Notes under the pieces: model-generated
The model's database searches: none
What the model saw: the letters and a program-made list of their open reading frames with translations, nothing else
Told to the model about the DNA's origin: nothing
NCBI GenBank assembly: GCA_902770245.1
Contig: CACXSS010000025.1
Location: 1 to 46,883 of the forward strand
Origin: an uncultured Planctomycetota bacterium
GTDB lineage: Bacteria; Planctomycetota; Planctomycetia; Pirellulales; Thermoguttaceae
Length of the DNA stretch: 46,883 nt
Direction: 5' to 3'
Part shown: positions 1 to 46,883 of the stretch, one piece after another
Position numbering within the stretch: position 1 is the stretch's first letter
Layout of the letters: each line of letters starts with the position of its first letter
Position numbers and translations under genes: made by a program

Positions 1-27
1 GGTTTATTTAGGGTCTATTAAGTCCCA

Positions 28-195
28 CACGGAAAACACGGATGAGACGGATTCACACCGATTGTTTATTTTTCATACTTGCATTATTGGCAAGACTTGT
101 TTCCCTTTGTATTTTTAATAAATGTATTTTTGTCGATAATTTATGAACTTAAATTAACCAATCGGTGAATATCCGTTTAATCCGTCAAATCCGTG
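28..195. repeat. Imperfect long inverted repeat with ATCCGT-type units
   Basis: The left arm (28-64) and right arm (159-195) are imperfect reverse complements. Both carry repeated ACGGAT/ATCCGT words and end in a perfect match around CACCGATTG/CAATCGGTG. The roughly 94-base loop is A+T-rich and has no ORF. The element lies downstream of the FMN reductase gene and fills most of the otherwise gene-free first 315 bases. It looks like a dispersed intergenic repeat; no protein-coding mobile element is associated with it. Confidence 0.6.
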
Positions 196-269
196 TACGG
201 ACTGACCTGCTCAAAAACTGTTAGGTACGCAGTTACCGGATGAACCATTTTTCTACTTGAAATTTCCCC

Positions 270-290
270 AAAAAAGAGCTATATAAGCTC
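270..290 (-). terminator. Rho-independent terminator of the FMN reductase gene
   Basis: Read on the minus strand, a short stem GAGCT/AGCTC around a 5-base loop is followed directly by a run of six T. It starts about 25 bases after the stop of the flavoprotein gene ending at 316. The stem is short and A+T-rich, so efficiency is uncertain. Confidence 0.5.
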
Positions 291-315
291 ACAGCCGCCA
301 ACTTCCAGATTGAGT

Positions 316-852
316 CTAAATTCCCTTGCCCAATTCTCGCGCATCGTCAACGAATTTTGTATCGTTGACGGTTCCTTTTTCGTAAACGCCGTCGGCGCAG
401 ACCATGCCGCATTCTTCGCTGCCTTCATAGCAGGCGAGGAACCCGCGCAGAGGAGCCAATACGAGGTCGAACATCTTGCGGTTGGTTTCCGCCATGGTAA
501 GAATGTAGTAGTACTTCTTGTTCGTCAGCTGGGGATAAATGACAACCGTGCGGTCAAAGAGCGCTTTGAGCTGAGCGGAAATCGAAAAGAAATAAACGGG
601 CGACGCCAGAACGATAACGTCTGCCGCCATCATCTTGTCGATAACGCTCTGCGCGTCGTCCTTGATTGCGCATTTACCCGTCTTTTGACAGGCGTAACAA
701 CCGGTGCAGTACCCGATATTCAAGTCGGCAATACGCACGATTTCAACGTCGGCGCCCTTTTCGCGCGCGCCTTCGGCAAACGCGTTACAGAGGATGTCGG
801 AATTCCCGCCTTTTCGCGGCGAGGACGAAATAACCAATACTTTTTTACTCAT
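316..852 (-). CDS. NADPH-dependent FMN reductase / flavodoxin-fold protein
   Basis: This 178-residue cytoplasmic flavoprotein belongs to the NADPH-dependent FMN reductase / iron-sulfur flavoprotein-like family. The N-terminus has the flavodoxin strand and phosphate loop (SSSPRKGGNSD, residues 9-19), then CTGCYACQKTGKC (C49, C52, C55, C61) and the FMN-side loop SPVYF (84-88). The compact cysteine motif is typical of this family; whether it binds a cluster cannot be told from sequence. It probably reduces flavin or quinone-like acceptors with NAD(P)H. The start is supported by AAAGGAGT just upstream of the ATG. It is a single gene with its own terminator; the next gene on the same strand starts well upstream. 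Confidence 0.88.
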   Translation of the reverse strand: MSKKVLVISSSPRKGGNSDILCNAFAEGAREKGADVEIVRIADLNIGYCTGCYACQKTGKCAIKDDAQSVIDKMMAADVIVLASPVYFFSISAQLKALFDRTVVIYPQLTNKKYYYILTMAETNRKMFDLVLAPLRGFLACYEGSEECGMVCADGVYEKGTVNDTKFVDDARELGKGI

Positions 853-991
853 TACCTGACTCCTTTTTTCTGTTTGTTAAAAATGTTTCGTTACATACAA
901 ATGACGCGTTACGGAATGTTTCTCTTGGTTGTCATTCGTTTGCGTTGAAATCCCCCGTGGTAAAAGCACCCGGCTCAATCTTGCTTTCCCA

Positions 992-1735
992 TTACTTGTA
1001 GTTCCGGATTCGGACGTCGATGGACGTACCCTTGAGAAGGTCAGCGACTCGCTTGACAGGCGTTTCGGAATAGTGGTACGGGAAAAGCGTCTTCGGCTTT
1101 ATCGTTTTCGCCGCTTTGGCGACCTGTTCCGGGGTCATTGTGTACGGCTGATTGCAGGGCAGAAAAGCTACGTCGATATCCTTCAGAGCCGCCATTTCGG
1201 GAATGTCCTCCGTGTCGCCGACAATGTAGATGCGAAGTCCGTCGATAGTCAGCACGTAGCCGTTGTCGCGTCCTTTGGGATGGAACTGCGTATGCCCGGG
1301 CGTCGTGTTGTAGGCGGGGACGGCGTCAAGCTGGATGTCCTTGGCAATCTTGCGGCTATCGCCGTTTTTGAGAGCAATGCCTGAACCGAGTTTCTTCTCA
1401 ACGGCGGGATTGACGATAATCTGAGTTCCTTTCTTCGTGAGCGCGGCGATGGCGCTGGGGTCAAAGTGATCGAAATGCTCGTGCGTAACGAGAATGACGT
1501 CCGCCTTCGGAAATGCCGAGTAGTCCGTCTTAGGTTCGTACTGTGCGACGGGATCGACCTGAATTTCAAGTCCGTCGTACTGGATTCGCAGGCTGGCGTG
1601 CTTGATAGCGGTAATTGTTACCGTTTTACCGCTTTTTGTCTTGAACTCGTCCGTCTGAAAATTGCCGGACGCGAAACATCCTGTTGTGAATGAAATTGTC
1701 ATAACAATTACTGCAAAAAAGGGTAGCGCTTTCAT
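992..1735 (-). CDS. Exported metallo-beta-lactamase-fold hydrolase
   Basis: The 247-residue product begins with a signal peptide (about residues 1-23). A cysteine at 20 (FTTGC) could make it a lipoprotein, though the lipobox is weak. The mature part is an MBL fold with the metal motif THEHFDHFD (H85, H87, D89, H90), followed by PGHTQFHP near 150 and GDTED near 177. The short single-domain form resembles UlaG-like/L-ascorbate-lactonase-like MBL proteins, whose substrates are usually unknown. It would act outside the cytoplasmic membrane. AAAGGA lies before the ATG. It precedes a repeat-rich region. Confidence 0.87.
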   Translation of the reverse strand: MKALPFFAVIVMTISFTTGCFASGNFQTDEFKTKSGKTVTITAIKHASLRIQYDGLEIQVDPVAQYEPKTDYSAFPKADVILVTHEHFDHFDPSAIAALTKKGTQIIVNPAVEKKLGSGIALKNGDSRKIAKDIQLDAVPAYNTTPGHTQFHPKGRDNGYVLTIDGLRIYIVGDTEDIPEMAALKDIDVAFLPCNQPYTMTPEQVAKAAKTIKPKTLFPYHYSETPVKRVADLLKGTSIDVRIRNYK

Positions 1736-1805
1736 GGTGATTTTCCTTTAAGGTTTATCTTGGGTGGTGGACGCCTCACGCGAAGGTTTATTGTGAGAGG
1801 GTTTG

Positions 1806-1983
1806 CCTCACGCAAAGTTCGCAAAGTTTGCAAAGTGTTTTGGAAAGGATTGCCTCACGCAAAGTTCGCAAAGTCCGCGAAGTATTTTTGGAAAGGATTG
1901 CCTCACGCAAAGTTCGCAAAGTCCGCGAAGTATTTTGGAAAGGTTTATCTCACGCAAAGTTCGCAAAGTCCGCGAAGTATTTA
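1806..1983. repeat. Four tandem 47-48 bp repeats with 9-base sub-period
   Basis: Four copies of a 47-48 base unit begin near 1806, 1853, 1901 and 1948. Each opens with (C)CTCACGCAAAG and is internally built of 9-mers such as CGCAAAGTT, CGCAAAGTC and CGCGAAGTA, followed by TTTTGGAAAGG. The last copy runs into the stop codon of the GxxExxY gene at 1981. Reverse-complement copies lie on the other side of that gene. There are no unique spacers, so this is not a CRISPR array. Confidence 0.85.
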
Positions 1984-2358
1984 TAGGTTGTTTACAATGC
2001 GTTCTATTCCGTCTTGGAGGGATGGCATACCAAAGTTTATGACGAATCCGAGACGTTTGTCAAGGAAGCGAAGGTAGGTGAGACATTGCTTGGCGAATAC
2101 AGGTTCATTCCGGTTGACAGATTTCAACTCAACAATGACAGCCTCGTCCACCAACAGATCAACACGAAACATATTTTCATACGTGATCTCGTTGAATGTT
2201 AGTCCACAAGTCTTCTCCTCTTCGACACTATGACCAAGTCGTCGTAGTTCCGCCGCAAGGATAACGCGATACGCTTTTTCGAGCAATCCACTCCCAAACT
2301 GCGTATGAATCGCAAACGCAGTATCCAGAATGTCTTTCCCTATCTTCTCTATATCCAT
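1981..2358 (-). CDS. GxxExxY family protein (PD-(D/E)XK nuclease-like)
   Basis: The 125-residue protein matches the GxxExxY family (PDDEXK_3-like). It has the signature GSGLLEKAY (about 22-30) and the nuclease-like core FRVDLLVDEAVIVELKSV (about 64-81), where D67 and E77-x-K79 fit a D...ExK site. The biochemical role of the family is not established; a nuclease fold is inferred from the motif. It is full length for the family and starts MDIEKIGKDILD, a typical beginning. It stands alone and is bracketed by inverted copies of a 9-base-phased repeat, which suggests that gene and repeats move or spread together. Confidence 0.88.
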   Translation of the reverse strand: MDIEKIGKDILDTAFAIHTQFGSGLLEKAYRVILAAELRRLGHSVEEEKTCGLTFNEITYENMFRVDLLVDEAVIVELKSVNRNEPVFAKQCLTYLRFLDKRLGFVINFGMPSLQDGIERIVNNL

Positions 2359-2419
2359 ATTAATTATCCACTACCAAACCTTTGCGACCTTTGAAAGCAG
2401 CAAGGACTTACCAGTTTTT

Positions 2420-2485
2420 AAAACTTTGCGAACTTTGCGGACTTTGCGTGAGACCTCTTAGTCTGTACCTCTAAACTTTGCGTGT
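2420..2485. repeat. Inverted copy of the CGCAAAG repeat, right side of the GxxExxY gene
   Basis: AACTTTGCG-type 9-mers run from 2420 to about 2457 and end in TGCGTGAGACC, the reverse complement of the unit repeated at 1806-1983. A further partial copy (AAACTTTGCGTG) is at about 2473-2484. The GxxExxY gene therefore sits between oppositely oriented arrays. Confidence 0.75.
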
Positions 2486-2517
2486 TTTTCTCTCCGCCAG
2501 CCGCTTGGGTGGCTTCG

Positions 2518-2796
2518 TTATTTCATTTCGAATTGTTCAATCGTAAACTTGCCAGCGTCGTTCATGATGCCGCCGTACTTGACGAACGGTTCAGACTTCA
2601 TGTGAGCGTCAAGCGCGGCTTTGTCGCGCCACGTCTCGCAGAAGAACAGAATGTCAGGGCGAGTTCCGCTTACGAAGACGTCGTAAGCAACGCAGCCGTC
2701 CTGCTTGACAGATTCCGCGACAAGTTCCTTGGCAGCTCTAAACGCTTCGTCAAGACGTCCGTCTTTAGCCTCATAAAAACAGTTAATTCTAATCAT
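2518..2796 (-). CDS. Antibiotic biosynthesis monooxygenase (ABM) domain protein
   Basis: This 92-residue protein is made of one ABM/quinol monooxygenase-like ferredoxin fold. It starts MIRINCFYEAKDGRLDEA, has a central CVAYDVFVSG strand, the family-typical FFCETWRDKAALDAH segment (about 51-65), and ends with a beta strand ending FEMK. Members are small dimeric cytoplasmic enzymes that oxidise quinones or aromatics without a cofactor, or that degrade haem; the substrate here is unknown. AAAGGAAA lies upstream of the ATG. It lies in a row of small stress- or redox-type genes on the minus strand, with a repeat region immediately downstream. Confidence 0.85.
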   Translation of the reverse strand: MIRINCFYEAKDGRLDEAFRAAKELVAESVKQDGCVAYDVFVSGTRPDILFFCETWRDKAALDAHMKSEPFVKYGGIMNDAGKFTIEQFEMK

Positions 2797-2925
2797 GGTT
2801 ATTTCCTTTCATGTACGAGTTGTGATAGAATGGAAGGCGGTAATGAAGTGAGCGTAGCGAACGTAATTACGCATTCGCCGTCAGGCGAACAAACATTTAA
2901 GCGTAATTTCGTTTGTTTCGTATAA

Positions 2926-2954
2926 TTCCGGGGGCTAACGCACCCCGGCTAGCC
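2926..2954. repeat. CCGGGGGCT-type short palindromic repeat, copy 1
   Basis: TTCCGGGGGCTAACGCACC continues to CCGGCTAGCC. It is nearly identical to 6241-6269 (two differences by eye). The inner CCGGGG/CCCCGG can form a hairpin. It lies just after the TSCPD gene stop at 2963 on the minus strand, so it may also act in transcript 3' end formation. Confidence 0.7.
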
Positions 2955-2962
2955 ACAATTTA

Positions 2963-3202
2963 TCATTTTAATTCTTTTTCCAGCGCTCTTGCCAGCTGGT
3001 CTGGGCAGGATGTGCCGTTGTTGCATTGAATTCCCTTGAGCAAGCCGATAACTTCTTCCACCTTGCGTCCGATAACGAGTTTGGCAACGCCTTGCGTGTT
3101 GCCGGTGCACCCGCCGATGAACCGGCATGCTGTTACAACGCCGTTTTCGACCTCGTATTCAATACCCGTCGAACAGGTTCCGCGCGTTTGATAATACTTC
3201 AT
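2963..3202 (-). CDS. TIGR03905 family TSCPD domain-containing protein
   Basis: The 79-residue protein contains the whole short TSCPD module: TRGTCSTGIEYEVENG (about 6-21), CRFIGGCTGNTQGVAKLVIG (about 27-46) and CNNGTSCPDQLARAL (about 60-74). The TSCPD motif itself is the final TSCPD. The domain also occurs at the C-terminus of some B12-dependent ribonucleotide reductases; the free-standing form has no settled function. Several conserved cysteines suggest metal or redox activity. AAGGAG upstream supports the ATG. It is a single gene, divergent from the GH43-like gene on the plus strand. Confidence 0.9.
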   Translation of the reverse strand: MKYYQTRGTCSTGIEYEVENGVVTACRFIGGCTGNTQGVAKLVIGRKVEEVIGLLKGIQCNNGTSCPDQLARALEKELK

Positions 3203-3363
3203 TGTTACTTTCTCCTTAAAATATGTAAGTCCATCGATAAATCCTTCAGCGGCTTCCGCTTGGGAACCGTCTGGACAAAAAACATTTTGACATGTATTGA
3301 ATTATACTAAAGATCAAACAATAAGCAAGAGGGCGAAAGATTTTTGAAATAAAATAAACCTTG

Positions 3364-3392
3364 TTGACAACGTCGTGAAAGATGAGTATAAT
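3364..3392 (+). promoter_or_regulatory. Consensus sigma70-type promoter for the GH43-like gene
   Basis: TTGACA (3364-3369) and TATAAT (3387-3392) are separated by 17 bases, a perfect match to the housekeeping consensus. The promoter points at the gene starting at 3444. The 5' leader would be about 45 bases and has no clear Shine-Dalgarno site. Confidence 0.7.
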
Positions 3393-3443
3393 AATGATAC
3401 GTAGTTTTTATCCACTTGAAACCCACTTGCAACTTAAATCATT

Positions 3444-4520
3444 ATGAACAGACGTGAATTTGGAAGTCGATTGTTTCAGATAACCGGGGCGGGAGTCGCC
3501 GCGGGGACGTTTTTCTCTGCTCCGTACGTATTCGGAAACGATTCGGACGAGTCCGTCGCCGTTTCCCAGTCGGAAATGGAATCAATCTATGAGGAAATCA
3601 AAACGCCGTACAAGTACGGGATTATTCTGGATAAGCTCAACGGTCAGCTGGTTGACTGCCCGGCGATTTTCCGAAAAGACGGCGTCTGGTTTATGATATT
3701 CATTTCCATGACAGCCGGAACCGGTTACGAAACGTTTCTCGCCAAAAGCGACGATTTGATCAAATGGGAATACCTCGGTCCGATTATGACGTTCCCCAAA
3801 ACGGGCTGGGACGCCTGGCAGGTTGCCGGATACCCGTCTTTAATCGATACCGATTGGGGCGGCTCCGCTGAAATTCAGAAGTACGACGACCGGTACTGGC
3901 TGACGTATTTGGGCGGACATCGCAAAGGATACGAACCCGATCCCCTTTCGATGGGCGTTGCTTATACAGACGATCCGACTGCCGCCAAAGAGTGGACGCG
4001 GTACGAGAAGAACCCGATTTTCTCTCCGAAAGACGAAACCGCCCGCTGGTTTGAAAAAACGACGCTGTACAAGAGTACGGTGATTTGGGACAAGGAGCAA
4101 ACCCTCGGCGCGCCGTTTGTGATGTACTATAACGCCAAAGGCAAAGGCGCCGAACGAATCGGCATGGCGATTTCAAAAGACATGCGAAACTGGACGCGAT
4201 ACGGCGCTGACCCGGTTATCGACAACCAGCGAGGCATCTCCGGTGACCCGCAAATTGTGAAAATCGGGGACTGCTGGGTCATGTTCTACTTCGGCGCGTT
4301 CTGGAAGCCCAAAGCGTTCGACACGTTCGCCGTTTCAAAAGACCTGGTGCATTGGACGAAATGGACGGGGACGGATTTAATCGCTCCCTCCGAACCGTGG
4401 GACGCGACCTACGCCCACAAACCGTGGTGCGTTAAAGTCGACGGCGTCGTATATCATTTCTACTGCGCTGTCGGCAACCGCGGAAGAGCTATTGCGTTGG
4501 CGACGTCGAAGAAACTGTAG
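3444..4520 (+). CDS. Exported GH43-like five-bladed beta-propeller glycosidase
   Basis: The 358-residue protein carries a twin-arginine-type leader (MNRREFGSRLFQITGAG, cleavage near 30). The rest is a five-bladed beta-propeller of the GH43/GH32/GH117/GH130 type: repeated blades with a W-x-x-Y/F-like pattern such as SKDMRNWTRYG and SKDLVHWTKWTG, and LVDCPAIFRKDGVWFM near 70 that may supply a catalytic aspartate. It probably cleaves plant or host glycans outside the cytoplasmic membrane, but family and substrate cannot be fixed by eye. It has its own consensus promoter and no neighbouring transport genes. It is convergent with pepT across a hairpin-forming repeat. Confidence 0.8.
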   Translation: MNRREFGSRLFQITGAGVAAGTFFSAPYVFGNDSDESVAVSQSEMESIYEEIKTPYKYGIILDKLNGQLVDCPAIFRKDGVWFMIFISMTAGTGYETFLAKSDDLIKWEYLGPIMTFPKTGWDAWQVAGYPSLIDTDWGGSAEIQKYDDRYWLTYLGGHRKGYEPDPLSMGVAYTDDPTAAKEWTRYEKNPIFSPKDETARWFEKTTLYKSTVIWDKEQTLGAPFVMYYNAKGKGAERIGMAISKDMRNWTRYGADPVIDNQRGISGDPQIVKIGDCWVMFYFGAFWKPKAFDTFAVSKDLVHWTKWTGTDLIAPSEPWDATYAHKPWCVKVDGVVYHFYCAVGNRGRAIALATSKKL

Positions 4521-4604
4521 GGAGTAGGAAATGGGGAATAGGGAATAGTACTTCGCCTACGGCGAATTTAAAATACTACTCCCTACTCCCTATTCCCTAT
4601 TCTC
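4519..4604. repeat. Heptamer-phased inverted repeat between GH43-like gene and pepT
   Basis: The left arm (about 4519-4550) is made of GGAATAG/GGAGTAG-type units and the right arm (about 4574-4604) of CTACTCC and CTATTCC 7-mers, its reverse complement. Between them is a small palindrome TTCGCC-TAC-GGCGAA (4552-4566). The element starts at the stop of the plus-strand gene and covers the stop codon of pepT. It could terminate transcription from both sides. Confidence 0.75.
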
Positions 4605-5832
4605 TAACTATTTCCAGCGACCATTCCAGCGTTTCGAGCATTTCGTCGAGGTTCGCCCATTCTGTAACAGCGTGCGGGTTGTGGGAGCCGGCGGTCAGGT
4701 TGGGAGTGGGAAGTCCCATTTCCGTCAGGCGAGAACCGTCTGTTCCGCCGCGGACGATTTGTCGAAACGCAGTTCTGCCCAGTCTCTCTAATGCGGCGCA
4801 GGCTCGGTCGACAGCTTCCGGACGCTCTCTTAGTCCGTCGCCCATGTTGCGGTACTGGGATACCGTTTCGACGTCTGCTTTCATGCCGGGGAAGGGTTCG
4901 ATAGCCTTGGCGGCAAGCTCTTTGAGCCAGTCGGCGAAAACGGCAAGCTGGGGCGTGTCGAAAGCGCGGAGAATCAGCCGGACAACCGTCTTTTCACAGT
5001 TGCCGGAGATGTCAATCGGGTGAACGAACGGTTCTCGATTTTCCGTCGTTTCCGGGCTTACGCCGTCTTTGGGCAGCAGGTCAATAAAGGCAGACGCGCC
5101 TTTAATCGCGTTGACCAGTTTCCCTTTTCCGATTGACGGATGAATGTTGACGCCGTGGAATGTAACAATTGCCATGTCGGCGGAGAAGGTTTCGACGTCG
5201 ATGCCGTTGGTTCCTTCGGAATCGAGCGTATAGGCGAAATCGCACTTGAACCTGTCCAGCTCGATGTGGTCTGCGCCTCTGCCGATTTCCTCGTCAACGG
5301 AAAAGCACAGACGAATCGTTCCGTGGGGAAAGTCCGGGTTGTCGAGCAGGAACTTCGCCATTTCCATCATGACGGCAACGCCGGTTTTGTCGTCGCCGCC
5401 CAAAAGCGTCGTCCCGTCTGTTACAATAATCGTCTTGCCAACAGCGTGGGCGAGTTCGCTGTTTTCGCTGAATGCAATCGTTTTTCCAGAATCGCCAAGG
5501 ACGATGTCTGAGCCGTCGTAATTCTCGATTACGCGAGGATGAACCGGTCCCGTCGGGACGTCCGGCGCGGTGTCGACGTGAGCGCAAAATCCGATTGTCG
5601 GACAGGGTTTGTCGACGTTGGATTCAATCGTTGCGTAGACGACGCCAAACTCTGACAGGAAGACGTCATTAATTCCCAAATCCTTGAGTTGATGGTATAG
5701 CAACCGGGAAAGGTTGAGCTGACGTTCCGTGCTGGGCGCGGACGTCGAGTCGTCACATGACCCGGTGTCAATTTTAGCATACTGCAAAAATCGTTCCAGC
5801 AAGCTGGTGCGAGTTTCAGCGGAAAAACTCAT
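4597..5832 (-). CDS. pepT: Peptidase T (tripeptide aminopeptidase)
   Basis: This 411-residue M20B metallopeptidase removes the N-terminal residue of tripeptides in the cytoplasm. The di-zinc site is visible: GFCAHVDTAPD (H85, D87), LLGGDDKTG (D147), VDEEIG (catalytic E181, ligand E182), LDSEG (D204) and SHNPH (His near 384-387). The dimerisation or lid domain occupies roughly 215-325. Length fits PepT (about 410). Its ATG overlaps the stop of the DUF1844 gene by 4 bases, a translational coupling often seen between these families. Its last codons overlap a heptamer repeat. Confidence 0.95.
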   Translation of the reverse strand: MSFSAETRTSLLERFLQYAKIDTGSCDDSTSAPSTERQLNLSRLLYHQLKDLGINDVFLSEFGVVYATIESNVDKPCPTIGFCAHVDTAPDVPTGPVHPRVIENYDGSDIVLGDSGKTIAFSENSELAHAVGKTIIVTDGTTLLGGDDKTGVAVMMEMAKFLLDNPDFPHGTIRLCFSVDEEIGRGADHIELDRFKCDFAYTLDSEGTNGIDVETFSADMAIVTFHGVNIHPSIGKGKLVNAIKGASAFIDLLPKDGVSPETTENREPFVHPIDISGNCEKTVVRLILRAFDTPQLAVFADWLKELAAKAIEPFPGMKADVETVSQYRNMGDGLRERPEAVDRACAALERLGRTAFRQIVRGGTDGSRLTEMGLPTPNLTAGSHNPHAVTEWANLDEMLETLEWSLEIVRE

Positions 5833-6098
5833 TTTTGAGCCTCCTTGACGCGGACGAAGCCCATGTGGAGTTCGTAAAGAATCTGATCGAACATCTTTTC
5901 TTCTTCGTCGGTTTTGTTTCCCTTGGTCTTTTTGTCGAGGATTTCGACGAGGGTAATAAAATGTTGCGCCAAAGGCAGATTGACTTCAATCTTTTCCTGT
6001 CCGGGCATGTTCAGAATTCCCATGGCAACCATCGCTTGAGTGGCAAGCATGGAAACAAGCGTCTGCAAGCTCGCTTCGGGTAATTGTTCGTTTGACAT
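5829..6098 (-). CDS. DUF1844 domain-containing protein
   Basis: This 89-residue all-helical protein matches DUF1844. The N-terminal helix LQTLVSMLATQAMVAMGI (about 11-28) is followed by PGQEKIEVNLPLAQHFITLVEILDKKTKG and EEKMFDQILYELHMGFV. The family is small, soluble and of unknown function, common in planctomycetes and deltaproteobacteria. AAAGGAA precedes the ATG. It is directly upstream of and translationally coupled to pepT. Confidence 0.93.
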   Translation of the reverse strand: MSNEQLPEASLQTLVSMLATQAMVAMGILNMPGQEKIEVNLPLAQHFITLVEILDKKTKGNKTDEEEKMFDQILYELHMGFVRVKEAQK

Positions 6099-6140
6099 AT
6101 TAGTGGGTTCCTTTCTTTAAAGTATTAACATAGTGATTTT

Positions 6141-6216
6141 GAGTTAGGAATGAGGAGTGAGGAGTGAGGAGTTGACGCAAAGCGCCTCACAAAATCTTCT
6201 CTCTGCTCATTCCAAT
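6141..6216. repeat. GAGGAGT heptamer array with weak inverted partner
   Basis: Three consecutive GAGGAGT 7-mers (about 6153-6173) are preceded by GAGTTAGGAAT. After a GACGCAAAGCGCCTCA core comes a weak complementary TCT..CTCATTCC arm. It lies in the 152-base gap between xseA and the DUF1844 gene, which has no ORF. It belongs to the same class as the other 7-base-phased elements. Confidence 0.55.
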
Positions 6217-6223
6217 TAATATT

Positions 6224-6269
6224 GAACCGCTATGCGGTTCTTCCGGGGGCTTACGCACCCCGGCTCGCC
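6224..6269. repeat. CCGGGGGCT-type palindromic repeat, copy 2, overlapping xseA stop
   Basis: GAACCGC-TAT-GCGGTTC (6224-6240) is a perfect hairpin directly followed by TTCCGGGGGCTTACGCACC (6241 on), the second copy of the repeat at 2926-2954. The xseA stop codon (6251-6253) and its last codons lie inside this copy. Its hairpins are well placed to end xseA transcription. Confidence 0.7.
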
Positions 6270-7483
6270 GATTCGCAACTCTCCACAACGCTGACTACTC
6301 TGCCCTTCTCCAAAACCGTTGTAATTGTATCGCCAGCGGACAACTCGTCGGCGGATCGGACAACGACGTTCCGATTATTGAGCGTAACGGAATAACCTCT
6401 TGCGAGGGTGTTGAGGGGAGATAGCGACTCGACTTTTGCCGCAGTCTTTTCCAGCTGCGCCGTTTTGTCTTTGACACAGGCGTCTGCCGACCGACAAAGC
6501 CGTTTTTCCAGTTCGTCCAGCTGCTGCGCTCTGAACAGAACTCCGTCTAACGGATTGGTAAACGCCCGGCGGGATTCGATATTCTCAAGCCATCGTGAAG
6601 CAAGCTGAAACCGGCTGTTGAGAGCTGATTTCAACTGCGCGGCGTACTGACGCAAGCGCTGCTGCATTGCCGTCGTGTCGGGGGAAACCCGCTGGGCGGC
6701 GTCGGTAGGCGTCAAGGCGCGAACGTCTGCGGCAAAGTCTGAAAGCGTAACGTCGACTTCATGTCCGATGGCGGAAACGACTGGAATCCTAGACGCGACT
6801 ATCGCTCGAACGACGATTTCTTCATTGAACGTCCAGAGGTCTTCCGGCGATCCGCCGCCGCGCGTTACAACGATTACGTCGACCGGGTCGTTCATTCGGT
6901 TAAGGGTTTGTATTTGAGCGACAACTTCCCGGCTGGCGCCCTCGCCCTGCATTTTCGCCGGGGCGATAAGAACGTTAAGTCCTTTCCAGCGCAGACGCAG
7001 CGTTTCCAAAAAATCGTGCAGCGCCGCTGTTCCAATTCCTGTAACAACGCCAATTCGTCGAATGTCTCGTGGAATCGGTCGTTTGCGCCGGTCGTCGAAC
7101 AGTCCTTCTTCCGACAGCTTTTTGAACAGAAGTCGATATTCTCGCTGAAGACGCCCTTCTCCCCGCGGTTCCGCATGGTCGATAATAAGCTGATACCGAC
7201 CGGTGGGAGGGTAGACGTCAATTCGTCCGCGGCAGAGAATTTCCATGCCGTCTTGAAGGTCAAAATTGATTTTAGACGCTGTCGACCGCCACAAGACCGC
7301 GCCGACAACGCTTGTTCCGTCGCCGTCTTTGAGCGACAAATAAACGTGTCCGGCGGAAGAGCGGGACAAACCGGAGACTTCGCCGCAAACCCAAATGTTG
7401 GACAGCTCGCGACTCAAGACGTTTTTGATAATTTCGTTGAGTTGAGTTACAGAAAGAACGGATGGGTTTTGACTTTCTTTCAT
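6251..7483 (-). CDS. xseA: Exodeoxyribonuclease VII large subunit
   Basis: The 410-residue catalytic subunit of exonuclease VII degrades single-stranded DNA in both directions for repair and recombination. Order: N-terminal OB fold (LSVTQLNEIIKNVL to about 100, with WVCGEVSG and HVYLSLKD), the nuclease core with GVVTGIGTAALHDFLETL, DVIVVTRGGGSPEDLW and PVVSAIGHEVDVTLSDFAAD, then the long coiled coil (about 255-370) and the C-terminal LARGYSVTL cap. It is slightly shorter than the E. coli protein. Its start overlaps the Sel1 gene by 4 bases. No xseB gene follows it here, which is unusual. The last residues SRGA and stop come from an intergenic repeat. Confidence 0.95.
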   Translation of the reverse strand: MKESQNPSVLSVTQLNEIIKNVLSRELSNIWVCGEVSGLSRSSAGHVYLSLKDGDGTSVVGAVLWRSTASKINFDLQDGMEILCRGRIDVYPPTGRYQLIIDHAEPRGEGRLQREYRLLFKKLSEEGLFDDRRKRPIPRDIRRIGVVTGIGTAALHDFLETLRLRWKGLNVLIAPAKMQGEGASREVVAQIQTLNRMNDPVDVIVVTRGGGSPEDLWTFNEEIVVRAIVASRIPVVSAIGHEVDVTLSDFAADVRALTPTDAAQRVSPDTTAMQQRLRQYAAQLKSALNSRFQLASRWLENIESRRAFTNPLDGVLFRAQQLDELEKRLCRSADACVKDKTAQLEKTAAKVESLSPLNTLARGYSVTLNNRNVVVRSADELSAGDTITTVLEKGRVVSVVESCESASRGA

Positions 7484-8205
7484 TCTTCGCTTTCTGTAAC
7501 AGATCCCATTTGTTCAAGAAAATCGACAGCAGGAGGAAAACCCGCGTCGGCGGCTTTACGAAGCCATTCCATAGCCTCCTGTTCATCCGGTTCCAGACAT
7601 TCGCCTTTAGCATACCAGAGAGCCAAATTGAACATAGCTTCTGGAAACCCGTTTTCAGCGGATTCCAGCCACCAGTGCATTGCAATCATGGGATTTTTTT
7701 CAATGCCAATGCCGTGCAGATACATATATCCCATCTGATTTTGCGATGCGGCGTGCCCATGCTGGGCGGCGACTTCAAACCATTTCCTGGCAGCGTCGTC
7801 CGTTTGCGGAACTCCGCGACCTTCCAGATACAGACGCCCTAACGCAAACTGAGCGTCGCCGTCCGCCTGCTGCGCCGCTTTAAAAAACCATTGAGCCGCC
7901 GTTTGCGGGTTTTGCTCAACGCCCAAACCGCTGTTGTAACAAACGCCCAGGTCGTACTGAGCCATCGGAACGCCTTGATTCGCCAGTTTTGTTAATTTTT
8001 CTATATCCGGCGAATCGCCAATCATCGGCGTAGAATAGGAAGAATAAATATCCTCGGAAGAACAGCGCTCGCAACTATGATCGTGACGCTCGTCATGACA
8101 ATGCCCGCAGGAGCAGCCCTCTGGATGATTATGATTATGACCTGTACATCCATGAGAGCGCTCTGCGCTGGTTTCGTCACTCTTAAGCGTCTTTTTTTTA
8201 CTCAT
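7480..8205 (-). CDS. Sel1-like repeat protein with His/Cys-rich N-terminus
   Basis: The protein has 241 residues. Residues about 18-48 hold eight His and six Cys in HGCTGHNHNHPEGCSCGHCH and the following stretch, a probable metal-binding region. Residues about 70-235 form four to five Sel1-type helical repeats, for example AQYDLGVCYNSGLGVEQNP, AQFALGRLYLEGRGVPQ and NQMGYMYLHGIGIEKNP. Sel1 repeats normally serve as protein-interaction scaffolds; no enzyme domain or signal peptide is seen, so it is probably cytoplasmic. It ends inside the xseA start (4-base overlap) and begins 21 bases after the last DUF1559 gene, so it is probably cotranscribed. The partner and the metal are unknown. Confidence 0.87.
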   Translation of the reverse strand: MSKKKTLKSDETSAERSHGCTGHNHNHPEGCSCGHCHDERHDHSCERCSSEDIYSSYSTPMIGDSPDIEKLTKLANQGVPMAQYDLGVCYNSGLGVEQNPQTAAQWFFKAAQQADGDAQFALGRLYLEGRGVPQTDDAARKWFEVAAQHGHAASQNQMGYMYLHGIGIEKNPMIAMHWWLESAENGFPEAMFNLALWYAKGECLEPDEQEAMEWLRKAADAGFPPAVDFLEQMGSVTESEE

Positions 8206-8226
8206 TCGTTCTGACGATTAATTGAA

Positions 8227-9357
8227 TCAGAAGGAGTTGTCTGGAATTGGGTATCCGTCCCCGGAAGACAGCAGACGATCGAAAACGCCGTAGTCCTGAG
8301 CGGTCTGAATAATGTCTGACAACCAATGTACAGAGCCGTCTGCAAAACAGGTGTACACGCCGCCAGCATGCATTGAACGCGTTGTCGCCTGGGTGTTGGA
8401 AGTCATTCTGGCTGGCATTTTCAAATCGAACAATTCTTCGCTGGAAAAATCCAACGATGCGAAAATCTGATCGCCATAACCAGACTTGTTATTCTTGTCT
8501 TTAGCGTTGGGACCTTTGTCATTTCCGTTAACTCGGGATGAAAGGTTTGTTCCTTCGTCCCAGCCGCAGGCGGCAATTGCGCTGGCTCCAGGACCGCCCA
8601 AGCACCATGTTCCACGAGGATCGCTGGACGTTACGCCTGCCCGAAGTTCAGCCAGAAGTATAGTATTGCTGGCGCCGTCAGAAATGTCTGTAGCTCTCAA
8701 GGATTCTCCTGGTCCCATTACGCCGCGGTTGCTGGGAACAGACCAGTTGCTTCCATAAAGATACTTGGGCTGCTTAAGTCCCATATTTGCTCCGTAATTG
8801 CAGCGAGAAGCGGTAAACGACGATTTCTTCGATTCATATATAACTCTGTTAGCAACCGCGTCTGACGGGCAAAGCATAGTCGGCATGATGGTTTCACGAC
8901 ACGACTTCATTGTTATAGCGCTGTCTTGAGAACTGGTAACCGTTTTATCAATAGTGTTTACAACCTTTGTACTGTAAGCGCTTCCTGATTTAAGACGATT
9001 GGGACGCATCAAGTTATAAATGTTGTCGTACAAGGCTCCCTGATCCATATTGGGCAGAATACGAACGATCCAGTTTTCCAAAATTCCTGTTTCGTTCGGC
9101 GCGTCATAGTTTGAAGCAGTGGCAAAGTTCATTGCCGGAGGGAACGCTTTGTTAAGCTGTTCATAACCTAAAGCGGCAAGAGCCATTTGCTTGATGTTGT
9201 TTGAACACGTTGATCTTCGGGCGGATTCACGCGCAGAATTGACTGCCGGAAGAAGCAAACCAATCAACACGCCCATAATTGCAATGACAACCAGCAGTTC
9301 CACCAAAGTAAAGGCGCTTTTATTTCTCATAACGTTCATTTTGTTATTGCAAGTCAT
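8227..9357 (-). CDS. DUF1559 family pseudopilin-like protein (third of three)
   Basis: This 376-residue protein has a prepilin-type leader, [20 protein letters not shown], followed by the planctomycete hallmark ARESARRSTCSNNIKQMALA. Leader peptidase would cut before F; the -1 residue is Ala, not the usual Gly. The DUF1559 body ends with the H-X9-DG signature HAGGVYTCFADG and VHWLSD. The protein is expected to be membrane-anchored through its N-terminal helix, with the body outside. The function of this hugely expanded family is unsettled. AAAAGGAG precedes the ATG. The closest paralogue lies 27 bases upstream. Confidence 0.93.
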   Translation of the reverse strand: MTCNNKMNVMRNKSAFTLVELLVVIAIMGVLIGLLLPAVNSARESARRSTCSNNIKQMALAALGYEQLNKAFPPAMNFATASNYDAPNETGILENWIVRILPNMDQGALYDNIYNLMRPNRLKSGSAYSTKVVNTIDKTVTSSQDSAITMKSCRETIMPTMLCPSDAVANRVIYESKKSSFTASRCNYGANMGLKQPKYLYGSNWSVPSNRGVMGPGESLRATDISDGASNTILLAELRAGVTSSDPRGTWCLGGPGASAIAACGWDEGTNLSSRVNGNDKGPNAKDKNNKSGYGDQIFASLDFSSEELFDLKMPARMTSNTQATTRSMHAGGVYTCFADGSVHWLSDIIQTAQDYGVFDRLLSSGDGYPIPDNSF

Positions 9358-9384
9358 GCCAGACTCCTTTTAGTTTTATTTATA

Positions 9385-10497
9385 TTAAAAATCTGCATTG
9401 GAGATTGAAAAGCCGTCACAGGGCAGGAGCAACTTGTCCCATACGCCCAAATTGGTTTCGCTTGTTCCGACAGAAACTTCGTCCGTAATCCAGTGAACAG
9501 AGCCGTCGCAGAACGCCGTCTGAACTCCGCCAGGATGAGTGGAACGCGAAGTTGCCTGAGCGTTCCATTTCAAGGCGGTATCGCCATTACTGCACTCCAT
9601 GCCAAGAGTAACCAAATCGTCGTAATCAAAAAATTGATCAATTTTTTCACAACCATAAATGTCGTCTGCAGCATTGTTCTTTGAATTCGGACCTCTACAG
9701 TCGCCCATGTACCCACATGCGGCAATAGCGCTTGGACCGGGGCCGCCTAAAGACCACGTACCGCGTGGGTCGCATGAAGCAACGCCAGCGCGCAGTTCTG
9801 CCACCATAATCGTATTGCTGGCGCCGTCAATTATTTCTTCTGTTTTCATACATTTTCCCGGTCCCATTACGCCGTGTTTTAAATTATTGCTCCATCCACT
9901 GTAAAGGTTATATGCATAATCCAGCCCCATATTAGCTCCGTAATTGCATCGAGCGCCGGTAAAGCCGCTTCCCTTGGCAGACTCGAATTTAATTCGATTG
10001 TTTCCGTCAGACGGACACAGGAATGAAGGAATCTCCGTTTCTCGGCAGCTTTTCATCGTAATGTTTGAATCCATTTTGGATGTAGCGCTGTTCGATTCAA
10101 CGTTAATCCCGCTTTGTTTGAGCATGCCGTTGATTTCGTTAAACAACGCCTGCTGACCAACGTACGGCAAAACAAGAATAATCCAGTTGGCGCGAACATT
10201 GGCTTCTTTCAAGTATTTTGAATTATCTGTATTACTGGTGAAATTGCTTGCCGGTGGAAGAATTTGATACGTGTCTTGATAGGAAAGACATGCCAGAGCC
10301 ATCTGTTTGATATTGTTGCTGCACTGCATCTTTCGAGCGGATTCGCGCGCCGCGTTGATTGCCGGAAGCAACATCGCAATCAACACGCCCATGATTGCGA
10401 TAACAACAAGTAATTCTACCAGCGTAAAGGCGTAACGACAAGCGTTCGCCTGGAATTGTTTACAATTTGATTTAATGCTCATTTTATAACGGTTCAT
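9385..10497 (-). CDS. DUF1559 family pseudopilin-like protein (second of three)
   Basis: This 370-residue paralogue of its two neighbours has an N-terminal basic stretch and then [20 protein letters not shown], again with Ala at -1 of the prepilin cleavage site. ARESARKMQCSNNIKQMALA follows, and the C-terminal H-X9-DG motif reads [12 protein letters not shown]. The middle contains the conserved CNYGANMGL and GASNTIMVAELRAG blocks typical of DUF1559. The leader before the hydrophobic helix is longer than in the other copies (about 25 residues), and the start could be the internal ATG at MSIKSNC. It is probably exported and anchored. Confidence 0.92.
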   Translation of the reverse strand: MNRYKMSIKSNCKQFQANACRYAFTLVELLVVIAIMGVLIAMLLPAINAARESARKMQCSNNIKQMALACLSYQDTYQILPPASNFTSNTDNSKYLKEANVRANWIILVLPYVGQQALFNEINGMLKQSGINVESNSATSKMDSNITMKSCRETEIPSFLCPSDGNNRIKFESAKGSGFTGARCNYGANMGLDYAYNLYSGWSNNLKHGVMGPGKCMKTEEIIDGASNTIMVAELRAGVASCDPRGTWSLGGPGPSAIAACGYMGDCRGPNSKNNAADDIYGCEKIDQFFDYDDLVTLGMECSNGDTALKWNAQATSRSTHPGGVQTAFCDGSVHWITDEVSVGTSETNLGVWDKLLLPCDGFSISNADF

Positions 10498-10549
10498 GAT
10501 TAGTCTCTCTGAATAGCGCTTAAAAAATAGCGATTGCGTTTTTGTAATG

Positions 10550-10573
10550 AAAAAACAAAGCTTTCCACAAAGC
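10550..10573 (-). terminator. Weak hairpin plus T-run between DUF1559 copies
   Basis: Read on the minus strand, GCTTT-GTGG-AAAGC is followed by TTTG and then six T, a few bases beyond the stop of the first DUF1559 gene. The 5-bp stem suggests partial termination or attenuation rather than a full stop. Confidence 0.4.
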
Positions 10574-10583
10574 GAATCTGTTG

Positions 10584-11720
10584 TTAGTACATATCGGCTT
10601 TAATTGTTTGCTGATCGTTGGAAAGAATCAGCTTGTCCCAAACGGTCATGTATTGAGCTCGCGTGTTAAGGTTTTTAATATTGTCTTCACTCTGATCGCC
10701 AGCGCACTGGACGGAGTCTGAAATCCAGTGGACAGAAGCGTCGCAAAACGCGGTTTGAACGCCGCCAGCATGAGACGAACGCGCAGTTGCCTGGTCGCCG
10801 CCAGACGAGCTGGTGTAACAGGGCATTTTCAAACGCGGTTTACAGTTATCGCTATTGCAGCCCCATGTGTCGTCGGAATTGGTAATTAAGCAGTTTGGTC
10901 CAGGGTCGTCTCCATACCAGGCATTGCACGCCGTAATACTGGAGCCTGGAATTCCGATCGCCCAAACGCCGCGGGAGTCGACGCTGTTCATGCCGGCGCG
11001 CAATTCGCTAAGTAAAATTGTATTAGATGCGCCATCGCGAACGTCTGCCTGACCAATACTGCGGTGTATTCCGGAAACGCCGCGGTTGTGAGTATACCCC
11101 CAGGCTCTGGCTCCATCGTTATTAAAAGGATAAACTCTGGCAAATCGCGCTCCCATGTTAATGCCGTAGTTGCCGCGAGCGTATTCGCGACCGCTGCCGT
11201 TAGACGGAGCAAACTTGTTTCGGTTTGAAACGTCAGTTGGACACAGCATAGACGCTAACGTCGTATTGGTACATTCCATAATGCTAATTTCGCGGCCGTT
11301 TGCCAACTTCGTCGTTAACGAGGTGTTAGCAATGTCTTTATTGGCGTTTGCTTTATTTTTATCGTTGAAAAGAGCTTCAATATCGTTATAAAGCCCCAGC
11401 TGGTCCAACTGGGGAAGAATGAGCATAACCCAGTTCTCACGAATTCCTGCGGTTGTCAAGCCGTTGGCAACGTTAATGTTTGGCAGAACTTCCACTGCAG
11501 GAGGAAAAACTTTATACGTGCTGTCGTACGTAACGCACGCCATTGCCAGCTGTTTGATATTGTTGCCGCACTGCAAACGACGCGCTGACTCGCGAGCAGA
11601 TTGAACTGCCGGGAGCATGAGCGACATCAAAATGCCGATAATTGTAATAACAACAAGCAATTCAACGAGCGTAAAGCCGCGACTGCGCATTGTTGAGCGC
11701 TGTAAATTGCGAGAAAACAT
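10584..11720 (-). CDS. DUF1559 family pseudopilin-like protein (first of three)
   Basis: This 378-residue protein has a canonical prepilin leader [19 protein letters not shown] with Gly at -1, then [20 protein letters not shown]. The C-terminal signature has drifted to [12 protein letters not shown], with Ala where the H-X9-DG motif has Gly. Conserved [11 protein letters not shown] and [14 protein letters not shown] blocks place it in DUF1559. TAAGGAG lies upstream of the ATG. It is the promoter-proximal member of the tandem trio and the most diverged of the three by eye. Confidence 0.92.
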
Positions 11721-11882
11721 GTATTTGTCTCCTTAAAAGTTAAACTGCCAGTTCAAATGCAGTGTAGTTCTTGCCCTAACTACCTAATACAATCTTTTTT
11801 ATCGCTTAATAATTACTCAATGATATTATCCACTATTTTAGAGTTAATTTAAAGGGGGACTGTTTCTATTTTTCGGAAATTT

Positions 11883-14240
11883 TTACGATTTTTTCGAAAA
11901 ATAGGCATTCAGGAGCGCTCGATTTTTGAAAAAAAAAAAAAAAAATAACGTTAACCAGCTTCCAAAACTGATAAGCGCTCCTATGTACACGCTTTGGGGG
12001 AAGAACTGAAATTCTGCCGTCCAGGCGTTGGAGCTGGGCGTTTTAAGCCCCAAAAACATCCCGTCGGATTGATAAACCGGAACGGAAATTGTCGTCGGTT
12101 TTCCATCTGACGACGTTCCTGTGAGCGTCGCTTTCCAGCCGGGATAATAAACAACAGGAATTTTTGTTTTGGAGTTGGAATTAATTGCTGCTGAAAAACG
12201 GTTTGTTCCATGCCACGTTATTGACGATTTGAAATTGTCCAAACATTCGTGTTCATCAGCATTCTGATTTATATTAACATTATAATTGACGTTTTCCTGA
12301 ATAGCTATCCTCTTCCCGTCAAATGACATGATTTGTTCACAGAGTTCTTTTTCAGCCGCGCTGCCGCGCCCTGCTCCGTCTCGCAGAAACTGAGCGTAGT
12401 TTTTCAGCATAAACGTCCCGCCGTACCGCATTGTTGTTGTATGCTGATATAAACCGTTGTAGGCATAAAACGAATCCCGGTTCCATTGCGCCAATTCTGA
12501 TTCCCGATTGACAGAACTGGTTTCTCGAAACGCTGTCGGCAGCCAGTTGTTTCCCTGTAAACAAATTCGTCGGCAGGGCGAAGACCATTCCACCGCTTTT
12601 GAGTCAAAAATCGACGCAGGAATTGGCGTTAAGAGCCGCTGTGAGTAGACCGACAAGTCCAAAAGAACAAAAACAAGGATAATCGCTGCGCTGAGCTGGC
12701 GGCTGCTTTGATTCTTCAACAAGCTGCAAATGGCAAAGAGCAAAAACGCCGATGCGAATTGCAGGGCAAAGGTTGAAATGTCTTTTGATTCCCCTTGATA
12801 CGGTCCATATTGAACATGGGTCAGCCCATCTGTAATTAGAGGAAGAACAGTCGGAGCGGCAAAATGCCATGCAATTATGGCAATTGCCGTTACGCCCAGA
12901 CAGACGGTAATTCGGTATCGAAATTGGGAATCCGCCCAAAGACGATCCCAACCGTAGGCGGATAAAACGCTTATTCCCATTGCGGCAACGGTCAGCCATT
13001 TTGCCGGATAGCGAAACATGCTGTATCCGGGGAAAATCGATGTCAAAAGCCAATACAGCCCGCCCCAACCGGAAGAAATGTTTTGAGTGTAGTCTGTTCC
13101 TGACCAGAATCCGATTGTATGAATCAAATATCCAACAGACAATCGCCCCATTGACGCCACCAGAGCGAAAACGACGATCCAGCTTATCCAAATGCGGCGG
13201 CTGTTGGAACGATAAAAAGTCAAACTCAGACATGCCAGGAAAAACGGGACCGTTCCCATGTAAAGCGATGGAACCCAAAAGGCGACGTCCGAGCCGGGTA
13301 AAGCGTCAATCCAGCGCTGGTATATCGGAAATTGGCGTCCGTAGACTTCCGGAACTGCAAATTCCAGAACTCGCCATGGGGGGACGCTGAAAGCGTATCG
13401 CGTTTCTTCCGCCTTTATAGAATGGTTTGACTCGCTCCGATCGCTGTTAAACGTTAATTCCGCTGTCGGAAGAAGTTGAATTGCCGACAGAAGAAATCCA
13501 CAAATCGCAATTCCAGCTAAAACCAAAACGGTATTGAAGATATAACGACTTTTTTCTGAAAACGCGTATGCTTTTGATTCTGTTTGTTTTGAGTTTTTCC
13601 GAGCTTTTAATATTAATATCAACGCTAAAAGCAGAGCCAGCATTCCCAGATGGTATGCCGTCTGAACGTCTCCGCCAAGAGTCATCAACGCCAAAACCAT
13701 TCCCGATAAACAGACGTAAGACAATCGTCGGGTTCGCAATGCGCGTTCGACGCCATAAACTCCCAACGGGAGCCAGGCGGCTGAAACCAGATACGGCAGG
13801 TTCGAGTATTGGAATAAGACGACTCCTCCAAAGCCGTATGAAATCGCCGCGATTATGCCTGCGCCGACAGAACGTCCCCAGCGCCGAACGAGAAAGAACA
13901 TTGTTCCCGCCGCCAGAACTGCATGTCCAATTATATACAGGTTAAACGCCAGCCACGCGGGAATTGGCAGCGCCAAAATCCAGCTTGGCGGATAGAATAG
14001 CGCTGTGGTCGGGTTCGCCGCAAGCGGAAATCCCAGATTCAGATACGGCGTCCAGAACGGAAGTTCTCCTGCCTGAAAGCAGCTGTGAAGATATAGAAAT
14101 AGCGGGTAATAGAAGTGTGACGCGTCCCGATATCCGAGAACGTTTCCGGGATTAAAAAGCAAAGTGGAAAAGACAAACGCCGTCGTCAAAAGGACGATTG
14201 CCGTTACGATTGTATAAACGACAGCGTTCTGTTTATTCAT
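11883..14240 (-). CDS. YfhO-type multi-pass membrane protein
   Basis: This 785-residue protein has at least ten hydrophobic segments in its first 560 residues, starting near residue 8. The YfhO/GT-C hallmark region GYRDASHFYYPLFLYLHSCF and the GELPFWTPYLNLGFPLAANP block follow (about 35-75). A soluble C-terminal beta-rich part runs from about 570 to 745, followed by a last TM helix. YfhO proteins are linked to glycosylation of cell-wall polymers in Firmicutes; here the substrate is unknown. The last helix is encoded across a run of 17 identical bases (11929-11945). Its start overlaps the upstream 254-residue gene by 4 bases. Confidence 0.85.
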   Translation of the reverse strand: MNKQNAVVYTIVTAIVLLTTAFVFSTLLFNPGNVLGYRDASHFYYPLFLYLHSCFQAGELPFWTPYLNLGFPLAANPTTALFYPPSWILALPIPAWLAFNLYIIGHAVLAAGTMFFLVRRWGRSVGAGIIAAISYGFGGVVLFQYSNLPYLVSAAWLPLGVYGVERALRTRRLSYVCLSGMVLALMTLGGDVQTAYHLGMLALLLALILILKARKNSKQTESKAYAFSEKSRYIFNTVLVLAGIAICGFLLSAIQLLPTAELTFNSDRSESNHSIKAEETRYAFSVPPWRVLEFAVPEVYGRQFPIYQRWIDALPGSDVAFWVPSLYMGTVPFFLACLSLTFYRSNSRRIWISWIVVFALVASMGRLSVGYLIHTIGFWSGTDYTQNISSGWGGLYWLLTSIFPGYSMFRYPAKWLTVAAMGISVLSAYGWDRLWADSQFRYRITVCLGVTAIAIIAWHFAAPTVLPLITDGLTHVQYGPYQGESKDISTFALQFASAFLLFAICSLLKNQSSRQLSAAIILVFVLLDLSVYSQRLLTPIPASIFDSKAVEWSSPCRRICLQGNNWLPTAFRETSSVNRESELAQWNRDSFYAYNGLYQHTTTMRYGGTFMLKNYAQFLRDGAGRGSAAEKELCEQIMSFDGKRIAIQENVNYNVNINQNADEHECLDNFKSSITWHGTNRFSAAINSNSKTKIPVVYYPGWKATLTGTSSDGKPTTISVPVYQSDGMFLGLKTPSSNAWTAEFQFFPQSVYIGALISFGSWLTLFFFFFFKNRALLNAYFSKKS
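11929..11945. repeat. A17 homopolymer in the 3' end of the YfhO-type gene
   Basis: Seventeen A in a row on the plus strand are read as T on the coding strand and encode the phenylalanine run in the last TM helix. A change of one base would alter the final ~18 residues. It is either a slippage-prone site or a place where the assembly length may be wrong. Confidence 0.9.
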
Positions 14241-15001
14241 GCCGTTCTACGTCTGCCAAGCCAGTTGACGGATTGGAGAACAACGGAAACAAACAAGCCG
14301 ACCAACCCGGCGATAATCAACGATTTGCCCGGATTGACAACGGCGGTATTGTGCATGATTTGCGCCCCGAAAACCAGTCCGACGCCGCAAATGCTCATTC
14401 CAATGCTCAAACTCAACAACGGACGTCTGGCTGGGCGCTCCGAATCTCCTTTGGTCGTGTTGACGATTAATTTCGGAGTATAATCGTTTTTGGCTTCTTC
14501 TGTTGAGGTAGAAGGCGTTTCTTCAACTAATAAACGATTTAGCGTTTCGAGAGACGATTCTTCCGTATGCGGCGCATCCTGTTGAGAAAACGAAAACAGA
14601 TCCTGCGGCATACAGTCGACGTCTTTCGAATTTGGCGAACAGCATTCTTCCTCGTCAATCGGATCGCTGCAATTGCCGTTCTCCGGAGACTGCCACTCAT
14701 CAGAATTTACTTCTGCCTGGTAAATGCTTTGAGAATACAAGTCTGCCAACGGCGTTGGAAACGTCCGACCAGAAGGCGGCGTTTGAAACCTGCGAAACGG
14801 ATCCGAAGAATCCTCATAGGAAGGAGCCTTCCATTTGGATTTCTTTTCCGAAGCGCGGCTTTCCGCATTCCAAATTCCTGAAAGATAGTCTTCTGCCCTG
14901 GAATCAATCCGAGAAATATCGTCTTCTAAATTCCAAGCATTCATTTGAGACCCTGTTAAACAGGAATTCCAATCGTCAGAATACATGCTATCAGCGCTCA
15001 T
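14237..15001 (-). CDS. Hypothetical protein, acidic N-terminal region plus two TM helices
   Basis: I do not recognise this 254-residue protein. Residues 1-190 are hydrophilic, acidic and rich in Ser, Glu and Asp with several scattered cysteines (for example EECCSP near 120), probably disordered. Two hydrophobic helices follow (about 194-216 and 226-246), with a short basic tail GRRRTA. This looks like a cytoplasmic low-complexity domain anchored by a C-terminal hairpin. It overlaps the YfhO-type gene start by 4 bases, so the two are probably translated together and may work together in the membrane. Confidence 0.7.
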   Translation of the reverse strand: MSADSMYSDDWNSCLTGSQMNAWNLEDDISRIDSRAEDYLSGIWNAESRASEKKSKWKAPSYEDSSDPFRRFQTPPSGRTFPTPLADLYSQSIYQAEVNSDEWQSPENGNCSDPIDEEECCSPNSKDVDCMPQDLFSFSQQDAPHTEESSLETLNRLLVEETPSTSTEEAKNDYTPKLIVNTTKGDSERPARRPLLSLSIGMSICGVGLVFGAQIMHNTAVVNPGKSLIIAGLVGLFVSVVLQSVNWLGRRRTA

Positions 15002-15088
15002 TATACACCAAGCTTTCGTGATATAATTACTCTTTTATCTATCGACTATTGTAAGTATCGGAATTTTAGACGATAAACTATAGCGGTT

Positions 15089-16105
15089 CTAACGATTATT
15101 TCGGCAGACGACAATGCGATTTAAGCCAGAGAAATCCTTAACTGTCTTAATATATATAAGATTGGGGGCATTGGATAATATGGATAAGACTTGATCGTGA
15201 ATTATTGGACTTAGTTCAAATAACAGCCAGCCGCCGGGGTTAAGTCTGCCAGGCGCCTGCGCCAGCATTTTTTCGATCAAATCCGTTCCCTTTTGACCGC
15301 TAAAGAGCGCAACCGCCGGCTCGAAATCGCGAACGGAGGCGTCCAGAGACGTTCGCTCTTCTTCCCCGATATACGGGGGGTTGCTGAGAATAAAATCAAA
15401 TTTTTCTTCTGGCTTTATTGCAGAAAACAGATCCGAATATCGAAATTCGATTTGGTCGCTTACCTCGTGAGTTTGAGCGTTGAGTTTTGCCACCTCCAAA
15501 GCAGGCTGGGAAATATCGACAGCGACAAAACGACTTGAGGGCAGCTGTTTAGCCAACGTTATTGCGATAATTCCAGAACCTGTTCCGATATCAAGGATGT
15601 TCAGTTTGACGTCTTGCAGGGGGTTAGCGCGGGGAACGAATTTTATATACGTCTCTCCGGTTTGAGCATCTGTAATTGTGTCTTCAGACGACGGTTCCGA
15701 AGTTTCTTCCGATTCGATTTTCGTTTCTTTCGGTTCTCCCAACGCCTGCTTTTTAACTATATCCAGAGTTTCGACAATCAGATGTTCCGTCTCCGGACGA
15801 GGAATGAGCGTGTCTGGAGTAACCTTGAATGACAGTGAGTAGAATTCCTTTTCCCCGATCAAATAAGCCGTTGGCGTTCCAGCAGCGCGCCGTTTGACCA
15901 AATCCCGATACGTTGCCCGAACTTCGTCCGAAGCGGGTTCCATAAATCTGGTATAAAGCCCAATGCGATCGCACCCCATTGCCTTAGCCAGCAATATTTC
16001 CGCGTCCAGCCTGGGCGTATCAATCCTATGCTGGGCGAAATAGTCGGCTGTCCATTTTAATAAACGTCTAACAGTCCAAACGTCTTGTTCTTGTGGATCA
16101 GGCAT
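15089..16105 (-). CDS. prmC: Peptide chain release factor N5-glutamine methyltransferase
   Basis: The 338-residue protein methylates the GGQ glutamine of release factors using S-adenosylmethionine. The N-terminal helical domain has RLDAEILLAKAMG and AYLIGEKEFYSLSF with LIPRPETEHLI. The Rossmann domain has ILDIGTGSGIIAI (SAM site) and the catalytic NPPY within FILSNPPYIGEEE. It is about 50 residues longer than usual because an acidic, Ser/Thr/Glu-rich insertion (about 118-163) lies between PETEHLI and the SAM motif. In many bacteria prmC follows prfA; prfA is not in this window. It lies 26 bases after purM on the same strand. Confidence 0.93.
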   Translation of the reverse strand: MPDPQEQDVWTVRRLLKWTADYFAQHRIDTPRLDAEILLAKAMGCDRIGLYTRFMEPASDEVRATYRDLVKRRAAGTPTAYLIGEKEFYSLSFKVTPDTLIPRPETEHLIVETLDIVKKQALGEPKETKIESEETSEPSSEDTITDAQTGETYIKFVPRANPLQDVKLNILDIGTGSGIIAITLAKQLPSSRFVAVDISQPALEVAKLNAQTHEVSDQIEFRYSDLFSAIKPEEKFDFILSNPPYIGEEERTSLDASVRDFEPAVALFSGQKGTDLIEKMLAQAPGRLNPGGWLLFELSPIIHDQVLSILSNAPNLIYIKTVKDFSGLNRIVVCRNNR

Positions 16106-16131
16106 TATGTCAGGCGATAAGGTTTTCTCAA

Positions 16132-17166
16132 TTACTCAATTTTCCCAACAATCCAGTTTTCGCAGCCGGATTCTGTCAAAGATTCGCGAATGGCGTCCAC
16201 GGAGCCGGGGTCGGCAATGACGACCATGCCCAGACCGCGGTTGAACACGCGCGCCATTTCGGCGTCTTCGACTTCGCCCAGTTTCTGCAGCCAGTTGAAT
16301 AGAACCGGAACGGACCAAGAGCCTTCTTCAAAGACCGCTTTGAGTCCTTCGGGAATGATGCGGTCGACGTTTTCCTGCAAACCTCCGCCGGTAATGTGAG
16401 CCAAACCGTGAATGGACGGCGCAATCGCGTCGTTGTCCAGGAGTTTTCGAATCGGCTTGACGTAGATTTTTGTTGGCGTTAAAAGAGCTTCGCCAACGGT
16501 CTTTCCGAGTTCCTCAACGTAATCGGATACTTTCAATCCGGCGGCTTCAAAGACGATTTTTCTAACCAGAGAGAACCCGTTGGAATGCAGTCCGGAAGAC
16601 GCGATTCCAATAGCAACGTCGCCCTTGACAATCTTTTTGCCGTCGATGATGTTCTTTTTGGAGGCAACGCCAACGCAGAATCCCGCCAAGTCGTATTCGC
16701 CCGGAGCGTAAAGATCCGGCATGATAGCGGTTTCCCCGCCAAGCAGCGCGCTGTTGGCTTGAACGCAGCCGTCGGTTATGCCGGAAACGATCTGTTCCAG
16801 CAACGTCGGGTTGTCTTTATCCATGGCAACGTAGTCAAGGAAGAACAGCGGTTCCGCGCCGCAGCAAATCGCATCGTTGACGCTCATGGCAACCAGGTCG
16901 ATTCCGACGGTGTCGTGCTTGTCCATCATAGTAGCGACCTTGAGCTTCGTTCCGACGCCGTCCGTGCAGGAAATCAAGACCGGGTCTTCGTAGTTCCGAC
17001 GCATCAGCGGAGAGTTGTAATCCAGAGAAAACAGCCCAGCAAACCCTTGCGGGAGTTTCATAACCCGGGGCGTGTTGGTCTTTTCCATCAATCCCGGCAG
17101 GCGTTTCATAGCCTGATTGTATACGTCCAAATCGAGTCCAGCGTCTTTGTAGGTTAATTTTGCCAT
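16132..17166 (-). CDS. purM: Phosphoribosylformylglycinamidine cyclo-ligase
   Basis: The 344-residue AIR synthetase catalyses the ATP-dependent ring closure of FGAM to AIR, the fifth step of purine synthesis, in the cytoplasm. The start MAKLTYKDAGLD matches the family. DGVGTKLKVA (about 70-79), GGETAIMPDLY (about 141-151), the GLHSNGFSLVRKI block (near 210) and HITGGGLQENVDRI (near 276) are all present. The length is normal. There is no obvious Shine-Dalgarno site. It is followed closely by prmC; its upstream side borders the gene-free 238-base gap before the dynamin/Hsp70 block. Confidence 0.96.
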   Translation of the reverse strand: MAKLTYKDAGLDLDVYNQAMKRLPGLMEKTNTPRVMKLPQGFAGLFSLDYNSPLMRRNYEDPVLISCTDGVGTKLKVATMMDKHDTVGIDLVAMSVNDAICCGAEPLFFLDYVAMDKDNPTLLEQIVSGITDGCVQANSALLGGETAIMPDLYAPGEYDLAGFCVGVASKKNIIDGKKIVKGDVAIGIASSGLHSNGFSLVRKIVFEAAGLKVSDYVEELGKTVGEALLTPTKIYVKPIRKLLDNDAIAPSIHGLAHITGGGLQENVDRIIPEGLKAVFEEGSWSVPVLFNWLQKLGEVEDAEMARVFNRGLGMVVIADPGSVDAIRESLTESGCENWIVGKIE

Positions 17167-17404
17167 GGCGAATAAAGTTGTTTCAAGTATCCAGCCGTCG
17201 GTGTTTAGCGAAGAGAATTCCAGGCTCTTCTATATATAGCTGTCAACTAAAAATCGACGTCTGATTAAATGTATTATCTCATAAAGCCAGAATCTTTCAA
17301 GGGCGGGGGAAAAGAGAAACGGAATAAAAAAACAAACTCTTTTCACCTAATTACAGCTATCAAAAAGAATCTCGAGCTTCCTAAAGTTTAAATCTTTACA
17401 AAAT

Positions 17405-18235
17405 TTAATCTTTTTTTTCAATTAATCTGTTAATACCCAAAATATTTGCAACGTCTTCTAACAGTTGAATCGGATTATTGTCAGCATTATTTCTTACGTT
17501 ATTTACCTCAGCCCATTGAGACAGATAGAAAGAGCTTGAATGACCATAATAACTGGACGTATTATGTTCCAGAAATTTTGAATGATCGTAATTTAGAACG
17601 CATCCGGTTCCAAGAGCGCGGCTTCCTGTTACCGTCTGAAAAACTTTCAATGCCGTATCTTCCGGATTAACCATTGAATTAATTGGCTTTTGAACGGCGT
17701 TCATTGCCAATAGAATATTTCTATTCATATTTTCAATAGCGGCGCCCAGTAAAACCGCGCTTTTGATTGATAAATTCCGGCGATACAACTGCGCCAAAAT
17801 GCGGATGATAATATTGCCGCCAAGAGAATGACCTATCAAAATCAGATTCTGACGCTGGCTTGATGAGAGGTCGTTGGCAATCTTGTTTGCCAGGAGTTCC
17901 GCTGTTGGCTCAACGTCATCCAGTGCGTTTATCCAGCGTTGTGAAATGGAGCCTATGGTTCCCAGAGCTAAATTTAGCAATCCTCTCCAAGGATTTGAAT
18001 CGTTAAACGCTTTTTCAACTCCTGACGAAACAACGGTATCCAGGTTAATACTATCCCCGTTTTGACATTCCCATGCAACGTTAACAATCTTCTCGGCGTT
18101 GGGGTAAATCGTTTGCAGCAGCTGAAGAGCCTTTTCCTGCGGATCGTCAGCGGAATACAAACCGGGAATATACCAAATAATCGGCGAATCGTTATTGTCA
18201 GTCATGGAATTAGAAGTAGGATGTTGATTTGACAC
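17405..18235 (-). CDS. Alpha/beta hydrolase (lipase-like)
   Basis: The 276-residue protein has an alpha/beta hydrolase fold. WYIPGLYSADD (about 21-31) resembles the oxyanion-side loop and LILIGHSLGGN (about 131-141) is the nucleophile elbow with Ser137. A late histidine in YYGHSSSF (about 229-236) may be catalytic. No signal peptide or TM helix is seen. The annotated start is GTG; an in-frame ATG at 18205 (MTDNNDSP) is equally possible, since neither has a clear ribosome site. It follows the Hsp70-like gene by 148 bases on the same strand, with a possible hairpin between, so operon membership is likely but not certain. The substrate is unknown; esterase or phospholipase activity is inference. 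Confidence 0.75.
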   Translation of the reverse strand: MSNQHPTSNSMTDNNDSPIIWYIPGLYSADDPQEKALQLLQTIYPNAEKIVNVAWECQNGDSINLDTVVSSGVEKAFNDSNPWRGLLNLALGTIGSISQRWINALDDVEPTAELLANKIANDLSSSQRQNLILIGHSLGGNIIIRILAQLYRRNLSIKSAVLLGAAIENMNRNILLAMNAVQKPINSMVNPEDTALKVFQTVTGSRALGTGCVLNYDHSKFLEHNTSSYYGHSSSFYLSQWAEVNNVRNNADNNPIQLLEDVANILGINRLIEKKD

Positions 18236-18343
18236 AAGTAATATGTTATGGCGAAAAACGCTTTAAAACAGCGTACTGACAATTTGGCAGCAGACAGCCA
18301 GTTCGCGAGAAAAAGTCTTTATTCGGTATTGTCGGTAAGTCTG

Positions 18344-18365
18344 AGGGCGTCGGAATTGACGCCCT
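18344..18365 (-). terminator. Stem-loop after the Hsp70-like gene
   Basis: AGGGCGTC-GGAATT-GACGCCCT is a perfect 8-bp stem 19 bases downstream of the Hsp70-like stop. There is no T-run on the minus strand after it. It may be an mRNA-stabilising or partial terminator structure between this gene and the alpha/beta hydrolase gene. Confidence 0.4.
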
Positions 18366-18383
18366 GTATACAGTCAAAAGGCG

Positions 18384-20321
18384 TTACAACTCCGTTTCCA
18401 TATCGATGACTTTTTTGTACTTTTCGACTTCTGATTCGACAAATTCTCGAGTCAACTTGCAAATCACGTTTTTGTTTTTGTTGACAAACCCTCTTGTAAA
18501 TTCAAGAAACCGGTCTGTAAATTTGGGAATAAAATCGTTTTTCCGGATCCTTTCAATTTCGCTGTCTATCAGCGCTGATTTGAACCAGGAAAAATCTGTT
18601 TTTTTAATAAAATCTTCAGTAGTTTTCTTCCCGAAAAGTGTGGTAACCGTTGATTTTAAGAGTCCATTGAGTGTTAAAAATGTCAACAAAACGTCTGTTA
18701 CGGACGAACTCAAAGCCTGTGCGATTGTATCGCCCGCCCAAAAATCAGGATTTTGGGAAATAAACGAACTAACGTTAAACTTTATTGTTCCAAAAGAATA
18801 ATCTTTAGGACTGATACCGCAATCCTTAAACCACTTTTTAAGTCTGTCCGGAATAACCAGGTCAAATTCCATGCCGTTATTTTCAAACAGCGGCTGCAAA
18901 ATCTCTTTGATTTGTGCAGTATTGTTTTTAATGCTGTCCCTGATCTGCGACTCCATGTCGGAGATTTTTCCGCCGTTCTGGCGATATTGTTTCATTTCAG
19001 GCAATGCAAAGTCATTAAACAATTCATTCGCAATATCTTTGATTCTGTCGACATTTGTAAGCGAACCTTCAATCAACTCAACCTGAGAATTGATAAATTT
19101 ATCTTTTTCATCCAGGAGTTTTTGGTATTTGTTTTCGGCGCCTCGTTTAATCACTGCATATTTTGCCAATCCCATGGAAATGGCGGCAAAAACATTTTCG
19201 CAATCTACAATTTGAGATTGCGGCAGGATTTCACTGCAAATATCGCGCGAGAAAGCCCATTTACTGCTTCCGCCCGCCAGGAGCGTTTTTTGAATGGAAT
19301 TGAACGGGATGTTTTTCTCGACGAAACCTCGTCGGAGTTCGTCACGGAACCATCCAATAAGATCAATCGTTCCTGAAGTTGTAAACCGGGTGTTTTTCAA
19401 AGCCGTACTTATACGGGTGCGTTTCATGAATGACTCTGAGGGAGTGTACATTGTTGCGCGGCGCATAAACTCTTCCCAGGTCATGGACAAATGATACCGA
19501 TTATCAAAGAACGGATCAAACGTTTCGTTACGATATTTTACGGTGAATTCCGAAAACTCCTCTTTGAGTTGACGGCTTTGCACCGTTCTAACATAGTAAT
19601 CCTCATTATTGTCGATAAGAGACTGTTCTGTTTTTGTTTTGTCCGTTTTTTGGATCTGATCAAGTATCCACTCATAGAACAAATCGTCAAACAAACGTCC
19701 GCCCAAAAGCATATCGCCCCACGAATGGAGGATTTTACCTTTTTGCAAAATCGCACCGCCAAAATCAACAACCAGAACGCTGTCATTGATCATTGCCTCA
19801 ACGGCTTCGTCTGAACATTCGTCCTGATAGGAACTCAGAGCGCCAAATGGTTCGTCCAACAATCGGATATTTCCGTATCCGGCTTCTCTTGCAATGTGAG
19901 CCAGACAGCGCTTGTAGGAGTCTGACGCTTCGCTTGGAACGCCAAAAATCACGTCCATTTCAAGAGGATTAAGCGTTTTATCATTTTGTTGATACAGCTT
20001 CAGCGCTTCTCGCAAAAAACAGATGGAGCTTTGCCTGGCGTCTTCGGAAATCTCGATATCCGGTTTGAAGTTGGTCGCAAGAACCATGCCGGCGTCCTGG
20101 ATATCGTCATCGCTTGCTCCGCCATAATAATTGAGGGCTTTTTTACCAATGGCAATTTGTCCCTGACGAGAACCTTTGGTAAATCTCAAACATGCGGAAT
20201 CAATTCCTTTATCGTTGTCTCCGCCGGAAAAGAAATTGCACGGAATTACGCTCCCGCCGATTGTTGTAACTGAAAAGTAGGTGTTGTTCGTTCCGAAATC
20301 AATCGCTAAGATTCTTTTCAT
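18384..20321 (-). CDS. Hsp70-like ATPase with non-canonical C-terminal domain
   Basis: The protein has 645 residues. Residues 1-395 are an actin/Hsp70-type nucleotide-binding domain: phosphate-1 loop AIDFGTNNT (6-14), GVPSEAS (127-133), DEPFGAL (156-162, in place of EPTAAAL), phosphate-2 VVDFGGA (184-190), GDMLLGGRLFDDLF (202-215) and adenosine motif LLAGGSSKW (347-355). Between D186 and GD (202) it is about 8 residues shorter than DnaK and lacks the GGGT-F-D stretch. The C-terminus (400-645) is not a DnaK substrate-binding domain. It is helical and charged, with a hydrophobic stretch near 560-585. AAAAGG lies upstream of the ATG. It is 50 bases after the multi-TM gene and is probably cotranscribed with the dynamins. 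Confidence 0.85.
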   Translation of the reverse strand: MKRILAIDFGTNNTYFSVTTIGGSVIPCNFFSGGDNDKGIDSACLRFTKGSRQGQIAIGKKALNYYGGASDDDIQDAGMVLATNFKPDIEISEDARQSSICFLREALKLYQQNDKTLNPLEMDVIFGVPSEASDSYKRCLAHIAREAGYGNIRLLDEPFGALSSYQDECSDEAVEAMINDSVLVVDFGGAILQKGKILHSWGDMLLGGRLFDDLFYEWILDQIQKTDKTKTEQSLIDNNEDYYVRTVQSRQLKEEFSEFTVKYRNETFDPFFDNRYHLSMTWEEFMRRATMYTPSESFMKRTRISTALKNTRFTTSGTIDLIGWFRDELRRGFVEKNIPFNSIQKTLLAGGSSKWAFSRDICSEILPQSQIVDCENVFAAISMGLAKYAVIKRGAENKYQKLLDEKDKFINSQVELIEGSLTNVDRIKDIANELFNDFALPEMKQYRQNGGKISDMESQIRDSIKNNTAQIKEILQPLFENNGMEFDLVIPDRLKKWFKDCGISPKDYSFGTIKFNVSSFISQNPDFWAGDTIAQALSSSVTDVLLTFLTLNGLLKSTVTTLFGKKTTEDFIKKTDFSWFKSALIDSEIERIRKNDFIPKFTDRFLEFTRGFVNKNKNVICKLTREFVESEVEKYKKVIDMETEL

Positions 20322-20371
20322 TATTTTGCCTTTTAATTATAAGTTTGTAACGTAATCTGTAATTGCGATAA

Positions 20372-22219
20372 TTAACGTTTGCGTCTTGCCGCGCCTTTTT
20401 GCTCAACGTTGCCATTGCGGATAATCGGTCGTTTGGTGATTTCAATTATATCTCCATCTTCTGGCGGCAGCCCAAAAATATCGTATTGGCTTTCCATGTC
20501 CTGCGACCACACCGCGGTTTCTTTTTGTGGCGGTTTAACAGGTTCAACAATGGGGGTAGGAGAACCGCCAGGCGGCGTTGTAGGACTGCCAGACTGCGTT
20601 GAAAGACCGCCAGGCTGAGGAGCATCTATCTGTCCAACAAATTTCATGGAACCGTCAGGAATCGGATAACCATATTCTTTAAACTTCAGCGCCATGTTGT
20701 GCAAAATAGGCGAGAGATTATGGATATCCGCTTCCCATAAATCACAGAAGTAATTATACACGTTTCTCATGTGCCCTGCTAAAGGCTCAGAACCTTCAAT
20801 TAATTTTTGGAGGCGTTCAATTTTATTCAAAAGCGCCGCTTCCTGATCTTTCCATTGTTTCTCTGCATTTTGCCATTTTTCATCAAAAAGCATGTCAGAC
20901 TGGTTTAAGCTGGAAACAAACAGAACAATGCCCTGAATCTGATCCAGATACAGCGGTTCCAGTTTTTGAAGATAATCTGCATAGTTGAACGCATTTTTGC
21001 GCTTTGTCATCATCAAAACCAGAATTGTTGCCAGGTATAAACACATTCTTTTGAAGAATGCGCCGCTGATCGATTTTTTAGAACCAAAGAAATTGATCGG
21101 TGAAATGTATTTGGCAAGCTGAAGAACCGTATCGACGCCCATAGCGGCAAAAACGGCTTTTTCGAGCCATTGACGATACTTTTCATTAGCCGTAATCCAA
21201 AAAATGCCAGAGGCGAAGACTGCCGCTCCGAACGTTGCGCCGATAAACGTGACAAAGCCGGACTGCCCGTCCATATTGGAGATCCTTGTAAAAAGTCCTG
21301 TCAGCATTGAACCGAGAACTGCTCCAATAACAACCAGAACGGCAATCGTCCATGCCGGAATTTCAAGTTGAATCTGACCTCCAACAGGGGCCTGGAATGG
21401 TCTGAAAAAATGGCTAATCAATTTGGAGAGATCTGTGGGCGCGCTTTTCTCTGGCGGGAACGCTTTTTTCATCCAGAATGAATTGGGGCTGCAAATGGAT
21501 TCAACAAATTTTGGATGGAGAGAATTAGCCATCGCCTGAAGCTCTTCCTGGACAGGAATTGTATTAAGTCCGTCTGAAGAGGCAATCATTTTTTCCTTTA
21601 ATGCGTCGACAAACGCTTGAGCCTGATTTTGAGCCTTCTCAACGGATTTTTCATAAAGCTCCGTACCTGGGCGGAAGCGTTCGCCATTTAAAATCGTCAG
21701 GTATTCAGACCATTGGCCTGTAGGGTCATCGCTCGCCTCTGGAGCGTCTTCAATTCCAGATACGCGGCCGGAAGCGCGAGACAATGCTGAAAACTGACTA
21801 CGGACTTTTAAATAAATGACAAGAATAAACAGCGCAATTGCGATCCAAAACCAAATGGATTTAAATGGACTTTCCTCGGCGCTGTCCTGAGCGGTAGCCT
21901 GATTCGGTTGAGCCGCGGTATTCTCTGCGGGAGCCGGTTGAGTTGTCGATTGTGGAACCTGAGGGGGTTGAGTCGCCGCTGGTTGAACTGCGGTATTCTC
22001 TGTAGGAGCCGGTTGAGTTGTCGATTGTGGAACCTGAGGGGGTTGAGCCGGCGCTGGTTGAACTGGCACAGACGGGGCTTGTTCCTGATTTTGAACAGTC
22101 TGCTCTGTTGAAGTCGTCGGAGAAGGAGGCGTTACATCATCGTTTGCGATTCCTAAAGAGGCGCAGCATAAGCAAACCATGACAGCAGAAATAAACAACA
22201 GGAATAACTTGTGATTCAT
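20372..22219 (-). CDS. Multi-TM protein with exported Pro/Gln/Thr-rich repeat region
   Basis: I do not recognise this 615-residue protein. A signal peptide (1-25) precedes a Pro/Gln/Thr/Ala-rich region (30-110) that contains two copies of a 25-residue repeat starting QPPQVPQSTTQPAP. A TM helix follows at 121-138, then a soluble helical segment (150-285), TM helices near 289-310 and 321-343, a weaker one near 392-405, and a long cytoplasmic helical tail ending in KGAARRKR. A second Pro-rich stretch lies near 545-570. AAGGAG is upstream of the ATG. It sits between the dynamin and Hsp70-like genes and could be their membrane partner. Confidence 0.75.
   Translation of the reverse strand: MNHKLFLLFISAVMVCLCCASLGIANDDVTPPSPTTSTEQTVQNQEQAPSVPVQPAPAQPPQVPQSTTQPAPTENTAVQPAATQPPQVPQSTTQPAPAENTAAQPNQATAQDSAEESPFKSIWFWIAIALFILVIYLKVRSQFSALSRASGRVSGIEDAPEASDDPTGQWSEYLTILNGERFRPGTELYEKSVEKAQNQAQAFVDALKEKMIASSDGLNTIPVQEELQAMANSLHPKFVESICSPNSFWMKKAFPPEKSAPTDLSKLISHFFRPFQAPVGGQIQLEIPAWTIAVLVVIGAVLGSMLTGLFTRISNMDGQSGFVTFIGATFGAAVFASGIFWITANEKYRQWLEKAVFAAMGVDTVLQLAKYISPINFFGSKKSISGAFFKRMCLYLATILVLMMTKRKNAFNYADYLQKLEPLYLDQIQGIVLFVSSLNQSDMLFDEKWQNAEKQWKDQEAALLNKIERLQKLIEGSEPLAGHMRNVYNYFCDLWEADIHNLSPILHNMALKFKEYGYPIPDGSMKFVGQIDAPQPGGLSTQSGSPTTPPGGSPTPIVEPVKPPQKETAVWSQDMESQYDIFGLPPEDGDIIEITKRPIIRNGNVEQKGAARRKR
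21899..22045. repeat. 75-bp direct repeat within the multi-TM protein gene
   Basis: Two copies with a 75-base period encode the 25-residue units at residues 59-83 and 84-107 (each opens QPPQVPQSTT). The DNA identity is high, including a shared GAGCCGGTTGAGTTGTCG block at 21931 and 22006, which indicates recent duplication and a copy number that may vary. Confidence 0.85.
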
Positions 22220-22310
22220 TTAAACGCTCCTTGTGAAATTAAATAACGACTATGATTTAGCGAAGACGCATGTATCTTAATATTGCCAACAAAAACGCTT
22301 GAAAGGTCTT

Positions 22311-22448
22311 ATGGCAAACGCCATAAAGACTATTGTGGTTTATTTTAGTAAAACCGGAACGCTCAAGACGAACCTGATCGAAAAGAGCGAACCGGTTAAA
22401 AGTCATTTTAATTATGTATACATTCAAGTATACAATATATTAAACTGA
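22311..22448 (+). pseudogene. Short ORF resembling a flavodoxin N-terminus (possible remnant)
   Basis: This 45-codon ORF on the opposite strand from its neighbours starts ATG after GAAAGG. Residues 5-19 read IKTIVVYFSKTGTLK, which closely resembles the first strand and phosphate loop of flavodoxins (usually VVYFSxTGNTK). The similarity ends after about residue 20, where a full flavodoxin would continue for over 100 residues. It lies in the 232-base gap between the dynamin and multi-TM genes. It could be a leftover of a displaced gene or chance; no transcription signal was found. Confidence 0.35.
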
Positions 22449-22451
22449 ATA

Positions 22452-24497
22452 CTAGGCATTATCAATGAAATCATTGACGCTGTCCAGCAAGGTTCGAAGC
22501 GTGTTTCGGCTATTTTCCAGTTCTTCTTTTTTCTGTCGGGTTTCGAATTCACCCTGCTGGAGAACTGCCCGTGCGCTGTCGATGGTGTCTTTGACAGCCT
22601 GAATTTCATTATTCATACCAGCTTGAATGGCGTCTTGGATAGTTTGCGTTTTCTCAAAAACCGCTTGTCCAAGAGCCTTGCCATTCTCGTCAGCGTGAGA
22701 TTGAATCTCGTTAGCAATGTTTTCAGCTGTTTTATCTTTAATCTTTTTTGTTACGCCTTTCATCGTAAACAAAGCCTGAATTCCGCCAGCTGTCAACAAA
22801 AGGGGAATGAGAATCAGGGGGTTAAAAATGCCTAAAACAGTAGCGCCGGCAATAATTGCAACACTGGGAATAAGGGATTTAAGCATTTCCTTATAACCCA
22901 GAGTGGCTCCAACCGCGGCTGAACCAACTCCACACAATAACAATCCGCCAGCAGCAGAAAGGACTCTTTCCATTACCCCAACTTCTCTGACGCCAACATT
23001 TTCGGATTCCCCTGTAATGGACAGCTTTGCATCCGAAATGTCATTGTAAAACTCTTCCAAATTGGTTTGGATGTCATTTCCCAAAGAATTAAGCCTTTCT
23101 TCAAGAAGGGGTTTGAAAGTGTTGTCTTCCCATTCCATCTGGGCTTTTTCCATGCATTGTCCAACATATTCAGAACATTCCTGAATAATAGCTTTTGCCT
23201 GTTCGGATGTCTTTGTCGTTGTGAAAAATTTAAGATCATTTTTCAACTCGTAACTATCAAGCCATTCCTTAATTCTTGTCGATTGGGCACGGAGAAAATC
23301 TTCAAAGCTATTTCCCGCATCATTTTTGATATCATTTCTGATTTTTTCAATCTTTTGGATTGTAAGATCCCGATTAAGTTCGGCATTTCTCAGCTGAGGT
23401 TCAGCGTTTTTCGCATTCTCTTCGAGTTGAGCAAGCGATTGGCTAAGCGTTTTTTCCTTGTTAGGAATGAAATCCAACAAGGCGTCATTAATAAACTTTC
23501 GAAGATCCTTCGACGGTTTAATCAGCTTAAGCCTGCCGCGGTTGTCAATGAGGAACGCGCTAAGGTTTTTCTCCAGTTCAACGAAACCGGATTCATTAAG
23601 TTTTTCGGCGTCTCCAGCAATTTTGGCGTCCAAAGCGTTTGCAGAAGAAACGAATTGAATTCCATTGGGCAATTCTGTTTTGCTGTCCAGTTTTTTATGA
23701 GCAAAGGATACAACGCGATCTCGTTCTGCCAGACGAACTTCATCAAAGCGGTTGCAAATAAAGAACAGGTCTTCATAGCCGTTGCGCCGCAGGGTGTTGT
23801 CAACGACATCCATTTCAGAAGCGGAAGCCAAGGCGCTGCAGGTCATAACAAAAATAATCGCGTCAGCCTGTCCGAGATAATCCGTAGTAACCTGAGTTCT
23901 GGATTTATGCTCGTTCAAACCGGGAGAGTCGATAATTTCAACATTGTTTTTCAGCAGTGGCAGCGGCCAGAACAGTTCTACTTTTTTGTACGGGGACTCA
24001 AAAACAGACTGCGCCTGATCTTTGCCAGGATCGGGAATGACAACAAATTCTTCGACCCGGTCAGCGGGAATTTCCATGGGTGGGATTTCACCTTCAGCCC
24101 GATGTGCGTCAACATGCTTTTGAACGTCGGGAGCAAGTTCGTATGGTGTGGATTCCGGAAATGGATTTGCAAAGTGTAGAACAGCTTTCTTTTCTGGTCC
24201 ATACTTGACTTCGTTGATGACGGCGGTGCAGGGAATCGCGTAAGCGGGAAGAACGTCCTGCCCCAAAAGGGCATTAATGAAAGTACTTTTCCCACGCTTG
24301 AATTCTCCAATAATCAGAGTTTTGAAGGAATCGCCATCCAATTGGCTCAACGTCTTTTCCAGTTTTTGGACCTCGCCGGAAAGACCAAGGCTCTTTGCGA
24401 TATTGAGCGCTTTGCCGATGTAATCGTGAAGTTTAGATTTTTTCTCGTTAAATGTTGTAAGCGGAGCGCTGATAACATCAATCGAATCAGTTGACAT
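22452..24497 (-). CDS. Bacterial dynamin-like GTPase with hydrophobic paddle
   Basis: This 681-residue dynamin-superfamily GTPase has G1 GEFKRGKST (64-72), a G2 threonine in IPCTAV (T91), G3 DSPG (190-193) and G4 CNRFDE (N249, D252). Long helices with coiled-coil character follow (about 330-500), then a strongly hydrophobic region (about 518-590, including SAAGGLLLCGVGSAAVGATL and PLILIPLLLTAGG) that would insert into membrane like the paddle of BDLP-type proteins, and a final coiled coil (600-681). It is expected to bind and remodel the inner membrane in a GTP-dependent way. It is 89 bases after the second dynamin gene. AAAGG is upstream of the ATG. Confidence 0.92.
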   Translation of the reverse strand: MSTDSIDVISAPLTTFNEKKSKLHDYIGKALNIAKSLGLSGEVQKLEKTLSQLDGDSFKTLIIGEFKRGKSTFINALLGQDVLPAYAIPCTAVINEVKYGPEKKAVLHFANPFPESTPYELAPDVQKHVDAHRAEGEIPPMEIPADRVEEFVVIPDPGKDQAQSVFESPYKKVELFWPLPLLKNNVEIIDSPGLNEHKSRTQVTTDYLGQADAIIFVMTCSALASASEMDVVDNTLRRNGYEDLFFICNRFDEVRLAERDRVVSFAHKKLDSKTELPNGIQFVSSANALDAKIAGDAEKLNESGFVELEKNLSAFLIDNRGRLKLIKPSKDLRKFINDALLDFIPNKEKTLSQSLAQLEENAKNAEPQLRNAELNRDLTIQKIEKIRNDIKNDAGNSFEDFLRAQSTRIKEWLDSYELKNDLKFFTTTKTSEQAKAIIQECSEYVGQCMEKAQMEWEDNTFKPLLEERLNSLGNDIQTNLEEFYNDISDAKLSITGESENVGVREVGVMERVLSAAGGLLLCGVGSAAVGATLGYKEMLKSLIPSVAIIAGATVLGIFNPLILIPLLLTAGGIQALFTMKGVTKKIKDKTAENIANEIQSHADENGKALGQAVFEKTQTIQDAIQAGMNNEIQAVKDTIDSARAVLQQGEFETRQKKEELENSRNTLRTLLDSVNDFIDNA

Positions 24498-24586
24498 GGT
24501 TTATAATGCCTTTCGTTTGGGTTAAGGGTTGGAAAACAGGTATAACGTTAAAGTTATATGACAATTATAAATTGGGTTGTTGAACG

Positions 24587-26452
24587 TTAGTTAGCAGCAG
24601 CGTCTGAATCAATTTGCGTCTGGAAACGGTTTAGTATATCCAGATCAGCCTGTGTTGAATCCAATTTTTTACAAAGTTCGTTCAATTCTGCGTTTTCTCG
24701 TTCAATAATATTGTTTATAACAGTCTCATGTGACTGGTAGTAAATGTCCATCAAGCGTGCAACGCCATTTTGAGCGTTTGAACACGCCTCATCCAATACT
24801 TTTCGAATTCCTGGCATTAAAGCGTTTTGACACCAGAATGGAAATTGTTTTTTTAGCATTTCCCGCAACTCTTCGCGCATTTGCGTTGGATCGCCAAACA
24901 TGTTTGTTAAGCGACTGACGCCGCGATGCGCCCAATCGCCCAAATTGTTTTTTAAAAAGTTGCCAACAGAGGCGCCGAATTCAGTTTGATTAAATACGCT
25001 ATCGGAATAGGCCGCATCCAATTGTTGAAGCAGATCTCCGGTTTCATTATTGATTTTCATTGATAATGAATCTTGAGAATCCAGTTCTTTCATATCAAAG
25101 CTGGTATCAATATCTACGGATACAGATACGCTCAAATTGCGATATGCGTCGCTGAATTCCTGTTTAAATATTCCCAAAATCTTTTGCGCTTCCAGAAAAA
25201 AACGTTCCCGATATGGTTGTATCGCTTCTAATGATTCATGCCATATTGATTTACATTTTTCCTGAAATCCGGTTGTCGCAATCCAACGAACAGACTCTTT
25301 ACTAGTTGCGTTATCTAAATCCTGCATGAGCTGACTATATTTATCATCAGCAACTTTCATAACTGCGGTTTGCCACCCCTCGTCCTGTTTGGCAATTCGA
25401 TCGTTATACTCTTGAGTTTTCAGATTTAGCCATTCTTTAGGGTTTGCCAACTGTTTGGCAGACAAGAGGTCACGGCGTTTTTCAACTTCCTGTTGACGAG
25501 CGTTGACAATATTTGTCATCTGAGGCAGGATGCTGTTTTGTAAAATTTCCGTCAGTTTTTCGTTCAGAATGACGGCACGTCCCGATGAAAGCTTTTGCTG
25601 GAAAACATTTTCAAAATCTGAAAACATTTTTTTATAGAATACGTCCAACTCCGAATCCTCATGTTTTTCATTTGCAAATCTTGCGCTGACAGGAACAATC
25701 GCAGCCAGATTCCTGTGAGTTTCATTAGTCATGCGCGTATTTATAAAACTCATCTGCCGTGCCTGCTCTCGGGGGCGAATTCGATCAATTTGAGTTACAA
25801 CGCCTATACAACGTTTTTGAATTGTTTCTAAATAGTCTCTGACAAAATTACAAAGCGTTTGAGAACATGGCGTTGTTGCAGGAATTATAACCAAAGCGGC
25901 ATCACAGAATTTCTGAATAATATCCTGAGTTACCTGTGAATGACGGATATTGTTGGCATTAATGCCAGGGGTGTCAATAATAACCAGTCCATTTCGGAGA
26001 ATGCGGTTCCGCAGATAAATCAGTACGCGATCTACAGAAGATGCGTAATTCTCATCCGCGGTATAGCGGTTAATAAATTCACGAACTGCAGGATCGTCCG
26101 GTTCCAGCGAAGAAGAATCATTATCGATGGGGATTTCGTCCTGAAGACGAAGTCGACGCCCGTCGTTAAACAGAATTTCGACGTCAAACTGAGAACCATA
26201 ACAGATAAATGTTGGAGCGCAGGTCGTGCCTTGAAGAACGTCTTCTTTAAGAACGTCTTTATGTAAAAGAGCATTAATGAGCGTACTTTTACCGGATGAA
26301 AATTCGCCAGCAACGCCTAAATATAATTTTACGTCATTCCGTCGAGCAAGAAAGGAATCTACGATATCGCGTATTGGTCGCCATTGTGCATAAGTCCAGT
26401 CATATTTTTTTTCAAGCGTATTGAAATAATCAACAAACGGATCAAAATTCAC
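24587..26452 (-). CDS. Bacterial dynamin-like GTPase without paddle
   Basis: This 621-residue dynamin-superfamily GTPase has G1 GEFSSGKST (49-57), G2 GTT (75-77), G3 DTPG (160-163) and G4 TQID (T220, D223). The remainder is helical, with charged coiled-coil stretches (about 310-345 and 585-615). Unlike its neighbour it has no long hydrophobic segment, only short amphipathic ones, so it is probably soluble or peripheral. The start is GTG, preceded by AAGGAGT at good spacing. It is the first gene of the block. Paired unlike dynamins are common in bacteria, where the two often act as a heteromer. Confidence 0.92.
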   Translation of the reverse strand: MNFDPFVDYFNTLEKKYDWTYAQWRPIRDIVDSFLARRNDVKLYLGVAGEFSSGKSTLINALLHKDVLKEDVLQGTTCAPTFICYGSQFDVEILFNDGRRLRLQDEIPIDNDSSSLEPDDPAVREFINRYTADENYASSVDRVLIYLRNRILRNGLVIIDTPGINANNIRHSQVTQDIIQKFCDAALVIIPATTPCSQTLCNFVRDYLETIQKRCIGVVTQIDRIRPREQARQMSFINTRMTNETHRNLAAIVPVSARFANEKHEDSELDVFYKKMFSDFENVFQQKLSSGRAVILNEKLTEILQNSILPQMTNIVNARQQEVEKRRDLLSAKQLANPKEWLNLKTQEYNDRIAKQDEGWQTAVMKVADDKYSQLMQDLDNATSKESVRWIATTGFQEKCKSIWHESLEAIQPYRERFFLEAQKILGIFKQEFSDAYRNLSVSVSVDIDTSFDMKELDSQDSLSMKINNETGDLLQQLDAAYSDSVFNQTEFGASVGNFLKNNLGDWAHRGVSRLTNMFGDPTQMREELREMLKKQFPFWCQNALMPGIRKVLDEACSNAQNGVARLMDIYYQSHETVINNIIERENAELNELCKKLDSTQADLDILNRFQTQIDSDAAAN

Positions 26453-27112
26453 AGTTTGTACTCCTTGGATACATTCGTGTATGAAATAATCCCGAAACGG
26501 AAATGCCTGATCAACTTCTGGTTAAACATGGGGAATGTCCGAATTTAACACTCAATGAGTTGACAGCGAATTCCTCACATAAAATTACGATTCCCATTAA
26601 ATAGTAATTCAACTGGTGTGATATAAAATTAAAAGCTGGTCAAACCAGCAAATCAGGGTCTGACCAAAATCGGATAATGACTGAAATACAAAAGTCATTC
26701 ATTTAACAGCATGTATTCTTCAATTAAATATATGCTGTTATGAACGTTGCAATCAAAAAGAATAATGGTTGTTTGGATCCTGAAAGTGGAATTTCAAAAA
26801 TTAATAATTTTGATTCAAATGCTTCTCTATTATGATATTGACAAACATTTATCTGTAAATGGTTAAGTCAACAAAGAAGTCATTTTTAAATTATTATTTT
26901 ACGTTCAATTATACATCTCCGTTACTAAAAGTCAAGGATTTTATCATTTTTTTTGCATATTTTCCTATAAAACAGAATAATCTTTATATAAAACAGAATA
27001 ATATATCATTTGCCTGAATGTTGCCGCGAAAACAGCAGTTATAACCGGAACGTTCTCTGGTTGGTAATCGCAAATAATAAAAAAGTGGCTCTTCAAGAAA
27101 TTAGCGCCCGTC
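26453..27112. other. A+T-rich non-coding region upstream of the dynamin block
   Basis: About 660 bases without a convincing gene separate the divergent dynamin and ferredoxin-nitroreductase genes. It holds small palindromes (GCTGGT-CAA-ACCAGC at 26635-26649; TAACAGCAT/ATGCTGTTA at 26704-26740) and a pair of 16-base direct repeats near 26966. The promoter of the dynamin block should lie at its left end, but no clear -35/-10 pair was found there. No tRNA, integrase or att-like site was seen. Confidence 0.6.
26966..27002. repeat. Two 16-bp direct repeats, 21-base spacing
   Basis: TATAAAACAGAATAAT occurs at 26966-26981 and again, identically, at 26987-27002. The 21-base period equals two helical turns, so a regulator could bind both on one DNA face. 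It lies in the divergent intergenic region between the dynamin block and the ferredoxin-nitroreductase gene. Confidence 0.7.
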
Positions 27113-27140
27113 TTGAAAATATGTCAAGACCGGGTATAAT
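27113..27140 (+). promoter_or_regulatory. Likely promoter for the ferredoxin-nitroreductase/GTPase pair
   Basis: TTGAAA (27113-27118) and a perfect TATAAT (27135-27140) are 16 bases apart and point at the gene starting at 27208, giving a leader of roughly 60 bases. Confidence 0.55.
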
Positions 27141-27207
27141 TCAGAACAGGTTTGTAATTGTCAGAGAATCTTCGTCTGGTCAAGACGAATAAACATTGTA
27201 TTATGCC

Positions 27208-28020
27208 ATGATTACTATTGATCAAACTTCCTGCGTTCGCTGCGGGGCGTGCGTTCGCGAATGTCCCGGGATTATTTTAGAACAGAATTCGGACGGCGTC
27301 GCTCAGGTTGTTTCAAGTCGGGAAAGCTGCTGTATTAAGTGTCAGCATTGCGTTGCGATTTGTCCTGCTGGCGCGGTAAGCGTAGACGGCGTTGGCGCAA
27401 ACGACTGTTTGCCAAAAGGCGAACTCCCGTCTGAAGAACAAATGCTCAATCTGATTCGAATGCGCCGCAGTATTCGAAGCTGGTCTGACCGACCAATCGA
27501 ACCGGAGACGATCGAACAACTTAAAAACGTTCTCAACTGGACGGCGACGGGCTGTAACGATCATTCGCTGCGGTTTGCGTTTGTTACCAGTCCCGCCATT
27601 TTTGACGAATTGAGAACCAAGATTTACGGGTTTATCAATCGACCGATTATTAACCGAATTCTTCGCTGGAAATTTAAGAAATTCCGCCATTATTTTGACG
27701 CCATGAAGAACGGAACGGACGTCATTTTCCGCAACGCGCCGGGAATGGTAATTGCGTTGATTCCGAAATCGGCTCCCTGCGCGGCGTTTGACCCGGTTAT
27801 TGCTCTGTCTAACTTTGACTTGTACGCTCAAACTCTCGGCTTGGGAACGTGCTGGTGCGGGTTTGCCGAGGGCATTTTCAAACATCGTCCCAAGCTGGTC
27901 AGAGGGCTTGAGTTACCCAAGGGTTATCGCGTTGGGGCGGTTATGCTCTTTGGATATCCGTCCGCGCCGTATTTGCGTTCCACGGCTCAAAAACCGTTTG
28001 AAACGCAGCTGATTGATTGA
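27208..28020 (+). CDS. Ferredoxin-nitroreductase fusion protein
   Basis: The protein has about 270 residues. The first 60 hold a two-cluster 4Fe-4S ferredoxin domain (CVRCGACVRECPG and CCIKCQHCVAICPAG). The rest is a nitroreductase-fold domain that binds FMN, starting MLNLIRMRRSIRSWSDRPI and with GLGTCWCGFAEG later. Such fusions pass electrons from ferredoxin-like donors to the flavin and occur mostly in anaerobes and facultative bacteria; the physiological substrate is unknown. I chose the ATG at 27208 (MITIDQTSC); an upstream in-frame TTG at 27196 is less likely. The stop lies next to the start of the following GTPase gene. Confidence 0.9.
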   Translation: MITIDQTSCVRCGACVRECPGIILEQNSDGVAQVVSSRESCCIKCQHCVAICPAGAVSVDGVGANDCLPKGELPSEEQMLNLIRMRRSIRSWSDRPIEPETIEQLKNVLNWTATGCNDHSLRFAFVTSPAIFDELRTKIYGFINRPIINRILRWKFKKFRHYFDAMKNGTDVIFRNAPGMVIALIPKSAPCAAFDPVIALSNFDLYAQTLGLGTCWCGFAEGIFKHRPKLVRGLELPKGYRVGAVMLFGYPSAPYLRSTAQKPFETQLID

Positions 28021-28025
28021 TATAC

Positions 28026-29093
28026 ATGCTCAAACCTTGCGCTTTGTTCTGTCGATTAACCGGTTCCGGTCCGGGAGCGTTGGCGACAACGGCTCTTTGG
28101 GGCGAGGGTGCGGCTGACGTTTTGGATTCCTGTTTTCATCCCAAGGGGAAAACGACGCCGCGGACAATGGATTTGTCAGCGGTTCTGTTTGGTCAGTTGA
28201 TTGACCCGGAAGCTCCGGAGGAAACTGGAGAAGACGTTGTTGTCGCTCGAACGGACAAAACGGGATTTGTCATTCACGGACACGGCGGCGCCGCGGCTAT
28301 CGCCAGAACTGCTCGGATTTTGTCCCAACTGGGAGCAAAAGAATCAGACGCCGACAATTGGCGTATTCATCAAAACGTCAGCGAGGAAAACCGGAAGATT
28401 CTGTCTATGCTGGAACAGGCTCCAACATATCGAACGGCGTCTATTCTGCTTGACCAGTATAACGGAGCTGGACGAAGAACGCGAGAAAGAATCGCTCAGC
28501 TTCGCGCTGACGGCAAAGAGGAACAGGCGCTGGTACTGGAAAAACGCTTCTATGAAACAAAAGCCGTTGCTCGCCATCTGCTCGTTCCGTGGAGAGTCGT
28601 GTTTATTGGACGTCCCAACGTTGGGAAGTCGTCTTTACTCAACGCGATTCTTGGTTATCAGCGTTCGATTGTCAACGCTCGACAAGGGACGACTCGCGAT
28701 CTGGTTCACGCTCAAACGACAATTGACGGCTGGCTGTTTGAATTCGTTGACGCAGCAGGAATTCGAGAAACGACAGACGAACTGGAACGTGAGGGCGTCA
28801 GTCGCGCTAAAAATGCGGTTGCTGAGGCTGATTTGGTTGTTCGACTCTTTGATGAGAAGGATTCCATGGCGGAAATAGAAAGCGCCAGAGCCGCAGACTC
28901 TTTTCGTTCTGATGTCCCAACTATTGACGCATTGAACAAATGCGATTTAGATTCAGCGCCTCTAACGGACGAATCCGTTCTTCGCGTCAGCGCTGTTGAA
29001 GGAACAGGAATAGAAACGTTGCTTCAAACGATTGTTCAAACGCTCATTCCTGATCCTCCGCAGCCAGGCGACGGCATCTGGCTTAACGGTTAG
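28026..29093 (+). CDS. MnmE/TrmE-like GTPase, divergent and shortened
   Basis: The protein has about 355 residues. The N-terminal 110 resemble the TrmE_N folate-binding domain in layout (GEDVVVARTDKTGFVIHGHGG matches the usual ExxxHGG region). A helical linker follows, then a G domain with GRPNVGKSSLLNAIL (G1), GTTRD (G2), DAAG (G3, where DTAG is usual) and NKCD (G4). It is about 100 residues shorter than MnmE and lacks the C-terminal CxGK motif whose cysteine is needed for tRNA U34 modification, so it is probably a paralogue with another job. ATG at 28026 is preferred over TTG at 28017. It is directly downstream of the ferredoxin-nitroreductase gene. Confidence 0.85.
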   Translation: MLKPCALFCRLTGSGPGALATTALWGEGAADVLDSCFHPKGKTTPRTMDLSAVLFGQLIDPEAPEETGEDVVVARTDKTGFVIHGHGGAAAIARTARILSQLGAKESDADNWRIHQNVSEENRKILSMLEQAPTYRTASILLDQYNGAGRRTRERIAQLRADGKEEQALVLEKRFYETKAVARHLLVPWRVVFIGRPNVGKSSLLNAILGYQRSIVNARQGTTRDLVHAQTTIDGWLFEFVDAAGIRETTDELEREGVSRAKNAVAEADLVVRLFDEKDSMAEIESARAADSFRSDVPTIDALNKCDLDSAPLTDESVLRVSAVEGTGIETLLQTIVQTLIPDPPQPGDGIWLNG

Positions 29094-29157
29094 CAATTGA
29101 CAATTATTGGAACGCTTGCGTCAATTGCTAATTGATAATTGCAAATTGATAATTTCG
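29090..29157. repeat. AATTGAT/AATTGCT heptamer inverted repeat after the GTPase gene
   Basis: It starts at the stop codon of the GTPase gene. The left arm is TAGCAATTGACAATTATTGG, the core ACGC-TT-GCGT (29112-29121), and the right arm is AATTGCT, AATTGAT, AATTGCA, AATTGAT in 7-base phase (29122-29156). It is the same architecture as the elements near 4520, 40324 and 44250, but with different units. Confidence 0.7.
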
Positions 29158-29167
29158 AAATAAAAAA

Positions 29168-29198
29168 TCCCTGTTTGCCGACCGAAAGCAAACAGGGA
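29168..29198. terminator. Bidirectional Rho-independent terminator
   Basis: TCCCTGTTTGC/GCAAACAGGGA is a perfect 11-bp stem with a 9-base loop, with an A-run on the left and CTTGTTTTTT on the right. It serves the convergent GTPase (+) and autotransporter-type (-) genes. Confidence 0.9.
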
Positions 29199-29255
29199 CT
29201 TGTTTTTTAACAGGGCGAGGAGCGAAACCTCGCCAACGTCTGTTTTATCAATTCA

Positions 29256-32200
29256 TCAGAAGTCGATTCGCAACGTTGCGTTGAGAGCGTTGACCGTCTT
29301 GTACTGATTGAAATAGGTGTTGTACTGGAAGTTAGCCGACATTCTCTGAGTGAGACGATAGTCAGCGGAGAACATGAGGTTTGCCCAATCGCGGCTACAT
29401 CCGTTGCTTCGCATTTCAAAGTCTCCCATTGGGCTGTCAGTCATGGATGTACTTCCCATTACGTGGGTGTAGTAGACTGCCTGAGGATCGAGGAACTCGT
29501 GAGCGTATGCGCCGCCGAGGGTCAATCTCAAAATCTGCCAGTTGTTGCAGCCGACGATGAAGTCGCGGCTGACGCGAACGCCTAACTGACCTCTCAAGGA
29601 ATGATAAGCCATGTCATAGCAGTACAGGTTCATGTGGGAAGGCATATCAACTCCGCCCAGGTTGGACGTTCCCTTTTCGGTGAAGTCGTCAATTGTAACG
29701 AAGGTGTACTGAAGCGAGGCGTACGGGTTGATAACAAATCCGTGCTTTTCGACGTACATCCAACCGCGTTCAATGTAGGCGGCGGCGGAAAGTCCGCTTG
29801 GATCGGCAGTGAAGTTGTTGTCAAACGATTGGGTGTTGTAGTAACGCTGAGCGTCGAGCGTGTTGTAGGTGAACGTTCCGTTCGCCAACCAGTAACCGCC
29901 CATGCAGTTAGCGTCCCATTTGGCATACAATCCAAAGGTGAAGTCGTCCGACTTAATTCTGGAGTAGGAATTGCCTTTAGCGGCGTTTGTGTGCCAGATA
30001 TCCGAGGTGGAATATCCGAAGTACATGCCGAAGACTCTGCAGCAAATGTTCTTCCATTCAATTCCAACAGCCATGCCGGAGGATTCTTCATGGTATTTGG
30101 TGAAACCTTTCCAGTACAGTCCATCGCCATAGTTGCCAGTGAAGGAACCCCAGACGGATCGGCGCGGTTCGCAGTAACGCGGATACTTTCCACAAATTCG
30201 TCCGCCAAATTCACACTGACGTCTGGCGCAGCACTGGCTGCAGCCTGGCTCGCAGCTCGGCTCGCAATCAGAGGCGTATTCCACGCACTGGCTCTGGCAG
30301 CAGAACTGGCACAGTCCCATGTCGTCCGTAACCAGACGGTTGGAAAGCATGTTATTGAAAGCAATCTGTCGCTGAACCTGAGCGTTGAGCCAGTCTCCGT
30401 AGATTCCGCCAGCCAGGTCGTCAAACTTTTCTTGAGCTTCGATCTTGTCGTCGCTGTTCCAGATGTCGTCCAGGGCTTCACGGTAATCGTCTTCCTGAGG
30501 ATGGCAAAGTTCGTACAGGTATCTGTCCATGTTGATACCGAGGTTTCCATCGGCAACAATCGAGTGCGGATCGTGAACTTTAACGTGCAGACGAGCTTTG
30601 TCATAGAACGGCACATTCGGAGTTCCGTCGTCGTTAGCAAGTCCTTCGACTCCAACTTCGTAGAACAGGTGCTTTCCTCCAGCGTCGTCGATATTCAACT
30701 GAGTTCCGTCAGTATCATGGAATGCTTCGATGGAGTAGAATTCTTTATCTTTGCCGTCTTCGCCAATCATCTGGCACCATGTATAGTCGTATGCCGTGGC
30801 AAGATACAGCTTCGTATTGCCAGTAATGTTGATATTCTGGAAAGCCAGGCGACCGACGTTAAGACGTTCAACCCATTCGCCTTCTTCGTTGAGGCACTGT
30901 GTGCCGTTTGGATCAATGGTCAGATAAAGGTTGCCCCAGTCCGCGTTAAATGTGGACGTGTTGCCAATCAACTGAACCTGAGCGCTGCGGTTGGTCGTGT
31001 AACCAACGTTCTGCGGAGTAACGGGATTGTGTTCGTTATCCAGGTATTCATCCGGCGCATTGTAAAGCTGGGTTGTGTTATAAAGCCCCAGGCGGAATTC
31101 GGCGTTTTTACCAACGTTGAACGTTCCAGAACCAGCATCGTCCTTGAGGAGCTGATGAGTGTATTTATCAGTCTGATCAATTTTGCCGGTTTCATAATCG
31201 CCGATGGCGGTGTCCGCCGTGTCAGCGTTCGTATTGAAACGGGTGTAATCAACGGTGAACTTATGATCTTTGGGCGATTGAGCGCCATCGTTTCCGTACG
31301 TGAAATCCTTATACAAAGAGCTTGTATACGGGTTTACAATGTCAACGGATCCGTCGAGCTGCTTATAGTTGGCGCCGCCAACAAAGCCGGTGGTGTTGAG
31401 AACTACTTTGCTGCGACCGGAAAGATTGACGTTGATCGTCGGCGAGGTGTGATCGTAATCGCCTGTCGACATCTCGAACGCATCGTGTCCGGGAAGGTTG
31501 TAGTAGTTGTTCCAGTAGTTCACGTCTTCGTCGGTGAGAGATTTACCGCCAAAGTAAACGTACGGAATATCCTGACCGTTGTAGTTCGTGTTGATCTCGG
31601 AGAACGGAACGTCGTCCAGGATGTCGCCTTTACCCATGTTGGCAGAACGAACGGTTCCGTCAAAATTGGTTCTGCCTCCGGTGAAGTTCAGCGTAGACGT
31701 GCCGTTGGGCGCGCCGAACGTCGAACGACCATTGAAATGGTTGTTGCCGCCGGTTACGAGAATATTGCTGTTGCCGCCCCAGGTTACGTCGAAGTCGTCT
31801 TTACTGCGAATGATGTCGCCGTAAGGTGTGAAATCGTAGTTTCCAACAGAGTGAACTTCTGTATCAAAGGTGTTCGTACCGCCGTTAATGGTAACGTTAG
31901 CGTTTCCACCTTCAGCCAGACCGTCCAATCCTCCAATTGAGGAGAAGTAAACGCCGTAATAGTTCTTCTGGTTGGCAAGACCCTGGGCATCGACATAGGT
32001 GGCGTTCTTACCGGTGAAGTAATTCGTACCGTTGTCGAAGGTAACATTGCTGTCGCCAACCTGAACGTGCGGGGTTCCTGTTGGGCTGCTGGCTCCGCCG
32101 CCGAAGACCGCGCGCTGATTAAACGTCGTCGTTCCGCCTGCGAAGGTAACGTCGGCATTACCGCCTTTGGTTACGCCGTCAGCGTTCCAACCGCCGCCGC

Positions 32201-32936
32201 CAAAATAGGTGTTTTGGTTTTCGAAGGTGGTTTTGCTGCCATCTTCAAAGACGACTTTCGTATTTCCAGCATTGGGCTGAATCGTCGCTCCGTCTTGACC
32301 GCCGAACTGAACGCCGCCCCAGAAATGGGAGTTGCTGCCAGTTGCGAAGGTAACCTCGGCGTAAGCTCCGGTGTTGCCATCGTATCGATCTTCAGAGTTG
32401 CCGTCGTTCATGCTGCCAAACAGAACGTCAACTTCTTTGGCTTTGATGGGAAGCATATTGTATTCCGGTCCCATCGTGTTGCCCCAGTCGCCAACGTTAA
32501 GACCAGAACCAAACTGGTTCGTTCCCTTAACGGTAACATTGACATTGCGGGGGGCTGACGATGTAGAATCCGTTGGAGCTGCCAATACCAGTTTGGCATT
32601 TCTCCAAATGATTCCGTCATCCGTGTTGTCATAATAGAATGTTCCGTCGTACGTTGCTTCTTTGTACGTGTTTTGCGTCGCATTGTTGGTTACATTCCAA
32701 TCCTGAATGTTGGCGTTAAGACTTCCATTAGGATTCTTGAACGTCGCGATGTAACCATTCTCCTCAGCTACGCCGTAATCGGAGATGTCTTTTGAACCGG
32801 TGATTGTTCCACCGATATTGACATCAGGCTGATAGTTCTGGTCTGCGCGAGCTTGTGGCTGTCCGCAAAGTCCTACGGACAATAATGCCGCCACGAATGC
32901 GACTAACCTCTTCCTGAAAAATTGTTTTACGTCCAT
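29256..32936 (-). CDS. Autotransporter-type surface protein with beta-helix passenger
   Basis: The protein has about 1226 residues when started at the ATG at 32936 (MDVKQFFRKRL), which begins a signal peptide ending near QPQARA. A longer upstream reading frame lacks a signal peptide at its start. The passenger (about 30-860) is Gly/Asn/Thr-rich with recurring strands of the GGTNTF, GGNNHFNG, GGRTNFDG and GGTTTFN type, expected for a right-handed beta-helix. A cysteine-rich linker follows (about 875-922). The last 290 residues are an autotransporter-like outer-membrane beta-barrel with alternating aromatic strands and the terminal ATLRIDF ending in Phe. It probably forms a surface-exposed adhesin-like fibre; no catalytic site is seen. 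Confidence 0.85.
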   Translation of the reverse strand: MDVKQFFRKRLVAFVAALLSVGLCGQPQARADQNYQPDVNIGGTITGSKDISDYGVAEENGYIATFKNPNGSLNANIQDWNVTNNATQNTYKEATYDGTFYYDNTDDGIIWRNAKLVLAAPTDSTSSAPRNVNVTVKGTNQFGSGLNVGDWGNTMGPEYNMLPIKAKEVDVLFGSMNDGNSEDRYDGNTGAYAEVTFATGSNSHFWGGVQFGGQDGATIQPNAGNTKVVFEDGSKTTFENQNTYFGGGGWNADGVTKGGNADVTFAGGTTTFNQRAVFGGGASSPTGTPHVQVGDSNVTFDNGTNYFTGKNATYVDAQGLANQKNYYGVYFSSIGGLDGLAEGGNANVTINGGTNTFDTEVHSVGNYDFTPYGDIIRSKDDFDVTWGGNSNILVTGGNNHFNGRSTFGAPNGTSTLNFTGGRTNFDGTVRSANMGKGDILDDVPFSEINTNYNGQDIPYVYFGGKSLTDEDVNYWNNYYNLPGHDAFEMSTGDYDHTSPTINVNLSGRSKVVLNTTGFVGGANYKQLDGSVDIVNPYTSSLYKDFTYGNDGAQSPKDHKFTVDYTRFNTNADTADTAIGDYETGKIDQTDKYTHQLLKDDAGSGTFNVGKNAEFRLGLYNTTQLYNAPDEYLDNEHNPVTPQNVGYTTNRSAQVQLIGNTSTFNADWGNLYLTIDPNGTQCLNEEGEWVERLNVGRLAFQNINITGNTKLYLATAYDYTWCQMIGEDGKDKEFYSIEAFHDTDGTQLNIDDAGGKHLFYEVGVEGLANDDGTPNVPFYDKARLHVKVHDPHSIVADGNLGINMDRYLYELCHPQEDDYREALDDIWNSDDKIEAQEKFDDLAGGIYGDWLNAQVQRQIAFNNMLSNRLVTDDMGLCQFCCQSQCVEYASDCEPSCEPGCSQCCARRQCEFGGRICGKYPRYCEPRRSVWGSFTGNYGDGLYWKGFTKYHEESSGMAVGIEWKNICCRVFGMYFGYSTSDIWHTNAAKGNSYSRIKSDDFTFGLYAKWDANCMGGYWLANGTFTYNTLDAQRYYNTQSFDNNFTADPSGLSAAAYIERGWMYVEKHGFVINPYASLQYTFVTIDDFTEKGTSNLGGVDMPSHMNLYCYDMAYHSLRGQLGVRVSRDFIVGCNNWQILRLTLGGAYAHEFLDPQAVYYTHVMGSTSMTDSPMGDFEMRSNGCSRDWANLMFSADYRLTQRMSANFQYNTYFNQYKTVNALNATLRIDF

Positions 32937-33155
32937 GTCTCGGTCCCTTATGTGACTGTAAAAATTAAAACATACCCAATAAAACCATGATTTCTTTTGG
33001 GAAACCCAGCTTTTCGGGACGACAAATTTTCCTCTATTTGTCAAAAGCTGAAGATAATCATGGGGGGAATACACGGACTCTTTCCCTGTATTCCAATTTT
33101 TCTTATCGGCTGGATAATACAATAGAATTCAACAAAAAAAAGAAAAAAAGCAGAA

Positions 33156-34211
33156 TTATCGATAGTTTCGGACTGTTTTGACGAAACTTATTGCATTTTC
33201 TACAGGCGTTTCTTTGATTATTCCGTGTCCTAAATTGACAATCAGACCGTGGCGAGAACGAACGCTGTCGAGCATAGAGGTAGTTTGGGCGGCGATTTCT
33301 TCTGGAGTGGTTAGAAGTACGGCGGGGTCGAGGTTACCCTGTACAGAACGACGGCGCCCGCCATCGTTGGCGTCGATTAAATCCCAGGCGTCGGACAAGT
33401 CCAGCCGCCAATCGACTCCAATTACCGTTCCACCAGCCTGAGTCATGAGAGGAATTAAAGCCGGGTTCCCGGTTCCAAAATGGATAGCTGGGGCATTTTG
33501 CTCAACTTCGTTAAGAAGAGCATGAACGTGAGTAAATACGTAACTCTTATATTCTAAAGGAGATAAACATCCTACCCAGGAGTCAAACAGCTGAACGGCT
33601 TGCGCTCCAGCGGCGATCTGTCCTTTAAGATAGAGGGCGACGGCTCTGGAAAGCGTTCCCATCAGATCGTTAAACGCCTCTGGATACAGGTACATAAATC
33701 GCTTAGTCTTTGTAAAAGAACGACTTGCCCCGCCTTCTAAAACGTAGCTGGCAAGAGTAAACGGCGCGCCGGCAAAGCCGATTAACGGGATGTCCGCCGG
33801 CAGCTGGCGCCGGGTTTGAACTACGGTTTCCATAACGAAATCCAGCTCGTCCAGCCGTTCCAGCTCAGCAACCCGTTTTAAATCTTCCGGACAGCTAACC
33901 GGATTATGAATTATCGGACCGTGTCCGGGACCGAATTCCAGAGAAAATCCCAACGGAACGAGAATCGGCAGCAAATCCGAAAAGATAATAGCGGCGTCAA
34001 CGCCCAGTTTATTGACGGCAGTAACCATGACGTCCGCGCAAAGCGCCGGGTTATGGCACAGTTCCAGAAATGAAACTTTCTCCCGAACGGCTTGATATTC
34101 CGCCATATATCTCCCTGCCTGACGCATCATCCATACTGGAGGACGGTCAACGGCTTCGCCGCGAACGGCTTTCATAAATCGGCTGTTGTACAGTTCTGGG
34201 GTTAGTTCCAT
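33156..34211 (-). CDS. hemE: Uroporphyrinogen decarboxylase
   Basis: The 351-residue cytoplasmic enzyme removes four carboxyl groups from uroporphyrinogen III to give coproporphyrinogen III in haem synthesis. The N-terminal family signature RPPVWMMRQAGRYMAEYQ (about 20-37) contains the substrate-binding arginines. FSDLLPILVPLG (near 80), GFAGAPFTLASYVLEGG (near 140), FDSWVGCLSP (near 205) and the C-terminal NLGHGIIKETPVENAISFV are all present. The length is normal. It stands alone on the minus strand with no other haem genes in the window. Confidence 0.97.
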   Translation of the reverse strand: MELTPELYNSRFMKAVRGEAVDRPPVWMMRQAGRYMAEYQAVREKVSFLELCHNPALCADVMVTAVNKLGVDAAIIFSDLLPILVPLGFSLEFGPGHGPIIHNPVSCPEDLKRVAELERLDELDFVMETVVQTRRQLPADIPLIGFAGAPFTLASYVLEGGASRSFTKTKRFMYLYPEAFNDLMGTLSRAVALYLKGQIAAGAQAVQLFDSWVGCLSPLEYKSYVFTHVHALLNEVEQNAPAIHFGTGNPALIPLMTQAGGTVIGVDWRLDLSDAWDLIDANDGGRRRSVQGNLDPAVLLTTPEEIAAQTTSMLDSVRSRHGLIVNLGHGIIKETPVENAISFVKTVRNYR

Positions 34212-34266
34212 ATCTATTAATAATTATAACACATATTTTGACTTTGAAAACCCATTAAAGCCCCTA

Positions 34267-34295
34267 TTGCAAATAATATTATCTTTAATTATAAT
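34267..34295 (+). promoter_or_regulatory. Likely promoter for the Gfo/Idh/MocA gene
   Basis: TTGCAA (34267-34272) and TATAAT (34290-34295) are 17 bases apart and face the gene starting at 34530. The leader would be about 230 bases and contains repeat-derived hairpins. Confidence 0.5.
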
Positions 34296-34318
34296 ATAGA
34301 TAAAGTTTCTTCAGTTAG

Positions 34319-34496
34319 TTGCGAGTTGCGGTGCGAAGCCGCACGGGCGAGAGGATGAGGTTTTGTCTCCGAATAAGCCGGTCTCGGCGCTACCCGCTTC
34401 CAATTGGGAACCGACCCTGTCGGTGCGAGTTGCGAGAAGAGTTTGTGTGGCGCTTTGCCGCCTATTGCCTACTGCCTATTGCCTACTGCCTAACTA
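34319..34496. repeat. Heptamer-rich repeat region in the leader of the oxidoreductase gene
   Basis: AGTTGCG units occur at the left (34317-34332), again near 34417-34440, and a run CCTATTG, CCTACTG, CCTATTG, CCTACTG lies at 34461-34488 in strict 7-base phase. Short G+C-rich hairpins such as GGTGCGAAGCCGCAC fall between them. No gene is seen in the region. Confidence 0.6.
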
Positions 34497-34529
34497 TCCC
34501 TTCCCCTTTTTTCACCTTAATACATAACC

Positions 34530-35912
34530 ATGAAAAACTTTACTCGACGACAATTTCTCGGCGTCAGCGCCGGGCTTGCTGCCGCGGCGACCGTTGCTAT
34601 GCCCGGCAGAATTTCAGCCCAAAATGTCAACGACCGCGTCAACATGGCGGTTATTGGCTGCGGCGTTCGCGGCGGTCAGGACATGAACGGTTTTGAAAGA
34701 ACGTGCCAGAACATCGACTTTATCGGTTTTGCCGACCCGGATTTGGGACGCGCCAAAAACACCGGGCGCAAGCATCCCAACGCCGCATTTGTTACTGATT
34801 TCCGCAAGCTGCTGGAAGACGACAATCTCAACGCTGTTGTTGTAACGACGCCTGACCATTGGCACTGCCTTGCTGCGATTCTGGCAATGCAGGCGGGTAA
34901 AGACGTTTACGTCGAAAAGCCCTTGGCTCATACGCCGTGGGAAGGACGTCAGGTTGTCAACGCCGCTCGAAAATACGACAAAATCTGCCAGATGGGCGCT
35001 CAGCAGTTCAGCGACGCCATTCAGCCTCAGATTAAGGACTTTGTCCATAAAGACAAGGCTCTGGGCGAGATGAAGTCCGTTGCAGTCAACCATTATTCCA
35101 TTCGTCAGCCGATTGGAAAGCGCGAAACTCCGTTGCCGATTCCCGCTGGAATTGACTACGACATGTGGCTCGGACCAGCCCAGGATTTGCCGCTGTATCG
35201 AAACAACTTCCATTACGACTGGCACTGGATGTGGAACACCGGAACCGGCGAAATGGGCAACTGGGGCGTTCACGTTTTGGGCGACGCTGTCAACAATACG
35301 CTCAACACGATGGTCTATCCAAAATCCATCATGGGCGGCGGCGCCAGACTGTTCTATAATGATGCGGGCGAAACCCCGAACCTGCATTTTGTCTACTTTG
35401 AAACAGCCAACGTCCCCATCGTGCTGGGATTGTCAACCGTTCCCTCTGCGCCGGGCGCGAAAAATGCTGGAAAGTACGTTGGAGCCAGTTCCGGATACGT
35501 CATTTACTGCGAGGGCGGACAGCTTCGCGGACAACGCGGATCTGCGGTTGCGGTCGACAACGACGGAAAAGTTATTCGCTCGTTCAAGGGCACAAGCGGC
35601 GACGGAACGCATCAGAAGAACTTCATGGACGCCGTTCGCGCTCACGATCGTTCGATTCTGAATCTGGAAATCGAAAAAGCCTACTATTTCGCCACCTGGT
35701 GCAATCTGGCGAACATCGCTTTCCTGGCAGGCAAACCCAACATGAAAGAGATCGTTGGCGCCTACAACGTTACTCTCGGCGAGACCATGCTCAGCCCGCA
35801 GATGGTTATCGATCCGGAAACCGGACGCTTTGTCGGCGACGGCATGGACTTCGCCAACTCGCTGCTCAAGCGAGAATACCGCAAGGGCTTTGAAGTCCCG
35901 GACCTGAGCTGA
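34530..35912 (+). CDS. Exported Gfo/Idh/MocA family oxidoreductase
   Basis: The 460-residue protein begins with a twin-arginine signal (MKNFTRRQFLGVSAGLAAAA, cleavage near 31). The NAD(P)-binding Rossmann fold starts at VNMAVIGCGVRGG (about 37-49) and includes VVVTTPDHWHCLAAILAMQAG and the catalytic-side lysine motif EKPLAHTPWEGRQV (about 129-142). The C-terminal domain holds YDWHWMWNTGTGEMGNWG-HVLGD, typical of planctomycete TAT-exported members. These probably oxidise or epimerise sugars in the periplasm with a tightly bound cofactor that is exported folded; the substrate is unknown. It is not in an operon with transport genes here. Confidence 0.92.
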   Translation: MKNFTRRQFLGVSAGLAAAATVAMPGRISAQNVNDRVNMAVIGCGVRGGQDMNGFERTCQNIDFIGFADPDLGRAKNTGRKHPNAAFVTDFRKLLEDDNLNAVVVTTPDHWHCLAAILAMQAGKDVYVEKPLAHTPWEGRQVVNAARKYDKICQMGAQQFSDAIQPQIKDFVHKDKALGEMKSVAVNHYSIRQPIGKRETPLPIPAGIDYDMWLGPAQDLPLYRNNFHYDWHWMWNTGTGEMGNWGVHVLGDAVNNTLNTMVYPKSIMGGGARLFYNDAGETPNLHFVYFETANVPIVLGLSTVPSAPGAKNAGKYVGASSGYVIYCEGGQLRGQRGSAVAVDNDGKVIRSFKGTSGDGTHQKNFMDAVRAHDRSILNLEIEKAYYFATWCNLANIAFLAGKPNMKEIVGAYNVTLGETMLSPQMVIDPETGRFVGDGMDFANSLLKREYRKGFEVPDLS

Positions 35913-35914
35913 GT

Positions 35915-35990
35915 CCGAAAAATGGATGGTTGATTATGGATAAGGGGACGAAATCTCTTCCCTTGTCCATTTTCAATTATCCGTTATGAC
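35915..35990. repeat. Heptamer-phased inverted repeat after the oxidoreductase gene
   Basis: The left arm (about 35918-35949) contains TGGATGG, TTGATTA, TGGATAA; the right arm (about 35958-35987) contains TCCATTT, TCAATTA, TCCGTTA, its imperfect reverse complement. The element starts a few bases after the stop codon and could form a long hairpin. Confidence 0.65.
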
Positions 35991-36047
35991 AGGAAAACGG
36001 TTTACATTCCGTGATACAAATAGAAGGATAAATCACGACAGCTTCCT

Positions 36048-37190
36048 ATGAATTCAGATAGCGATTTCCGTTTGAATACTTTTTCCCCGGTTGCGCCAGC
36101 GTCTCCTTTGGACGCGTTACACCCGCATTCAAAGTACTGCGAATACGTTTTGAGCATAAACGAAATTGCCGTTGCTTTTATACGTTTTGTTTTGAGAAAT
36201 TCGCCGATATTGCCTCGCTTGCGGCTTGATAAACTCAAAGTGGAGCCGGGGAATTTTTTAGACGCTCAAACGTTAAAAGGTTCTGAAGCGGACGTTGTTT
36301 ATTCCATTCCGTTAGAATTCAGCAACGGCGAACAGCAGGAAGCGCTCGTCTACACGCTTCTGGAGCATAAATCGTCCAACGATTACAACGCTGTTCGTCA
36401 GCTGGCGCGATATTATACCCATTTGCTGTTTCTGGACGACAGGAAAGATCAAAACGACGATAGATCCCGAAAATCCACTGAGATTGACGATTCGTCCGCG
36501 AAAACGTCAACGAAAACTTCCAGAAAGCTGCCGCTGATCATTCCGATTCTGTTTCATCATGGAGCAGAGCCATACACCGGACCGCGAGAATTAAAAGAAT
36601 TCTTTCCAGAAGCAGAAGGTTTTGAAGATTTTATCATCAACTTTAAGCCGATTGTCATTGATTTGACCACAATTGACCTGAAAGAACTGCCAAACGAACC
36701 GAACGAAAAGGTCTTTAATTTCGTAATGACAGTTATCAAGCTGGTCTTTCAGGAAAAGAATTTTGAAGATGTCGAAACATGCTTTTTAGAGCTGTTTCCA
36801 GAAGTTAAGAAACACCCAAAGTACCTGGACCTTGCCAGAACCAGCATCCAATACTTTTGGGCGGCGTCCCATACAGATCACAACCGTTTTTTGAACTTGA
36901 TTGCCAATCATTACCCTCAAGAAAATGAAGGAGGAGAAAATACCGTGTTATCATTGTTAGAAAAATCCTTTTTGGAAGGACGCGAGGAAGGACGTCAGGA
37001 AGGGTTTGAAGAAGGCATTTTGCAAGCTAAACAGTCTGTTATAGTCAACGCTCTCAAAACCCGATTTCAGGACGTTCCAGAAGAAATTTCAGCTCGTCTT
37101 GGTTCCATTCAAGACGAAGTTGTCCTGGATTCATTGCTTATTGAAGCAATTTTGTGCAAGTCCCTGGACGATTTCAAGCAAAAACTGTAA
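36048..37190 (+). CDS. Rpn family PD-(D/E)XK nuclease
   Basis: The 380-residue protein is of the Rpn / PDDEXK_2 family (also annotated as putative transposase). The nuclease core has GSEADVVYSIPL (D82), a beta strand and TLLEHKSSNDYNAVRQLARYY (E106, K108), giving the D...ExK metal site. The C-terminal tail has the family-typical acidic/Gly repeats EGREEGRQEGFEEGILQAK (about 309-328) before a helical end. Escherichia coli Rpn proteins cut DNA and raise RecA-independent recombination. It is a single gene, and no terminal inverted repeats characteristic of an insertion sequence were seen around it. Confidence 0.85.
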   Translation: MNSDSDFRLNTFSPVAPASPLDALHPHSKYCEYVLSINEIAVAFIRFVLRNSPILPRLRLDKLKVEPGNFLDAQTLKGSEADVVYSIPLEFSNGEQQEALVYTLLEHKSSNDYNAVRQLARYYTHLLFLDDRKDQNDDRSRKSTEIDDSSAKTSTKTSRKLPLIIPILFHHGAEPYTGPRELKEFFPEAEGFEDFIINFKPIVIDLTTIDLKELPNEPNEKVFNFVMTVIKLVFQEKNFEDVETCFLELFPEVKKHPKYLDLARTSIQYFWAASHTDHNRFLNLIANHYPQENEGGENTVLSLLEKSFLEGREEGRQEGFEEGILQAKQSVIVNALKTRFQDVPEEISARLGSIQDEVVLDSLLIEAILCKSLDDFKQKL

Positions 37191-37245
37191 TCATCATGGT
37201 TTAAGTAAAGTCTTTTGATTCTCTGGTTTATTCTATACAAACAAA

Positions 37246-37283
37246 AACGGCGTCGATGTCAAAGCGTTAACATCGGCGCCGTT
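37246..37283. terminator. Bidirectional Rho-independent terminator
   Basis: AACGGCG-C/T-CGATGT pairs with ACATCGGCGCCGTT across a short loop, with A-rich sequence on the left and ATTTTG on the right. It serves the convergent Rpn (+) gene and the large secreted-protein gene (-). Confidence 0.85.
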
Positions 37284-37311
37284 ATTTTGTGTTACGGATT
37301 TATGACGGCTC

Positions 37312-39852
37312 TTATTTCTCTAGCTGATACACGGCAACGTCCTCCGGTTCCAGTGTCAGCGTATACACGCCGGGGGCGTCGGTTGGCGTTAGTTCCGTTC
37401 CGAGAACAGCTTTTGCCGTTTTGAATTCTTTTGGAATCGTAACGCGAATGGTTTGAGGCGTCTTTTCCGGATTAAAGAACGTGATATACGTGTTACTTTC
37501 AGACGCGAATCGTTCACAGCAAACTGTAGAACGAGAATCTTTGTCAGCGTTTTCAAACTGAACAAGTCTTTCCGGCTGCCAGCCCGCCTGAGCGACAGCG
37601 AGAACAACAGGCATGTATTTCTTAAACAGCGGACGATCCCTGTTGTACAGCTCCGGCTGGGAGAAATAATGCCCCGTCGCGGCATTGGAGCTGAAAAAGC
37701 CGGGGAATATTCCAAACGCCAACGAACGCTTCATGAATTTTTCTGTATGCTCGTAAGAGAACTTCGTAAAGTCCGTATTCTGTAAGAAACAGAAGGGTTT
37801 TTCTCCGCACAGAGCGCGTTTTCTCAACAAGTCAGACGGCGAAGACGGACTCCATTTTCCGTTCCAATTCCAGTTTGTTTCCGTGCCGAGGACGTCGCAC
37901 AGCGGGACGAGCCATGTCAGCTGATACGGCGTGGAGTTCGCCATCATGGATTTCCCGGACGTTCGAACGGGTTGGGAAAGCGCTCGGATGTACTCGAACG
38001 AAACCAGCCCCCGATACACCGCTGGACGCTTGGAAATCGGGTCGAAAGTCAGCGGACGGTCAGCTGCGGATAAATGCGCCGGGGCAAAGTCCAATTCCGC
38101 TGTTACATACCCTTCTGAAGAGTCAATGTATTCCCCATCTAACCCTTCAAATCCCTTTTCAAATTTTGGAGCGGAGCCGTCAGACGGATAATTTTTTGTT
38201 ACATGTTCTTCCGGCCAATACAGGGAGAATTGATTTGGCTTTGGCGCTGTCGGGACGGAGTTCATGCTCCAAACGCAGCCGAAGCACCACGGCGTATCTT
38301 CCAGACGTCCGACGGGGTTCCCGTCGCGGTCGCGCATAACGCAGTTCTCCCACGTCTTTGCCATTTCCGACCCGTTTTCCGCCTGACGTTTGACTTCCGC
38401 AAGCGCAGAGTCCATCGTTCGCGGCAAGTCTTTCGACATGTGCATCCACCACGTCATCGGCTCCGTGTAACGATAGGTGAGAATTCCGTGTTCGTCGTCC
38501 CATTTTTCGTTTCCTGTCCCTTCCATGAAACGGAACGCGAAATCCTCCCAGCCTTCCACCGAGCTGATTTTCAGGAACGGCATCCAGTTTCCCAAAATCG
38601 GATCGCCGCTCTCGTTACGCGGCAGGTGGCAGTAAAACGCTTTGGGGAACAGACGCATATACGCAGCCCACGCGCTGCGGAATCCCTCTTTGGATTGCTG
38701 GGGAGTCAGCGTCCAATCGACGTCGGACAAACTCCATTGACTCTTCTGAGCCGTAAACGCCAGGTCGTACGCAATGCAAAGCTCTTTTGTATGGTCGTTA
38801 TAGAAAAACCGGTACACGGCGGGATAGTCCGGGTCTATTCCTATCCAGCGCGTTGACCTGTCCTGAAGTTCAACGCCGGCGATTGACCAGCGCGACAGCC
38901 GTTTCGCGCCCGCATTGACGTTTTGAAAGTTGGAGAATTCCAGCTGAGAACTGACCTGTTCAACGGAACCGTCTTGAGCTGTTTTGCGAAGAATCGTCTC
39001 CTCATCCATCGCGCCGTACCAGACAAAGGCGTCAGACGTCATTTTTACGGCTCTGATAAGCGTAATTGACCGCGCTTTTCCGCTTTGATTGCTGACAATC
39101 GTCTTGTCTCCTTCTCGTTTGACTTCAATTCCAGACGCAGACCATACAGAATCGCTGTCCGTTGGTTGTAATTGAACAACGTCTCCAACGGCGTTGTCCG
39201 GCTGGTCGATATTGTATTCTCGAAAATAGAATCTTGAACTGTCGTCGTCTTTAACCGAATTTTGATCAAGAACCAGTTCGCCGTCAAACGGGAATACGGC
39301 AGAGCTGCCATCCGGCGATTTGAGGCTTACTACCTGAAACGACGGATTTCTGAACCAGGCGGTTCCCTTGCGGTTTCTGAACAGAAGGTACATTGTCAGG
39401 CTTTTAATCGGTTTATCCGGCATGAATCGAACGCTTGCTGACGACCAGTTTTTGCCCTTCAGTCCAACGTTGAACGCCTGTGCAACGCCCCATTGATACG
39501 TTCCGTCGGTAAAAGCAATATCCATATAGATGGAATAGTCGCCAGCGGACGCGCTTTCGACGCCCTCGCAGCGGCTTTCCGCCGAGGCGACAATCGGCTC
39601 CGGAACAGTCTGGTCAAGTTTGATGGGAAATAACAGCCCAAACGCTTCGCCGTCCGGATTGCAGCACTCATACGAGCCGTTGTCAAGCGCTTGATATCCT
39701 TTGCCGAATCCGTATGGCTTGACGTCTGCCAGAAGGTTGCGGCTTTCCACGGCAGAGGCGTCAAAATGTTTGTACGCAGCGTTGTCCGCCAAAACGGGAA
39801 CGCAGGTCAGAATCATCATCAACAACAAAAAGGGTAGTGAATTCCTGTTCAT
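37312..39852 (-). CDS. Large secreted protein, glycoside-hydrolase-like architecture
   Basis: The 846-residue protein has a clear signal peptide (MNRNSLPFLLLMMILTCVPVLA). I do not recognise the family. The N-terminal third looks beta-rich, with paired strands such as NGSYECCNPDGEAFGLLFPI. The middle (about 400-730) has an alpha/beta-barrel look, with GLDGEYIDSSEGYVTAELDF, MTWWMHMSKDLPRT and WLVPLCDVLGTETNWNWNG. The end is a small beta-sandwich (about 750-846: YITFFNPEKTPQTIRVTIPK). This order is common in secreted glycosidases, but no catalytic pair can be named with confidence. It is a monocistronic gene with a bidirectional terminator. Confidence 0.7.
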   Translation of the reverse strand: MNRNSLPFLLLMMILTCVPVLADNAAYKHFDASAVESRNLLADVKPYGFGKGYQALDNGSYECCNPDGEAFGLLFPIKLDQTVPEPIVASAESRCEGVESASAGDYSIYMDIAFTDGTYQWGVAQAFNVGLKGKNWSSASVRFMPDKPIKSLTMYLLFRNRKGTAWFRNPSFQVVSLKSPDGSSAVFPFDGELVLDQNSVKDDDSSRFYFREYNIDQPDNAVGDVVQLQPTDSDSVWSASGIEVKREGDKTIVSNQSGKARSITLIRAVKMTSDAFVWYGAMDEETILRKTAQDGSVEQVSSQLEFSNFQNVNAGAKRLSRWSIAGVELQDRSTRWIGIDPDYPAVYRFFYNDHTKELCIAYDLAFTAQKSQWSLSDVDWTLTPQQSKEGFRSAWAAYMRLFPKAFYCHLPRNESGDPILGNWMPFLKISSVEGWEDFAFRFMEGTGNEKWDDEHGILTYRYTEPMTWWMHMSKDLPRTMDSALAEVKRQAENGSEMAKTWENCVMRDRDGNPVGRLEDTPWCFGCVWSMNSVPTAPKPNQFSLYWPEEHVTKNYPSDGSAPKFEKGFEGLDGEYIDSSEGYVTAELDFAPAHLSAADRPLTFDPISKRPAVYRGLVSFEYIRALSQPVRTSGKSMMANSTPYQLTWLVPLCDVLGTETNWNWNGKWSPSSPSDLLRKRALCGEKPFCFLQNTDFTKFSYEHTEKFMKRSLAFGIFPGFFSSNAATGHYFSQPELYNRDRPLFKKYMPVVLAVAQAGWQPERLVQFENADKDSRSTVCCERFASESNTYITFFNPEKTPQTIRVTIPKEFKTAKAVLGTELTPTDAPGVYTLTLEPEDVAVYQLEK

Positions 39853-39944
39853 GATACTCTCACAAGTTAGCGATTAATGGTTAAAACGGATTCTAATTAA
39901 AAAAACGTTTATTCTTTGCGGACATGATTTGTCATTTTTGAATA

Positions 39945-39965
39945 AGAGAAACCTTTCGTTTCTCT
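39945..39965. other. Small hairpin in the leader region left of the short ORFs
   Basis: AGAGAAA-CCTTTCG-TTTCTCT is a perfect 7-bp stem in the A+T-rich gap between the divergent secreted-protein gene and the short plus-strand ORFs. No T-run follows, so it may be a leader structure rather than a terminator. Confidence 0.3.
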
Positions 39966-40006
39966 ATAAGCGCCGTAAAATAAAGATAAACGTTTAGCAA
40001 GGAACA

Positions 40007-40078
40007 ATGAGCAAATACCGGAAATTTGCGTCAAACGGATTGTTAAAAAATAAGTATACGTTCAATGAAATCAAATAA
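40007..40078 (+). CDS. Possible 23-codon leader ORF
   Basis: ATG after AAGGAACA opens a 23-residue basic peptide MSKYRKFASNGLLKNKYTFN followed by EIK and stop. The ribosome site is good. Its end overlaps the ATG of the next ORF (40065) in another frame, so it may be a leader peptide, part of a frameshifted gene, or chance. Confidence 0.25.
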   Translation: MSKYRKFASNGLLKNKYTFNEIK

Positions 40079-40328
40079 CAACATGCCAACGCGCCTGGTA
40101 ATTATTGAACCGCCGAAGACATGGCGCGGAATAAACGAGTTCGACATGCCCAGTACCGGCATTGTGCTGGAAGCAATAACAGCGCGAGTGCGTCATAAAG
40201 AAACGTTTATAAGAAACTTTAACGCTGCCGCTTTTGACGCCAGACTGTTTAACCGTTGGGCGGCAATAACGATGGATATGCCGACCCAAGGGACGGTTGT
40301 TAAAGTTTCGCCAATTAAGAGGCATTAG
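40065..40328 (+). CDS. Small hypothetical protein, uncertain
   Basis: The ORF has 87 codons and its product, basic overall, reads MPTRLVIIEPPKTWRGINEF at residues 7-26 and later ITMDMPTQGTVVKV. No family is recognised. Codon choice looks like that of real genes here, and its start overlaps a preceding short ORF with a good ribosome site, which favours it. An antisense ORF of similar length (40071-40325, minus) exists, so the strand is not certain. A heptamer repeat starts inside its last codons. Confidence 0.3.
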   Translation: MKSNNNMPTRLVIIEPPKTWRGINEFDMPSTGIVLEAITARVRHKETFIRNFNAAAFDARLFNRWAAITMDMPTQGTVVKVSPIKRH

Positions 40329-40400
40329 TACTTAGTGCATAGTACTTAGTGCATAGGACGCAAGCGGCGTTCTCACTATGCACTACGCACTATGCACTAA
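40324..40400. repeat. AGTGCAT heptamer inverted repeat after pgk
   Basis: The left arm (40324-40356) is made of AGTACTT and AGTGCAT units in 7-base phase, the core is GGACGCAAGCGGCGTTC, and the right arm (40376-40400) is ACTATGC, ACTACGC, ACTATGC. The arms are near-perfect reverse complements. It lies 20 bases beyond the pgk stop on the minus strand. Confidence 0.8.
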
Positions 40401-40419
40401 AAGGGCTGCTGCCTCGCCG

Positions 40420-41607
40420 TTATTTTTCGTCCAGAATTTCGACAGCTTCGAATTTCTTTCCTTCGAGCATTTCCAAAGAAGCGCCGCCGCCGGTGGAGAC
40501 GTGCGTTACCTTGTCGGCAAAGCCGAGCTTCTTGACAGCCGCTGCGGAGTCGCCGCCGCCGATGATGGAGATGCAGTCTGTATCGGCAATCGCCTGAGCG
40601 ACAGCAATGGTTCCCTTGGCAAAGGACGGCATTTCAGAAACGCCCATCGGACCGTTCCAGACAACCGTCTTGGCGCCTTTGATGATGTTGGCGTACAGTT
40701 CAGCGGTTTTAGGACCAATGTCCAAACCTTCGTAGCCGTCGGGAATCTGACCGGCGTCAACGGTGAGCTTGTTGCAATCTTCAGCAAACGCGTCGCCGCA
40801 GTTGGTGTCAACCGGAAGAACGAGCTTGTCGCCGCCTTTGGCTAAGAGTTCTTTTGCCAGGTCGACTTTGTCAGCTTCAACCAGAGAACCGCCGACTTTG
40901 CCGCCTTTCGCCAGTTCGAACGTGTAAGCCATCGCGCCGCCGATGAGAACCTTATCGCAGATTCCCAGCAGGTTGTTGATGACGTTGATTTTGTCGGAAA
41001 CTTTCGCGCCGCCGAGGATGGCAACGAACGGACGGGTCGGAGCGCTGATAGCGTCGGAGAGGAACTTGATTTCCTTTTCAACCAGGAAGCCGACAACTTT
41101 GTCTTTGCCCGGCATGGCGTTGGGAACGCCAACCATGGAGGCGTCCGTGCGGTGGCAGGTGCCGAACGCGTCGTTGCAGTAAGCGTCTGCGAAGGCAGCT
41201 AGCTTCTGAGCGAATTCCGCGTCGCCCTTCTTTTCGCCGTCGTTGAAACGAAGGTTTTCCAGAACGAGGGTTTCACCAGCTTTCAGAGCGGCGGCTTTCG
41301 CCTGAGCGTCTTCGCCAATCGTATCGGTTGCAAAGAAGACAGGAGTTCCGAGCAGTTCGCCCAAACGGTCAGCAGCCGGTTTGAGTGAGAATTTGGAGTT
41401 GTCCTGTCCGGACTTTGGACGTCCGAGATGGCTCATGAGGATCAGCTTGCCGCCGCGGTCCAGAACGGACTTGATCGACGGAAGAGCCATACGGATGCGA
41501 AGGTCGTCCGTAATGTTCAGGTTGTCGTCCAACGGAACGTTGAAATCGACGCGCATTAATACTGTTTTGCCCGCTACGTCAATGTCGGCAATTGTCTTTT
41601 TCGCCAT
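40420..41607 (-). CDS. pgk: Phosphoglycerate kinase
   Basis: The 395-residue glycolytic enzyme transfers phosphate from 1,3-bisphosphoglycerate to ADP. The ATG at 41607 ([14 protein letters not shown]) is chosen over one 19 codons upstream because AGGAGA lies just before it and the family starts there. [14 protein letters not shown] (signature, about 15-28), [24 protein letters not shown], the hinge and [19 protein letters not shown], and the nucleotide loop [15 protein letters not shown] are all present. Thr is replaced by Ser in GGGDS, a minor change. It is a single-gene unit flanked by repeats. Confidence 0.97.
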
Positions 41608-41755
41608 TGTGTTATCTCCTAATAGGTTTAAATGTCTTGTAGCGAAGGACGCCGCAGCCAACAAGCCGAGGCGAATTCAATTCGCTAATTCTTTACTGAT
41701 TAAATATATTATAGCGCTATGGGGCAGATTGTCAAGACGGCAGGGAGGGAAAGAG

Positions 41756-41842
41756 ACAGGGTAATAGAGAATAAAAAGGGAGTGGGAAGCAGAGTTGAAC
41801 GGCGCTGTGCGTTCAACGTTCGCTCCTCACTCCTATTCTTGA
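41756..41842. repeat. Composite palindromic repeat downstream of the TlpA-like gene
   Basis: The left purine-rich arm (41758-41790, AGGGTAATAGAGAATAAAAA and on) and right pyrimidine-rich arm (41822-41840, GCTCCTCACTCCTATTCTT) flank a perfect palindrome GTTGAACG/CGTTCAAC (41794-41817). It follows the stop of the gene ending at 41871. Confidence 0.6.
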
Positions 41843-41870
41843 CTTTTAAAGATTATTCTTCTGTTTGAGA

Positions 41871-43079
41871 CTATTCTTCGTCAGCGTCGTCAGCTTCTTT
41901 CATCGGACCGTAGATTTCAGCTAACGCTTTTTCCAATGCCTGTCCGCGAGCGTTGATGGTAATAACCTTGCCGTCAGGACCAATGAGAATCATGGTCGGG
42001 ATGCCGGTAACGCCATAGTAGGAACCCATCGTTTGACCGTCAGCAACCAGAGCTTTGTCTCTCATCATTTGCTTCCAGGGCATTTCTTCCTTTTCGATGA
42101 ACTTTTTGAGCGTTTCGACGTCGCGGTCAGAGGAGATGCCGATGATCTCGAAGCCCTTTTCGTGATAGTAGGCGTAGAGCTTTTTCACGTTCGGAATCTC
42201 TCCGCGGCACGGACCGCACCAGGTCGCCCAGAAGTCGATAAGAACGGTTTTGCCAGCGTAGTCTTCGGCTTTGTATTCGGTGTCGTCAATAAACGTTCCG
42301 CCAACAAGCATTTCATTTCCGGGCAGTTGAGCGCGGCGAAGCGTTCCTTCGAGCATTTTGCCGGCGCGGACAATGCTTTCATCTTCAGCGTTTTTGAAAA
42401 GATTCAGCGCTTTTTCGTAGACTTCGGCAAGTTGATCTTTTTCAAGAGCGTATTCAGCATACTGAAGAACGAATTCCAAACCTTGCGCTAATTCTTTGGT
42501 AATCTTCTTCCCTTCTGTTTCGCCTTTGACAATCATCTGATCGAGAGCTTTCCTGGCGTTTCCTTTGTTGCCAGACTGAAGGGCGGACATGTATTCATTA
42601 ACAAAGTTGAAAACTTCGAGTTCTTCAGCCAACGCGTCCAACCCCTTATCTTTGCAGAGCTGAGGCAGGGAAGCCAGTTCATCTTTATAGCTGGCGTCAA
42701 TTCTGGCAAGCTGTCTGACGAATTCCACTTTAGCCTTGACGGCGTCGGTAGTTTGATCTTTGGTCAGAGAATCTTTCGCAAGGATTTTGTCGGCGGCTTC
42801 GTTGCACGCTTTCAAAACGGTAACAGCGCGGTCTCTAAACTCTTTCTGATTGGCTGGACGAGGTTTGCCCATCAGGTTCTTTTGCGATTGAACTTTTTTG
42901 ATAAACGCGAAGTAGTCTTCAACCGATCCTTCTTCGGGAACGTCGGCGTTGAAAACGGGTTCTTCTTTTTCTACCTTTGGAGCGTCAGACGCTTCGTCTT
43001 TCGCATCGTCGGCGAAAGAGACGTTGGCAAACGTCATCGCCAGAGCCGCAACCAACATCAAATAAAATGATTTTTTCAT
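41871..43079 (-). CDS. Exported TlpA-like thioredoxin-domain protein
   Basis: The protein has about 402 residues from the ATG at 43079, which begins a signal peptide (MKKSFYLMLVAALAMTFANV, cleavage near SFA-DD) with AAAGG upstream. A helical region (about 30-250) of TPR-like or coiled character follows, then a TlpA/AhpC-type thioredoxin domain with VLIDFWATWCGPCRGEIPNV (CxxC) and GVTGIPTMILIGPDGKV (cis-Pro). It probably reduces or shuffles disulphides of exported proteins. The long helical N-terminal extension is frequent in planctomycete members; its partner is unknown. The acidic C-terminus ends DDADEE. Confidence 0.9.
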   Translation of the reverse strand: MKKSFYLMLVAALAMTFANVSFADDAKDEASDAPKVEKEEPVFNADVPEEGSVEDYFAFIKKVQSQKNLMGKPRPANQKEFRDRAVTVLKACNEAADKILAKDSLTKDQTTDAVKAKVEFVRQLARIDASYKDELASLPQLCKDKGLDALAEELEVFNFVNEYMSALQSGNKGNARKALDQMIVKGETEGKKITKELAQGLEFVLQYAEYALEKDQLAEVYEKALNLFKNAEDESIVRAGKMLEGTLRRAQLPGNEMLVGGTFIDDTEYKAEDYAGKTVLIDFWATWCGPCRGEIPNVKKLYAYYHEKGFEIIGISSDRDVETLKKFIEKEEMPWKQMMRDKALVADGQTMGSYYGVTGIPTMILIGPDGKVITINARGQALEKALAEIYGPMKEADDADEE

Positions 43080-43254
43080 GAAATTGCCTTTCAGAAACAA
43101 GTGTGAGTTGTTAGAGAGCAGAAAAAGGGATGGTCTTGTTTATTCCATTTTCAAACTCTTATCCATAATACGTTAATCTATATATTACATAAAATTTTCA
43201 AGATTTTCAAGAGGGAGGGTTATATTTTTTTTCATTTGGGATATAATATAATAA

Positions 43255-43278
43255 AAATTAACAATTAGCAATTAGCAA
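43255..43278. repeat. CAATTAG heptamer pair before the decarboxylase gene
   Basis: CAATTAG-CAATTAG-CAAAA lies immediately before the ATG at 43282, and TATAAT is at 43242-43247. The 7-base unit relates it to the other phased repeats, but no inverted partner is present. The TATAAT could be a -10 box, though the -35 is poor and would leave only a ~35-base leader. Confidence 0.45.
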
Positions 43279-43281
43279 AAT

Positions 43282-44250
43282 ATGAAAAAAAGAATTTTAG
43301 TAACCGGCGGCGCTGGATTTTTAGGCTCGCACCTGTGCGAACGCCTTTGTCAGCAAGGGCACGACGTCATTTGTCTGGACAATTTTTTTACGTCTCAGAA
43401 GTCCAACGTCGAACATTTGCTGCCACTGGAAAATTTTGAGTTGATTCGGCACGACGTAACCATGCCGATTTATCTGGAAGTGGACGAGATTTACAACCTC
43501 GCCTGTCCAGCTGCCCCGGGGCATTATCAGTACAACCCCATCAAGACGATGAAAACGTCTGTTATGGGAGCGATAAACATGCTTGGCATGGCGAAACGCT
43601 GCCGGGCAAAGATTCTGCAGGCGTCAACGTCGGAAGTCTACGGCGACCCGGAAGTTCACCCGCAGGTGGAAACGTATCGCGGCTGCGTCAATACGCTGGG
43701 AATTCGCGCCTGTTACGACGAGGGCAAACGCGCGGCGGAAACGCTGTTTATGGACTACCATCGTTCCAACAACGTCAATATCCGCATCGTCCGCATTTTT
43801 AACACCTACGGGCCGCGCATGCATCCCTTCGACGGTCGAGTCATTTCAAACTTTATTCGTCAAGCCCTTTGGGAAAAGAAAATCACGATTTTTGGCGACG
43901 GCTCCCAAACGCGTTCGTTCTGCTATCGAGACGATTTGGTCGAGGCAATGATTCGCATGATGAACGGTCCTGATGAATTTGTCGGTCCGGTCAATATCGG
44001 CAACCCGGGAGAATTCACGATTAAACAGCTGGCGGAACTGACGCTCAAGCTGACTGGTTCCAAGGCGAAGCTGGAATATCACCCCCTGCCCCAGGACGAC
44101 CCGATGCAGCGGCGTCCAGACATCTCGCTGGCAAAAAAATGGCTCAAATGGAAACCGACGATCCCGTTGGAAGAAGGACTTCAAAAGACGATCGACTGGT
44201 TCAAAACAATCCAGCTGTCGGACTATCGTCCGCCAACGCCAAGATATTAA
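43282..44250 (+). CDS. UDP-glucuronate decarboxylase-like NAD-dependent epimerase/dehydratase
   Basis: The 322-residue short-chain dehydrogenase/reductase of the extended type has the NAD site [14 protein letters not shown] (7-20), the substrate and cofactor region [21 protein letters not shown] (about 72-92), [10 protein letters not shown] (114-123) and the catalytic YDEGK (Y145, K149). The YDEGKRAAE context and [12 protein letters not shown] are typical of UDP-glucuronic acid decarboxylase, which makes UDP-xylose for polysaccharides. No glycosyltransferase genes are adjacent. There is no Shine-Dalgarno site. Confidence 0.9.
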
Positions 44251-44325
44251 TTAGTGATTAGTAATTAGTAATTAGTGAGACGCTTCGCGCCAATTATTCA
44301 TTACTAATTACGAATTACTAATTGT
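44250..44325. repeat. ATTAGTA heptamer inverted repeat after the decarboxylase gene
   Basis: The left arm (44250-44278) is ATTAGTG, ATTAGTA, ATTAGTA, ATTAGTG; the core is GACGCTTCGCGCC; the right arm (44293-44323) is ATTACTA, ATTACGA, ATTACTA. The stop codon overlaps the first base of the element. Confidence 0.8.
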
Positions 44326-44352
44326 GTTCAACCCTTAACCTCCCTTACAATC

Positions 44353-45129
44353 ATGTCTGAAACCATTGATACTGAAGTATTTGACAAACAAAAATCCGGT
44401 GGCGGCTGCGGAAAAGTTTTGATGTGGCTGTTCTTCATTGCGCTTATCCTGAGCTGCCTGTGCTGCGCAGGATTGTTTGGCGTAGGTTACCACGTGGCTA
44501 GCTCACTGAAAAAAGGGCTTGTGGAAGATCCCGTCGTTGCCCAACAGAAGACGCAAGAAGCTTTTGGCGAACTGAACTTGCCTGAGAACATCAAGCCGCG
44601 AGCGTTCTTTACTGCGAAATTCTTTGGCAAGGATTTTGGTTTTGCCGGCATTTACAGCTGGGACGTTACCGGCGAAGCCGCTCCGGCTGAAGCTGCTGAA
44701 ACTCCGGCAGAAGCAGCGCCAGCTGAAGCCGCTCCGGAAACCCCGACGGAAGCAGCGCCTGCAGAGGAAAAAGCGACTGACGCAGCTCCAACCGCAGCCG
44801 ACGAAAAAGGCGCCATTTTCTTCTATGCGCTTTCTGACGTCTTTAAAGGACACGAAAAAGAATTCGTTGACGCCATTTCCCAGGGAATTACCCAAAACAA
44901 GGACAAAGACGTTACCATTAAACGTACGGAAAAAGCGTCTGTTAAGATTAATGGAGACGACAGCGATTTCACGTTCTCCTGGATGGAAAACAAAGACAAG
45001 AAAACCTTCTTGATGGTTTCAGGTTCTTTTGATTCCAAAAAGGACGAGGATTGCAACGTCCTGATTTATCTGCCGGGCGACATTCCGCAGGAAACCGTTC
45101 TCAAAGTTTTGGAGAATATCCAGAAATAG
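44353..45129 (+). CDS. Hypothetical membrane-anchored protein with Ala/Glu/Pro-rich linker
   Basis: I do not recognise this 258-residue protein. A short cytoplasmic start with GGGCGK precedes a TM helix (about 22-46, with a CLCCAG segment). A mixed segment (50-105) is followed by a low-complexity Ala/Glu/Pro linker (about 108-150, repeated PAEAA/PTEAA units) and a compact C-terminal domain (152-258: IFFYALSDVFKGHEKEF and later VLIYLPGDIPQETVLKVL). A single-pass anchor with an extracytoplasmic domain is likely. Similar A/E/P linkers are common in planctomycete envelope proteins. It ends before a strong terminator. Confidence 0.7.
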   Translation: MSETIDTEVFDKQKSGGGCGKVLMWLFFIALILSCLCCAGLFGVGYHVASSLKKGLVEDPVVAQQKTQEAFGELNLPENIKPRAFFTAKFFGKDFGFAGIYSWDVTGEAAPAEAAETPAEAAPAEAAPETPTEAAPAEEKATDAAPTAADEKGAIFFYALSDVFKGHEKEFVDAISQGITQNKDKDVTIKRTEKASVKINGDDSDFTFSWMENKDKKTFLMVSGSFDSKKDEDCNVLIYLPGDIPQETVLKVLENIQK

Positions 45130-45136
45130 AAAAACA

Positions 45137-45174
45137 AAAAGCGCGGCGATTATTTAATAATTCGCCGCGCTTTA
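45137..45174. terminator. Bidirectional Rho-independent terminator
   Basis: GCGCGGCGAT and TTCGCCGCGC form a strong G+C-rich stem with an A+T loop, flanked by AAAAA on the left and TTTATTATT on the right. It ends the convergent 258-residue protein gene (+) and ileS (-). Confidence 0.92.
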
Positions 45175-45214
45175 TTATTATGTTACAAGCGCATAATTTG
45201 CGCTTTCTGCATTC

Positions 45215-46883
45215 CTACTTCTTCAGGTACAGCTGGGCGAGTTTGCCGTCCAGTTTGACTTCGACCGGGTCAACGCCGTCCAGCGGCGTGGACGTCAGTT
45301 CCGTACTGAGCGTTTCCGCCTTGATGTAATCGGCGAACCGGATCAGAGCGGCTGTCAGGTCGGCGGCGTCGGAAACGAGCGAGACCTGAATGCGGTCGGT
45401 GTACTCGCAGCCGGATTCTTTTCGCAGGTTCTGAATCGCGTGGACGATTTCTCGCGCCAAGCCTTCCGCCAAGAGCGCTTCGTCCAGTTCAGTCGACAGG
45501 ACAACGACGCAATAGTCGCCCTGCGCCGCCGCCCAGCCTTCTTTTGCCGCCAGACGAATAATCAGCTCGTCTTGAGCCAAATCGACAGCCGTCCCGTTGA
45601 GTTCGACTGTTACTTTGCCGTTGGCTTTCATTTGTTCAAGCAGCTCTTTGGCGTTGGCGGTTTTAAGCCAATTGCGAAGCGCGCCGATGTTTTTGCCGAG
45701 TTTCGGTCCGAGTTTTTTCAAGTCCGGCAGAATATTGTATTCGATATACTCTGCCGCGTTGGTTGTGTAAGCAACCTGTTTGACGTTGAGTTCGTCCGCG
45801 ACGAGCGTTTCGTGACTGACAAGCCATTCCACGTTGGACTCGTCCGTCAGAACGACCTCGACTTTTTTCAGCGGCTGACGAACCTTGAGCTTCGCGGAAC
45901 TGCGCGCGGCGCGTCCGAGAGAAACGATTTCCCGAACCAGATTCATGCGGAAGGAAAGCGTTTCGTCAATAAGCGATTCGTCTGCGACGGGGTAATCGCA
46001 CAGGTGAACCGATTCCGGAGCGGACGTGTTTTGACTGGCGACGAGAGCCTGATAAATCTTTTCGGAAATGAACGGGACGAACGGCGCGATAACCTTGACC
46101 AGCGTCGTTAAACACTCGTACAGGGTAGAGTACGCGTCGATCTTGTCGGCGTCCTGTTTGTCAGACGCCCAGAATCGGTCGCGGCTGGAACGAACGTACC
46201 AGTTGCTCAACGCGTCTACAAAAGCAGAGATGCAGCCGCTGGCGCCGAAACTGTCGTAGGCGTCCATCTTTTCTGTAACAGTTTTAATCGTCTTGTTGAG
46301 TTCGGACAGAATCCATCGATCCAGTTCCGCACGCTGTGCGACCGGGCGCGGCGCTGCCTTCTTCGGATCGAAACCGTCAATATTGGCGTAGATGGTAAAG
46401 AATCCGTAGACGTTCCACAGACGCAGCAGGAATTCCGGCACGGAATCGCGAATCGCCTGAGTGGAGTAAATAACGGAGTTCCACGGCGCCTGAGTGGCGT
46501 AGAAGTACCAGCGCAGGGCGTCCGCGCCGAGCGTATCGAAAATCTGCTGCGGCGACGGGTAGTTTCGCTTGGATTTCGACATCTTCCCGACTTTCTTTTC
46601 CGCCTTCACGCCCGCCTCTTTAGCGGCGTCGGCGGTGAGGAAGACTTTCCCGTCTGACGATTCCCACCATTCCGAAAGCATCAAACCCAAAACGATGCAG
46701 TTTTTAAACGGGTGCGGATACGGCAGGTCTTTCGCCTGCGCGTTTTCTTTTTCCGTGCCGGTTTTTCCGAACATCATTGTACTGATCGCCAGCTGAGAGT
46801 AGAACCAGCCGCGGGTTTGGTCAATCGCTTCGGAAATGAAGTCGGCGGGGAAATGCTCTTTGAGGTCTGCGTCTGACCCCGGT
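45215..46883 (-). CDS. ileS: Isoleucine-tRNA ligase, C-terminal part (5' end beyond window)
   Basis: At least 555 residues are present. The reading frame stays open to the right edge, where it reads IDQTRGWFYSQLA before the internal Met at 46777, so the gene is cut by the window border rather than starting there. The KMSKS ATP loop is in GKMSKSKRNYPSPQQIFD, followed by GADALRWYFYATQAPW, the anticodon-binding helical domain (SELNKTIKTV, NWYVRSSRDRFW) and a long C-terminal extension. It has no C-terminal zinc-finger cysteines and ends in a DUF5915-like region (QPLKKVEV, LARE-VHAIQNLRKESG), which fits the eukaryote-like second type of IleRS. It charges tRNA-Ile with isoleucine. Confidence 0.95.
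   Translation of the reverse strand, partial: PGSDADLKEHFPADFISEAIDQTRGWFYSQLAISTMMFGKTGTEKENAQAKDLPYPHPFKNCIVLGLMLSEWWESSDGKVFLTADAAKEAGVKAEKKVGKMSKSKRNYPSPQQIFDTLGADALRWYFYATQAPWNSVIYSTQAIRDSVPEFLLRLWNVYGFFTIYANIDGFDPKKAAPRPVAQRAELDRWILSELNKTIKTVTEKMDAYDSFGASGCISAFVDALSNWYVRSSRDRFWASDKQDADKIDAYSTLYECLTTLVKVIAPFVPFISEKIYQALVASQNTSAPESVHLCDYPVADESLIDETLSFRMNLVREIVSLGRAARSSAKLKVRQPLKKVEVVLTDESNVEWLVSHETLVADELNVKQVAYTTNAAEYIEYNILPDLKKLGPKLGKNIGALRNWLKTANAKELLEQMKANGKVTVELNGTAVDLAQDELIIRLAAKEGWAAAQGDYCVVVLSTELDEALLAEGLAREIVHAIQNLRKESGCEYTDRIQVSLVSDAADLTAALIRFADYIKAETLSTELTSTPLDGVDPVEVKLDGKLAQLYLKK

Follow-up and report, generated by a model that had tools for sequence, protein, structure and literature searches.

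Five consecutive genes on the minus strand of a contig from a gut planctomycete bring together two dynamin-like GTPases, a membrane protein, a degenerate Hsp70-type ATPase and an α/β hydrolase, and this raises the question of whether they constitute one system or a composite of unrelated parts. An earlier note on this DNA had proposed the former, namely an envelope-remodelling or damage-response complex with the hydrolase as its lipid-acting effector. In the following, we refer to the whole stretch that was analysed, 46,883 nucleotides in length, as the window, and to the five genes, in the order in which they are read, as DYN1, DYN2, TM, HSP and HYD.

Anatomy of the block

All five open reading frames are present at positions 17405-26452, and the products that had been assigned to them held up. 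The two dynamins, each matching Dynamin_N at about 90 bits, indeed differ in their membrane properties; TM combines a signal or transmembrane segment with a Pro-rich stretch and about five hydrophobic segments, as expected of an exported or transmembrane Pro-rich protein; HSP is a degenerate Hsp70 with a deleted phosphate-2 loop; and HYD weakly matches the α/β hydrolase profile DUF726 (23.2 bits, cut-off 22.6). The genes and the elements discussed below are:

24587..26452, minus strand: DYN1, 621 aa from a GTG start, dynamin-like GTPase lacking a hydrophobic paddle (Dynamin_N, 89.5 bits, cut-off 27)
22452..24497, minus strand: DYN2, 681 aa, bacterial dynamin of the BDLP1 type that has a paddle (Dynamin_N, 90.8 bits, cut-off 27)
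22779..22964, minus strand: hydrophobic paddle of DYN2, residues 512-573 (hydropathy)
20372..22219, minus strand: TM, membrane partner of HSP (homologous family directly upstream of HSP at 44 loci)
20792..20983, minus strand: 64-residue helix of TM, residues 413-476 (AF2 model)
20381..20521, minus strand: conserved C-terminal β domain of TM, residues 567-613 (alignment; AF2 pLDDT above 90)
18384..20321, minus strand: HSP, Hsp70-type NBD and helical stalk, 645 aa (Pfam HSP70, 21.5 bits, cut-off 20.6)
19752..19766, minus strand: phosphate-2 loop of HSP (VVDFGGA), five residues (GTCDF) missing (alignments, residue count, DNA)
18600..18734, minus strand: what is left of the HSP membrane hairpin (residues 530-574), which has lost its transmembrane-like character (AF2 helices)
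17405..18235, minus strand: HYD, α/β hydrolase, judged to lie outside the module (DUF726; conserved beside AIRS)

The intergenic gaps measure 89 bp (DYN1-DYN2), 232 bp (DYN2-TM), 50 bp (TM-HSP) and 148 bp (HSP-HYD), and the GC content of the block, HYD included, is 0.41-0.47, compared to 0.47-0.53 in the flanking genes. The GTG start of DYN1 is preceded by a ribosome-binding-site-like aaggag. Further 5′, positions 26453-27195 form a long AT-rich gap with promoter-like sites (26935-26908, 11/12 matches), and T residues follow a strong hairpin at 26649-26635, ahead of the DYN1 start. This region is a possible leader or attenuator; an Rfam search of 17000-27300 matched no RNA element. Also adjoining the block, at 29256-33122, is a gene for a 1288-aa autotransporter β-domain protein, which is unusual in a planctomycete neighbourhood.

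The hydrolase and the variable slot

Two congeners, G002 and G003, retain HYD with 79% and 78% identity, respectively, and in both it adjoins AIRS. The flanks are syntenic in G002 (AIRS 97%, PrmC 86%, nitroreductase 89% and MnmE-like 85% identical), where the slot contains TM-HSP, with an HSP that is only ~40% identical, and lacks dynamins. In the stretch covered by the G003 contig, AIRS is accompanied by HYD and by a paralogue of it, and an HSP is not adjacent. As HYD is kept with AIRS, even where no HSP is adjacent, it travels with AIRS/PrmC and can be set aside as a member of the block; no evidence was found in support of its proposed role as a lipid-acting effector. Contig C163 of this genome encodes three further HYD paralogues in tandem (L216:2701-5843).

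The dynamin pair

The G1, G3 and G4 motifs are visible in the translations of DYN1 and DYN2, and the profile of the helical domain of bacterial dynamins (Dynamin-like_hel_bact) finds DYN2 with 50.4 bits; the two adjacent genes form a bacterial dynamin pair. DYN2 matches Nostoc BDLP1 (2j68) over its whole length (residues 36-662, E=6e-33). The hydropathy profile of DYN1 shows no transmembrane-like segment and no paddle, and its match to solved dynamins is confined to the G domain (BDLP1 G domain, 2e-11).

BDLP1/BDLP2 of Nostoc and Cj-DLP1/2 of Campylobacter are heterotypic bacterial dynamin pairs. The genes of the window resemble them in their side-by-side arrangement and in the end-to-end likeness of DYN2 to BDLP1, but differ in that a TM-HSP pair is present in addition and in that DYN1 resembles solved dynamins in its G domain only. 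A hint of a link to Hsp70 comes from the DLP gene adjoining BDLP1, which encodes a DnaJ-like domain with predicted DnaK binding (PMC6104087). In the genome studied here, further dynamins occur without HSP on contigs C226 and C331. Two contig ends of one genome (L015:3087-5458 and L016:2901-5870) probably join, and would then form a three-dynamin cluster between guaA and carA that lacks an Hsp70-like gene.

DYN2 matches the LeoA/LeoBC defence models (E=1.5e-21 and 1e-13), with a LeoA family score of 27.9 bits that is far below the curated cut-off of 325. The likeness to Eleos (LeoA/LeoBC) is thus one of paired bacterial dynamins and a weak profile match, to which the window adds the Hsp70-like and TM genes. 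The DO-GTPase/GAP1 conflict systems also feature paired GTPases, in some neighbourhoods with Hsp70, GrpE and TM components. However, DO-GTPases, partnered by GAP1, are described as a TRAFAC family of their own and without mention of dynamins (PMC7159879), whereas the GTPases of the window match Dynamin_N.

The TM-HSP gene pair

A scan of 84,980 species genomes for full-length HSP relatives returned ~50, from Planctomycetota, Synergistota, the purple sulfur bacteria of the Chromatiaceae (Thiocystis, Lamprocystis, Allochromatium, Thiodictyon), Achromatium, KSB1 and others; the viral contigs searched contained none. At 44 loci, TM lies directly upstream of HSP on the same strand, mostly with gaps of -47 to +41 bp, an arrangement that the window shares with its close spacing of 50 bp. 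Within the genus, HSP paralogues are found at several loci, and the first HSP of each locus is directly preceded by TM. Judged by this conserved gene order, TM-HSP is a widespread, previously undescribed and tightly coupled membrane ATPase pair. Dynamin profiles run over the TM-HSP loci found none nearby except in the window, and 100 neighbouring proteins revealed no recurring third partner. The same genome itself contains TM-HSP without dynamins on contig C10, in the form of an intact pair plus a degenerate second HSP.

The earlier note had suggested looking for enrichment near defence genes. None is evident among the neighbours of TM-HSP: PADLOC returned scattered single defence matches for the 100 proteins and no recurring system, and we dropped a defence-island context for the pair. 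Matches of TM to PD-T4-6 (14 bits) and of HSP to Cas12f (17 bits) in PADLOC were taken as noise.

TM comprises a signal, a Pro-rich region, transmembrane segments, a long helix and a C-terminal β domain. An AF2 model of residues 157-615 (pLDDT 79.6, pTM 0.54) shows the membrane helices, the 64-residue helix, two short helices and the confidently modelled β domain. Pfam and NCBIfam profiles yielded nothing beyond noise for the TM family, and a foldseek search with the whole model gave no significant match. By eye, the order of helices and a G-rich C-terminal motif suggested homology to GrpE, and GrpE-like genes do occupy the slot upstream of the Hsp70-like gene in several other planctomycete pairs, as TM does. 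This homology was not supported: the GrpE profile matches none of 37 TM members, and hhalign comparisons of TM and GrpE yield E-values of 0.2-0.8, with decoys scoring equally well or better. Given these profile and fold comparisons, a nucleotide-exchange role of TM is only a guess.

HSP and its losses

In its AF2 model (pLDDT 85.8, pTM 0.79), the Hsp70 NBD of HSP gives way to long helices, then to a hairpin and one last long helix, and the chain is all-helical after residue 380. The best PDB matches of the model are DnaK NBDs (foldseek; 5obu, E=2.9e-11), and all 42 HSP members match the Hsp70 profile at E<=0.01. HSP has in common with DnaK/Hsp70 the NBD fold, the phosphate-1 and adenosine motifs and a family-invariant Glu (E157). 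It differs in the absence of a substrate-binding domain, in place of which it has a helical stalk, equipped with a membrane hairpin in the family; a profile search found no DnaK match beyond the NBD of HSP, and there is no β-sandwich domain. An equivalence of this stalk to that of dynamins was rejected (hhalign probability 18% over 12 columns, no significant profile match).

The window HSP departs further from DnaK/Hsp70, as it also lacks the phosphate-2 loop and the hairpin. The GTCDF residues of this loop, more than 90% conserved in the family, have been removed by an in-frame deletion, leaving no intact DxGGGTxD loop as in Hsp70/DnaK. A transmembrane-like segment after residue 400 is found in 41 of 42 HSP members; the window HSP is the sole exception and lacks the C-terminal membrane hairpin of the TM-HSP module. 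Across 38 other HSP members, 76 residues are at least 95% invariant. The window HSP retains 63 of them, and the 13 losses are concentrated in the phosphate-2 loop (five) and in the hairpin (three, all Gly/Pro). This pattern of loss is selective and does not reflect random decay. In a phylogenetic tree, the window HSP falls outside five congener sequences, on a branch of length 0.86, and is therefore not a recent duplicate. It is probably a soluble, non-hydrolysing nucleotide-binding protein, which TM would hold at the membrane.

Degenerate copies are also found at two other loci (L017:13011-15314 and L020:12203-13468), where a second HSP lies in tandem behind an intact one. The phosphate-2 loop of these second copies is degenerate (NFDDGVCEF and NVDDGSCEF), and they keep only 46-47 of the 76 family-invariant residues. 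The tandems are predicted to be pairs of an active and an inactive Hsp70-like protein.

Dynamins and Hsp70-type ATPases elsewhere

Among 40 dynamin loci of Planctomycetota (~40 genera), one has an Hsp70-like gene, on the other strand and ~3 kb away, and none has TM-HSP. Within the same family, a dynamin-Hsp70-dynamin arrangement occurs in the congener G001 (L157) and dynamin-dynamin-Hsp70 in G021 (L160). With a background of ~3.2 PF00012 matches per genome, estimated from a listing, the presence of an Hsp70-like gene at 3 of 57 dynamin loci is a modest enrichment (P ~0.01, computed after the cases were seen).

In actinobacteria, all four Hsp70-like loci found by homology (L087, L092, L096, L101) have dynamins nearby; in L087, a GrpE-like gene with a transmembrane segment lies between the Hsp70 and the dynamin. 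L261 is a further dynamin and Hsp70 group. An ordered dynamin-GTPase-Hsp70 operon is annotated on plasmids of Rhodococcus opacus, R. qingshengii, R. erythropolis and Gordonia, and the Hsp70 lies at most 4 kb from the dynamin in 33 of 34 actinobacterial plasmid records, many of which are closely related and thus not independent. Rhodococcus/Gordonia plasmids carry this operon, in the form dynamin-GTPase-Hsp70(-Hsp70), at L262:4430-9881, L263:4161-11567, L264:7941-13050 and L265:9058-16435. In the Hsp70s examined from R. opacus and R. qingshengii, a transmembrane segment follows the NBD; those of L262 and L263 have a single one. A literature search found no published description of a dynamin-Hsp70 gene association; closest to it come the work on the DnaJ-like domain of the dynamin next to BDLP1 (PMC6104087) and that on GTPase-centric conflict systems that include Hsp70 and GrpE (PMC7159879).

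These operons share with the window the order of two dynamin-type GTPases and an Hsp70-family ATPase, which is membrane-attached where examined, but in the window TM sits between DYN2 and HSP. The plasmid operons have no separate TM gene; instead, their Hsp70 consists of an NBD, a linker, a single transmembrane segment and a further C-terminal domain. It matches the TM-HSP profile weakly (E ~1e-16), compared to ~1e-77 for a generic short-Hsp70 profile, and the dynamin-linked Hsp70s elsewhere belong to subfamilies other than HSP.

Other Hsp70-like genes of Planctomycetes occur in a recurrent pair of a GrpE-like (~260 aa) and an Hsp70-like (~590 aa) protein, mostly beside an 800-aa gene (L033, L034, L036, L198, L031), which looks like another non-canonical Hsp70 system. 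At L195:8017-9090, directly upstream of an Hsp70-like gene, a GrpE-like protein with a signal peptide, a Ser/Thr-rich linker and a transmembrane segment is predicted to be a membrane-anchored exchange factor.

Discussion

The block is a composite and not the conserved five-gene system that had been envisaged. By the refuting condition that the earlier note had itself laid down, a fixed five-gene system fails. The shared strand and order of the genes and the LeoA/LeoBC matches of DYN2 would suit a conserved complex of all five products, active in envelope damage or defence and using the hydrolase as its effector on lipids, but HYD is conserved with AIRS/PrmC where HSP and dynamins are missing, all other TM-HSP loci lack dynamins, and the defence matches around TM-HSP are scattered and single; we regard such a complex as very improbable. 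The broader notion of cooperation between dynamins and Hsp70-like switches gains support from independent dynamin-dynamin-Hsp70 gene orders in Planctomycetota and Actinomycetota.

For the window itself, we tentatively propose, at somewhat less than even chances, that the derived copy of TM-HSP may serve the heterotypic dynamins next to it as a membrane-docked nucleotide switch. It is quite possible, if short of probable, that the self-contained TM-HSP and the dynamin pair are chance neighbours, inserted independently into one variable slot: no other TM-HSP has a dynamin nearby or a recurring third partner, most dynamins lack an Hsp70, both modules are found apart in the same genome, and congeners differ in the content of the slot. 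Yet groups of dynamin and Hsp70 genes recur independently across several lineages, and among known HSPs it is only the copy next to dynamins that lacks both the catalytic loop and a membrane hairpin of its own. Functional linkage and chance adjacency are about equally likely here; as the linkage recurs elsewhere, a functional link in the window is plausible and testable. It is improbable that the window pair arose by duplication of the intact C10 copy and is now decaying, with its losses marking the onset of pseudogenisation. The degenerate second HSP beside that intact copy, the long branch and the deleted loop would agree with decay, but TM and HSP have full-length open frames, most near-invariant residues are retained, the losses are in-frame and mainly within two functional elements, and the window copy lies outside the clade of its congeners.

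In this reading, HYD-AIRS-PrmC and nitroreductase-MnmE enclose an AT-rich slot of variable content, in which two modules lie side by side. One is TM-HSP, a conserved pair that would be translationally coupled: HSP is an Hsp70/actin-type ATPase in which the substrate-binding domain is replaced by a helical stalk that normally bears a membrane hairpin, and TM is its dedicated multi-spanning partner, whose long cytoplasmic helix and β domain could contact the NBD. The other is the heterotypic dynamin pair, with a membrane-inserting, BDLP1-like DYN2 and a paddle-less DYN1, which would tether or remodel the inner membrane with GTP. Having lost its catalytic phosphate-2 loop and hairpin and kept the remaining ATP pocket, HSP would bind nucleotide, hydrolyse it poorly and be docked by TM. 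In this position, it could gate the assembly or disassembly of the dynamins, a parallel to the dynamin-GTPase-Hsp70 operons that actinobacteria carry on plasmids. The gene anatomy, the conservation of TM-HSP, the loss of loop and hairpin and the recurring dynamin and Hsp70 gene groups are observations; a coupling of the two modules here, be it physical or functional, and the switch role of HSP are inferred.

A broader reading, which we consider rather unlikely, is that bacteria possess an undescribed, recurrent class of machines: a membrane-attached ATPase of the Hsp70 type, assisted by a membrane partner of its own for exchange or anchoring, would control a pair of heterotypic dynamins. Different Hsp70 subfamilies would have been recruited independently, on actinobacterial plasmids, in two planctomycete types and in the window, where the Hsp70 would have become a hairpin-less pseudo-ATPase because the dynamin and TM supply the membrane contact. 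In eukaryotes, Hsp70 uncoats vesicles that were cut by dynamin. We know of no chaperone-type regulator of bacterial dynamins, save for the hint of the DnaJ-like domain in a Nostoc dynamin.

TM-HSP is a widespread and still unnamed membrane ATPase module. The repeated linkage of dynamin and Hsp70 genes, including on mobilizable plasmids, offers a direct handle on how bacterial dynamins may be switched.
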